Shown: positions 1 to 42,247 of the stretch, one piece after another
How the letters are laid out: every line of letters starts with the position of its first letter
Numbering within the stretch: position 1 is the stretch's first letter
Source of the DNA: Actinophytocola sp.
GTDB taxonomy: Bacteria > Actinomycetota > Actinomycetes > Mycobacteriales > Pseudonocardiaceae
Assembly: GCA_009379975.1 (NCBI GenBank)
Contig: WHSS01000015.1
Location: 1-42,247, forward strand
Reading direction: 5' to 3'
Length of the DNA stretch: 42,247 nucleotides
The notes under the pieces: generated by a model
What the model was told of the DNA's origin: nothing
What the model saw: the letters and a program-made list of their open reading frames with translations, nothing else
Database searches by the model: none
Made by a program: the position numbers and the translations under genes

Positions 1-780
1 ACAGCTACCTCCAGCCTGCCGTCGCGCTCACGCAACTGTCCGGGCTCGGCCAGCGTCGCGGCCAGTTCCTCCACGAAGAACGGCAGGCCGTCGGCGCGAC
101 TGTGGATCTCGGTGAGCAGCCGCGCGGTGACGGGGGCGCCGAGCAGACCCGCGAGAAGCTCGCCGGAGTGCTCCTGCGTGAGCGGACGCAACGCGACCTC
201 GGTCGCCCACCGCCGCGCCGCAGTTCGGTGCGAGCACGCCGCAGCGGGTGCGCCCGCGGCAACTGATCGCTGCGATAGGTCGCCACGATCAGCACCGGCT
301 CACCTTCGATCGCGAGCGCCAGCGCGGGCAGGATGTCCAGCGTGGCCGCGTCGGCCCAATGCAGGTCCTCGAGGACGAGGACCGCCGGTCCATCGTCGGC
401 CACCAGTCGAACGACCCGTCGCAGGGAGTCGGCAAGAGTCGCGCTGTCGCATTCCGCGTCCGGCATACCGTGTCCGGCATACCGTGTCCGGGCAGCAACG
501 GACCCAGGCTGCGGCGCACATCGGCGTCCGCGATCTCGTCGTGCACCGCCCGCAACATGTCCCGTAAGAGTCCGTAGCTGCGGCCACCGCCCACGGCGGA
601 TCCGCGCAGCAGGCGCGCCTGCGACCCGCGGAGCGCATCGGCCACCAGCCGACTCTTGCCGACACCTGCCTCGCCGGAGACCAGCACGAAGCCGCCCTCG
701 TTCGCCCGGCAGCGCTCGAGCGCGGCCTCGATGACGGCCCGCTCGGCGTCCCGGCCGACCAGCACTGACCGCTCGCTCAC
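1..780 (-). pseudogene. LuxR-type AAA ATPase regulator, 5' part, frameshifted
   Basis: This is the N-terminal part of a large ATP-dependent transcriptional regulator of the kind that usually ends in a LuxR helix-turn-helix; it runs off the left edge. From the ATG at 780 it reads MSERSVLVGRDAE and a Walker A loop (GEAGVGKSR). A second frame then carries the Walker B-like VLVLEDLHWADAATLD, and a third carries TEIHSRADGLPFFVEELA. The first frame change falls on a 14-bp tandem duplication (459-486); removing one copy restores the continuous reading LLPGHGMPDAECD. The second lies in a G run near 205-215, where one extra base would restore frame. The two changes do not cancel each other. Either this is a pseudogene or the assembly has errors. 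The missing C-terminus leaves the DNA-binding domain unverified. Confidence 0.75.
459..486. repeat. 14-bp perfect tandem duplication
   Basis: Two adjacent copies of TCCGGCATACCGTG are followed by the first five bases of a third. The duplication lies inside the AAA ATPase reading frame and shifts it by +2, and deleting one copy restores the frame. This looks like slipped-strand or short direct-repeat duplication. Confidence 0.9.
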
Positions 781-829
781 ACCGGGAGTCTAGCGCCGAT
801 TTGCCGGGTTTGTGTCGGTCTAACCAGAA

Positions 830-910
830 CGCTGAAAGACGCCTTCAGTCCACTGGGCGGAGTGAAAGACGCTTTCAGTCCGTCCAACGGACTGAAAGCG
901 TCTTTCAGCG
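830..910. repeat. 81-bp triple-hairpin intergenic repeat, copy 1
   Basis: Three back-to-back palindromic units are built on CTGAAAGACGCTTTCAG, with CGCTGAAAG at both ends. The segment is the reverse complement of 20573-20653, same length, with only a few differences by eye. It lies between the broken AAA ATPase gene and the CPBP protease gene. RNA from either strand would fold into strong hairpins, so it could act as a terminator or stability element. It also reads as open frames (…LKASF…), which I treat as spurious. Confidence 0.85.
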
Positions 911-916
911 CGTGGC

Positions 917-1663
917 CTACAGGTGCAGTACGCCGAGCGCGGTCAGCAGGATGGCGAGCGCGGGCAGGAAGTTGTTGACCTGGTGCGCGATGATGCTGCC
1001 GAGCAACCTGCCTGTCGCCAGCCGCGCCAGCCCGATCGGGATCGCGATGACCAGGAGCAACGTGGTACGGAACGGCTCGAGGTGGCTCGCGGCGAAAACC
1101 GCGGTCGAGAGCACGAACGCGGCGATCCGACCCCACTTCTCATTACCCCAGTGCAGCCGCTCCACCGCGCCCCACAGCAACCCGCGGTAGATGATCTCCT
1201 CGCAGATGGGGCCGAACAGCCAGAGATAGAAGAACATCACCATGGCGGCGCGCACCGACATCGGCTTGTCCTCGACCAGCGTCCCGATCGCCGACTGCGC
1301 GTTCTCCTCGTCGACCACCTGGCTCCACACGGCCACCCCCACCGTGGTGACGACGATCCCCAGCGCACCGAAGCGCAGCCCGGTCCGCACGTCGTCCCAG
1401 CGCCATTGCAGCCGCAGGTCGACGAACGGCCCGTTGCCGCGCACCACGGTGATCAGCAAGGCGGCGACCGCGGCGATGCCGGTCGGCGCGATGGTGCCGA
1501 TCAGCACGTCGCGCACCGGAATGCCGTCGGCGCCCCATTCTGACCTGAGGAGCACCGATACCAGCGCGGCCGAGGCCAGCAGTACCACCTCCACCAGCAG
1601 GAATGCCCCGAAACCCCAGCGATGGCTCGGGTAGGTCACTTCCTCGGGCGTCGCCGTCACCAT
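917..1663 (-). CDS. CPBP family intramembrane metalloprotease (copy A)
   Basis: The product is a multi-pass membrane protein of 248 residues in the CPBP family (CAAX protease and bacteriocin-processing, formerly Abi). It carries the three family motifs in order: EEIIYRG (EExxxR), FAASH (FxxxH) and HQVNN (HxxxN), each on or beside a hydrophobic helix. These are the residues expected to form the intramembrane glutamate/histidine site. The ATG at 1663 was chosen because it overlaps the end of the upstream paralogue (ATGGTGA); the open frame upstream of it lies inside that gene. It is the last gene of the ffh unit and a tandem paralogue of the next gene. Its substrate is unknown. Confidence 0.88.
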   Translation of the reverse strand: MVTATPEEVTYPSHRWGFGAFLLVEVVLLASAALVSVLLRSEWGADGIPVRDVLIGTIAPTGIAAVAALLITVVRGNGPFVDLRLQWRWDDVRTGLRFGALGIVVTTVGVAVWSQVVDEENAQSAIGTLVEDKPMSVRAAMVMFFYLWLFGPICEEIIYRGLLWGAVERLHWGNEKWGRIAAFVLSTAVFAASHLEPFRTTLLLVIAIPIGLARLATGRLLGSIIAHQVNNFLPALAILLTALGVLHL

Positions 1664-2460
1664 GCCTCCACCAAGATCACCAGGGCTGGCAGCGAGTTGT
1701 TCGTCGCGTGGGCAACGACGCTCGGGCCGACCTTGCCGGTGATCATCCTGGCCGCGCCGATCGCGAGCCCCTGCGCGAACAGTGCGGGCGTACGCAGCGG
1801 ATCGGCGTGCAGGTACGCGAAGACGACAGCGGTCAGCACCAGCACCGCCCAGCCCGGCACGCGGTAGTGGCTCAACGCACTCCACAGGCTGCCGCGCACC
1901 AGCAATTCCTCGGCGAGCGGGGCCGCGAACACGATGATCACCACCGCTATGCCGAGCCAGATGCGGCTGTCGAAGCGTCCGGTCAGTTCGTTGAGCGCCA
2001 CGTCCGAAAGCTGCTCCGCACCGTAGACCAGCGACAGCACGAAGCTGACGACGTAGGCCGCGAGCAGGGCGAGCCCGCCGCAGGCGAAGCCAACGCGGAG
2101 GTCACGGCCGCGGGGCAGCAGCCCGAAGTCGAGCCGCGGGCCGCGTCCCCACCACACCGAACCCAACAGTGGCCCGGCGCCGAGCGCGAGCGTCGGCAGG
2201 AACACCAGCAGCAACAGCGGACCGAACTCGCCCGCGGCGAGCGGATTCGGCCCGGCGACCGTGCCCGCGACCAGCAGCGAAACCACCATGCCGAGCAGGT
2301 GATAGCTCGCTACGCCGATGAAGAACGCCAGCAGGCCCCAGTGCGCGCCGAACACCAGCCGCTCGCTCAGTGGCGGCGGCAGTGCTGCCTGCTCCCGCTC
2401 ACCCGCGCCCTCCGGCTCGTCCGGATCACTCGGATTATTTCCTTCGGCAGGCGAGCTCAC
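1657..2460 (-). CDS. CPBP family intramembrane metalloprotease (copy B)
   Basis: The product is a 267-residue membrane protein with about eight hydrophobic segments and the CPBP motifs AEELLVRG (EExxxR), FAYLH (FxxxH) and HATNN (HxxxN). The N-terminal 25 residues are acidic and proline-rich and likely cytoplasmic. The GTG at 2460 overlaps the stop of the amidohydrolase as GTGA, which argues for translational coupling and fixes the start. The C-terminal 60 residues resemble copy A (NNSLPALVIL against NNFLPALAIL), consistent with a tandem duplication followed by divergence. The family function is proteolysis within the membrane; the target here is not evident. Confidence 0.88.
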   Translation of the reverse strand: MSSPAEGNNPSDPDEPEGAGEREQAALPPPLSERLVFGAHWGLLAFFIGVASYHLLGMVVSLLVAGTVAGPNPLAAGEFGPLLLLVFLPTLALGAGPLLGSVWWGRGPRLDFGLLPRGRDLRVGFACGGLALLAAYVVSFVLSLVYGAEQLSDVALNELTGRFDSRIWLGIAVVIIVFAAPLAEELLVRGSLWSALSHYRVPGWAVLVLTAVVFAYLHADPLRTPALFAQGLAIGAARMITGKVGPSVVAHATNNSLPALVILVEAW

Positions 2461-3578
2461 CGCACGACCACGCCGCGGAGCACGATCCGCGTCGGGGAAC
2501 GCAAGGCGCCGAGGTCCACCCGCGGGTCGCGGTCGAGCACGAGCAGGTCGGCCTCCGCGCCCTCGACGAGCCCGGTGTAGCCCAGCCACTCGCGCGCGTG
2601 CCAGGACGCGGCGCCGATGGCCTGCTCGGCGCTCAGTCCGACGCGGTGCAACGCCTCGATCTCGTCGACGATCCGGCCGTGCGTCACCACGCCGCCCGCG
2701 TCGGTGCCCGCGTAAAGCGTGATGCCCGCGTCGATCGCGGCGCCGATGGTCTCGTCGTTGCGGGCGTGCAGATCGAGCATGTGTGCGGCATAGGTCGGGT
2801 ACTTGGCCGCCTGCGCGGCGATATCGGGGAAGGTCGCGATGTTGATCAGGGTCGGCACCAGCGGGATGCCCCTGGTGACCATCTCGTCGATCGTCTGGCC
2901 GGTCAGTCCGGTGCCGTGCTCGATGCAGTCGATCCCGGCCGCGAGCAGGCCGGGCAGCGCCGCTTCGCCGAACACGTGCGCCGTGACGCGGGCGCCGCCA
3001 TCGTGCGCGATCTTGATCGCCCGCTCGAGGACGTCGTCCGGCCACAGCGGGGCGAGGTCACCGATGTCGCGGTCGATCCAGTCGCCGACCAGCTTGACCC
3101 ACCCGTCACCGTAGGAGACCTGCTCGGCGACGACCTCCGGAAGCTGCTCGGGATCTTCGATGTCGATGGCGAACCCGCGCACGTAGCGCTTCGGCCGGGC
3201 GAGGTGCCTGCCCGCACGCACGATCCGGGGTAGCTCGGGGCGCGCCTGCAGCGGCCGCGTGTCTATGGGCGCACCACAATCGCGGATCAGCAACACGCCG
3301 GCGTCGCGCTCGGTCTCGGCCTGCCCGGTCGCGGTCGCCAGGTCGACCGACCCGGTGGCGTTGATACCGACGTGGCAGTGCGCGTCGACCAGTCCCGGCA
3401 CCAGGTAGCCGCCGGTCGCGATCGTTTCCGCACCCGGAACCGGCTCGAATCCGATACGGCCGTCGGCGATGTAGACGTCGCGTTCTTCGTCGTCGGGCAG
3501 GACGACTCCCCGCAGATGCAGCGGCTGCGACAAGCCCGGGCGGGGTTCGTGGGGGGTGGGCGGTGGGAGGAATGTCAC
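2457..3578 (-). CDS. metal-dependent amidohydrolase (imidazolonepropionase-like)
   Basis: This 373-residue amidohydrolase-superfamily protein has the metal-binding VDAHCH motif near residue 65, ARVTAHVFGE and DCIEHGTG in the middle, and LYAGTDAGG near the C-terminus, which together form the expected (beta/alpha)8 metal site. Hallmarks of N-terminal and C-terminal small beta domains (GRIGFEPVPGAE, EGAEADLLVLDRDP) are present. The substrate cannot be read from the sequence; related proteins include prolidase-like and imidazolonepropionase-like enzymes. The GTG at 3578 overlaps the ffh stop by 4 bp (GTGA). It lies between ffh and two CPBP proteases, so all four are probably one transcript. Confidence 0.85.
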   Translation of the reverse strand: MTFLPPPTPHEPRPGLSQPLHLRGVVLPDDEERDVYIADGRIGFEPVPGAETIATGGYLVPGLVDAHCHVGINATGSVDLATATGQAETERDAGVLLIRDCGAPIDTRPLQARPELPRIVRAGRHLARPKRYVRGFAIDIEDPEQLPEVVAEQVSYGDGWVKLVGDWIDRDIGDLAPLWPDDVLERAIKIAHDGGARVTAHVFGEAALPGLLAAGIDCIEHGTGLTGQTIDEMVTRGIPLVPTLINIATFPDIAAQAAKYPTYAAHMLDLHARNDETIGAAIDAGITLYAGTDAGGVVTHGRIVDEIEALHRVGLSAEQAIGAASWHAREWLGYTGLVEGAEADLLVLDRDPRVDLGALRSPTRIVLRGVVVR

Positions 3579-5134
3579 GGCTTCTTCGGCAGCTTCAGTT
3601 TGGACGGATCGAAGCCGGGCGGCAGGTCGTTCATCCCGCCGAGTTGCGACAGGTCGGGCGTCCCGCCACCACCGCCTGCGCCGCCACCGGGCATGCCGCC
3701 GGGCGGCAGCATCGGCATGCCACCGGGGAAGCCGCCGCGCACCTTGGGCTGGGTGGGGCCCCTGCCCTTCTTCCCCTTCTTCCCCTTCTTGCCCTTGCGC
3801 GACTTGCTCCCGCCGCCGCGGCCGCCGATACCGAACTGGCCTGCCATCTTCTGCATCATCTTGCGGGCCTCGAAGAACCGGTTGACCAGGTCGTTGACCT
3901 CGCGCACCTGCACACCGGATCCGTTGGCGATGCGCAACCGGCGCGAGGCGTTGATCATCTTGGGGTTATCGCGCTCGGCGGGCGTCATGCCGCGGATGAT
4001 GGCCTGCAACCGGTCGAGGTGCGAGTCGTCGACCATCGCGAGCTGATCCTTCATCTGGCCCGCGCCCGGCAGCATGCCGAGCAGGTTGCCGATGGGCCCC
4101 ATCTTCCGCACCGCGAGCATCTGGTCGAGGAAGTCCTCCAGGGTGAGCTCGCCCGAGCTGAGCTTGCCCGCCGCCTTCTCCGCCTGCTCTTGGTCGAACG
4201 CCTGCTCGGCCTGCTCGATCAGGGAGAGCATGTCGCCCATGCCCAGAATGCGGCTGGCCATCCGGTCCGGGTGGAAGACGTCGAAGTCTTCGAGCTTCTC
4301 CCCATTGGAGGCGAACAAGATCGGCGAGCCGGTGACTTCCCGCACACTCAATGCGGCACCACCGCGGGCGTCACCATCGAGCTTGGTCAGCACGACGCCA
4401 GAGAACCCGACACCGTCGCGGAACGCCTCGGCCGTGGTGACCGCGTCCTGACCGATCATCGCGTCGACGACGAACAGCGTCTCCTCGGGTTCGACCGCGT
4501 CGGAGATGTCAGCGGCCTGGCGCATCATCTCCTCGTCGACGCCGAGACGACCCGCGGTGTCGACAATGACTACGTCGTGCTGCGCGGTACGCGCCTGCTC
4601 GATGCTGCGCCGGGCGACGGAAACCGGATCGCCGACACCGTTCCCCGGCTCAGGGGCGAAGACCGGCACGCCCGCGCGCTCCCCTACCACCTGGAGCTGC
4701 GTAACGGCGTTCGGCCGCTGGAGGTCACAGGCGACCAGCAACGGAGCGTGCCCCTGCTTGCGCAGATGCAGCGCCAGCTTGCCGGCCAGGGTGGTCTTTC
4801 CGGAACCCTGCAGGCCGGCCAGCATGATCGTGGTCGGCGGGTGCTTGGCGTAGCGCAGCCTGCGCGTCTCGCCGCCGAGGATGCCTACCAATTCCTCGTT
4901 GACGATTTTGATAACCTGCTGCGCCGGGTTGAGGGCCGCCGAGACCTCCGCACCCTTCGCACGCTGTTTGACCTGGTCGATGAAGGTCCGCACCACAGGC
5001 AACGCGACGTCGGCCTCCAGCAGCGCGATGCGGATCTCGCGCGCCGTGGCGTCGATGTCGGCATCGGTCAGCTTGCCTTTGCCGCGCAGGTTCTGCAGGA
5101 CCGAGGTGAGCCGGTCGGAGAGGGTGTCGAACAC
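3575..5134 (-). CDS. ffh: signal recognition particle protein Ffh (SRP54)
   Basis: Ffh is the GTPase of the signal recognition particle. It binds 4.5S RNA and signal sequences and delivers nascent membrane proteins to FtsY. The 519-residue protein has the helical N domain (FDTLSDRLTSVLQNLRGKG), the P-loop GLQGSGKTT near residue 105, DTAGR and TKLDGDARGG in the G domain, then the methionine-rich M domain and a Gly/Lys/Pro-rich tail. The GTG at 5134 was chosen because GGAG lies about 8 nt upstream and homologues begin at this FDTLSDRL segment; an ATG four codons upstream would overlap that ribosome site. It is the first gene of a four-gene coupled unit. Confidence 0.97.
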   Translation of the reverse strand: MFDTLSDRLTSVLQNLRGKGKLTDADIDATAREIRIALLEADVALPVVRTFIDQVKQRAKGAEVSAALNPAQQVIKIVNEELVGILGGETRRLRYAKHPPTTIMLAGLQGSGKTTLAGKLALHLRKQGHAPLLVACDLQRPNAVTQLQVVGERAGVPVFAPEPGNGVGDPVSVARRSIEQARTAQHDVVIVDTAGRLGVDEEMMRQAADISDAVEPEETLFVVDAMIGQDAVTTAEAFRDGVGFSGVVLTKLDGDARGGAALSVREVTGSPILFASNGEKLEDFDVFHPDRMASRILGMGDMLSLIEQAEQAFDQEQAEKAAGKLSSGELTLEDFLDQMLAVRKMGPIGNLLGMLPGAGQMKDQLAMVDDSHLDRLQAIIRGMTPAERDNPKMINASRRLRIANGSGVQVREVNDLVNRFFEARKMMQKMAGQFGIGGRGGGSKSRKGKKGKKGKKGRGPTQPKVRGGFPGGMPMLPPGGMPGGGAGGGGGTPDLSQLGGMNDLPPGFDPSKLKLPKKP

Positions 5135-5492
5135 GAGTGCGCACTCCATCTGGTCGTCGTCGCGTGGGCGGACACGCCGCGAGCACGTCGCCCGGCACGG
5201 CCCCGCCACCTGCAACGGTATCGCGCGAAGCCCCGGTGGGCGGCAAGGGAGGCCGAACGGGCGGCCTCGGCGAGGACAAAGCAGCACGATGGTGGAGCCG
5301 GCCCGTCCCCTCGGCGGGCCGGCTCCACCTTAGTTTCGCGCACGGCCAAGCCTGCCGCGTCAATCCGCCAGACCCCCAGTACCAGGCGCTTCGCCCGGCC
5401 CGCTCAGCCATCCCTGCGCGATGTCTCAAGACTGCCCGCTCGGCTCGCGCGGCTACAGCGTGAGCACACCCATTACGACTGCGTAGAACTAC
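5135..5492. other. 358-bp intergenic region before ffh
   Basis: No convincing gene is seen here. The short open frames on both strands are low-complexity Arg/Ala/Pro readings typical of high-GC spacer. The region must hold the ffh promoter (reading left) and the end of the glnD transcript (also reading left). The only strong structure is the hairpin at 5291-5329. Confidence 0.6.
5291..5329 (-). terminator. strong hairpin, likely terminator of amtB-glnK-glnD
   Basis: GGTGGAGCCGGCCCG pairs perfectly (15 bp) with CGGGCCGGCTCCACC around a 9-nt loop. It lies about 165 bp beyond the glnD stop and upstream of ffh. No U-tract follows on the minus strand, as is common for actinobacterial terminators, so termination is inferred. 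Confidence 0.6.
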
Positions 5493-7823
5493 TCAACTGT
5501 CGCCTTGGGCCGCGGCAACGACGGCCTTTTCCACGCCTCGGCGCCATTCCACGTCGGCGCGGCCGCCGCGGGGACGCAACGCGAACGAGTCCACGCAGGA
5601 CGCCCCGAGCGTTGACACCCTGGCCCATCGCACCTCGGCATCGCATGAGCGCAGCGCCTCGGCCACTCGATACAGCAAGCCGATCCGATCGCCGGCCCGC
5701 AACTCGAGCAGCACGGTGTCGGCGCCCTGAGTTTCGTCGTCGAACCACAGTGCTTTCGGCACGGCAGGGGCCACCGGCTGATCGCCGTAGTCCCGTTCCT
5801 TCGACGCCAGCTTGTCCGCCAGCGGCACCTGCTCGTTGACCGCGCGCCCCACCTTTTCGCGCAGCAGCGCGGGATCCGGCGGCCTGCCGAACCGCGGCGA
5901 CGCGCTGAACACCCCCACCCAGACCCCGGCGTGAATGTGCAGGGTGGCCTCGTGCACTTCGAGTGACTGCAGGGCGAGCGCGCCCGCGGCGGGCGCGAGC
6001 AGCTCCAGCCCGGGCGGCACCGCGATGGCGATCGTCGCGACGTTTCCTTCCGAGGTCACCAGTACCTCGGTCTTGGCAGATGCCTTGGCCGCTTCCGCGA
6101 GCGCACGCTGTCCGGCGTCGAGCGGCTCGGGCCGGATGAAACCGTTGCCCCGCATGACTTCCCGGCACCGGCTCACCAGCTCGTCGATGAGGCCTGCCTT
6201 CCACTCGGTCCAGACACCCGGCCCGGTGGCGAGCGAGTCGGCCTTCGCGAGCGCGTGCAGCAGTTCGAGCAGCACCGGGTCACCGTCGATGGTGCTGACC
6301 ACCCGCTGCACCGTTTCGGGTTCGCTGATGTCCCGGCGGAGCGCGGTATGCGGCAGCAGCAGGTGATGGCGCACCATCGCGGTGATCAGCGCGACGTCGG
6401 GCTCCGCGAGCCCTACCCGCCTGCCCACCTCCGCGGCGATCTTCGCGCCGAGCACGGAGTGGTCGGTGTCCCGGCCCTTACCGATGTCGTGCAGCAGCGC
6501 GCCGAGGACAAGCAGGTCCGGCCGCGAGACCATGGTGACAAGGCTCGCGGCCTCGACGCACGCCTGCACCAGGTGCCGGTCGACGGTCCACCGGTGCACC
6601 GGCTCGCGCGGCGGCAGGTCACGCACGGCGCCCCACTCGGGGAACAGCCGCGCCCACAGGCCGGTGTTGTCCAGCGCCTCGACCGCGTCGATCAGGCCAT
6701 CGCCGGCGCCGAGCAGCACGGTGAGTTCCTGGCGGGCGTCGGCGGGCCACGGTGCGCGCAGCTCGGGTGCCGAATCCGCCAGCGTGCGCAGCGCGGAGTA
6801 CGCGATCGGACGTCCGGTGCGCGCCGCGGCGGCCGCGACCCGCAGCAGCAGCGCCGGATCCTTCGCGGGCATCGCACCCTTCGCGAGCGCGACCTCGCTG
6901 CCGTGCTGCACAACGCCTTCGTCGAGCGGCTTACGGCTCGGCCGCAGCCCGAACGCTCGCTTCGGGCCGTCCGCGGTCGACCGCAGCGCGACGTCGACGG
7001 CGAACCGCACCGCGCGTCCGGCCGCAGACAGCTCCCTGGCGAGCACGAACCGGTCGTCGAAGCCGAGGTTGCCTGCTATTTTGTCCGCCTGCGCCACGCC
7101 GAGCACGTCACGATCGCGTCGCAGCTCGAGCCGCAGTTCGGTGCGGACATCGAGCAACAGCCGCTTGGCCTGCCGCAGTTCCTCGCCTGGCCGGTCGATC
7201 AGCTGGGCGGCGGACAGCGCGTTGAGCAGCCCGAGATCGCGCAAGCCACCCCCGGCGTGCTTCAGGTCCGGTTCGGCCGACTGGCCGATCTCCCCGGTGC
7301 GGCGCCAGCGCTCCCGCACCGATTCGCCCAGCTCGCCGAGCCGCTTGCGCGCGGTGCGCTGCCACTGCTCGCGTGCCGACCGCGCCAAGTCCGCCGCGAG
7401 CTCGGCGTCCCCGGCGATGTGCCTGGCGTCGAGGAGCCCGAGCGCGGTCCGCAGGTCGTCCCGCGCGACGGACAGCGCTTCCGCCGGGGTGCGGACCGAA
7501 TGATCGAGGCCGACGCGTGCGTCCCACAGCGGGTACCACAGCGCGTCGGCGATGTCGTTGATCTCTGTCGCGCCCGACTTCCCGGCATGGACCAGCACCA
7601 GGTCCAGATCGGAGTAGGGCACGAGCTCCTTACGGCCAAGGCCGCCGACGGCGACCAGCGCGACACTGGAATGTTCGGTGCCGATACCGGCCGCCGCCGC
7701 GCCCTTGCCCAGCCAGAACTCGTAGAGGTCCACGAGTGCGACTCGCAACGCCGAGGCGCCGAGCCTGCCGTGTTTGCTGCCGAGGAGGCGTTCCGCCGCC
7801 GCGACCAGCTCCCCTACGATCAC
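5493..7823 (-). CDS. glnD: [protein-PII] nucleotidyltransferase / removing enzyme GlnD
   Basis: GlnD modifies and de-modifies PII protein in response to glutamine. The 776-residue protein has the nucleotidyltransferase signature GGLGRKELVPYSDLDL at residues 60-75, an HD phosphohydrolase site LLHDIGKGRDTDH near residue 444, and two C-terminal ACT-like regions, the last around DRIGLLYRVAEALRSCDAEV. In actinobacteria the studied homologues adenylylate rather than uridylylate PII; which applies here cannot be told from sequence. The GTG at 7823 is 21 bp after the glnK stop, so the two are almost certainly one operon with amtB. Confidence 0.96.
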   Translation of the reverse strand: MIVGELVAAAERLLGSKHGRLGASALRVALVDLYEFWLGKGAAAAGIGTEHSSVALVAVGGLGRKELVPYSDLDLVLVHAGKSGATEINDIADALWYPLWDARVGLDHSVRTPAEALSVARDDLRTALGLLDARHIAGDAELAADLARSAREQWQRTARKRLGELGESVRERWRRTGEIGQSAEPDLKHAGGGLRDLGLLNALSAAQLIDRPGEELRQAKRLLLDVRTELRLELRRDRDVLGVAQADKIAGNLGFDDRFVLARELSAAGRAVRFAVDVALRSTADGPKRAFGLRPSRKPLDEGVVQHGSEVALAKGAMPAKDPALLLRVAAAAARTGRPIAYSALRTLADSAPELRAPWPADARQELTVLLGAGDGLIDAVEALDNTGLWARLFPEWGAVRDLPPREPVHRWTVDRHLVQACVEAASLVTMVSRPDLLVLGALLHDIGKGRDTDHSVLGAKIAAEVGRRVGLAEPDVALITAMVRHHLLLPHTALRRDISEPETVQRVVSTIDGDPVLLELLHALAKADSLATGPGVWTEWKAGLIDELVSRCREVMRGNGFIRPEPLDAGQRALAEAAKASAKTEVLVTSEGNVATIAIAVPPGLELLAPAAGALALQSLEVHEATLHIHAGVWVGVFSASPRFGRPPDPALLREKVGRAVNEQVPLADKLASKERDYGDQPVAPAVPKALWFDDETQGADTVLLELRAGDRIGLLYRVAEALRSCDAEVRWARVSTLGASCVDSFALRPRGGRADVEWRRGVEKAVVAAAQGDS

Positions 7824-7844
7824 GGCGCTATCCGCTGATCGACG

Positions 7845-9490
<1,646 letters not shown>

Positions 9491-9571
9491 GCTGTCTCCC
9501 TGGGACGTAGTCACCTATATGACAATTGGCGAAAGCATGGAAAAGGCATGTTGCGCGAGATCGCGTCCTAC

Positions 9572-9587
9572 GTTTCTCCGCTGTGAA
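9572..9587 (-). promoter_or_regulatory. possible GlnR half-box upstream of amtB
   Basis: On the minus strand TTCAC, a 6-nt gap and GAAAC are read. This resembles the actinobacterial GlnR element gTnAC-n6-GaAAC, which controls amtB operons in Streptomyces. The second half expected 22 bp away is poor, so this is a tentative call. It sits 82-97 bp upstream of the amtB ATG. Confidence 0.35.
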
Positions 9588-9662
9588 CCAACGGACAGCT
9601 TGTGTTAAGGGCGCGTTTCGTACACCCGGTGTCCACCCCCCAAATGGCTGATTCGGAGAACA

Positions 9663-10568
9663 GTGACCAGCGAAGTTCCACGTAACGTGCCCGTTAATGT
9701 ACGGATGGTGACCAACTCCGCACCGCACGCGCCGGCACCGTCCGCCGTCGAGGCACTGCGGTGTTCGGTATGCGGCGCATCACTGCACGTCACCGGCCGC
9801 TCGCTGCGCTGCGACGAGGGCCATGCCTTCGACATCGCCAAGCAGGGCTACGTGAACCTGCTCCACGCGCGAGTGCCCAGCGGGACCGCCGACAGCGCGG
9901 AAATGGTCGCCGCGCGGGCCGAGTTCCTCGACGCGGGTCATTTCGCGCCCCTTGCCGAGGCCATCGCGGGCGTGGCGAAGGCGGCGGTGCCCGGAGCTGC
10001 GCTGATCCTGGACGCCGGGGGCGGCACCGGCTATTACCTCGCGAAAGTGCTGGACGCCCTGCCCGGCGCGACCGGGCTTTCGCTCGACCTGTCCGCGGTG
10101 GCCTCTCGCCGCGCGGCAAGGGCGCATGCCCGCGCGTCGGCCGCGGTGTGGAACTTGTGGCACCCGCTGCCGCTGGCCGGCGGCTGCGCGTCGCTGGTGC
10201 TCAATGTGTTCGCGCCCCGCAACGGCGCCGAGTTCCGCCGGGTCCTGCGCGAGGGCGGCAGGCTGGTCGTGGTCACCCCCACCCCGGAGCACCTGGCCGA
10301 GCTGGCGGAGCTGACCCGGCTGCTGGACGTCGACCCCGACAAACCACGGCGCGTCGCTGCGGCCTTGAACCCGCACTTCACCGAGGCGACAAGCGAGGCG
10401 GTCGACTTTTCCCTCGAGCTGACCGCCGCCGAGGTGCGCTCGCTGATCGGGATGGGGCCGACCGCCCATCACCTGCGGCCGGGGGCGTTCGAATCGCTGC
10501 CCGCGACGGTGCGGGTGACGGCGTCCTGCACGGTCGCGGTGTACGAACCACGGAGCGCCGCCGCATGA
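9663..10568 (+). CDS. 23S rRNA (guanine-N1)-methyltransferase, RlmA family
   Basis: This SAM-dependent methyltransferase of 301 residues has an N-terminal zinc-ribbon (CSVCG … RCDEGHAFD) and the usual RlmA segment KQGYVNLL, followed by the SAM-binding loop LDAGGGTGYYLAKVL and the substrate-side motif VFAPRNGAEFRRVLREGG. The family methylates G745 or G748 of 23S rRNA helix 35; the second type (TlrB/RlmA-II) gives tylosin resistance. Which base is modified cannot be decided here. The GTG at 9663 has GGAGA upstream; an ATG at 9705 is the alternative. The stop overlaps the start of a mini-ORF. Confidence 0.88.
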   Translation: MTSEVPRNVPVNVRMVTNSAPHAPAPSAVEALRCSVCGASLHVTGRSLRCDEGHAFDIAKQGYVNLLHARVPSGTADSAEMVAARAEFLDAGHFAPLAEAIAGVAKAAVPGAALILDAGGGTGYYLAKVLDALPGATGLSLDLSAVASRRAARAHARASAAVWNLWHPLPLAGGCASLVLNVFAPRNGAEFRRVLREGGRLVVVTPTPEHLAELAELTRLLDVDPDKPRRVAAALNPHFTEATSEAVDFSLELTAAEVRSLIGMGPTAHHLRPGAFESLPATVRVTASCTVAVYEPRSAAA

Positions 10569-10648
10569 GCGAAGCTTGCGAGCGAATCACCGACACCATG
10601 CGCCACAGGAATCGAGCACTGTCTCGCGTCAGCGAGGCGATCGCATGA
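10565..10648 (+). CDS. 27-codon mini-ORF bridging rlmA and the FhuF-like gene
   Basis: An ATG overlaps the rlmA stop (ATGA), and 27 codons later a TGA overlaps the ATG of the next gene (ATGA again). The peptide begins MSEACERITD and ends RVSEAIA. It has no recognised domain. The exact overlap at both ends suggests a translational-coupling element rather than a functional protein. Similar short bridges occur at other junctions in this window. Confidence 0.4.
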   Translation: MSEACERITDTMRHRNRALSRVSEAIA

Positions 10649-11295
10649 GCGACGTTCGGGCCACCGCGATCACGGACGCCGAGTGGCTGCACGGCCGGTT
10701 GGAGCTGGCTCGCCGGTTGTACGGACCTGCGCCGGCTCGGGTACTCGGCACGGTGTGGTGGTATTCGGCGTCGTCGGTGCTCGTCGCCCCGCCGCTGGAG
10801 TCGCTGGTGGCGTCGGGCGTCGCGCTCGACCCCGCGTTGGACGCCATCACGCTGCGGATTCAGCCCGACGGGCGGCTGCTCGGCGCGGCGTCGTCGCGGC
10901 CCTTCGCCGGTGACGTGATCGAACTCGGTGCGGCTTACGGCGCGGCCCTGCGGCCCGCGATCAGCTGCGTTGCCGAGGCCTGCGGTGCCCGTGAGCGCTC
11001 GCTGTGGGCGATCGCCGCCGATTCGATCGGTAACCGGCTGCTGTGGGCGGGGCAGGCGGCGGGCGATGTCGAGCGGGCGATCGCGCTGGCCGGCCCGCTG
11101 GCCGAAGGCATTGGCGACGTCACGGGCGAAGTCATGCCGCGGCCGCGGTTCCTGCGCGTCGGCCCGCACACCGTGGTGCGGCGGGTGTCGTGCTGCCTGA
11201 TCGACAAGGCCACCGGTCAGGAGAAGTGCACGAGCTGCCCGAACCAGCACCCCGACGTCCGCACCGACCGCATCCGGGCCGCCCTCGGCGCGTGA
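10645..11295 (+). CDS. FhuF-like (2Fe-2S)-binding protein
   Basis: The product is a 216-residue protein ending in the FhuF-type cysteine pattern CCx10CxxC (VSCCLIDKATGQEKCTSCP), known to bind a [2Fe-2S] cluster in ferric-siderophore reductases. The rest is the helical FhuF-like region (ESLVASGVALDPALD … PDGRLLGAA). Likely role: reducing ferric siderophore in the cytoplasm; no siderophore genes lie nearby, so the partner is unknown. The ATG at 10645 has GAGG about 7 nt upstream and overlaps the mini-ORF stop. Confidence 0.8.
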   Translation: MSDVRATAITDAEWLHGRLELARRLYGPAPARVLGTVWWYSASSVLVAPPLESLVASGVALDPALDAITLRIQPDGRLLGAASSRPFAGDVIELGAAYGAALRPAISCVAEACGARERSLWAIAADSIGNRLLWAGQAAGDVERAIALAGPLAEGIGDVTGEVMPRPRFLRVGPHTVVRRVSCCLIDKATGQEKCTSCPNQHPDVRTDRIRAALGA

Positions 11296-11444
11296 CACCG
11301 TGTCCGCGCCCCAGACACACGCGTCCGCACTCCAGGCCCGCCCGCCAGGTCGTGACCATGCCTTAATCCGTGAATACTTCCCATTGCCCGCCTGTCTTGG
11401 CATGGTTGGCGATCAACTGGACCCGAGTACCGAGGAGGCGTGCG
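11296..11444. other. 149-bp leader of the purine permease gene
   Basis: No gene is supported here. The spacer includes an AT-richer stretch around 11363-11385 that could hold a promoter and ends in GAGGAGG, the ribosome site of the permease. No purine riboswitch aptamer is recognisable. Confidence 0.5.
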
Positions 11445-12839
11445 GTGACAGATCGACCGGAAGCGTCGGGGCACAGTTCGACCGAACAGCCCGAGCGCCC
11501 TGACCAGGCCGAATCCGGCCGCGCCGACGGTGCGGGCCCGATCGACCGGATCTTCCGGCTCTCGGCGGAAGGCACCACGGTGCGGCGCGAGTCGATCGCG
11601 GGCGTCACGACCTTCCTGGCGATGGCCTACATCCTCTTCGTCAACCCGACCATCCTCAGTGATGCGGGCATGGACCGGGGAGCGGTGTTCGTCGCCACCG
11701 GGCTGGCCGCCGCACTCGGCACGCTGCTCATGGGGCTGTTGGCGCGCTACCCGATCGCGCTGGCACCGGGTATGGGGCTGAACGTCTTCTTCGCTTACAC
11801 CGTCGTGTTGTCGATGGGGATCCCGTGGCAGACCGCGCTGGCGGGCACGTTCGTGTCCGGTGTGCTGTTCTTCCTCCTCGCCGTCACGGGCATCCGTGAA
11901 ATGATCATCAACGCGATCCCGTTGCAGATGAAGCTCGCTGTCGGCGCCGGGATCGGCTTCTTCATCGCGTTCATCGGGCTTCGGGCGGCGGGAATCATCG
12001 ACGCCGACCCGGACACGGCGGTCACGCTCGGCAACCTGACCGAAGCCAGAACCGTGCTGCCGATCTTCGGGCTCATCGTGACCGCGTTCTTCCTGGTCCG
12101 CGGCATGCGCGGCGGGGTGTTCTACGGGATGGTGATCACCGCGATCGCCGGCATGGTGACCGGCCTCATCGATCTCCCGTCGGGCGTGGTCTCCGGCATC
12201 CCGAGCCTCGCACCGACCTTCGGCGAGGCGATCACGAGCCTGCCCGAACTGCTGACCGCCCAGATGATCATCGTGGTGTTCACCATGCTGTTCGTCGACT
12301 TCTTCGACACCTCCGGCACGCTGATCGCCATCGCGAACCAGGCGGGCTTCCTCAAGGACGGCAAGCTGCCCCGTGCCCGGCGCGCGCTGGCGTCCGACTC
12401 GACCGCGACCATGGGCGGCGCGATCCTCGGCACCTCGACGACCACGTCCTACATCGAGTCCTCCGCGGGTGTCGCGGCGGGCGGACGCACCGGTCTCACC
12501 TCGGTGGTGACGTCCGGACTGTTCCTGCTCTCGCTGTTCTTCTTCCCGCTGCTCTCGGTGGTGACCGCCGAAGTCACCGCGCCCGCGCTCATCATCGTCG
12601 GGGTGCTCATGGCGAAGGGGCTCGGCGGCATCGAATGGGGGAAGCTAGAGTACGCGATCCCGGCGTTCGTGACCATCATCGCGATGCCGTTGACCTACTC
12701 GATCGCCAACGGCATCGCGCTCGGGTTGTTCCTGTATCCGCTGATGATGGTGTTCAAGGGTCGCTGGCGGGACGTGCATCCGGCGACCTACGTGCTGTTC
12801 TTCGTCTTCCTGGCGTACTTCATCTGGCTGGCGAACTAG
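11445..12839 (+). CDS. AzgA/GhxP-type guanine-hypoxanthine permease (NCS2)
   Basis: The product is a proton-coupled nucleobase transporter of 464 residues with about 12-14 membrane helices. It shows AzgA-subfamily features: RREIxAGVTTFLAMAYI-like start (RRESIAGVTTFLAMAYI), NPTILSDAGM, APGMGLNVFFAY, FVDFFDTSGTLI and TSTTTSYIESSAGVAAGGRTG. The subfamily takes up adenine, guanine or hypoxanthine. The GTG at 11445 is chosen for the GAGGAGG 7 nt upstream. The N-terminal 50 residues are hydrophilic and acidic. It is convergent with the adenine deaminase-like gene, so the pair could serve purine uptake and salvage. Confidence 0.9.
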   Translation: MTDRPEASGHSSTEQPERPDQAESGRADGAGPIDRIFRLSAEGTTVRRESIAGVTTFLAMAYILFVNPTILSDAGMDRGAVFVATGLAAALGTLLMGLLARYPIALAPGMGLNVFFAYTVVLSMGIPWQTALAGTFVSGVLFFLLAVTGIREMIINAIPLQMKLAVGAGIGFFIAFIGLRAAGIIDADPDTAVTLGNLTEARTVLPIFGLIVTAFFLVRGMRGGVFYGMVITAIAGMVTGLIDLPSGVVSGIPSLAPTFGEAITSLPELLTAQMIIVVFTMLFVDFFDTSGTLIAIANQAGFLKDGKLPRARRALASDSTATMGGAILGTSTTTSYIESSAGVAAGGRTGLTSVVTSGLFLLSLFFFPLLSVVTAEVTAPALIIVGVLMAKGLGGIEWGKLEYAIPAFVTIIAMPLTYSIANGIALGLFLYPLMMVFKGRWRDVHPATYVLFFVFLAYFIWLAN

Positions 12840-12927
12840 CCCGCACCGGAGCGAGCCGAAGGACGTACGTTAACCGCACTACTCGGCGGAGTCGGTCCGG
12901 TGGACTTTGCGCAGTTTCACAGTGGCA

Positions 12928-12972
12928 CCAAGGTGCCATGGGGTGCCTATATGGCACCCAGGGCCACCTTGG
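12928..12972. repeat. CCAAGGTGG palindrome with TATAT loop, copy 1
   Basis: Arms starting CCAAGGTG and ending CCACCTTGG surround an inner stem GGGTGCC/GGCACCC with a TATAT loop. It has several mismatches compared with the perfect copy at 30998-31050. It lies between two convergent genes and probably serves as a bidirectional terminator. Confidence 0.8.
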
Positions 12973-12991
12973 GCTCCCGCCGCACCGCCGG

Positions 12992-13975
12992 CTAACCCGG
13001 GGACCAAGCGGCGACCTCGGCGAGCAGGTCCGCCTTCCGGTCGTCGTCGAGGAAGGAGGCCCGAAACGAGTTCGCGGCGAGCAGCCGGACGTCCTCGTCG
13101 GTGATCCCCAAACCGCTCCGTACCGCGGCGAAGTTGTCCGCGACATAGCCGCCGAAGTAGGCGGGGTCGTCGGAGTTGACGGTGACCAGCAGCCCTTCCG
13201 ACATCAGCTTCGGCAGGGTGTGCTGGGTGATATCGGCGAAGCTGCCGAGCCGGACGTTCGACAACGGGCACACCGTCAGGGGAACGCGCTCCTGCCGCAG
13301 CCGTGCCACCAGGTCGAGATCCTCGAGGGCGCGAATCCCGTGGTCGATTCGGGCAACGCCGAGCACGTCGAGGGAATCACGCACGTACTCGGGCGGGCCC
13401 TCCTCCCCTGCATGGGCGACGGCGCGCAGGCCCAGGTCATGGGCGCGCTGAAACACTTCGGCGAACTTCGACGGCGGGTGCCCGACTTCGGCCGAATCGA
13501 GGCCGACGCCGATGATCCGGTCGAGAAACGGTTCGGCCAGTCGCAGCGCCTCCGACGCGGAATCGGCGGGCTCGTCTCGCAGGAAGCACAGGATGAGCCC
13601 CGCAGAGACAGGGTCCGCGGTGTCGTCGATGGCGGCGGATAGCCCGGCAACGACGGTCTCCATGGCGACACCCCGGTTCAGGTGTGCCTGCGGGTCGAAG
13701 AAGATCTCGGCGTGCCGGACGCCCTGGCCTCCGCAGGTCCGCAGATACGCGGCGGCCAGGTCATAGAAGTCCTGCTGCGTCCTGAGCACGGCCATGTTCG
13801 CGTAGTAGATGTCCAGAAAGGACTGCAGATCGGTGAACCGGTATCTCGCCTTGAGTTCGTCCACCGAGGCGTAAGGAAGCTCGACATCGTTGCGCCGTGC
13901 GAGCGTGAACACCATCTCCGGCTCGAGGGTGCCTTCGATGTGCACGTGCAGTTCGGCTTTGGGAATTTCCGACAT
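12992..13975 (-). CDS. adenine/adenosine deaminase family protein, adenine deaminase type
   Basis: The product is a 327-residue member of the adenosine deaminase superfamily. Zinc-site and catalytic motifs are visible: AELHVHIEGTLEPEM, VAHAGEEGPPE, RIDHGIRALED, CPLSNVRLG and VTVNSDDPAYFGGYV. The segment VRHAEIFFDPQAHLNRG and the end of the last motif match the Aah1-like adenine deaminase branch better than true adenosine deaminases, so adenine to hypoxanthine is the likelier reaction. The ATG at 13975 gives the conserved MSEIPKAELH start. A Nudix gene lies 47 bp upstream on the same strand. Confidence 0.88.
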   Translation of the reverse strand: MSEIPKAELHVHIEGTLEPEMVFTLARRNDVELPYASVDELKARYRFTDLQSFLDIYYANMAVLRTQQDFYDLAAAYLRTCGGQGVRHAEIFFDPQAHLNRGVAMETVVAGLSAAIDDTADPVSAGLILCFLRDEPADSASEALRLAEPFLDRIIGVGLDSAEVGHPPSKFAEVFQRAHDLGLRAVAHAGEEGPPEYVRDSLDVLGVARIDHGIRALEDLDLVARLRQERVPLTVCPLSNVRLGSFADITQHTLPKLMSEGLLVTVNSDDPAYFGGYVADNFAAVRSGLGITDEDVRLLAANSFRASFLDDDRKADLLAEVAAWSPG

Positions 13976-14022
13976 GCCATCAGCCTGCCATCGACTCGGC
14001 CACCGCACAGCAAGCAGGCCAG

Positions 14023-14493
14023 CTAGTCCCCGTCGAGTACAGCGGCCAGCCGGTCGAGGAACTCCCGCTGTTTCGACACGATCTTCTCGGCAGCTAGCTC
14101 GAAACCGAACCATTCGAAGCGATCGACCTCGGGGAACCGCTGCATGCGACCGGATCCCCGCGGCCATTCCATCTCGAAGGTGCCCGGTACCGCCTCCGCG
14201 GGTTCGAGGTCGCCCTCCAGCGCCCACGCCGTGACGACCTTCCCGCCGGACTGCTTGACCTCGCCGAGCTCGACGAGCTCACCAGGCGGCACCGGTAGCC
14301 CCAGTTCTTCGGTGAACTCACGGCGGGCGGCGGTCTCCGGGGCCTCGTCCGGTTCGTATTCCCCTTTGGGGATGGACCAGGCGCCCACGTCCCTCCGCGC
14401 CCAGAACGGTCCGCCCATATGCCCGAGCAGCACTTCCCGCCGCTGCCCCGATCGCCGGAACAGCAGAATCCCCGCGCTGCACTTGCCTGCCAT
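14023..14493 (-). CDS. Nudix hydrolase
   Basis: The product is a 156-residue Nudix protein with the box GEYEPDEAPETAARREFTEE followed by LGL (Gx5Ex7REUxEExGU), preceded by VGAWSIPKG. It begins MAGKCSAGILLFRR, typical of a small actinobacterial family often described as NTP pyrophosphohydrolases or ADP-ribose-type hydrolases. The substrate cannot be assigned. The ATG at 14493 diverges from the TetR gene, 92 bp away. Confidence 0.9.
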   Translation of the reverse strand: MAGKCSAGILLFRRSGQRREVLLGHMGGPFWARRDVGAWSIPKGEYEPDEAPETAARREFTEELGLPVPPGELVELGEVKQSGGKVVTAWALEGDLEPAEAVPGTFEMEWPRGSGRMQRFPEVDRFEWFGFELAAEKIVSKQREFLDRLAAVLDGD

Positions 14494-14559
14494 GGCGCAG
14501 GAGTATGCCCGCCGCGAGCGTCGGCGCGGCAGCGGGCGCCACGCGACAGTGGCGGAGAT

Positions 14560-14576
14560 ACGAACGGTCGTGCTAT
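14560..14576 (+). promoter_or_regulatory. operator over the TetR promoter
   Basis: ACGAACGGTCGTGCTAT contains ACGA-n4-TCGT and runs into TATACA, a -10-like hexamer whose start site would fall at or next to the ATG at 14586, giving a nearly leaderless mRNA. The same 17-mer occurs inverted with one mismatch at 15236-15252. Autorepression by the TetR protein is inferred. Confidence 0.6.
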
Positions 14577-14585
14577 ACAGGACTC

Positions 14586-15173
14586 ATGCGCAAAGGTGAG
14601 ACCACGAAGCTCGCGATCCTCGACGAAGCTTCCGAGATCGCCAGCGCGGTGGGACTGCACGGGCTGACCATCGGCACGCTCGCCGCGAAAACCGAGCTGT
14701 CCAAGAGCGGCTTGTTCGCGCATTTCCAGTCCAAGGAATCGCTCCAGATCGAGGTGCTGCGCCACGCCAGGAACCGGTTCGTCGACGTGGTGATCCGACC
14801 GGCCCTGGCCACCCCGCGGGGCGAGCCACGGGTTCGTGAGCTGTTCGAAGGATGGCTCGGCTGGTTCCGTGGCGACATTCTTTCCGGCGGATGCCTGTTC
14901 ACGGCGGCGGCGGCCGAGCTCGACGATCAGCCAGGCCCGGTGAGAGAGTTCTTGGTCAGCGACGAGCGGGATCTCACCGATACCGTCGTTCAGATCTTCC
15001 GGACCGGTATCTCCGAGGGGCACTTCCGGCAGGAAGCCGATCCCTACCAGTTCGCCCAGGACGTGCTCGGCGTGCTGCTCGCCTATACCCATACCTACCG
15101 ACTACTGAAGGACCCTGGCGCCGAGGATCGTGCCCGGCGAGCTTTCGAAGCGCTGCTGACCGCGGCGCGCTGA
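14586..15173 (+). CDS. TetR family transcriptional regulator
   Basis: The product is a 195-residue regulator. The N-terminal helix-turn-helix is clear (SAVGLHGLTIGTLAAKTELS, then KSGLFAHFQSKESLQ), followed by a helical ligand domain with LFTAAAAELDDQPGPVREFL. The ATG at 14586 was chosen because the -10-like TATACA ends 7 nt before it; the upstream extension lies in the promoter. It probably represses itself and the adjacent GNAT gene through the operator pair. The ligand is unknown. Confidence 0.92.
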   Translation: MRKGETTKLAILDEASEIASAVGLHGLTIGTLAAKTELSKSGLFAHFQSKESLQIEVLRHARNRFVDVVIRPALATPRGEPRVRELFEGWLGWFRGDILSGGCLFTAAAAELDDQPGPVREFLVSDERDLTDTVVQIFRTGISEGHFRQEADPYQFAQDVLGVLLAYTHTYRLLKDPGAEDRARRAFEALLTAAR

Positions 15174-15204
15174 TCAAACCTCCACCACCCCAGGAAGTAG
15201 CCCC

Positions 15205-15795
15205 ATGACGACCTTCATCGAGCCAGCGCCACAAAATAGCACGATCGTTCGTACCGGTATGCCGACGCGGATCCAGCCGACACGCCGCCGAAGCCGTCAC
15301 CGTGGTCTCGTCCAGCGGGTGTTGCTGCCGTCGGACGTGCCGCTCGTGGAAGCGATGTCCACCGCGCTGTCCGCCCGGTCACTACAGAGGCGGTTCTTCG
15401 CCGGCACACCGTCGATTCCGCGGGCACTGCTACGTCAGCTCGGCACGCTCGACCACGATCAGCACGAGGCCGTGATCACGCTGGCTTGGGGCCAGGTCGT
15501 CGGATTGGCGCAGTACGCCCGCCTGGCCGGGACGGATCGCGCGGAGCTGGCCGTCATGGTCGCCGATGCCTGGCAACACAACGGCATCGGCAGCTCGCTG
15601 GTCAGCCATCTCGCCGACCTCGCGGCGGCCCGCGGCATCAGCGCGTTCGACGCGGCCGTGCTGCACGACAACGAAACGGCCCGCCGCGCCCTCGCTCGAT
15701 TGTGGCCGCGGGCGAGCAGCGTCGATACCGAGGACTACCTCGAGTTCCGGCTGCCCGTCGCCGACACGCGCCCCACGCTGGCGGATCGCCGATGA
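15205..15795 (+). CDS. GNAT family N-acetyltransferase
   Basis: The product is a 196-residue acetyltransferase with the acetyl-CoA loop WQHNGIGSSLVSHLADLA and the downstream AVLHDNETARRAL segment. The substrate is unknown. The ATG at 15205 has AGGAAG upstream, 31 bp after the TetR stop. An alternative start at 15259 would skip 18 poorly conserved residues and would lie just after the TetR-type operator (15236-15252), which otherwise sits inside the coding sequence. Confidence 0.88.
   Translation: MTTFIEPAPQNSTIVRTGMPTRIQPTRRRSRHRGLVQRVLLPSDVPLVEAMSTALSARSLQRRFFAGTPSIPRALLRQLGTLDHDQHEAVITLAWGQVVGLAQYARLAGTDRAELAVMVADAWQHNGIGSSLVSHLADLAAARGISAFDAAVLHDNETARRALARLWPRASSVDTEDYLEFRLPVADTRPTLADRR
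15236..15252 (-). promoter_or_regulatory. second TetR-type operator, inverted
   Basis: ATAGCACGATCGTTCGT is the reverse complement of the 14560-14576 site with one mismatch. It lies within the first codons of the GNAT frame or just before its alternative start at 15259. Confidence 0.55.
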
Positions 15796-15867
15796 ACGCC
15801 GGTACGAGTGCGATAGTGAAGCCTGACCGAACCCGGCGGCCACCACGAGGACACCGTGCCCTTGGAG

Positions 15868-15969
15868 GGCTGTTCACAACCCGATCCAGCGATGGTGGGC
15901 CGGAGGCCCGCCTGAACGATCGGGGGAGAGCATGGCAGATGGCGACCTGCATGCTTTGTGAATAGCCCG
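15868..15969. repeat. 102-bp element with 13-bp terminal inverted repeats, copy 1
   Basis: It starts GGGCTGTTCACAA and ends TTGTGAATAGCCC (one mismatch between ends). The interior is nearly identical to 19625-19726 for the first 50 bp and similar after that. Flanking bases are also partly shared (CACGAGGACAC upstream, GACTTA downstream). It lies between the GNAT gene and menC, ending 19 bp before the menC start. It looks like a small non-autonomous mobile element. Confidence 0.8.
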
Positions 15970-15988
15970 ACTTACGAACAAGGACAGT

Positions 15989-16993
15989 GTGTTGAGCGAG
16001 ATCGACTTCGACAATGCCCGGATCTTCACGATCCCGATGGTGACGCGATTTCGTGACATCACCGTCAGGGAGGGCATGCTGCTGGAAGGCCCCGCGGGGT
16101 GGGGCGAATTCTGCCCGTTCGAAGAGTACGACGACCGCATCGCGGCCTCGTGGCTCGCCACCGCCGTAGAGCAGTGCACGCTCGGGTGGCCCGAACCGGT
16201 CCGCGAGGTGATCCCGGTCAACTGCACGGTTCCCGCCGTCGGACCCGAGCGGGCGTACGACATCGCCGCGAACTCCGGGTGCGTCACCGCGAAGATCAAG
16301 GTCGCCGATCATCCGAACTCGCTGCGGGAGGACCTCGCCCGGGTCGAGGCGGTCCGGTCCGCACTCGGCCCCGGCGGGAAGATCCGGGTCGACGCCAACG
16401 GCGCCTGGGACGTCGACACCGCCGTCAAGCACACCCGGCAGCTCGACGCCGAGGCCGGTGGCCTCGAGTACGTCGAGCAACCCTGCGCCACCATCGATGA
16501 ACTAGCCGCGGTCCGCCGCCGTCTCGATGTGCTCATCGCGGCCGACGAGTCGATTCGACGCGCAGAGGATCCGTTGCGCGTGGCCGTCGCCGGCGCCGCG
16601 GACATCGCGGTGATCAAATGCACACCGCTGGGCGGGGTGTGCCGGGCGCTACGCATCGCGGAAGCCGCCGGCTTGCCCTGCGTGGTGTCCTCCGCGCTCG
16701 AAACCAGCGTCGGTCTCGGCGCGCAACTCGCCCTCGCAGGCGCCCTGCCCACATTGGACTTCGCCTGCGGCCTGGGCACGATCCCGCTGCTCACCGGGGA
16801 CGTAGTGGCCGAGCAGCACTCGCTACGCCCTGAGCAGGGGCGGCTTCGGGTGTTGACCTCGCCCACCCGGCCCGACCCCGATCGGCTCGCCGAGTTCGAG
16901 CTGACCGACCCGGCACGGGCGGCATGGTGGCGGGAGCGCCTGGCCAGGGTCGCCGCGGAGCTCGAGCACCGTCCGGACCTCCGCGCACGGTAA
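15989..16993 (+). CDS. menC: o-succinylbenzoate synthase
   Basis: MenC dehydrates SHCHC to o-succinylbenzoate in menaquinone synthesis. The 334-residue enolase-superfamily protein has the KxK base (TAKIKV), the metal ligands in RVDANGAWD, EQP and AADES, and the second catalytic lysine in AVIKCTPLGG. The start of homologues is close to this one. The GTG at 15989 has AAGGA just upstream; the next codon TTG is an alternative. Other men genes are not in the window. Confidence 0.92.
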   Translation: MLSEIDFDNARIFTIPMVTRFRDITVREGMLLEGPAGWGEFCPFEEYDDRIAASWLATAVEQCTLGWPEPVREVIPVNCTVPAVGPERAYDIAANSGCVTAKIKVADHPNSLREDLARVEAVRSALGPGGKIRVDANGAWDVDTAVKHTRQLDAEAGGLEYVEQPCATIDELAAVRRRLDVLIAADESIRRAEDPLRVAVAGAADIAVIKCTPLGGVCRALRIAEAAGLPCVVSSALETSVGLGAQLALAGALPTLDFACGLGTIPLLTGDVVAEQHSLRPEQGRLRVLTSPTRPDPDRLAEFELTDPARAAWWRERLARVAAELEHRPDLRAR

Positions 16994-17006
16994 GCCACGC
17001 CCTCCG

Positions 17007-17052
17007 GTCGTGAGTGATTATGCGTGCGGGAGCACGATGTTTCACGCACGAC
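17007..17052. repeat. GTCGTGAGTGAT…CACGCACGAC palindromic repeat, copy 1
   Basis: A 46-bp imperfect palindrome shares GTCGTGAGTGAT, GCGTG and TTTCACGCACGA with the copies at 17867-17914 and 32667-32712. It lies upstream of the Sir2 gene. RNA would form a hairpin. Confidence 0.75.
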
Positions 17053-17085
17053 CGCGGGCGGGTGACGGCGGCGAAGGTGCGCGGC

Positions 17086-17850
17086 ATGATGAAGGCCATG
17101 CACACCACGGCGGAGCTGACGCGGGCGCGGGACCTGGTCGCCGGCGCCACCAGGATCGTGGCCATGACCGGTGCCGGCATCTCGACCGAGTCGGGGATAC
17201 CGGATTTCCGCGGCCCCAACGGCGTCTGGACGAACAACCCCGCGGCGCAGCGCATGTTCACGTTGCAGTCCTACGTCAGTGATCCAGAAGTGCGGGTACA
17301 GAGCTGGCAGTTGCGCTCCCGGCACGCCGCATGGTCCGCCGAGCCGAACCCGGCGCACCACGCCCTGGTCGAGCTGGAACGCGACGGCAGGCTCGCCGCG
17401 ATCATCACGCAGAACATCGACCGCCTCCACCAGCGCGCGGGCTCCGACCCCGGACTGGTCATCGAACTGCACGGCACGATGTTCGAGACGGTGTGCCTGA
17501 GCTGCGCCGACCGCCGGGAGATGCGCGAGACGCTGGACCGGGTCGAGGCGGGTGAAGCCGACCCCGCGTGTCTCGACTGCGGCGGCATCCTGAAGTCGGC
17601 GACCATCTCCTTCGGGCAGGCGCTGAACGCCGACGTGCTGCAACGCGGCCGCGACGCCGCCCGCTCCTGCGACCTCATGCTGGTCGCGGGCAGCTCGCTG
17701 ACGGTGCATCCCGCCGCCGGGCTGGTCGGTCAGGCGGCGGACGCCGGCGCCGACGTGCTGGTGTGCAACGCATCGGCGACCCCGTACGACGACCTGGCCG
17801 CGGCGGTGCTGCGCGAACCGCTCAGCGAGATGCTGCCCGCACTGCTCTGA
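17086..17850 (+). CDS. cobB: Sir2 family NAD-dependent protein deacylase
   Basis: This sirtuin of 254 residues removes acyl groups from lysines using NAD. Motifs in order: GAGISTESGIPDFRG, TQNIDRLHQRAG, the catalytic HG (IELHGTMFE), the zinc tetrad CLSC … CLDC, and GSSLTVHPAAGL. Class II or III cannot be assigned with certainty. The ATG at 17086 (second ATG 17089, third 17098) was chosen for GAAGG upstream; the longer frame runs into the palindromic repeat. Copies of the same repeat lie on both sides of the gene. Confidence 0.93.
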   Translation: MMKAMHTTAELTRARDLVAGATRIVAMTGAGISTESGIPDFRGPNGVWTNNPAAQRMFTLQSYVSDPEVRVQSWQLRSRHAAWSAEPNPAHHALVELERDGRLAAIITQNIDRLHQRAGSDPGLVIELHGTMFETVCLSCADRREMRETLDRVEAGEADPACLDCGGILKSATISFGQALNADVLQRGRDAARSCDLMLVAGSSLTVHPAAGLVGQAADAGADVLVCNASATPYDDLAAAVLREPLSEMLPALL

Positions 17851-17866
17851 CCTGGCAGCGCCCTTC

Positions 17867-17914
17867 GCTCGTGAGTGATGAAGCGTGTCGGGGCACTAAC
17901 TTTCACGCACGAGC
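17867..17914. repeat. GTGAGTGAT…CACGCACGAGC palindromic repeat, copy 2
   Basis: This is the second member of the family, between the convergent Sir2 and malate synthase genes and followed by the same GCGGGCGG tail as copy 1. It is well placed as a bidirectional terminator. Confidence 0.75.
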
Positions 17915-17929
17915 GCGGGCGGCCGGTGC

Positions 17930-19507
17930 TTAGTTGATGCGCTCGTACGCGGGCAGCGTCAAGAAGTCGGGGAACTCCTCTGCCAGCGCGACCTGCTCGA
18001 ACAGCTCAGCCGCGGGATCGAGCAGGTCGGCACCGATAACCTCGGACAGCTCCTTGCGGACCTCGGCCAGCACCTCACGCACCAGTTCCGCGGTGACCTT
18101 CGTGCCGCCGTCGAGTTCGACGCCGTTGTTCACCCACTGCCAGATCTGCGAGCGCGAGATCTCGGCCGTCGCGGCGTCCTCCATGAGATTGTGGATCGCC
18201 GCCGCGCCGTTGCCGCCGAGCCAGGACGCGATGTAACGCACGCCGACGTCTACCGCCGCGCGGAGGCCGGCCTCGGTGGCCGCGCCCGGGGTCGAAGCCA
18301 CGTCGAGCAACTGCTCAGCGGTCACCGAAACCTCGTCGCGCGTCCGGTCGAGCTGGTTCGGCTTGTCGCCGAGCACGCCGTCGAAAATCTCCCGGCACAC
18401 CGGCACCAGGCCGGGGTGTGCCACCCAGGAGCCGTCGAATCCGTCGCCTGCTTCGCGCGTCTTGTCGTCGCGCACCTTGGCCAGCGCCTGCTCGGTGACC
18501 TCGGGGTCGCGGCGGTTCGGGATGAACGCGGCCATGCCGCCGATGGCGAACGCACCGCGCTTGTGACAGGTGCGCACCAGCAACTCGGTGTAGGCCCGCA
18601 TGAACGGCGCGGTCATCGTCACCGCGTTGCGGTCGGGCAGCGTGAACTTCGAGCCCGCGTCGCGGAAGTACTTGATCACGCTGAACAGGTAGTCCCAGCG
18701 GCCCGCGTTGAGCCCGGAGGCGTGCTCGCGCAGCTCATAGAGGATCTCCTCCATCTCGAACGCGGCCGGGATCGTTTCGATCAGCACGGTGGCGCGCACG
18801 GTGCCGTGCGGGATGCCCAGCTCCCGCTCGGCGTGCGTGAACACGTCGTTCCACAGCCGCGCTTCGAGGTGGCTTTCCATTTTGGGCAGGTAGTAGAACG
18901 GCCCGGCGCCGCGCTCGGCCAGGTAGGCCGCGTTGTGGAAGAAGTGGAGGCCGAAGTCGACCAGCGCGCCGACGGCGGGCGCGCCGTCGATCTCGAGGCC
19001 ATGCTCGGGCAGGTGCCAGCCGCGCGGGCGGACGACGACGGTCGGGTGTTCGACATCAGTACGCAGCTCGTAGGACTTCTCCGCCGTCGTGAGCGAGATG
19101 TTCTTCCGCGCGGAGTCGGCGAGGTTGACCTGGCCGGAGACCACATTCGCCCAGTGCGGCGTGTTGGCGTCCTCCAGGTCGGCCAGCCACACCTTGGCGC
19201 CGGAGTTCAGCGCATTGATCGTCATCTTGCGCTCGGTGGGCCCGGTGATTTCCACCCGCCGGTCGCGCAGCGCGGCGGGCGCCTCTGCGACCCGCCAATC
19301 ACCGTCCCGCACGTGCTGGGTCTCGGGCAGGAAATCCAGTTTGCCGGTGCGTGACGCCTCTTCGCGACGCGTTGTGCGCGCCCGCAGCAGCTCGTCACGG
19401 CGCGTGGCGAACGCCTGGTGCAGGCCACCGACGAAGGCCAGCGCGTCGGGCGTGAGGATCTCCTCCCCGCGCTCAACCTCGCCGCCGAGAACACGAACAT
19501 CTGACAT
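17930..19507 (-). CDS. aceB: malate synthase A
   Basis: Malate synthase condenses glyoxylate with acetyl-CoA to malate. The 525-residue protein shows KMTINALNSGAKVWLADLED, VLIETIPAAFEMEEILYELR, GRWDYLFSVIKYF and the signature FAIGGMAAFIPNRRDPEV … DGSWVAHPGLVPV. The ATG at 19507 is preferred to the GTG at 19525 because AGGGG lies upstream. It is divergent from the AllR-like regulator and shares its operator region, so it serves glyoxylate made from ureides rather than (or as well as) the isocitrate shunt; no isocitrate lyase is seen. Confidence 0.96.
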   Translation of the reverse strand: MSDVRVLGGEVERGEEILTPDALAFVGGLHQAFATRRDELLRARTTRREEASRTGKLDFLPETQHVRDGDWRVAEAPAALRDRRVEITGPTERKMTINALNSGAKVWLADLEDANTPHWANVVSGQVNLADSARKNISLTTAEKSYELRTDVEHPTVVVRPRGWHLPEHGLEIDGAPAVGALVDFGLHFFHNAAYLAERGAGPFYYLPKMESHLEARLWNDVFTHAERELGIPHGTVRATVLIETIPAAFEMEEILYELREHASGLNAGRWDYLFSVIKYFRDAGSKFTLPDRNAVTMTAPFMRAYTELLVRTCHKRGAFAIGGMAAFIPNRRDPEVTEQALAKVRDDKTREAGDGFDGSWVAHPGLVPVCREIFDGVLGDKPNQLDRTRDEVSVTAEQLLDVASTPGAATEAGLRAAVDVGVRYIASWLGGNGAAAIHNLMEDAATAEISRSQIWQWVNNGVELDGGTKVTAELVREVLAEVRKELSEVIGADLLDPAAELFEQVALAEEFPDFLTLPAYERIN

Positions 19508-19559
19508 GCGAAACACCCCTGCCACTTGTGCTTGGTTACCCTACAGAACGGACTATAGT

Positions 19560-19574
19560 TTCTGCATTGTGGAA
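19560..19574 (-). promoter_or_regulatory. predicted AllR (IclR-type) operator between aceB and allR
   Basis: On the minus strand TTCCACAATGCAGAA is read, a 15-bp imperfect palindrome (TTCCACA / TTCTGCA arms). It closely matches the site at 20731-20745 before hyi. A weaker match (GTCCGTTCTG…) starts 21 bp further along the minus strand, the same spacing as in the hyi promoter. Confidence 0.6.
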
Positions 19575-19624
19575 TAACAACGCCGAGGGTGCCGTATGGT
19601 GACGCACAGCACGAGGACACAGGA

Positions 19625-19726
19625 GGGCTATTCACAACCCGATCCAGCGATGGTGGGCCGGAGGCCCGCCCGAGCGATCTGGGATGGCATGCCGGATGGC
19701 AACGTGCATGCTTTTGTGAATAGCCC
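19625..19726. repeat. 102-bp element with 13-bp terminal inverted repeats, copy 2
   Basis: Perfect ends GGGCTATTCACAA / TTGTGAATAGCCC surround an interior hairpin around GGGCCGGAGGCCC. It lies inside the aceB-allR intergenic region, between the operator and the allR start, and is followed at once by the perfect palindrome CTTATGCATAAG (19729-19740). No target-site duplication is evident. Confidence 0.85.
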
Positions 19727-19766
19727 GACTTATGCATAAGGGACACAGCGAGCGAGAGGAGAGGCC

Positions 19767-20549
19767 GTGGCGCCGCGTAATTCGGGACGCGAAGGCACTG
19801 GCGGAGTGCAGTCGCTACAGCGAGCCTTCGAGTTGCTCGAAGGGCTGGCCGACACCGCGGGCGAAGCGAGCCTGTCCGAGTTGGCGGCCACCACCGGCCT
19901 GCCGATGCCCACCATTCACCGGCTGATCCGCACCCTGGTCGACCTGGGCTATGTCCGCCAGAACGCCAACCGCCGCTACGCCCTCGGTTCGCGCCTGATC
20001 CGGCTCGGCGAGAACGCCAGCAGGCAGTTCGGCACCTGGACCCGCCCGTTTCTCACCGAACTCGTCGACGTCATCGGCGAGACGGCCAACCTCGCCGTCC
20101 TCGAACGCGACGAGGTCGTCTACGTCGCACAGGTGCCGTCCAAGCACTCGATGCGCATGTTCACCGAGGTCGGCCGCAGGCTGCTCCCCCATGGCACCGG
20201 GGTGGGCAAGGCGATGCTCTCGCAACTGCCCGCCGACGACGTGCGAGCCCTGCTCAAGCGCACCGGCATGGCGGCCTACACACCCCACACCCACACCGAC
20301 CCCGACGAGTTCATCGCGCACCTGTCCGAGATCGCCGGACAGGGATTCGCGGTCGACGAGAGCGAGCAGGAGGTCGGCGTGCGCTGCATCGCCGTCCCGG
20401 TGACCGGTGGCCCGGTGCCTGCCGCGGTGTCGGTTTCCGGCCCGGAGGGGCGCCTCACCCTGGACGCGGCCGAGCGCATCGCGCCGATCGTCGTCGATGT
20501 CGCCGCCCGGCTGTCGAAGCGGTTGGCCGAGGACGACTTCCTCACCTGA
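19767..20549 (+). CDS. allR: IclR family regulator, probable AllR
   Basis: The product is a 260-residue IclR-family repressor with an N-terminal winged helix (residues about 12-75: LQRAFELLEGLADTAGE, SLSELAATTGLPMPTIHRL) and a C-terminal effector domain (GETANLAVLERDEVVYVAQ … HGTGVGKAMLSQLP … FAVDESEQEVGVRCIAVPV). In Streptomyces coelicolor AllR controls allantoin and glyoxylate genes including malate synthase and gcl. The position between aceB and the hyi-gcl-allantoicase operon, each preceded by similar operators, fits that role. The GTG at 19767 follows GAGAGGAGAGG. Confidence 0.88.
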   Translation: MAPRNSGREGTGGVQSLQRAFELLEGLADTAGEASLSELAATTGLPMPTIHRLIRTLVDLGYVRQNANRRYALGSRLIRLGENASRQFGTWTRPFLTELVDVIGETANLAVLERDEVVYVAQVPSKHSMRMFTEVGRRLLPHGTGVGKAMLSQLPADDVRALLKRTGMAAYTPHTHTDPDEFIAHLSEIAGQGFAVDESEQEVGVRCIAVPVTGGPVPAAVSVSGPEGRLTLDAAERIAPIVVDVAARLSKRLAEDDFLT

Positions 20550-20572
20550 CGCGCGGCGGCGCGACCCAACCG

Positions 20573-20653
20573 CGCTGAAAGACGCTTTCAGTCCGTTGAA
20601 CGGACTGAAAGCGTCTTTCACGCTGCCCAGTGGACTGAAGGCGTCTTTCAGCG
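20573..20653. repeat. 81-bp triple-hairpin intergenic repeat, copy 2
   Basis: This is the reverse complement of 830-910, also 81 bp, with a handful of mismatches: three palindromic units of CTGAAAGACGCTTTCAG type bounded by CGCTGAAAG. It sits between allR and the hyi promoter, where it could terminate allR transcription. Confidence 0.85.
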
Positions 20654-20730
20654 CGCGGGCCAGCACGGTGGCGGCTCGCAGCTCGCGCTATGCCCACTTG
20701 ACGAGAGTCACACCCTCGACCTATCGTTGT

Positions 20731-20766
20731 TTCCACAAAACAGAAGCAAACTTCCGCATTACGAAA
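20731..20766 (+). promoter_or_regulatory. tandem AllR-type operators before hyi
   Basis: TTCCACAAAACAGAA (20731-20745) and TTCCGCATTACGAAA (20752-20766) start exactly 21 bp apart, two helical turns, just upstream of the hyi ATG at 20778. The first shares TTCCACAA-nn-CAGAA with the aceB/allR site. The second ends so close to the ATG that a bound repressor would block transcription or initiation directly. Confidence 0.65.
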
Positions 20767-20777
20767 TTTGGTGAACT

Positions 20778-21665
20778 ATGAACCGCTTCGAGGTGAACTG
20801 CTCGATCCTGTTCGGCGAGCTCCCGCTGCTGGAGCGGCCCGCGGCGGCGAAGGCAGCGGGCTTCGACGCCGTCGAGTTCTGGTGGCCCTTCGCCGAGGCC
20901 GTGCCCGCCGACAAGGACGTGGACGCGTTCGTCGCCGCGATCGCCGACGCCGGGGTGTCGCTGGTCGGCCTGAACTTCGTCGCGGGCGACATGCCGGCGG
21001 GCGACCGCGGCCTGGTGTCCTGGCTGGGGCGCGAGCAGGAGTTCCGCGACAACGCCGAGGTCGTCGCCGCGATCGGTGAGCGCACCGGATGCCGCGCGTT
21101 CAACGCGCTCTACGGCAACCGCATCGAAGGCGCGGACCCGGCCGCCCAGGACGAGCTGGCCACGGAGAACCTGCACCACGCCGCCAAGGCGGTCGAGGCG
21201 ATCGGCGGGACCGTGCTGATCGAGCCGGTCAGCGGCGCCCCGCGCTACCCGCTGCTCACCGCGGCGGACGCCGTCGCCGTGATCGACCGCGCGGCCGAGC
21301 GCGGCGCGAGCAACTTCGCACTGCTCGCCGACCTCTACCACCTGGCCGTCAACGGCGATGACGTCGCCCGCGCCATCAACGATCACGCCGGTCGCATCGG
21401 CCACGTGCAAATCGCCGACGCGCCCGGCCGCCATGAGCCCGGCACCGGGGAACTCGACCTCGATGGCTACCTCACCCAGCTCCGCCACGTCGGCTACGAC
21501 GGCTGGATCGGGCTCGAATACAACCCCTCCCGTCGCCCGACCACCACCCCTCATGGAGACGCTTCGCGTCCAGTGTCCTCGGGCGCCAGCGCCGATAGTT
21601 TCGGCTGGATCAACCGCTCCGCAGAACGCGCGACCGGCACCGTCGGTCGAGCAACACCCCACTGA
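20778..21665 (+). CDS. hyi: hydroxypyruvate isomerase family protein
   Basis: Hyi interconverts hydroxypyruvate and tartronate semialdehyde next to glyoxylate carboligase. The 295-residue TIM-barrel protein shows FDAVEFWWPF, GLNFVAGDMPAGDRGL, VLIEPVSGAPRYPL, LLADLYHLAVNGDD, GHVQIADAPGRHEPGTGELD and WIGLEYNPS. The family normally ends some 25-30 residues earlier (EYxPS…SFGWL). Here about 20 low-complexity residues lie between EYNPS and DSFGWI, and the last 15 residues are encoded by a junction repeat. First gene of the operon; the start is fixed by the MNRFEVNCSILF homology. Confidence 0.93.
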   Translation: MNRFEVNCSILFGELPLLERPAAAKAAGFDAVEFWWPFAEAVPADKDVDAFVAAIADAGVSLVGLNFVAGDMPAGDRGLVSWLGREQEFRDNAEVVAAIGERTGCRAFNALYGNRIEGADPAAQDELATENLHHAAKAVEAIGGTVLIEPVSGAPRYPLLTAADAVAVIDRAAERGASNFALLADLYHLAVNGDDVARAINDHAGRIGHVQIADAPGRHEPGTGELDLDGYLTQLRHVGYDGWIGLEYNPSRRPTTTPHGDASRPVSSGASADSFGWINRSAERATGTVGRATPH

Positions 21666-21698
21666 GCGCCTCACCAGCCCGCCGGCGCGTGAGGCAAA
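21628..21698 (+). repeat. gene-junction repeat at hyi/glxR
   Basis: It begins with GCGCGACCGGCACCG (21628-21642) and ends with GCCGGCGCGTGAGGCAAA (21681-21698); CCTCAC…GTGAGG can pair. Both blocks recur at the xdhB/xdhC junction (35513-35584) and the first also at hiuH/uricase (33682-33696). Confidence 0.65.
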
Positions 21699-21712
21699 GA
21701 AAGGACTTCGCG

Positions 21713-22588
21713 ATGACAACCGTCGGATTCATCGGACTCGGCATCATGGGCGCGCCGATGGCCGCCAACCTGGCCAAGGCCGGTTACGACGTGATCGGCT
21801 ACAACCGCAGCAGGCCCGCCGTCGACGAGCTGGTCAAGCAGGGCGGCCGCGCCGCGGGTTCGGTCGCGGAGGCGGTCCGCGAGTCCGACGTCGTGATCAC
21901 GATGCTGCCGGACTCCCCCGACGTCTCCGAGGTCGCGCTCGGCGACGACGGCATCCTGGCCAACGCCAAGGACGACCTGCTGTTCATCGACTGCAGCACG
22001 ATCCGGCCGGACGCCACCCGCACGATCGCCGACGCGGCGACGGCCGCGGGCGTACGGGTGCTCGACGCACCGGTCAGCGGCGGCCAGGCAGGCGCGGTCG
22101 GCGGCACGCTGTCGATCATGGTCGGCGGCACGCCGGACGGGTTCGCCGCCGCCAAGCCGATCCTCGAGCGGGTCGGTACCACGATCGTGCACGTCGGTCC
22201 CGCGGGCGCGGGCCAGACCGTGAAGGCCGCCAACCAGCTCATCGTGGCTGGCACCATCGAACTGGTCGCCGAGGCCATCGTCTTCCTGGAAGCGCACGGC
22301 GTCGACACCGATGCCGCGGTCAAGGTGCTCGCCGGCGGACTCGCCGGCAACGCGATCCTCGATCGCAAGGCCGCGGGCATGCTCAAGCGCGACTTCACGC
22401 CCGGGTTCCGGCTCGAACTGCACCACAAGGACCTCGGCATCGTGCAGTCCGCCGCCCGCGAAGCAGGCGTCGCCATCCCGCTGGGCGCGGTGGTATCGCA
22501 ACTGGTCGCCGCCCTGGTCAACCGGGGCGACGGCGCACTCGATCACTCCAGCCTACTCAAGCTCGTCAGCGAGCTCTCCGGCCGCTGA
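21713..22588 (+). CDS. glxR: 2-hydroxy-3-oxopropionate (tartronate semialdehyde) reductase
   Basis: This enzyme reduces tartronate semialdehyde to D-glycerate. The 291-residue beta-hydroxyacid dehydrogenase has the NAD(P) loop GFIGLGIMGAPMAANL, the substrate signature DAPVSGGQAGAVGGTL and the catalytic lysine in GQTVKAANQLIVAG. The ATG at 21713 follows AAAGGA; an in-frame GTG eight codons upstream lies in the junction repeat. It lies between hyi and gcl, in the classic glyoxylate to glycerate order. Confidence 0.94.
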   Translation: MTTVGFIGLGIMGAPMAANLAKAGYDVIGYNRSRPAVDELVKQGGRAAGSVAEAVRESDVVITMLPDSPDVSEVALGDDGILANAKDDLLFIDCSTIRPDATRTIADAATAAGVRVLDAPVSGGQAGAVGGTLSIMVGGTPDGFAAAKPILERVGTTIVHVGPAGAGQTVKAANQLIVAGTIELVAEAIVFLEAHGVDTDAAVKVLAGGLAGNAILDRKAAGMLKRDFTPGFRLELHHKDLGIVQSAAREAGVAIPLGAVVSQLVAALVNRGDGALDHSSLLKLVSELSGR

Positions 22589-22775
22589 TATGCCTGGAGC
22601 TCTGGTCCAGCCGCCACCACTCACCTCGGTCGCCGAACGCTAGAGACCTCCTGAACCTGCTGTGAACCGATCGCCGCGACCACCCTTCGGGCGGCCCCGT
22701 CGACCGGTTGGCGGCTGGTCCAACCGCAACACCGCTAGCTGACCCCACCCTTCGCCCAGCCCCAAGGAGTACCCC
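22589..22775. other. 187-bp spacer between glxR and gcl
   Basis: No gene is supported. It contains a small hairpin, CGGTTGG (22705-22711) pairing with CCAACCG (22720-22726), and ends with AAGGAG, the gcl ribosome site. It could be an internal processing site or attenuate the upstream part of the operon. Confidence 0.5.
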
Positions 22776-24550
<1,775 letters not shown>

Positions 24551-24554
<4 letters not shown>

Positions 24555-25693
24555 GCGCGCACGTCCTGCTCGCGCCCGACAAGTTCAAGGGCTCGCTGTC
24601 CGCGCCGCAGGTCGCCGAGCGCGTCGCCACCGGGCTGCTGCGGGCATCGCCGGGTCTGGACATCCGGCAGGTGCCGGTTGCCGATGGTGGTGACGGCACG
24701 CTCGACGCCGCGATCGCCGCGGGCTACCGCAGGGTGCCGGTGCGGGCCAGTGGCCCCACCGGTGAGCCGGTCGACACCGCCTACGCCGAGCGCGATGGCA
24801 CCGCGGTCGTCGAACTGGCCGACGTCTCCGGGCTGGGCCTGCTACCGGGCGGCAAGCTCGAATCGCTGCGTGCGTCGTCCTTCGGCACCGGCGAAGTGCT
24901 CCGGGCGGCGCTGGACACCGGCTGCCGGAGCATCGTGCTCGGGCTCGGCGGCAGCGCGTGCACCGACGGCGGCGCGGGCATGCTGCAAGCGTTGGGCGTC
25001 CGCTTGCTCGACGCTTCGGGCACCGAACTCCGCCCCGGTGGCGGCGCACTGCGCGAGCTCGCCCAGGTCGACATCACCGGCCTCCACCCGGGAGTCGCCG
25101 ACGCCGAGATCGTGGTGGCCAGCGATGTCGACAACCCGCTGCTCGGCGAGCACGGCGCGGCCGCGGTCTACGGGCCACAGAAGGGCGCCGACCGCGAGCA
25201 GGTCGAACTCCTCGACAGCGCGCTGGCCAGGCTGGCCGAGGTGCTCGGAGCCACCGGCGTCGCCGAACGGCCGGGCGCGGGGGCGGCGGGCGGTGTCGGC
25301 TTCGCCGCGATGGCGGTGCTCGGCGCGGCGTTGCGGCCGGGTATCGACTACCTGCTCGAACTGGTCGGCTTCCCGGCGCAGCTCCCGAAGGCCGCCGTCG
25401 TGATCACCGGCGAAGGCTCGCTCGACGAGCAGACGCTGCGAGGTAAGGCGCCCGCCGGGGTGGCGGACGCCGCGCGGGCTGCCGGCGTGCCGGTACTCGC
25501 CGTCGCGGGCCGATGTGTACTCAGCGCCGCCACACTCACCGAGGCCGGGTTCTCGGGGGCGTTCGCGCTCACCGACATCGAGCCCGACGCCGAGCGCTGC
25601 ATCGCCGAGGCGGGCCCGCTGTTGGAACGCCTCGCCACCGAACGCATCGCGAAGGAACTCGAGCGGTGCCTGCCGTCAGGAGGAACCAGTTGA
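24551..25693 (+). CDS. glxK: glycerate 2-kinase
   Basis: This kinase phosphorylates glycerate to feed glycolysis; the family (GlxK/GarK, type I glycerate kinase) makes 2-phosphoglycerate. The 380-residue protein begins [20 protein letters not shown] and contains [46 protein letters not shown] and [23 protein letters not shown]. The ATG at 24551 overlaps the gcl stop; the stop overlaps the allantoicase TTG start. Confidence 0.95.
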
Positions 25694-26880
25694 CCAGTCC
25701 ACGCTTCACCGAGCTACCCGACATCGCAGGCAGGATGCTGGGCGGCGCGGTCGTCGATGCCAATGACGAGTTCTTCGCCGAGAAGGAGAACCTGCTCAAC
25801 CCGGAGCCTGCGGTGTATCACCCGCACACTTTCGGGCACAAGGGCCAGATCTACGACGGCTGGGAAACCCGGCGCCGCCGCGAGCCCGGGCACGACTGGG
25901 CGGTGATCCGGCTGGGTGCTCCCGGGGTCATCCGCGGCGTCGATGTGGACACCGCGTTCTTCAAGGGCAACTACCCGGAGCACTGCTCGGTGGAAGCCGC
26001 GTCGGTGCCCGGCTATCCCTCCCCCGAGGAACTGCGCGGCGAGGGCGTCGCGTGGGTCGAGATCGTCGGCCGCTCCGCGCTGCAAGGCGACACCGCCAAC
26101 CTGTTCCCGGTCAACAGCGAACAACGCTTCACCCATGTGCGGCTCAACATCTTCCCCGACGGCGGCGTTGCCCGGCTCCGGGTGCACGGCGATGTCGTCG
26201 CGGACCCGCGCTGGTTCACCGGGGTGCCGCTGGACCTGGCGGCCATGGAGAACGGCGGTGCCGTCACCGACTGCTCCAACGGCTTCTTCGGCACCCCGGC
26301 CAACCTGCTGCTGCCCGGCAACGCCCGGGTAATGGGCGAAGGCTGGGAAACCGCCCGGCGCCGCGGCGATGGCAACGAGTGGGTCGGCGTGCGACTGGCC
26401 GAAGAGGGCGTCATCAGCCAGGTCGAGATCGACACCACGCACTTCAAGGGCAATGCGCCCGGCTGGTTCCGCCTCACCGGGGGCACCGATCCGGATCGGC
26501 TGGAGGACTGGGTCGAGCTCATCGGCCGTACCCGGCTGCAGCCCGATACCCGGCACAGGTTCCCGGTGGTGGCGGACACGCCGGTGAAGCATGTGCGGGT
26601 TGATGCCTATCCCGATGGCGGCTTCGGGCGGCTGCGCGTCTACGGCGAGCTCACCGCGGCGGGCAGGGAGCGCGCCGGGCTGGCGTTCTTCGACCGGCTT
26701 CCGGCGGGCCATGCGGCAGCGGTGCTGGCCTCGGCCACGGGTGTCTCCGCTGAGGCCGCCGAGGTGGTGGCGTCCAAACGGCCGCTGGCCGACGCCGCGG
26801 GATTGCACGCCGTGCTCGACTCTGCCGGCGTGGACAGCGCCGCCGCCGAAGCCGTGAGCACCTTGATTCTCGGCGCCTGA
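25690..26880 (+). CDS. alc: allantoicase with a C-terminal UraD-like tail
   Basis: Allantoicase splits allantoate into ureidoglycolate and urea. The 396-residue protein has the duplicated jelly-roll repeat: FxKGNYPEHCS and FKGNAPGWF, two copies of GWETxRRR, and RLNIFPDGGVARLRVHG / RVDAYPDGGFGRLRVYG. After about residue 330 it carries some 65 helical residues (LAFFDRLPAGHAAAVLAS … VASKRPLADAAGLHAVLDSA) that resemble the first third of UraD but lack the catalytic part. The start is TTG at 25690: AGGAGG lies 6 nt upstream and TTGA overlaps the glxK stop. Confidence 0.94.
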   Translation: MTSPRFTELPDIAGRMLGGAVVDANDEFFAEKENLLNPEPAVYHPHTFGHKGQIYDGWETRRRREPGHDWAVIRLGAPGVIRGVDVDTAFFKGNYPEHCSVEAASVPGYPSPEELRGEGVAWVEIVGRSALQGDTANLFPVNSEQRFTHVRLNIFPDGGVARLRVHGDVVADPRWFTGVPLDLAAMENGGAVTDCSNGFFGTPANLLLPGNARVMGEGWETARRRGDGNEWVGVRLAEEGVISQVEIDTTHFKGNAPGWFRLTGGTDPDRLEDWVELIGRTRLQPDTRHRFPVVADTPVKHVRVDAYPDGGFGRLRVYGELTAAGRERAGLAFFDRLPAGHAAAVLASATGVSAEAAEVVASKRPLADAAGLHAVLDSAGVDSAAAEAVSTLILGA

Positions 26881-26909
26881 GCATTCCCCATTACCTACAG
26901 GAGACCCCG

Positions 26910-27290
26910 ATGGTTTACATGTTCCTCAACGGCGGCGGCATGCGCGGCGGCGACATTCACCACCAACTGCTGGGCGCGCCCCTTGTCAAGGAGACGAACA
27001 CCGCCCCGAAGTACCGGTTCTACTCGGTCGACGACCGCTATCCAGTGCTCGACCCGGTCGACTCCGATGGGGTTGCGGTGGCCGGTGAGCTGTACGAGCT
27101 GCCGATGGAGACGCTGCGGGATTCGCTCCTGCCCGCCGAACCACCGGAAGTCGAACTGGGCGTCATCGAACTCGAAGACGGCACGCCGTCGTTCGCGGTG
27201 GTCCTGCGACGAGAGTTCAAGTGCCAAGCGACGCTCGCCGACATCTCCGACATCGGCTCCTGGCGGAAATACCGCGCCACGACGGGTTAG
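26910..27290 (+). CDS. stand-alone AtzF-C / GGCT-like protein
   Basis: The product is a 126-residue protein that reads like the C-terminal domain of allophanate hydrolase (AtzF), of the gamma-glutamylcyclotransferase-like fold: FLNGGGMRGGDIHHQLLGAP, NTAPKYRFYSVDDRYPVLDPV, GVAVAGELYELP, LGVIELEDGTPSFAVVL and ISDIGSWRKYRA. No amidase domain is present. It is 29 bp downstream of allantoicase with AGGAGA before the ATG, so it is in the same operon. Possible roles are ureidoglycolate or allophanate/urea handling; see findings. The fold is reasonably clear, the reaction is not. Confidence 0.8.
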   Translation: MVYMFLNGGGMRGGDIHHQLLGAPLVKETNTAPKYRFYSVDDRYPVLDPVDSDGVAVAGELYELPMETLRDSLLPAEPPEVELGVIELEDGTPSFAVVLRREFKCQATLADISDIGSWRKYRATTG

Positions 27291-27301
27291 CCGCGCCACG
27301 A

Positions 27302-27580
27302 TCAGGCCGCGGTCTCCATCCCGTCGTCAACCGGCAGCCCGAGCACGGATCGAGCCTGGTCGGTGAGCAGCGCGGGGACGCGTTCGCCGAGCGCGCCGGC
27401 ACGCAAGGGCCTGATGAGAGTCAGGCGTGCCAGCCTTCGAGCGGTGAACTGGTCACAGCAAGCGAGGCCGTCGACGAAGAGGTCCGGCTCGCAGCTACAG
27501 GTCATCTCCGCGCGGCCGAGTCCAACGGCGCGTAACGTGGCGCGTTCCCGGTTGTTCAGCTGGATGACCTGGTGCGACAT
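27302..27580 (-). CDS. small conserved-looking hypothetical protein with CSC and CC motifs
   Basis: The product is 92 residues: MSHQVIQLNNRERATLRAVG, then a cysteine-containing centre (EMTCSCEPDLFVDGLACCDQ), then a leucine- and arginine-rich region ending in LTDQARSVLGLPVDD. The pattern LFVDGLxCCDQ recalls other small actinobacterial proteins of unknown function. Four cysteines could bind a metal. It is convergent with the GGCT-like gene, with only 11 bp between the stops. No function is assigned. Confidence 0.6.
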   Translation of the reverse strand: MSHQVIQLNNRERATLRAVGLGRAEMTCSCEPDLFVDGLACCDQFTARRLARLTLIRPLRAGALGERVPALLTDQARSVLGLPVDDGMETAA

Positions 27581-27691
27581 GACGGGCCTCGCTTGAGGGG
27601 GCTATTCGGTGTGACATACACAACTGTCCGCGCCGAACAGGACCCGGACCAGATCCAGATTGAGACCAATTCTTAGGTACCAGCTACCGCG

Positions 27692-28171
27692 CTATGCTTG
27701 GCGCGGCTCGCAGATGACGACGGGGATAACCCGGTCGGTCCACGACTGGTAGGTGTCGAAGTCGCGGTAGAGACCGACCAGACGAGGCCACAGCTTCGCG
27801 CGTTCGTCGTCCCGCGCCGTGCGAGCGCGCATCTCACGCACATCGCCGCCGATCTGGACGACGACGTCGGGGTGCTCGACCAAGTTGCGGTACCACTGCG
27901 GGTCCCGCGGCAGGCCGCCCTGCGATGCGACCAGCACGACCTGGTCCGCGTCGGCCAGGTAGAGCAACGGCGCCGTCCTCGGCTGCCCGGAAACTCGCCC
28001 TTTCGTGGTGAGCAAGCAGGTCGGCACCCCGCGCGGGAAGGCGCTGCCTACCCGCCACTTACTGCCGATGCGTCCCTTCGTCTTGCGGAAGAGCCACACA
28101 TGGACGCGCGCCATAGCCTTGATGATCTTGGGCACGACCGGTGAGTCAAGTTGCTTGGGCCGTTCTTTCAC
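27692..28171 (-). CDS. Ddn-type deazaflavin (F420)-dependent nitroreductase family protein
   Basis: The product is a 159-residue split-barrel flavin/deazaflavin reductase (DUF385, Ddn family). It shows LLTTKGRVSGQPRTAPLLYLADADQVVLVAS, GGLPRDPQWYRNLVEHPDV and a C-terminal YRDFDTYQSWTDRVIPVVIC. Family members reduce quinones or xenobiotics with F420H2. The GTG at 28171 has AGGAG 6 nt upstream. The promoter overlaps a concentric palindrome with a KstR-like core (28182-28221), so a TetR-type repressor likely controls it; the repressor gene is not adjacent. Confidence 0.9.
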   Translation of the reverse strand: MKERPKQLDSPVVPKIIKAMARVHVWLFRKTKGRIGSKWRVGSAFPRGVPTCLLTTKGRVSGQPRTAPLLYLADADQVVLVASQGGLPRDPQWYRNLVEHPDVVVQIGGDVREMRARTARDDERAKLWPRLVGLYRDFDTYQSWTDRVIPVVICEPRQA

Positions 28172-28181
28172 GGGCTACTCC

Positions 28182-28222
28182 TGAAGCTAGAAAATATAAC
28201 ACGTTCTACATCCTAGCTTCAA
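28182..28222 (-). promoter_or_regulatory. sigma70-type promoter over a concentric palindrome
   Basis: Minus strand: TTGAAG (-35, complement of 28217-28222), an 18-nt spacer, TATATT (-10, complement of 28193-28198). Within it, TATAACACGTTCTA (28195-28208, plus strand) matches the KstR consensus TnnAACnnGTTnnA. An outer 9-bp perfect inverted repeat TGAAGCTAG (28182-28190) / CTAGCTTCA (28213-28221) has exactly the same centre. Confidence 0.7.
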
Positions 28223-28248
28223 CAGCCCGCGCGCATCGAGAGCTCCCG

Positions 28249-30885
28249 TCAAGATGGCAGGGCGAGCAGGTTCTCGAACACCTGGTAGCCGGTGTAGGTC
28301 AGGGCGTAGGAGCGCAAGCCGTACGGGTGGAAGTTCTCCTCCGTCGGCTGCGGCAACATCGCGCCCGCGACCCGGATCTGCCCCTCCCCGAGCGGCAGCT
28401 CGCCCAGTGACACGCCGAACTCCGACGGGCCGGGCCCGTTGGCGGTCCGCACGAGCGTCCTGGCCGCCGTAGTGCCACCGGCCTGCTCCCAGTCGTCCTG
28501 AGCGATGATCCAGTTCGGCGAGTCGCACCGGTCCGAGCCACAGTCGGCGTTGCCGGAACCTGACGGGCTGACGTAGTAGCCGATCGGCACCGGCTCGTAG
28601 GTCTGGTGCCGGTTGGCGAAATCGTGCCCGTCCACGGACCCCGATCCCTCCGCGGTGCCTTCCATGTCCACGCCTGCTGCCAGGCCATGCCGGTCATAGG
28701 TGGGACCTTCACCCTCCTTGCCGTCGTGGAAGTCCATCCAGCCGGCGTAGAAGAATCCCTTCGTGACGGACTCCGGTTCGATCCCGGTTCCCAGCGCGGG
28801 CAGCCCCGCGACCGCCGAGTCGGTGAGCACCAGGTTCCCGCCCTCCGTGGCGAACCGGGCGAGCGCGGCGGCGTACTGGTCGAACTGCTTGGTGGTGAAC
28901 GCACTGTCCTCGCCGTCGCCGGCGTAGCCGGGCATCAGGTCGCCCGCGATGACCACGGTGTCGAAGGAGTCCAGCCGCTTCCCCTTGCCCTTCAACACGT
29001 CCCGCACCGGGACCGGCGTCAGCTCGCTGCCCTCAGGCACGTAGTCGTTGAGGTCACTGAAGAAGTCCATTCGGGACACGTCGTAGGGCCGCTGCTCCGG
29101 CTGGTCGTATGCCTTCGCGGAGCTGAACGATACCTGGTAGCCGGTGGGGAGCGCCCGAGCGGGATTCGCCCGGATCCGGTACTCGCCGGCGGAGGGTGAG
29201 TTCAAGTCGATCCTGGCCCCCGCCTGCAGATACAGCGGGCTTTGGTTGAAGTAGCGCGCGACCTCTCGGCAACCCTCTTCGTCACCGGGGTGATCCGGCG
29301 GCCCGCAGTAGTCGAGCACCAGCTCCGCCGCGGAGTTGGGCGAGATCGACCCGGCGTTGCCGAAGGTCGCCTCGACGGTCAGCCCACCGTTGAAGAACCC
29401 GTCCGGCACCCCTTTCACGTCGAAGGTGAACTCGTCGATCCCGGAGAGGGAGACGTGCTCGATGTCGTCCTGCGTGGGCATCCCCTCGGGGCTTCCCGGC
29501 GGCTCACCGCCACCTTTGTGCGTGACCCGGCGCGGGTCGAAGATGTAGCCGACGTCGCCGTCCGGAACGAACTCGACGGGTTCCTCGACGAGCAGAGACG
29601 CGATCTGCGAGAAGATCAGCCCCTTGTTCCCGTCGATGTGGAGTTGCTCGATCTCCGGGTCGAACACGGTGTTCGGCGCGAGGTGCGACAAGGCCATCTC
29701 GTTGTCGATCCCGAGCGCGTCGAGCCCGAGCGGAGATTCCATCCAATCCGCGAAGCCGCCGGTGATCTGATAGTTGATCGTGTCCCACACCGTGCCCCAC
29801 TGGTCGGAGCACATGGGCAGGTTCGCTCCACCGGGACAGCCCTCTTCCGCGGTGGCAATGAGGTTCGACCAGGACAGCCGCGCCTCGGAGTCCCGGAACG
29901 TGCCGATCGCCGTGTCGACCGTGCGGTCGTTCATGCGGTAGTCGCGCTGGCCCGCGCCGAGCAGGGTGAAGGAGAACGAAGGCGCATCGAGCATCCCGTG
30001 CAGGTCGATCGCTCCGGTGAAGGCGTCTTCGGAGGTCCGTTCGCGCACCGACTGCAGGTACTCCGCGAAGCCGCGGGTCTCCGGCTCACTGCCCGGCGTG
30101 TACTGGGCCTCGGTGTAGCCGACCGTCGGCCAGTCGCGGTTGAGGTCCATGCCGTTGCCGTTGTAGCGCTGGTAGGACGCGCCGCCGTCGGTCAGGTCAC
30201 CGCGCCGCCAGCCGTCCGGGTTCGCCAGCACCAGGTAGATGACGGCGTTGGACAGCGTCTCGGTCGCGGTCGGGCCGGAGTTGGACGGCTCGAGGATCGG
30301 CTTCGGGAACGGGCCTTCGTCCGCGCAGGCCGGCGCGGAATCGGCGTCGTTCTCGCAAGCCGCCCAGGTCACCAGGTCCTCGGCCGCCCGGATGCCGCCT
30401 TCCATGCCCGCTCTCTCGATGCCATGGATGGACAGCACGTAGGCGAAATGCTTGCGATCGGCCTCCGGGACGGCCGACTCCGAGTCGGTCACCTTCACCA
30501 CGTGCAGATCGCTGCGCATGCGGGACAGATCCGCCTTGGGCAGCCCGGCACTCTGCATCTCTTCGGCGAACTGCCGGTCGAACTGCGTGTTGAGGTTGAG
30601 CAGTTTGAGGTAACGGGGGAACCGATCCTCGAGGAACTTCAGCCCATCGATGGCCTCGGAATGCTGGATGAACTGGGCGGCACAGACGTCGCCCTTGGCC
30701 CACGGGCTCGTTCCCGGAGCGCCCTTCACACAGCCATGCGGATCCGGAAACACCCTCTTGAACTGTTCATAGGTGGCCTCATCGGCGGCCACCGGTGTCG
30801 CCGCGCCGGGTGGGGCGGCAATGGACAACAGGGCTGCGGAGACAAGTGCCGAGATTGCGAACAGCGCGATCAGCCGACGACGCAT
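28249..30885 (-). CDS. secreted M14 family zinc carboxypeptidase
   Basis: The product is an 878-residue exported metallopeptidase. The N-terminus is a Sec signal (MRRRLIALFAISALVSAALL, AxA-like site near APPGAATPVAA). The M14 zinc site is read as HGIE (HxxE) in LSIHGIERAGMEGG, then DLNRDWPTVGYTEAQY with the substrate-binding NR, and AIDLHGM as the third zinc histidine. A long C-terminal part has beta-rich adhesion-like regions and NLVLTDSAVAGLPALG, resembling an amidotransferase-like fold. The ATG at 30885 follows AGGAGGGA. It is longer than typical 420-residue secreted CPTs. It probably degrades peptides outside the cell. Confidence 0.88.
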   Translation of the reverse strand: MRRRLIALFAISALVSAALLSIAAPPGAATPVAADEATYEQFKRVFPDPHGCVKGAPGTSPWAKGDVCAAQFIQHSEAIDGLKFLEDRFPRYLKLLNLNTQFDRQFAEEMQSAGLPKADLSRMRSDLHVVKVTDSESAVPEADRKHFAYVLSIHGIERAGMEGGIRAAEDLVTWAACENDADSAPACADEGPFPKPILEPSNSGPTATETLSNAVIYLVLANPDGWRRGDLTDGGASYQRYNGNGMDLNRDWPTVGYTEAQYTPGSEPETRGFAEYLQSVRERTSEDAFTGAIDLHGMLDAPSFSFTLLGAGQRDYRMNDRTVDTAIGTFRDSEARLSWSNLIATAEEGCPGGANLPMCSDQWGTVWDTINYQITGGFADWMESPLGLDALGIDNEMALSHLAPNTVFDPEIEQLHIDGNKGLIFSQIASLLVEEPVEFVPDGDVGYIFDPRRVTHKGGGEPPGSPEGMPTQDDIEHVSLSGIDEFTFDVKGVPDGFFNGGLTVEATFGNAGSISPNSAAELVLDYCGPPDHPGDEEGCREVARYFNQSPLYLQAGARIDLNSPSAGEYRIRANPARALPTGYQVSFSSAKAYDQPEQRPYDVSRMDFFSDLNDYVPEGSELTPVPVRDVLKGKGKRLDSFDTVVIAGDLMPGYAGDGEDSAFTTKQFDQYAAALARFATEGGNLVLTDSAVAGLPALGTGIEPESVTKGFFYAGWMDFHDGKEGEGPTYDRHGLAAGVDMEGTAEGSGSVDGHDFANRHQTYEPVPIGYYVSPSGSGNADCGSDRCDSPNWIIAQDDWEQAGGTTAARTLVRTANGPGPSEFGVSLGELPLGEGQIRVAGAMLPQPTEENFHPYGLRSYALTYTGYQVFENLLALPS

Positions 30886-30997
30886 GACGGTCCCTCCTGG
30901 GTCGCAGGATTCGTGCAGACCAACGAGTTCGCCGCCGGTGAGATACGAGTCACATCGCACGGGGCGATCGGAGGCGTACTGGCCGCATGCCAGGGCG

Positions 30998-31050
30998 GAG
31001 CCCAAGGTGGCCTTGGGCGCCTATATGGCGCCCAAGGCCACCTTGGGCTC
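30998..31050. repeat. perfect 24-bp-arm palindrome with TATAT loop, copy 2
   Basis: GAGCCCAAGGTGGCC… (30998-31021) is the exact reverse complement of 31027-31050 around TATAT. The same element, degenerate, is at 12928-12972. It lies in the spacer between pucR and the upstream part of the carboxypeptidase gene and would terminate pucR transcription. Confidence 0.9.
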
Positions 31051-31081
31051 CCCTGCTGCCAGCACGGCCAGCACGGGGATG

Positions 31082-32635
31082 TCAGCGCCCGGGTGTCGCC
31101 CGCAACGCCAGGAAGAAGTCGACCCGGTCCTCGAGCTTGGCCAGGGACCGGCCGGTCAGCTTCTCGATCCGTTGGATCCGGTAGCGAAGCGTGTTGACGT
31201 GCAGGTGCATTCGCTCGGCGCACTGCGTCCACGATCCCGACGACTCCAGGAATGCCTCCAGCGTGTTGACGAACTCGGAGCCGTGCCGTGCGTCGTACTC
31301 CAGCACCGGGCCGAGCACCCGGGAGCGGAACGTATGCCGCACGTCGTCGGGCACGGTGGCAAGCAGCAACGCGTGTGAGTCGATCTCGTCGGTCGCCAAC
31401 ACGGCTACGCGGCCGGCGCGCAGTTCGGCGAGCATCCGCGCCTGCCTGGCCTCACTGAGCGCGGCCAGCAACCCGCCCGAACCCGACGTGCGCATGCTCA
31501 GCCCCAGCAGCAGGCGGCGATCGGTCAGCGCGACGTCGAGGGGCTCGACGGTGGCGCGCAACGGTCCCGCCAGCATCTCACCGTCGACCGGCACCAGCGC
31601 GACCGCCTCGTCGTCGACCGCGGTGACCAGATACACCTCGTCGGGCAGCAGCGCGGCGAGCACCTCGGCCAGCACACCGCACGCGAGCTGGCCGTCGGGT
31701 TGCGGGCTCAACGCCGCGGACACCGCGACATACGGACGATCGGCGAAGCCCGTCTCGGCGAGCCTGCCCGCGACCTCGGCCGGGCTCGCGCGCCCGGAGA
31801 GCACCAACCGGACCAGTTGCTCGACGGCGACCCGTTCGGCCCGGCGGCTCTCCTCCAGCCGCTCCCGTTCCAGCGCGATCAGTGACGTCAGCTCGGTGAC
31901 CGACTCGTGCAGCGCCCGCGGCCACTCGCGATAGTCGCCTTTACAGGCGAGAAACCAGGCGGTGGCGCGGGATTCCGTTGGTGCCCCGACACTGAAGAGC
32001 GTGTACCCGCCGGTTCCGAAGTGGACGACGGAGGGCAGGATCTTCGCCTCGAGGAACCGCTCGGCGAGCCACCGTGCGGGCACCTCCGCCTGCTGACCGG
32101 CGGCGGCATGCCCGGGCAAGCGCCCGGTCGCGGTCAGCAGCCAGCAGGGTACTTCGGCGTCATCGCCCCACAAAGTCAGCAGCGCGTCCAGCCCGGCGCC
32201 CTCGGCTACCGCGGCCAGCAGCCTGCGCCGGCGCCCGAGTTGCTCGGCGAGATCGCCCCGGCGTTCGACGTCGAGCTGATGGAGGACGCGCTCGGTGATC
32301 GTCGCGAACGAGACCTCGATCGGCACCTCGATCAGCGGCACACCGTGCTCACGGCACGCGGCGACCAGATCCTCAGGAACCGTGCCGTACGCCGCGTCGC
32401 CCGCCGCGACGCAGGCGACGTGCCGCGCCGATGCGGCCGCGACGAAGGTGGCCGCGTCCGCGGCGTCCCGGCGCCACATCATGCCGGTCAGCACCAGCTC
32501 ACCACCGGTGAGGTAGCGCCCCGGATCGAGCAGATCGGTGGTGTAGACCCAGCGGATCGGCCGTTCGAGGCCATCGTCACCGGTGAGGGGCACCAGGTGC
32601 AGATCCGCCATCTCCACCAGATCGCGCACCTTCAT
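31082..32635 (-). CDS. pucR: PucR family transcriptional regulator
   Basis: The product is a 517-residue regulator with an N-terminal PucR domain (MKVRDLVEMADLHLVPLTGD … GRYLTGGELVLTGMMW), a middle ligand-binding region, and a C-terminal helix-turn-helix (LEAFLESSGSWTQCAERMHL, HVNTLRYRIQRIEKLTGRSL). The Bacillus subtilis namesake activates purine catabolism genes in response to allantoin-type signals. It diverges from the uraD-hiuH-uricase-xdh cluster across 191 bp, so it is the obvious local regulator. The ATG at 32635 starts the conserved domain; a GTG four codons upstream is possible. Confidence 0.92.
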   Translation of the reverse strand: MKVRDLVEMADLHLVPLTGDDGLERPIRWVYTTDLLDPGRYLTGGELVLTGMMWRRDAADAATFVAAASARHVACVAAGDAAYGTVPEDLVAACREHGVPLIEVPIEVSFATITERVLHQLDVERRGDLAEQLGRRRRLLAAVAEGAGLDALLTLWGDDAEVPCWLLTATGRLPGHAAAGQQAEVPARWLAERFLEAKILPSVVHFGTGGYTLFSVGAPTESRATAWFLACKGDYREWPRALHESVTELTSLIALERERLEESRRAERVAVEQLVRLVLSGRASPAEVAGRLAETGFADRPYVAVSAALSPQPDGQLACGVLAEVLAALLPDEVYLVTAVDDEAVALVPVDGEMLAGPLRATVEPLDVALTDRRLLLGLSMRTSGSGGLLAALSEARQARMLAELRAGRVAVLATDEIDSHALLLATVPDDVRHTFRSRVLGPVLEYDARHGSEFVNTLEAFLESSGSWTQCAERMHLHVNTLRYRIQRIEKLTGRSLAKLEDRVDFFLALRATPGR

Positions 32636-32666
32636 GGCTACCCGCACTCCCTTCGCCGCGGCGTGA

Positions 32667-32712
32667 GTCGTGAGTGATGAAGCGTGCCCCAACGTGCACT
32701 TTCACGCACGAG
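32667..32712. repeat. GTCGTGAGTGAT…CACGCACGAG palindromic repeat, copy 3
   Basis: This is the third member of the family seen on both sides of the Sir2 gene. It lies in the pucR-uraD divergent region, 32 bp upstream of the pucR start. Confidence 0.75.
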
Positions 32713-32826
32713 GGCAGCTTAGCGCCTCGATTTGGAGGATCCTACGAACATCGGGGCATCACACCACCGGTCTTTCATGCCTCCTGCCACTGGTCGCCGA
32801 GCCGCGCGGTTGGTGTACTTCTACAC

Positions 32827-33354
32827 ATGGCGGAAATCACACTCCACCCGCACGAGCGGGCGCTGACCAGGTTGAATGGTCTCAGCGCCGAGGCGGCCAG
32901 GCGAGAGCTGCTCACGTGCTGCGCCGCGACCGACCTCGCGGACTCGGTAGCCGCAAGCAGGCCGTATGAATCTTTGGATGATCTGCTGAACGCGTCCGAT
33001 GACGCCATCGCGAAGCTGACCGAGAACGGCATCGCCGAGGCGTTGGCCGCGCACCCGAGGATCGGGCAGCGCGCCGACGGCGAGGGCCGCGAGGCCGACT
33101 GGTCCCGTCGCGAGCAGTCCGGCGCGGCGGACGCGTCACCCGCGGTCAAGCGAGCGCTGGCCGAAGGCAACGCCGCCTACGAGCAACGTTTCGACCAGGT
33201 GTTCCTCATCTGCGCCGCCGGGCTTTCCGCCGAAACCATGCTGGCCGACCTGCACACCCGGCTGGGCAACGACCCGGCGACCGAACGTGCCGTGGTCCGG
33301 GAAGAACTGCGCAAGATCACCCGGCTACGGCTGCGGAAGCTGGTGGATTCATGA
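32827..33354 (+). CDS. uraD: OHCU decarboxylase
   Basis: UraD decarboxylates 2-oxo-4-hydroxy-4-carboxy-5-ureidoimidazoline to S-allantoin. The 175-residue helical protein keeps the catalytic residues: His76 in AAHPRIGQ and Glu96 in SRREQSGA, plus VFLICAAGLSAETML near the C-terminus. It starts at ATG 32827 with no clear ribosome site, so a leaderless mRNA is possible. The stop overlaps the hiuH start (ATGA). It is the only catalytically complete UraD module in the window. Confidence 0.94.
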   Translation: MAEITLHPHERALTRLNGLSAEAARRELLTCCAATDLADSVAASRPYESLDDLLNASDDAIAKLTENGIAEALAAHPRIGQRADGEGREADWSRREQSGAADASPAVKRALAEGNAAYEQRFDQVFLICAAGLSAETMLADLHTRLGNDPATERAVVREELRKITRLRLRKLVDS

Positions 33355-33677
33355 GCCTGTCGACCCACGTCCTGGACGCCGCGACCGGCCGCCCCGCCGC
33401 CGGGATCCGGGTGCGCATGGAAAGCCACGAGAACGGCGCCTGGGTCACCATGGCCGAGGCGGCCACCGACGCCGACGGGCGCATCCGCGAGTTCACCGAG
33501 GCCGGACCACGCGCGGGCATGCATCGCCTGGTCTTCGACACCGCGGGCTACTTCGACGGCACGCCGTCCTTCTACCCCGAGGTTGCGGTGACGTTCCAGG
33601 TCACCGACTCGGCCGAACACCACCACGTACCCCTGCTGCTCAGTCCGTTCGCCTACTCGACCTACCGAGGGAGTTAG
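33351..33677 (+). CDS. hiuH: 5-hydroxyisourate hydrolase (transthyretin-like)
   Basis: This enzyme hydrolyses 5-hydroxyisourate, the uricase product, to OHCU. The 108-residue transthyretin-fold protein has STHVLDAATGRPA at the N-terminus, GMHRLVFDTAGYF in the middle, and the diagnostic C-terminal HHVPLLLSPFAYSTYRGS. It is translationally coupled to uraD. Confidence 0.97.
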   Translation: MSLSTHVLDAATGRPAAGIRVRMESHENGAWVTMAEAATDADGRIREFTEAGPRAGMHRLVFDTAGYFDGTPSFYPEVAVTFQVTDSAEHHHVPLLLSPFAYSTYRGS

Positions 33678-33679
33678 CC

Positions 33680-33751
33680 ATGCGCGACCGGCACCGACGA
33701 AGAGGTGATGGGGCAATGAGCGCATCACCATGCCGAACGGAGAGAGGCTGA
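33680..33751 (+). CDS. 23-codon mini-ORF bridging hiuH and uricase
   Basis: An ATG 2 bp after the hiuH stop opens a 23-codon frame (MRDRHRRRGDGAMSASPCRT…) whose TGA overlaps the uricase ATG (TGATG). It contains the GCGCGACCGGCACCG junction block at 33682-33696. As with the other bridges, a coupling function is more likely than a functional peptide. Confidence 0.35.
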   Translation: MRDRHRRRGDGAMSASPCRTERG

Positions 33752-34632
33752 TGACACCGACCATCCAACTGGGCGCGAACCAGTACGGCAAGGCAGAGAC
33801 CCGCGTCGTGCGTGTCAACCGCAGCGGCGGCGCGCACGAGATCACCGATCTCAACGTCTCCACCGCGCTCTCCGGCGACCTCACCGACACCCACGTGACC
33901 GGTGACAACGCCAAGGTGCTGCCCACCGACACCCAGAAGAACACCGTGTTCGCTTTCGCCAAGGAGCACGGCATCGGCGAGATCGAGGAGTTCGGGCTGC
34001 ATCTGGCGCGGCACTTCGTCGACTCCCAGGAACCGATCCACCGCTCCCGCATCACCATCGAGCAATACTTCTGGGACCGCATCGGCGTCGGCGGCACGCC
34101 GGCGCCGCACTCGTTCCAGCGCTCCGGTGTGGAGACGAGGACGGCGACGGTGACCTACGACGGCACCACCTCATGGGTGGTCTCGGGCCTGCGGGACCTG
34201 GTCGTGCTCAACTCGACCGACTCCGAGTTCTGGGGCTACCCGAGGGATCGCTACACCACCTTGCCGGAGACGCACGAGCGCATCCTCGCCACCGCCGTCA
34301 ACGCGGAGTGGCGGCACGTGGCGGCGGAAGGCGACTGGGGCAAGTCCTACGCGGAGGTGCGCAGGCACCTGGTCGAGGCGTTCGCGCAGACGCACAGCCT
34401 GTCGTTGCAGCAGACGCTCTACGCCATGGGCAGCCGGGTGCTGGACAACCGCCCGGAGATCGCCGAGGTTCGCCTGTCGCTGCCGAACAAGCACCACTTC
34501 CTGGTCGACCTCTCCCCCTTCGGCCTGACCAACGACGACGAGGTGTACTTCGCCGCCGACCGCCCTTACGGCCTGATCGAGGGCAACGTGCTGCGCGACG
34601 ACTCACCCGAACCCGGCCTGGCTTGGGGGTGA
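33751..34632 (+). CDS. pucL: urate oxidase (uricase)
   Basis: Uricase oxidises urate to 5-hydroxyisourate without cofactor. The 293-residue protein shows LGANQYGKAETRVVRV (active-site Lys), VLPTDTQKNTVFAFAKEHGI (Thr of the triad), LNSTDSEFWGYPRDRYTTLP and LPNKHHFLVDLSPFGL. The ATG at 33751 is chosen because MTPTIQLGANQYG is where homologues start. The next gene begins 10 bp after the stop. Confidence 0.97.
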   Translation: MTPTIQLGANQYGKAETRVVRVNRSGGAHEITDLNVSTALSGDLTDTHVTGDNAKVLPTDTQKNTVFAFAKEHGIGEIEEFGLHLARHFVDSQEPIHRSRITIEQYFWDRIGVGGTPAPHSFQRSGVETRTATVTYDGTTSWVVSGLRDLVVLNSTDSEFWGYPRDRYTTLPETHERILATAVNAEWRHVAAEGDWGKSYAEVRRHLVEAFAQTHSLSLQQTLYAMGSRVLDNRPEIAEVRLSLPNKHHFLVDLSPFGLTNDDEVYFAADRPYGLIEGNVLRDDSPEPGLAWG

Positions 34633-34642
34633 CGGCGTAACC

Positions 34643-35548
34643 ATGGAGTTCCTCCGACCGGCCACCTGGGCCGAAGCACTCGCCGCGAAGGCCGAGCACC
34701 CCGACGCGCTGCCCATCGCGGGCGGCACCGACGTCATGGTCGAGCTCAACTTCGACGTCAAGCGTCCCCCGTTCCTGCTGGACCTGACCCGCGTCACCGA
34801 ACTGGCCGACTGGGCACCCGACGGCGGCATGCTGCGCGTCGGCGCCGGCGTCACCTACAGCAGGCTCATCAGCGAACTCGGCGACCAGCTGCCGGGCCTG
34901 GCGATGGCCTCACGCACCGTCGGCTCGCCGCAGATCCGCAACCGCGGCACCGTCGGCGGCAACCTCGGCTCCGCATCGCCAGCGGGTGACGCACATCCGC
35001 CGCTGCTGGCCGACAGCGAAGCCGGCGCGGTCGTGGAGGCGCATTCGGTGCGGGGCACGCGGTTCATCCCGATCAGCGAGTTCTACGTCGGCGTCAAGCG
35101 CAGCGCGCTGGAGCCAGACGAGCTGATCGCCGCGTACTGGCTGCGGCCCGCGGCGGGCCCGCAGCAGTTCTCCAAGATCGGCACCCGCAACGCCATGGTC
35201 ATCTCGGTTACCGCGTTCGCGATCGCCCTGCACCCGGCCAGCCGGCGGGTAGGCACCGGTTTCGGCTCGGCGGCCCCCACCCCGCGCCGGGCAACCGAAG
35301 CCGAGCAGTTCCTCAGCGACGAACTCACCGCGTCGGGCCGCTGGGAGTCGCGCGCGGAGCTCGACCCGGCCGCCGTGGCGCAGTTCGGCGAACTGGTCGC
35401 CGCGGCGGCCTCCCCGATCGACGACGTGCGCGGCACCGCGAGCTATCGCCGCCACGCACTGTCCGTCATGGCGAAGCGAACGCTCGTTTGGTCCTGGAGC
35501 GACTTCCGGAACGCGCGACCGGCACCGAACTCGAGGCGAACAGCATGA
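34643..35548 (+). CDS. xdhB: xanthine dehydrogenase FAD-binding subunit
   Basis: This is the medium flavin subunit of a molybdenum hydroxylase. The 301-residue protein has the FAD-binding PIAGGTDVMVELN and the second motif TVGSPQIRNRGTVGGNLGSASPAGD, then the CO-dehydrogenase-type C-terminal domain ending TASYRRHALSVMAKRTL. The last 20-odd residues (WSDFRNARPAPNSRRTA) are encoded in part by the junction repeat. The three subunits are split xdhB-xdhC-(deaminase)-xdhA. Confidence 0.93.
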   Translation: MEFLRPATWAEALAAKAEHPDALPIAGGTDVMVELNFDVKRPPFLLDLTRVTELADWAPDGGMLRVGAGVTYSRLISELGDQLPGLAMASRTVGSPQIRNRGTVGGNLGSASPAGDAHPPLLADSEAGAVVEAHSVRGTRFIPISEFYVGVKRSALEPDELIAAYWLRPAAGPQQFSKIGTRNAMVISVTAFAIALHPASRRVGTGFGSAAPTPRRATEAEQFLSDELTASGRWESRAELDPAAVAQFGELVAAAASPIDDVRGTASYRRHALSVMAKRTLVWSWSDFRNARPAPNSRRTA

Positions 35549-35584
35549 TGAGCGCGTTTGCAGCCTGCCGGCGCGTGAGGCAAA
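35513..35584 (+). repeat. gene-junction repeat at xdhB/xdhC
   Basis: It has the same two blocks as at hyi/glxR: GCGCGACCGGCACCG (35513-35527) and GCCGGCGCGTGAGGCAAA (35567-35584). Between them ATGATGAGCG overlaps the xdhB stop and opens a 21-codon frame that ends within the first codons of xdhC. Confidence 0.65.
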
Positions 35585-35600
35585 AGGAGGGGCTGAAGGC

Positions 35601-36077
35601 ATGCGCGTGAAGTGCACCGTCAACGGTGAAAAGCACGAGATCGACGACGTGTGGGAGGGCGAGAGCCTGCTCTACGCGTTGCGGGAACGCATGGGCCTGC
35701 CTGGCTCGAAGAACGCATGCGAGCAAGGCGAATGCGGCTCCTGCACCGTCTACCTGGACCAGACCCCGGTCTGTGCGTGCCTGGTCGCGGCCGGGCAGGC
35801 GCAGGATCGCGACATCGTGACCGTCGAGGGGCTGGCAGGCGAGGAGAAGCTTCACCCGGTTCAGCAGGCCTTCCTGGAAGCGGGCGCGGTGCAGTGCGGC
35901 TTCTGCACCCCCGGTTTGCTAGTCGCCACGCATGACCTGCTCGAGCGCGAAGAGCAGCCCAGCGACCCCGAGATCCGCGAAGCACTCGCGGGCAACCTGT
36001 GCCGCTGCACCGGATACGAAAAGATCCTGGACGCCGTGAAGCTGGCGGCATCCCGCAAGGCCGAGGCGGCCACATGA
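35601..36077 (+). CDS. xdhC: xanthine dehydrogenase [2Fe-2S] subunit
   Basis: This is the small electron-transfer subunit, 158 residues, with two [2Fe-2S] sites: the plant-ferredoxin type CEQGECGSCTVYLDQTPVCAC and the helical-domain type CGFCTPG … GNLCRCTGYEKI. GGAGG lies before the ATG. The stop overlaps the deaminase start (ATGA). The xdhC letter follows the small-subunit usage here, not the molybdenum-cofactor chaperone also called XdhC. Confidence 0.94.
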   Translation: MRVKCTVNGEKHEIDDVWEGESLLYALRERMGLPGSKNACEQGECGSCTVYLDQTPVCACLVAAGQAQDRDIVTVEGLAGEEKLHPVQQAFLEAGAVQCGFCTPGLLVATHDLLEREEQPSDPEIREALAGNLCRCTGYEKILDAVKLAASRKAEAAT

Positions 36078-37429
36078 CCGCGACGGTGATCGAGGGCTGC
36101 GCGGTGGCGACGGTCAACGCCGCGGGCACCGAGTACGAGCAGGGCCACGTCGTCATCGAGGGCAACCGCATCGCGGCCGTCGGCCCGGGCGCGGCGCCCG
36201 CCGAGTTGACCGTGGACGCGGTGCGCGTCGACGGCAGCGGCTGCCTGGCGACGCCCGGCCTGATCAACACCCATCACCACCTCTACCAGTGGGCCACCCG
36301 CGGGCTCGCCCAGGACGAGACGCTGTTCGGCTGGCTCACCGAGCTCTACCCGGTGTGGGCGCGCATGGACGCGGGCATCGTCTCCGCCGCCACGGGCGCC
36401 GCGCTCGGCTGGCTCGCCAAGTCCGGCTGCACCACCAGCACCGATCACCACTACGTCTTCCCGCGCGATGCGGGCGACCTGCTGGCCGCGGAGATCGAAG
36501 CGGCCACCCGTCTCGGCGTGCGCTTCCACCCGTGCCGGGGCTCGATGGACTTCGGCCGCTCCGCAGGGGGCCTGCCGCCCGACGAGGTCGTCGAGGACCG
36601 CGACACCATCCTCACCGCCACCGAGGACGCCATCAACGCATGGCACGACCCGGAACCGGACTCGATGGTGCGGATCGCGGTCGCGCCGTGCTCACCGTTC
36701 TCCGCCTCCGGCGAGCTGATGCGGGAGTCTGCCGAACTGGCCCGCCGCAAGGGCGTCCGGCTGCACACGCACCTGGCCGAGACGGTCGAGGAGGAGGCGT
36801 TCGCCCGGGAGAAGTTCGGCCGGAGCCCGGTCGAGTACATCGACGACCTCGGCTGGCTCGGCGACGACGTGTGGCTGGCCCACTGCGTCCACCTCGACGC
36901 CGCCGCCGTCAAACGCTTCGCCCACACCGGAACGGGCGTGGCGCACTGCCCGACCTCCAACGCCCGGCTGGGCGCCGGCATCGCGCCGGTGGCCGACCTG
37001 ATGGCCGCTGGCGCGCCGGTCGGCCTCGGCGTCGACGGCGCGGCCTCCAACGAGCAGAACTCGCTCGGCGACGAACTCCGTCAAGCGACGCTAGCCGCCC
37101 GGCTGCGTGGCGGGCCCGGCGCGCTCACCGCCCGGCAGGCACTCTCGCTCGGCACCATCGGCGGCGCCCGCTGCCTCGGCCGCGACGAGGATCTCGGCTC
37201 GCTCGAAGTGGGCAAGCTCGCCGACATCGCGCTCTGGCGGCTCGACGGCCTCGGCCACGCCGATATCGCCGACCCGGTCGCCGCGCTGGTGCTCGGCCCG
37301 AAGCCGCCGCTAGCCCGGCTGCTGGTCGGTGGCCGCACCATCGTGGCGGACGACCAGCTCATCACCGTCGACGAAACCGGCCTCGCCCGCGCGGCCCGCG
37401 CCGCCGCCCGCAGGATTCAGGAGAGGTGA
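36074..37429 (+). CDS. 8-oxoguanine deaminase-type amidohydrolase
   Basis: The product is a 451-residue amidohydrolase of the TrzN/AtzB/8-oxoguanine deaminase group. It has the metal site GLINTHHHLYQWATRG, TTSTDHHYVFPRDAG, RLHTHLAETVEEE, WLAHCVHLD and GLGVDGAASNEQNSL. The HHHLYQWATRG segment and the xanthine-dehydrogenase context favour 8-oxoguanine deaminase (giving urate) or a related purine deaminase. The ATG at 36074 overlaps the xdhC stop. It lies inside the xdh operon, splitting the small and large subunit genes. Confidence 0.88.
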   Translation: MTATVIEGCAVATVNAAGTEYEQGHVVIEGNRIAAVGPGAAPAELTVDAVRVDGSGCLATPGLINTHHHLYQWATRGLAQDETLFGWLTELYPVWARMDAGIVSAATGAALGWLAKSGCTTSTDHHYVFPRDAGDLLAAEIEAATRLGVRFHPCRGSMDFGRSAGGLPPDEVVEDRDTILTATEDAINAWHDPEPDSMVRIAVAPCSPFSASGELMRESAELARRKGVRLHTHLAETVEEEAFAREKFGRSPVEYIDDLGWLGDDVWLAHCVHLDAAAVKRFAHTGTGVAHCPTSNARLGAGIAPVADLMAAGAPVGLGVDGAASNEQNSLGDELRQATLAARLRGGPGALTARQALSLGTIGGARCLGRDEDLGSLEVGKLADIALWRLDGLGHADIADPVAALVLGPKPPLARLLVGGRTIVADDQLITVDETGLARAARAAARRIQER

Positions 37430-37437
37430 ACACACCC

Positions 37438-39963
37438 ATGACCCCGTCCCCAGCCCGCTCGGATCAGCGGCTCGACGCGCCCATAACGGGCCGCGGTTGG
37501 TCCGTTCGCGATTCGGGCCGCGGGAGCCACCCCGATACGTCCCAACCCATCGCCCGCACTGCAGGGGGTGGCTCGCGGGGGCCGGATGACGTCGACAACA
37601 CGGTCACGCGCACCGGCCTCGTCAAGGCAACCTCTACGCGAATGGACCAGAGCTCTCATTCGGGAAAGGTCGGTGAAAGCCCGCTGCGACCCGACGGCAC
37701 GCTCAAGGTCACCGGCGAGTTCGCCTACTCGTCCGACATGTGGCTGGCCGACATGCTGTGGGGCGCCACGCTGCGCAGCCCGCACCCGTATGCGTGCATC
37801 CGCTCGGTCGACCTGACAGAAGCCGTCAAACTGCCGGGTGTCTACGCGGTGCTGACCCACGAGGATGTGCCCGGCGAGAACCTCTATGGCCTCGAGCACG
37901 CCGACCAGCCGGTGCTGGCCGTCGACGTGGTGCGCTATCAGGGCGAGGCCGTCGCGATCGTCGCCGCCGATCACCCCGAGACCGCCCGCCGCGCCGTGGA
38001 GAAGATCGTCGTGGACTACGAGGTGCTGGAGCCGCTGGTCGATCCGGAGGTAGCCGCCTTCGGTGACATGGCTGACGACGTGCCGCGGCTGCACCCGGAC
38101 GGCAACAAGGGGGGTGGGCCCGAAGGGCAGGGGGGCGGGAAAAACATCGTGCGGCACCTGCCCATCCGTAAGGGCAACCCGGAGGCCACCGCCGATGTCG
38201 TGGTGCACGGCGAGTACGAGGTCGGCATGCAGGATCAGGCCTTCCTCGGCCCCGAATCGGGGCTTGCGGTGCCCGCCGAGGACGGCGGTGTCGACCTCTA
38301 CATCGCCACGCAGTGGCTGCACGTCGACCAGAAGCAGCTGTGCCGGGTGCTGGGCATGCCCGCCGCCAAGGTGCGGCTGACCCTGGCAGGCGTCGGCGGA
38401 GCATTCGGCGCTCGTGAGGACCTGTCGATGCAGGCGCACGCCTGCCTGCTCGCCCTGCACACCGGCAAACCGGTGAAGATGAGCTACTCCCGCGAGGAGT
38501 CGTTCTTCGGGCATGTGCACCGGCACCCCGCGAAGATGCGCTACGAGCACGGCGCGAACCGCGACGGCAAGCTGGTCTACGTCAAGGCGCAGATCATCCT
38601 CGACGGCGGCGCCTACGCGTCAAGCACGCCCGCGGTGGTGGCCAACGCCGCCACCCTCGGCGTCGGCCCGTACAAGGTCAACAACGTCGCGATCGACGGT
38701 TACGGCGTCTACACCAATAACCCGCCGTGCGGCGCGATGCGCGGCTTCGGTGCGGTGCAGGCCGCGTTCGGTTATGAGTCCCAAATGGACAAGCTCGCCG
38801 ACGCGCTGGGCATGGACCCGGTCGAACTCCGTATCCGCAACGCGATGGCCGAAGGCATCTCGATGCCGACCGGCCAGGTGGTCGACTCGGCGGCGCCGGT
38901 GGCCGAACTGCTGCGCCGCGTCGCCGCGATGCCCCTGCCGCCCGAACCGCAGCAGGACTCCTACGATCTGCGCCAGCTGCCGGGCGGCGTGTCGAACACG
39001 ACGCACGGGGAAGGTGTCCGGCGCGGTGTCGGCATCGCCATCGGCATCAAGAACGTCTGCTTCTCCGAAGGCTTCGACGACTACTCCACCGCGAAGGTCC
39101 GGCTCGAGGTCATCGGTGGTGAATCCGTCGCGATGGTGCACACCGCCGCGGCGGAGGTCGGCCAGGGCCTGGTGACGGTGCAAGCGCAGATCGCCAGGAC
39201 CGAACTCGGCGTGGAGCGGGTCACCATTCACCCGATCGACACCCAGATCGGCAGCGGTGGCTCGACTTCCGCATCGCGGCAGACCTACGTCACCGGCGGT
39301 GCCGTCAAGGCCGCGTGCGAGAAGGTGCGCGGGCGGGTGCTCAAGCTCGCCGCCGAACGGCTCGGCCGGCCGGCCGCCGCGCTCCGCCTCGACGGCGACA
39401 AGGTGGTTTCCGACGCCGACGGTGTGATGGCCGCCCTGGTCGACGTGCTGCACGAGGACGTCGTCGAGGAGACCGTCAAGTGGCGGCACCGGCCGACGCA
39501 CCCGCTCGATCCCGAGACCGGACAAGGCAATGCGCACGTGCAGTACGCCTTCGCGGCGCACCGGGCGGTCGTCGATGTCGACGTCGATCTCGGGCTGATC
39601 CGCGTGGTGCAGCTGGACTGCGCCCAGGACGTCGGTAAGGCGATGAACCCGGACGCGGTCGTCGGCCAGATCCACGGCGGCTCCGCGCAGGGCCTCGGCC
39701 TCGCGGTCATGGAGGAGATCCAGGTAACCGACGGCAAGGTCCGGAACCCGTCGTTCACCGACTACCTCATCCCCACGATTCTCGACATGCCACCGATGAC
39801 GGTGGACGTGCTCGAACTCGCCGATCCGCATGCGCCCTACGGCCTGCGCGGTGTCGGTGAGCCCCCGACGATCTCGTCGACCCCGGCGATCGTCGCCGCC
39901 ATCAGGGCGGCTACCGGAAAGGACCTGACCCGGGTCCCCGTGCAACCACACCACATCATCTAA
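37438..39963 (+). CDS. xdhA: xanthine dehydrogenase molybdenum-binding subunit
   Basis: This is the large catalytic subunit, about 841 residues. It shows VGESPLRPDGTLKVTGEFAYSS, the molybdopterin-binding GVGGAFGARED and GAMRGFGAVQA, EVGQGLVTVQAQIA, QDVGKAMNPDAVVGQIHGG and the catalytic glutamate in YGLRGVGEPPTIS. The start is uncertain: ATG 37438 follows AGGAGAGGTG at some distance, GTG 37426 overlaps the deaminase stop, and ATG 37642 would remove about 68 low-complexity residues that homologues usually lack. That extension contains an inverted repeat (37520-37532 / 37565-37577). Confidence 0.9.
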   Translation: MTPSPARSDQRLDAPITGRGWSVRDSGRGSHPDTSQPIARTAGGGSRGPDDVDNTVTRTGLVKATSTRMDQSSHSGKVGESPLRPDGTLKVTGEFAYSSDMWLADMLWGATLRSPHPYACIRSVDLTEAVKLPGVYAVLTHEDVPGENLYGLEHADQPVLAVDVVRYQGEAVAIVAADHPETARRAVEKIVVDYEVLEPLVDPEVAAFGDMADDVPRLHPDGNKGGGPEGQGGGKNIVRHLPIRKGNPEATADVVVHGEYEVGMQDQAFLGPESGLAVPAEDGGVDLYIATQWLHVDQKQLCRVLGMPAAKVRLTLAGVGGAFGAREDLSMQAHACLLALHTGKPVKMSYSREESFFGHVHRHPAKMRYEHGANRDGKLVYVKAQIILDGGAYASSTPAVVANAATLGVGPYKVNNVAIDGYGVYTNNPPCGAMRGFGAVQAAFGYESQMDKLADALGMDPVELRIRNAMAEGISMPTGQVVDSAAPVAELLRRVAAMPLPPEPQQDSYDLRQLPGGVSNTTHGEGVRRGVGIAIGIKNVCFSEGFDDYSTAKVRLEVIGGESVAMVHTAAAEVGQGLVTVQAQIARTELGVERVTIHPIDTQIGSGGSTSASRQTYVTGGAVKAACEKVRGRVLKLAAERLGRPAAALRLDGDKVVSDADGVMAALVDVLHEDVVEETVKWRHRPTHPLDPETGQGNAHVQYAFAAHRAVVDVDVDLGLIRVVQLDCAQDVGKAMNPDAVVGQIHGGSAQGLGLAVMEEIQVTDGKVRNPSFTDYLIPTILDMPPMTVDVLELADPHAPYGLRGVGEPPTISSTPAIVAAIRAATGKDLTRVPVQPHHII

Positions 39964-40042
39964 GGACGCGCGCCGCGCGGTGCCAGGCCATCGCGCTGCC
40001 GAAAGGCGCCCTTCACGCGAGCTCGCACACCAGGGAGCGGTC

Positions 40043-41983
40043 ATGTTCGGCAACACACGCACCACGAAACAGCCATCCGAGTCCCCACCGAGAAAATCCG
40101 CCAAGCACCCCGTCGACGAGGTGCTGCCGGTACCCAAGCTTGCGGTATACGGCTTGCAGCACGTGCTCACCTTCTACGCCGGCGCGGCGATCGTGCCGCT
40201 GCTGGTGGCGGGAGCGCTCGGCCTGGAAGGCGCGCAGTTGGCCTTCCTGATCAACGCGAACCTGTTCACCTGTGGCATCGCGACGCTGATCCAGACCATC
40301 GGGTTCTGGAAGATCGGGGTGCGCCTGCCCGTGGTACAGGGCACCACCTTCGTCGCGGTCGGGCCGATGATTGCCATCGGGTTGTCCAAGGGCGGCGGCG
40401 TGCCGGGGTTACTGGAAATCTACGGCGCGGTGATCATCTCGGGCGTCTTCGCCTTCGTGATCGCGCCGTTCTTCGCCAAGCTGGTCCGGTTCTTCCCGCC
40501 GATCGTGACCGGCACGGTGATCACCAGCATCGGGATCGTGCTGCTGCCGGTCGCCGCACTCGAAGCGGGCGGCGGCAACGCCGATGACCCGGAGTTCGGC
40601 AGCCTGCCCAACCTCGCGCTCGCCGCGATCACACTGCTGCTGATCCTGCTGATGTACCGGTTCTTCCGCGGCTTCGCGGCCACCATCGCCGTGCTGCTCG
40701 GCCTGATGGCGGGCACCGGCATCGCTGTGGCGCTCGGCCGGGTGGAGTTCGGCGGCATCGCGGAGGCGTCCTGGGTCGGCGTCATCACGCCGTTCCACTT
40801 CGGACTGCCCACCTTCGGGCTCGCCGCGATCACCTCGATGCTCATCGTCATGCTGATCACCGCGGTCGAGATGACCGGCGACACCCTTGCCGTCGGCGAG
40901 ATCGTCCGCAAGAAGGTGGGCCCGGACGGCATCGCGCGGGCCATCCGCAGCGGCGGGCTGTCCACGACCATCGGCGGCGTGCTCAACTCGTTCCCGTACA
41001 CCAGCTACTCGGCCAACGCCGGGCTGGTGCGGCTGACCGGGGTGCGTAGCCGGTTCGTGGTCGCGGCCGCGGGTGTCATGATGCTCGTCATCGGGCTGGT
41101 CCCGAAGACCGGCGCCGTGGTGGCGGCGATTCCGCATCCGGTGCTCGGTGGCGCTGGGCTGGTTCTGTTCGGGGCGGTCGGCGTCGTCGGCATCCAGATC
41201 CTGCGCCGCGCGGAGCTCACCGATCACCGCAACGTGGTCATCCTGGCCACCAGCCTCGGCTTCGCGCTGATCCCGGTGGCGTTCCCCAACTTCTACGCGC
41301 TGCTGCCGGCCGGGGCGCAGATGGTCTTCGCGAGCGGCATCACGATGGCCGCGCTGTCCGCGATCATCCTGAACCTCGTGTTCAACGAGTTCCGCCGCAA
41401 GCAGGCGGACCCGATCGACGCGCTGGCGCCGCCACCGTCGAAGGTGACGCTGGAGCAGGTCAACGCGATGCCGGACGCGGAGTTCGTCGAGCGGTTCGCC
41501 ACCGTTTTCCAGGGCGGTGCTTGGATCGCCGAGCGGGCGGCCCAGAAGCGGCCGTTCGACGCGGTGTACTCGCTGCGCCACGCGTTGCACAGTGCCTTGT
41601 TCGACGCGACGGTCGACAAGCAACTGCAGCTCATCCGGTCCTATCAGGATCTGGCGGGACCGGCGCTGGACGAGAAGCTGCTCGGGCCCGAGTCGCTGCG
41701 CGACCGCTGCGCGGCGGGGCTCGACAAGCTCGAGTCCGATGAGGACGAGCGGTTGCGTGAGATCAACGCGGCCTATCGGGAGAAGTTCGGCTTCCCGCTG
41801 GTGATCTGCGTCCGCGGCAGCACCAAGGAAGCGGTGCTGGCCACGGCGGAGTCCCGCTTGGGCAACTCCCCCGCACAAGAAACCGCCACGGCGCTGGTGG
41901 AGATCGCCAAGATCGCCAACCAGCGGCTCGCCGAACTCGTCGACGAACCAGCGGTCAACGCCGAGCAACCCGCGAACGCCTGA
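40043..41983 (+). CDS. NCS2 nucleobase permease fused to a UraD-fold domain
   Basis: The product is a 646-residue fusion. Residues about 30-460 are an NCS2/NAT nucleobase-cation symporter with 14 helices: LQHVLTFYAGAAIVPLL (helix 1 His), QGTTFVAVGPMIAIG, ITAVEMTGDTLAVGE (helix 8 Glu) and the signature region SANAGLVRLTGVRSRF, where Ala replaces the usual Gln/Glu/Pro. Residues about 467-635 are an OHCU-decarboxylase-like domain (TLEQVNAMPDAEFVERF … AYREKFGFPLVICVRG), but the catalytic AHPDLAG reads SYQDLAG (residues 533-539) and the SxxEQ Glu is Asp. Likely imports urate or xanthine; the tail looks non-catalytic. The ATG at 40043 follows GGGAG. Confidence 0.9.
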   Translation: MFGNTRTTKQPSESPPRKSAKHPVDEVLPVPKLAVYGLQHVLTFYAGAAIVPLLVAGALGLEGAQLAFLINANLFTCGIATLIQTIGFWKIGVRLPVVQGTTFVAVGPMIAIGLSKGGGVPGLLEIYGAVIISGVFAFVIAPFFAKLVRFFPPIVTGTVITSIGIVLLPVAALEAGGGNADDPEFGSLPNLALAAITLLLILLMYRFFRGFAATIAVLLGLMAGTGIAVALGRVEFGGIAEASWVGVITPFHFGLPTFGLAAITSMLIVMLITAVEMTGDTLAVGEIVRKKVGPDGIARAIRSGGLSTTIGGVLNSFPYTSYSANAGLVRLTGVRSRFVVAAAGVMMLVIGLVPKTGAVVAAIPHPVLGGAGLVLFGAVGVVGIQILRRAELTDHRNVVILATSLGFALIPVAFPNFYALLPAGAQMVFASGITMAALSAIILNLVFNEFRRKQADPIDALAPPPSKVTLEQVNAMPDAEFVERFATVFQGGAWIAERAAQKRPFDAVYSLRHALHSALFDATVDKQLQLIRSYQDLAGPALDEKLLGPESLRDRCAAGLDKLESDEDERLREINAAYREKFGFPLVICVRGSTKEAVLATAESRLGNSPAQETATALVEIAKIANQRLAELVDEPAVNAEQPANA

Positions 41984-41990
41984 CCTCCAC

Positions 41991-42032
41991 GGTGGATGCG
42001 CGGCAGGGCCCCGGCCCTGCCGCGCATCCACC
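41991..42032 (+). terminator. 20-bp perfect hairpin after the permease fusion gene
   Basis: GGTGGATGCGCGGCAGGGCC (41991-42010) pairs perfectly with 42013-42032 across a 2-nt loop, starting 7 bp after the stop codon. There is no U-tract. It probably ends or attenuates the xdh-permease transcript before the guanine deaminase gene. Confidence 0.75.
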
Positions 42033-42065
42033 AGCCCTTGCCTTATCCCACGAGAAAGTACTTCG

Positions 42066-42247
42066 ATGACCCACACCGCACCCGAACCCACCGACGCTCA
42101 CTGGCTTGCCTTCTCCGTCCGCTTGGCGAAGGAGAACGTCGCCGCCGGCGGCGGTCCCTTCGGCGCGATCATCGTGCGCGACGGCCAGTTGGTGTCCACC
42201 GGAACCAACCGCGTCACCCGCGACAACGACCCCACCGCGCACGCTGA
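42066..42247 (+). CDS. guanine deaminase-type nucleoside deaminase, 5' part only
   Basis: The first 60 residues of a cytidine-deaminase-fold enzyme are present: SVRLAKENVAAGGGPFGAII, VRDGQLVSTGTNRV, DNDPTAHA, cut at the zinc-binding HAE. The NVAAGGGPFGAIIV pattern fits guanine deaminase (GuaD type), giving xanthine for the dehydrogenase upstream; a tRNA adenosine deaminase relative is less likely. The gene runs off the right edge. Confidence 0.8.
   Translation, partial: MTHTAPEPTDAHWLAFSVRLAKENVAAGGGPFGAIIVRDGQLVSTGTNRVTRDNDPTAHA

What the first reader, a model, noticed from the sequence alone, without database searches (positions are those of the whole stretch)
26910..27290. Candidate for the missing ureidoglycolate step
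Allantoicase makes ureidoglycolate, and the operon uses glyoxylate (gcl, glxR, hyi, glxK, aceB), but no AllA-type ureidoglycolate lyase is visible. The gene directly after allantoicase encodes a free-standing copy of the AtzF C-terminal GGCT-like domain. Proteins of this fold act on small carbonyl-nitrogen compounds, and AtzF itself works on a urea derivative. It could be a ureidoglycolate lyase/hydrolase, or could handle urea carboxylation products.
Basis: inference. Interest (0 to 1): 0.7.

Follow-up and report, generated by a model that had tools for sequence, protein, structure and literature searches.

The report
Candidate ureidoglycolate-splitting enzyme in actinobacteria
A small protein, related to the tail end of another urea-pathway enzyme, sits in the purine-degradation gene clusters of many actinobacteria that lack the usual enzyme for splitting ureidoglycolate, and is a good, still untested, candidate for doing that missing step.

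Summary
Window 26910-27290 encodes a real 126-aa free-standing AH_C-domain protein ("AHC"), the last gene of a hyi-glxR-gcl-glxK-allantoicase-AHC operon. The held genome (86% complete) has no AllA (PF04115) and no M20-type ureidoglycolate amidohydrolase candidate.

AHC is a conserved clade of actinobacterial purine-catabolism clusters, well separated from AtzF C-terminal domains (support 100/99). In 49 named AHC genomes AllA is absent (0/49). 43 have allantoicase. The six without it, plus two more, all have the ureidoglycine aminohydrolase UGHY. Both enzymes make ureidoglycolate, and they swap in the same slot (AHC-allB-alc against AHC-allB-UGHY). This fits a step at ureidoglycolate, the only gap in the pathway. 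A shared earlier step is not formally excluded.

Complications: 36 of 49 full-pathway genomes of the order lack AHC; all 36 carry an uncharacterised aldolase-like protein, DUF6986 (PF22484), a second candidate. The four full-pathway genomes without DUF6986 all have AHC. Thirteen genomes with two allantoicases link one copy to AHC and the other to DUF6986. A sister AHC group sits beside hydantoinases instead.

Verdict: a well-supported but biochemically untested candidate. The urea-carboxylation idea has no support.

The parts
26910..27290 (+). AHC: free-standing AH_C/GGCT-fold protein, 126 aa, candidate ureidoglycolate lyase
26899..26903 (+). ribosome-binding-like AGGAG, 7 nt before the AHC start
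   Evidence: sequence
25690..26880 (+). allantoicase (TTG start overlapping the glxK stop; ~76-aa tail after the second repeat)
   Evidence: start codon inferred from the overlap and the upstream GGAGGAA
24551..25693 (+). glxK, glycerate kinase (ATGA overlap with the gcl stop)
   Evidence: Pfam PF02595 E 2e-117; coordinates
22776..24554 (+). gcl, glyoxylate carboligase
   Evidence: TIGR01504 1170 bits
21689..22588 (+). glxR-type tartronate semialdehyde reductase (NAD_binding_2/NAD_binding_11)
20778..21665 (+). hyi-type hydroxypyruvate isomerase
   Evidence: TIGR03234 E 1.4e-78 (below its cut-off)
19767..20549 (+). IclR-family regulator
17930..19525 (-). malate synthase (aceB), divergent from the operon
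32674..33354 (+). OHCU decarboxylase
33351..33677 (+). HIU hydrolase
33730..34632 (+). uricase

Best explanation
AHC is an actinobacterial purine-catabolism enzyme that acts on (S)-ureidoglycolate, most likely as a metal-free lyase (ureidoglycolate -> glyoxylate + urea), replacing AllA by an unrelated fold. SHOWN: it is a conserved, separate clade of the AH_C family embedded in purine clusters; it occurs with a ureidoglycolate-making enzyme (allantoicase or UGHY) in every purine-clade AHC genome checked for both, and never with AllA. INFERRED: the substrate (the only pathway step without an assigned enzyme), the reaction (no metal-binding cluster is evident among the conserved residues, and the hemiaminal needs only acid/base help), and the residues (Glu77, near the catalytic Glu82 of gamma-glutamylamine cyclotransferase, as acid/base; clade-specific Arg12, Arg100 and Glu82 for substrate binding). 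The glyoxylate then goes through the gcl/glxR/hyi/glxK genes of the same operon. An amidohydrolase reaction on the same substrate is the second choice.
For: No PF04115 in the held genome, in 49 AHC genomes, or in 120 of 121 genomes of the order. No M20-type TIGR01879 match in the held genome. AHC in purine clusters: of 91 non-redundant loci, uricase within 8 genes in 56, allantoinase in 40, gcl in 38, allantoicase in 32. Order sample: 13 of 13 purine-clade AHC genomes have uricase against 54 of 121 overall (p 1e-5, not corrected for kinship). Allantoicase in 43 of 49; UGHY in all 8 AHC genomes without allantoicase (G037, G046, G123, G135, G150, G165, G166, G167) and in only 3 of the 44 with it (Fisher p 2e-7; about five lineages). 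Slot swap AHC-allB-alc (L056, L094, L118) against AHC-allB-UGHY (L110, L113, L126). All 4 full-pathway genomes of the order without DUF6986 have a standalone AHC (3 purine-clade, 1 hydantoinase-type). Glu77, Glu82 and Arg100 100%, Arg12 99% in 84 purine-clade proteins, not kept in AtzF C-domains.
Against: No activity data. 36 of 49 full-pathway genomes of the order lack AHC. 37 of 49 AHC genomes also have DUF6986, and some Amycolatopsis have both with one allantoicase, so AHC need not be the sole lyase. In those species AHC sits beside a purine permease, 5-10 kb from allantoicase. A sister group at 44-49% identity sits beside hydantoinases or dihydropyrimidinases, in one case (G021) in a genome without uricase or allantoinase. 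Allantoin and allantoate are also shared by both routes, so the swap alone does not fix the step. The held assembly is 86% complete. FAH-family or other non-orthologous lyases were not searched.
Confidence: 0.5

Rival explanations
1. DUF6986 (PF22484, ~408 aa, HpcH/HpaI-aldolase-like) is the real actinobacterial ureidoglycolate lyase, and AHC does something else in the pathway.
For: DUF6986 tracks allantoicase very closely (46 of 55 against 5 of 66, Fisher p 2e-18). Around allantoicase it can lie with allB-alc-aceB (L135) or next to UGHY (G037, G046, G123, G135). It carries HpcH/HpaI and malate-synthase TIM-barrel similarity, i.e. glyoxylate-type chemistry. In 6 Nocardia it lies 66-72 bp from the second allantoicase.
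Against: It is absent from 12 of 49 AHC genomes, including all three Haloechinothrix species, which are among the window's nearest relatives, and has only weak partial matches in the held genome. Haloechinothrix still has the gcl-glxK-allantoicase-AHC operon.
Confidence: 0.25
2. AHC acts one or two steps earlier, on allantoin or allantoate (for example as an allantoin racemase or allantoinase helper), matching the hydantoinase-linked sister group.
For: Allantoinase is a frequent direct neighbour (downstream in 11 of 91), and four relatives sit beside hydantoinases, dihydropyrimidinases or allantoinase-like proteins.
Against: OHCU decarboxylase should already give (S)-allantoin (general knowledge), so no racemase is needed, and the window has two OHCU domains. 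Many loci pair AHC with allantoicase or gcl rather than allantoinase.
Confidence: 0.12
3. AHC is an AtzF-like partial reaction or assembly domain (carbamate decarboxylation, or a structural subunit for another enzyme).
For: Same family as the C-domain of allophanate hydrolase, fold match Z 19-20. In AtzF the domain affects oligomeric state, not amidase activity (PMC3944691).
Against: No amidase domain partner among the conserved neighbours identified; free-standing proteins keep Glu77, Glu82, Arg12 and Arg100, which AtzF C-domains lack.
Confidence: 0.08
4. No dedicated enzyme is needed: ureidoglycolate decays on its own, and AHC has an unrelated minor role.
For: Ureidoglycolate is unstable (general knowledge); G087 has uricase and allantoinase but no strong DUF6986, AHC or allantoicase.
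Against: All 49 full-pathway genomes carry DUF6986 or a standalone AHC, and AHC is strongly kept in the clusters.
Confidence: 0.05

Closest known systems
PDB 5c5z, c4763, a free-standing AH_C protein of uropathogenic E. coli
   Same: Free-standing, same fold (Z 20.5, rmsd 1.6, 31% identity), keeps the Glu at position 77
   Different: A distant branch; E. coli plasmid relatives lie in an AllH-AllF-AllG-carbamate kinase-permease operon; no function known to me
C-terminal domain of allophanate hydrolase / urea amidolyase (AtzF type; K. lactis 4iss, 5i8i)
   Same: Same Pfam family and fold
   Different: No amidase domain; separated with 100/99 support; clade-specific charged residues
Gamma-glutamylamine cyclotransferase GGACT (3jud)
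   Same: GGCT fold (Z 14.5); Glu77 falls near its catalytic Glu82 (position extrapolated)
   Different: Only 20% identity; purine-cluster context; no glutamyl substrate implied
AllA ureidoglycolate lyase (PF04115)
   Same: Proposed to do the same reaction in the same pathway slot
   Different: No sequence match; the two never occur in the same genome in this sample

Membership tests
AH_C domain family (PF21986) | Score above Pfam's gathering cut-off over the whole domain | tested here: met
   96.5 bits against 27, positions 3-122 of 123
Allophanate hydrolase (AtzF, TIGR02713) | N-terminal amidase domain and score above the model cut-off | tested here: not met
   126 aa, matches only the last ~120 positions, 50 bits against 511
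AllA-type ureidoglycolate lyase (PF04115) | Sequence match to the family | tested here: not met
   Not among its Pfam hits; no match in the genome
AIG2/GGCT-like (PF06094) fold group | Family score and fold | tested here: met
   28.8 bits against 22.8; GGACT Z 14.5, 120 residues aligned
AIG2/GGCT-like (PF06094) fold group | Catalytic Glu at the GGACT Glu82 position | tested here: inconclusive
   Invariant Glu77 falls within about one residue by extrapolating the HMMER alignment, which stops at query 70 / chain 76
AIG2/GGCT-like (PF06094) fold group | Cyclotransferase activity | not testable with these tools
   Needs assay
Ureidoglycolate lyase by function (EC 4.3.2.3) | Releases urea and glyoxylate from ureidoglycolate | not testable with these tools
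   Needs assay
Ureidoglycolate lyase by function (EC 4.3.2.3) | Genomes have a ureidoglycolate-making enzyme | tested here: met
   Allantoicase or UGHY in all 52 purine-clade AHC genomes checked with both families
M20-type ureidoglycolate amidohydrolase | M20/hydantase family match | tested here: not met
   AHC has no such domain

The most novel reading that the evidence does not exclude
The free-standing AH_C clade is a new, non-orthologous ureidoglycolate lyase of actinobacteria with a GGCT fold, and DUF6986 is a second, independent one, so this step has been invented at least three times.
Probability: 0.3. Interest if true: 0.75.

Novelty: new variant of a known kind. Interest (0 to 1): 0.6.

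Why it matters
Only 1 of 121 genomes sampled from the order has AllA, although about half have allantoicase, so it has been unclear how these bacteria finish allantoin breakdown. This gives two concrete, assayable candidates (AHC and DUF6986), names species where only one of them is present, and proposes a first function for free-standing AH_C proteins, including relatives of the solved E. coli structure 5c5z.

Tried and rejected
Strict co-occurrence with allantoicase: rejected, since G037 and G046 have AHC without it; resolved by finding UGHY there. Mutual exclusion of AHC and DUF6986: rejected, since 37 of 49 AHC genomes have both. AllA hidden in the Solirubrobacterales AHC operon (189-aa ORF in L082): it is OHCU decarboxylase. 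Informative gene fusion of AHC (L101, 222 aa): the extra part has no match above noise. Phage relatives: none. Literature: no paper in the held library mentions DUF6986, and none links free-standing AH_C to ureidoglycolate in the searches made. The 86% complete genome could hide an AllA; nearest named relatives were used to cover this.

Full report
WHAT IS THERE. The ORF at 26910-27290 (+) is real: ATG start, AGGAG 7 nt upstream, 126 aa, 29 bp after the allantoicase stop. It is a complete AH_C domain and nothing else (PF21986 96.5 bits; NCBIfam allophanate hydrolase models match only at their C-terminal ends). The gene order on the + strand is IclR, hyi, glxR, gcl, glxK, allantoicase, AHC. From gcl to allantoicase the genes overlap (glxK ATG at 24551 inside the gcl stop; allantoicase TTG at 25690 inside the glxK stop). 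Uricase, HIU hydrolase, OHCU decarboxylase, xanthine dehydrogenase and permease genes lie downstream. Allantoinase is on another contig of the held assembly.

WHAT IS MISSING. From xanthine to glyoxylate the assembly has the expected enzymes except the one that uses ureidoglycolate. It has no PF04115 (AllA) and no match to TIGR01879, the M20-type hydantoinase/carbamoylase model; that this model would also catch M20-type ureidoglycolate amidohydrolases is my own knowledge. The assembly is 86% complete, so absence in this one genome is not proof. But AllA is also absent from all 49 named AHC genomes searched and from 120 of 121 genomes of the order.

AHC IS A PURINE-CLUSTER PROTEIN. A pattern scan found 212 relatives; the best 80, with loci from the order search, give 91 non-redundant neighbourhoods. 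Within eight genes: uricase 56, purine permease 46, xanthine dehydrogenase FAD subunit 42, allantoinase 40, PucR 39, gcl 38, OHCU 35, allantoicase 32. In the order sample all 13 purine-clade AHC genomes have uricase, against 54 of 121 overall. The tree splits the free-standing proteins from AtzF C-domains with 100/99 support, apart from the distant L018; the window protein groups with Haloechinothrix, Actinophytocola and other Pseudonocardiaceae. The tree rests on only 128 columns and many inner forks are weak.

THE SWAP. Forty-three of 49 AHC genomes have allantoicase. The six without it (G123, G135, G150, G165, G166, G167), and G037 and G046, which also lack it, all have UGHY, the bicupin ureidoglycine aminohydrolase (TIGR03214). 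UGHY is found in only 3 of the 44 AHC genomes with allantoicase (Fisher p 2e-7; genomes are related, and I count about five lineages). The two enzymes also replace each other in place: AHC-allB-alc in L056, L094 and L118, AHC-allB-UGHY in L110, L113 and L126, AHC-UGHY-allB in L090. Allantoicase and the allantoate amidohydrolase/UGHY route both end in ureidoglycolate (established pathway knowledge; the E. coli branch point is described in PMC11326118). So AHC does not depend on how ureidoglycolate is made. The swap is also compatible with an earlier shared step (allantoin or allantoate). The case for ureidoglycolate rests on it being the only step without an enzyme.

A SECOND CANDIDATE. Most allantoicase genomes of the order lack AHC. 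Looking at their loci turned up DUF6986. It is present at E < 1e-100 in 46 of 55 allantoicase genomes and 5 of 66 others, is HpcH/HpaI-aldolase-like, and can lie in an allB-alc-aceB cluster (L135). Of 49 genomes with uricase, allantoinase and allantoicase, 45 have DUF6986. The four that lack it (G000, G059, G105, G111) all have a free-standing AHC, although the one in G059 is of the hydantoinase-linked group. AHC and DUF6986 are not exclusive: 37 of 49 AHC genomes have both. But in thirteen genomes with two allantoicases, one copy lies on the AHC contig (26-90 bp away in eleven) and the other on the DUF6986 contig (66-72 bp away in six Nocardia). I read this as two alternative modules around allantoicase, one with the gcl route and one that can lie beside malate synthase. 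That they do the same reaction is an inference.

FOLD AND RESIDUES. The model is confident (mean pLDDT 94). It matches 5c5z (Z 20.5), the K. lactis allophanate hydrolase C-domain (Z 19-20) and gamma-glutamylamine cyclotransferase (Z 14.5). In 84 purine-clade proteins Asn7, Gly8, Gly13, Pro45, Glu77, Pro78, Glu82, Arg100, Ile112 and Trp118 are invariant and Arg12 is 99% kept. AtzF C-domains mostly have Val/Leu at 77 and do not keep 82, 100 or 12; the hydantoinase-linked group keeps Glu77 but mostly not Arg12 or Arg100. By extrapolating an HMMER alignment that stops six residues short, Glu77 falls within about one residue of the GGACT catalytic Glu82. I propose Glu77 as acid/base and the two Arg for the carboxylate. 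None of this is tested.

AGAINST. No activity is known. A sister group at 44-49% identity sits beside hydantoinases, dihydropyrimidinases or an allantoinase-like protein (L043, L045, L046, L047), in G021 without uricase or allantoinase. Its likely substrates are N-carbamoyl acids, of which ureidoglycolate is one, so a common chemistry is possible but unproven. The AtzF analogy is weak: AtzF without this domain keeps full activity on biuret (PMC3944691). In several Amycolatopsis AHC lies next to a purine permease, several kb from allantoicase, with DUF6986 also present. Counts treat related genomes as separate.

VERDICT.

Noticed in passing
L131:7672-8907; G030:C1:796915-798075; G127:C118:38097-39254: DUF6986 (PF22484), HpcH/HpaI-aldolase-like, tracks allantoicase across the order (46/55 against 5/66) and has no paper in the held library; a second candidate ureidoglycolate lyase.
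   Followed up: partly
L150:3414-9621 (pAPEC-O2-ColV): On E. coli ColV-type plasmids the AHC relative (33% identity) lies in an AllH-AllF-AllG-carbamate kinase-AH_C-cytosine/purine permease operon; matches on 78 E. coli plasmid records.
   Followed up: partly
L043, L045, L046, L047: A sister AHC group (motif G[QT]AMSGG or close) sits beside hydantoinases, dihydropyrimidinases or an allantoinase-like protein, in one genome without uricase or allantoinase.
   Followed up: partly
39980-41983: Fusion of a xanthine/uracil permease with an OHCU decarboxylase domain, although a separate OHCU decarboxylase gene is present at 32674-33354.
   Followed up: no
26653-26880: Allantoicase carries a ~76-aa C-terminal tail after its second repeat with no Pfam match.
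   Followed up: no
L144:6301-9589 (G000:C58): The allantoinase of the held genome lies on another contig behind a second gcl-like gene.
   Followed up: no
L081 (JOAA01000032.1): The record titled Rhodococcus rhodnii carries an AHC and cluster nearly identical to Kibdelosporangium aridum; the title may be wrong.
   Followed up: no

Follow-up and report, generated by a model that had tools for sequence, protein, structure and literature searches.

The termini of NCS2 permeases lie in the cytosol in known structures. In UraD, the OHCU decarboxylase, the zebrafish residues His67 and Glu87 are those which we take to be catalytic from the structure papers on the enzyme (H67, E87 and R161 follow 2o70 chain numbering throughout). 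In Mycobacterium smegmatis, MSMEG_1293 (xanthine/uracil permease) is followed by MSMEG_1294 (OHCU decarboxylase), 1295 (transthyretin), 1296 (uricase) and 1298 (guanine deaminase) (PMC4617892, PMC4222082). This permease is raised together with the urate genes in nitrogen limitation, and uric acid supports GlnR-dependent growth of the organism (PMC4222082, PMC4617892); in addition, a phosphoarginine has been reported at R475 of MSMEG_1293 (PMC9604228). The MSMEG_1293-1298 gene order is that of mycobacterial loci in which the permease carries a UraD domain as a C-terminal tail (e.g. L104), and residue 475 of these fused relatives falls at the start of that tail; we infer that MSMEG_1293 is itself such a fusion. 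No description of an NCS2-UraD fusion family was found in the open literature searched, and one NCS2 survey that we checked does not mention the fusion.

A permease-UraD fusion in a purine-breakdown cluster

The window analysed here is a stretch of 42,247 nucleotides from Actinophytocola sp. (assembly GCA_009379975.1, contig WHSS01000015.1, positions 1 to 42,247, forward strand), in which the fusion is the last gene of a purine-breakdown cluster. The cluster starts with a PucR-type regulator on the reverse strand (31082-32692; PF07905 and PF13556), followed on the forward strand by an intact type-2 UraD domain (about 32875-33336), HIU hydrolase (UraH; 33351-33677, PF00576), uricase (33730-34632, PF01014), xanthine dehydrogenase FAD and Fe-S subunit-like proteins (34643-35548, PF00941, and 35601-36077, PF01799) and an amidohydrolase (36071-37429, PF01979), for which the genomic context suggests guanine deaminase activity. 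A frame resembling the xanthine dehydrogenase molybdenum subunit comes next (37606-39963, start approximate; named by reading its sequence rather than by a profile), and then the fusion. The initial annotation had placed an active UraD 7 kb upstream of the fusion, and the profiles and alignment bear this out, with His, Glu and Gln all present. According to NCBIfam this upstream enzyme belongs to TIGR03180 (type 2), whereas the fused tail belongs to TIGR03164 (type 1).

The fusion gene itself occupies 40043-41983 on the forward strand, with an ATG at 40043 and 646 codons for amino acids. The open frame, Pfam and NCBIfam agree with the earlier reading of an NCS2 permease and a full-length UraD-like domain in a single frame. 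PF00860 (Xan_ur_permease) scores 322 bits and PF09349 (OHCU_decarbox) 138 bits with its entire 155-position model covered; among the curated NCBIfam models, the permease part exceeds the cut-offs of both TIGR00801 and TIGR03173 (pbuX; 502 bits vs. 414), and the tail that of type-1 UraD TIGR03164 (140 bits vs. 96). The transmembrane part (40136-41395) resembles xanthine/urate permeases, and its closest structures, as judged from the AF2 model, are SVCT1, UraA and UapA, then SLC26 members. A linker of about 18 residues modelled at low confidence (41396-41449; pLDDT 58-73) leads to the UraD-fold tail (41462-41932), for which the AF2 model has a pLDDT of 88 and a pTM of 0.85, and for which the best PDB match is zebrafish OHCU decarboxylase 2o70 (TM 0.94 by target length). 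The whole-protein model has a pLDDT of 88 and a pTM of 0.74, and the cytosolic termini of known NCS2 structures place the tail in the cytosol.

From its family and its cluster, the permease would be expected to carry xanthine or urate. The NAT signature [QEP]NxGxxxxT reads ANAGLVRLT in the window (41012-41038), with Ala as its first residue, and most fused relatives have ENVGLVRLT; the window's version also occurs in two near relatives, and substrate choice could differ. Directly 3' of the fusion gene lies a strong hairpin (41991-42032; arms of at least 18 bases, -45.9 kcal/mol), which precedes a frame beginning at 42066 that reads as deaminase-like. The final 346 bases of the window (41902-42247) overlap the end of another contig of the same assembly, C58, at 99.1% identity (L249, 893-1238), and C58 probably continues the fusion locus.

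Loss of the catalytic His and constraint on the tail

The tail aligns with solved UraDs along its full length. In this alignment the zebrafish His67 column is Tyr535 (41642-41644), and the Glu87 and Gln88 columns are Asp555 and Arg556 (41702-41707); the numbering of these three residues starts one codon 5' of the ATG, at 40040, so that Tyr535 is Tyr534 when counted from the ATG. The motifs SYQDLAG and SLRDR, given in the initial annotation as the altered active-site segments, had thus been read correctly, and mapping the columns gives His to Tyr and Glu to Asp. No substitute His occupies the catalytic place in the window tail, which removes the possibility that an active His had simply been overlooked elsewhere, and the alignments to solved UraDs rule out chance or alignment error behind the loss.

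To place this tail in a wider setting, the survey drew on 80 relatives and on genomes from the phylum (396), the class (395) and Pseudomonadota (398); 84,980 species genomes were scanned in addition, as was a plasmid collection. The patterns for the scan of 84,980 genomes were derived from fused tails, and fusions with an intact His could escape them; the whole-genome searches used wider profiles. In total 87 NCS2-UraD fusions were found, comprising 85 in the main alignment and two plasmid copies (L142 and L143). In the 85 aligned tails the His67 column holds Tyr (36) or Phe (49) and never His, as is also true for all of the 40 clusters that they form at 80% identity, and the plasmid copies likewise have Tyr or Phe, bringing the count of fusions without the His to 87/87. 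One of the plasmid copies, L142, retains Glu-Gln and is a possible intermediate; it comes from Rubrobacter radiotolerans (8004-10001) and is named uraD (OHCU decarboxylase) in RefSeq. By comparison, the His is kept in 107 of 108 alignable standalone UraDs. It is also kept in all 55 UraDs checked that sit in long frames lacking an NCS2 domain, a set that consists of those opened and mixes real fusions with mere long open frames, and the notion that any fusion costs the His is thereby ruled out. One mycobacterial type-2 UraD-like protein, standalone and distinct from the fusions, has Tyr where the catalytic His would be (L026, 1474-2037 on the reverse strand; L245; L246), and no purine cluster surrounds it in the two regions viewed.

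The fusions occur in Actinomycetota (Pseudonocardiaceae, Mycobacteriaceae, Gordoniaceae, Nocardiaceae, Intrasporangiaceae, Nocardioidaceae, Rubrobacteraceae and others) and in a few Pseudomonadota (Labrys, Bosea, Variovorax and Lichenicoccus). The tails of this second group branch within the actinobacterial clade, in line with transfer. UraD, UraH, uricase and XDH are among the neighbours of the fused loci. An additional UraD match is present in 26 of 28 fusion genomes, the two exceptions being metagenome bins, and 24 of the 28 encode a uricase of the PF01014 family. Eighteen such copies, located outside the fusion loci, were read: His and Glu are present in 16, and the remaining two are the mycobacterial protein with Tyr.

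Despite the altered catalytic columns, the tail is clearly constrained. In close pairs its dN/dS is about 0.02-0.38 and mostly below 0.15 (approximate values, from experimental Biopython code on GC-rich genes), pointing to strong purifying selection on the domain. Across the same 51 loci, mean pairwise identity is 0.63 for the tails vs. 0.52 for standalone intact UraDs, and the tail is the more conserved partner in 94% of the 1275 pairs, which are not independent of each other. Tyr111, Pro118, Leu at 119, Arg138 and Arg161 (41924-41926 in the window) are invariant in 85/85 fused tails. The Glu87 column holds Asp in 79/85 and Glu in 6/85, E23 is replaced by Gln in 73/85, and N108 mostly by Ala or Thr. 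Purifying selection, together with conservation across the family, rules out decay or a pseudogene, and the combination of conserved substitutions in the catalytic columns with conservation elsewhere is what would be expected of a pseudoenzyme retained in a different role. We are therefore confident that the tail is a selectively retained domain that is no longer a decarboxylase. The low dN/dS and the 87/87 fusions without the His strongly support the earlier proposal that the domain is "kept, but probably not as a decarboxylase", and extend it from the window to the family.

Origin of the fused family

In the tail tree, the fused tails form one clade (SH-aLRT 98) within type-1 UraD, which is split from type 2 with full support. 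The clade is surrounded by type-1 UraDs of Actinomycetota, mostly from one family (f32) that includes the named Rubrobacteraceae of the fused set, and Phe at the His67 column marks a nested clade among the fused tails, with Tyr elsewhere. Some of these genomes, like those of Deinococcus and Priestia, have a tail-less permease gene directly 5' of an intact uraD, an arrangement that is a plausible starting state for the fusion. In the permease tree, on the other hand, a small number of basal fusions cluster with permeases that lack the tail, and a single fused clade is rejected (AU p 0.0037, a test limited by long branches). A single fusion event for both halves is thus disfavoured, since the tail tree allows one origin and the permease tree does not; re-fusion, recombination or gene conversion possibly contributed.

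Nested within the main fused clade of the permease tree are tail-less permeases of a Streptomycetaceae-like family (f18, inferred to be Streptomyces); this suggests that these relatives lost the tail and that it is dispensable there. Six of them (L188-L192 and L201) end in a short stretch, acidic or of low complexity, at the place of the UraD tail. One fusion genome also encodes a second, tail-less permease (L197, 7012-8544; G000:C274:7186-8481) that is 54% identical to the fused one.

Possible roles of the tail and comparison with known systems

The protein may be pictured as a purine (xanthine/urate-type) NCS2 permease with a UraD pseudoenzyme as its cytosolic C-terminus. In the simplest scheme the tail would have given up OHCU decarboxylation and become a control module beneath the membrane part, pairing with its counterpart on the other protomer of the permease dimer. 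The old pocket could bind a compound of purine breakdown (urate, OHCU or allantoin), and uptake would then track the status of the pathway. A sensing or gating role fits the evidence, and we put a regulatory or dimer-control function at about even chances. The narrower idea that the tail senses a pathway ligand in particular is more tentative, and many fused tails have lost S84 and N108, which, with the change of Tyr to Phe, means that the former ligand may no longer bind. Equally tentative is the fullest form of the proposal, in which a retired catabolic enzyme would serve as the permease's own metabolite sensor, gating uptake by an intermediate or product, and the fusions would represent an undescribed class of transporter.

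Several other explanations have to be weighed against a control role. The tail might act as a membrane scaffold that recruits UraH, uricase or active UraD, allowing unstable intermediates to be handled near the transporter. The presence of UraD, UraH, uricase and XDH genes in the purine/urate clusters that house the fusion is in keeping with this, and in Rubrobacteraceae the standalone UraD is of the same type as the tail, making mixed dimers conceivable. However, the intact UraD in the window and in most loci is type 2 and distant from the tail, and the expected cargo of the permease is xanthine or urate and not HIU or OHCU, so that channelling at the membrane would probably bring little benefit for the downstream reactions; we regard a scaffold as unlikely. 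For the same reason the suggestion in the initial annotation that the tail docks the upstream active UraD looks weak: contact through the UraD dimer interface would pair a type-1 tail with a type-2 enzyme. Several fusion genomes, moreover, encode their intact UraD away from the fusion. A purely structural tail, which would lend stability to the permease dimer or help it fold without any ligand, seems about as improbable as a scaffold: retention of the core of the fold alongside a changed former active site would suit such a brace, as would the possibility of loss seen in Streptomyces, but the changes are narrow (His only to Tyr or Phe, Glu only to Asp), and the invariance of Y111, R138 and R161 in 85/85 tails is not obviously needed by a mere brace.

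The same narrow replacement, with only Tyr/Phe and Asp/Glu at the two columns, could instead reflect a new catalytic activity in which Tyr and Asp serve another reaction, and the mycobacterial standalone protein has Tyr at this place too. However, more than half of the fusions have Phe for Tyr and hence no hydroxyl, and a new activity is in our view very improbable. Least probable of all is the function given by automatic annotation, in which the tail would have remained an active OHCU decarboxylase. The tail does lie above the TIGR03164 equivalog cut-off and RefSeq gives the R. radiotolerans fusion the enzyme's name, but the catalytic His is absent from every fusion, and intact UraD genes are present nearby or elsewhere in the genome.

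The annotation issue has practical consequences: TIGR03164, a model named OHCU decarboxylase, is matched by 51/51 fusions scanned, and pathway reconstructions relying on such curated models can err. The fusions also allow the conversion of an enzyme into part of a transporter to be tested cleanly: the step from His to Tyr/Phe is well marked, and close active relatives and tail-less relatives can serve as natural controls. If the tail does sense a ligand, it would reveal the way in which actinobacteria, mycobacteria among them, adjust purine uptake to breakdown, and would constitute direct feedback on uptake at the membrane.

Compared with type-1 UraDs (TIGR03164, PF09349; zebrafish 2o70 and Agrobacterium Atu2327, 2o8i), the fused tails share the whole domain and the predicted fold and are nested inside the type-1 tree; they differ in the change of His to Tyr or Phe, in having mostly Asp for Glu87, in the frequent loss of Asn108 and in the attached transporter. 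With NCS2/NAT (SLC23) proteins such as UraA, UapA, pbuX and the uric acid permeases, the fusion shares profiles and the structure of the membrane part, but where the tail-less relatives examined have a short C-terminus it has a soluble domain of 160 residues. UraD also occurs within larger proteins in allantoin synthase (5z5m) and in the long-frame UraDs of Proteobacteria and actinobacteria, and those checked retain the His. Finally, SLC26/SulP transporters with a C-terminal STAS domain have a related membrane fold and, like the fusion, a soluble cytosolic C-terminal domain, and the UraD tail may be positioned as STAS is beneath these structurally related transporters. UraD is unrelated to STAS, however, and the analogy is one of placement only.
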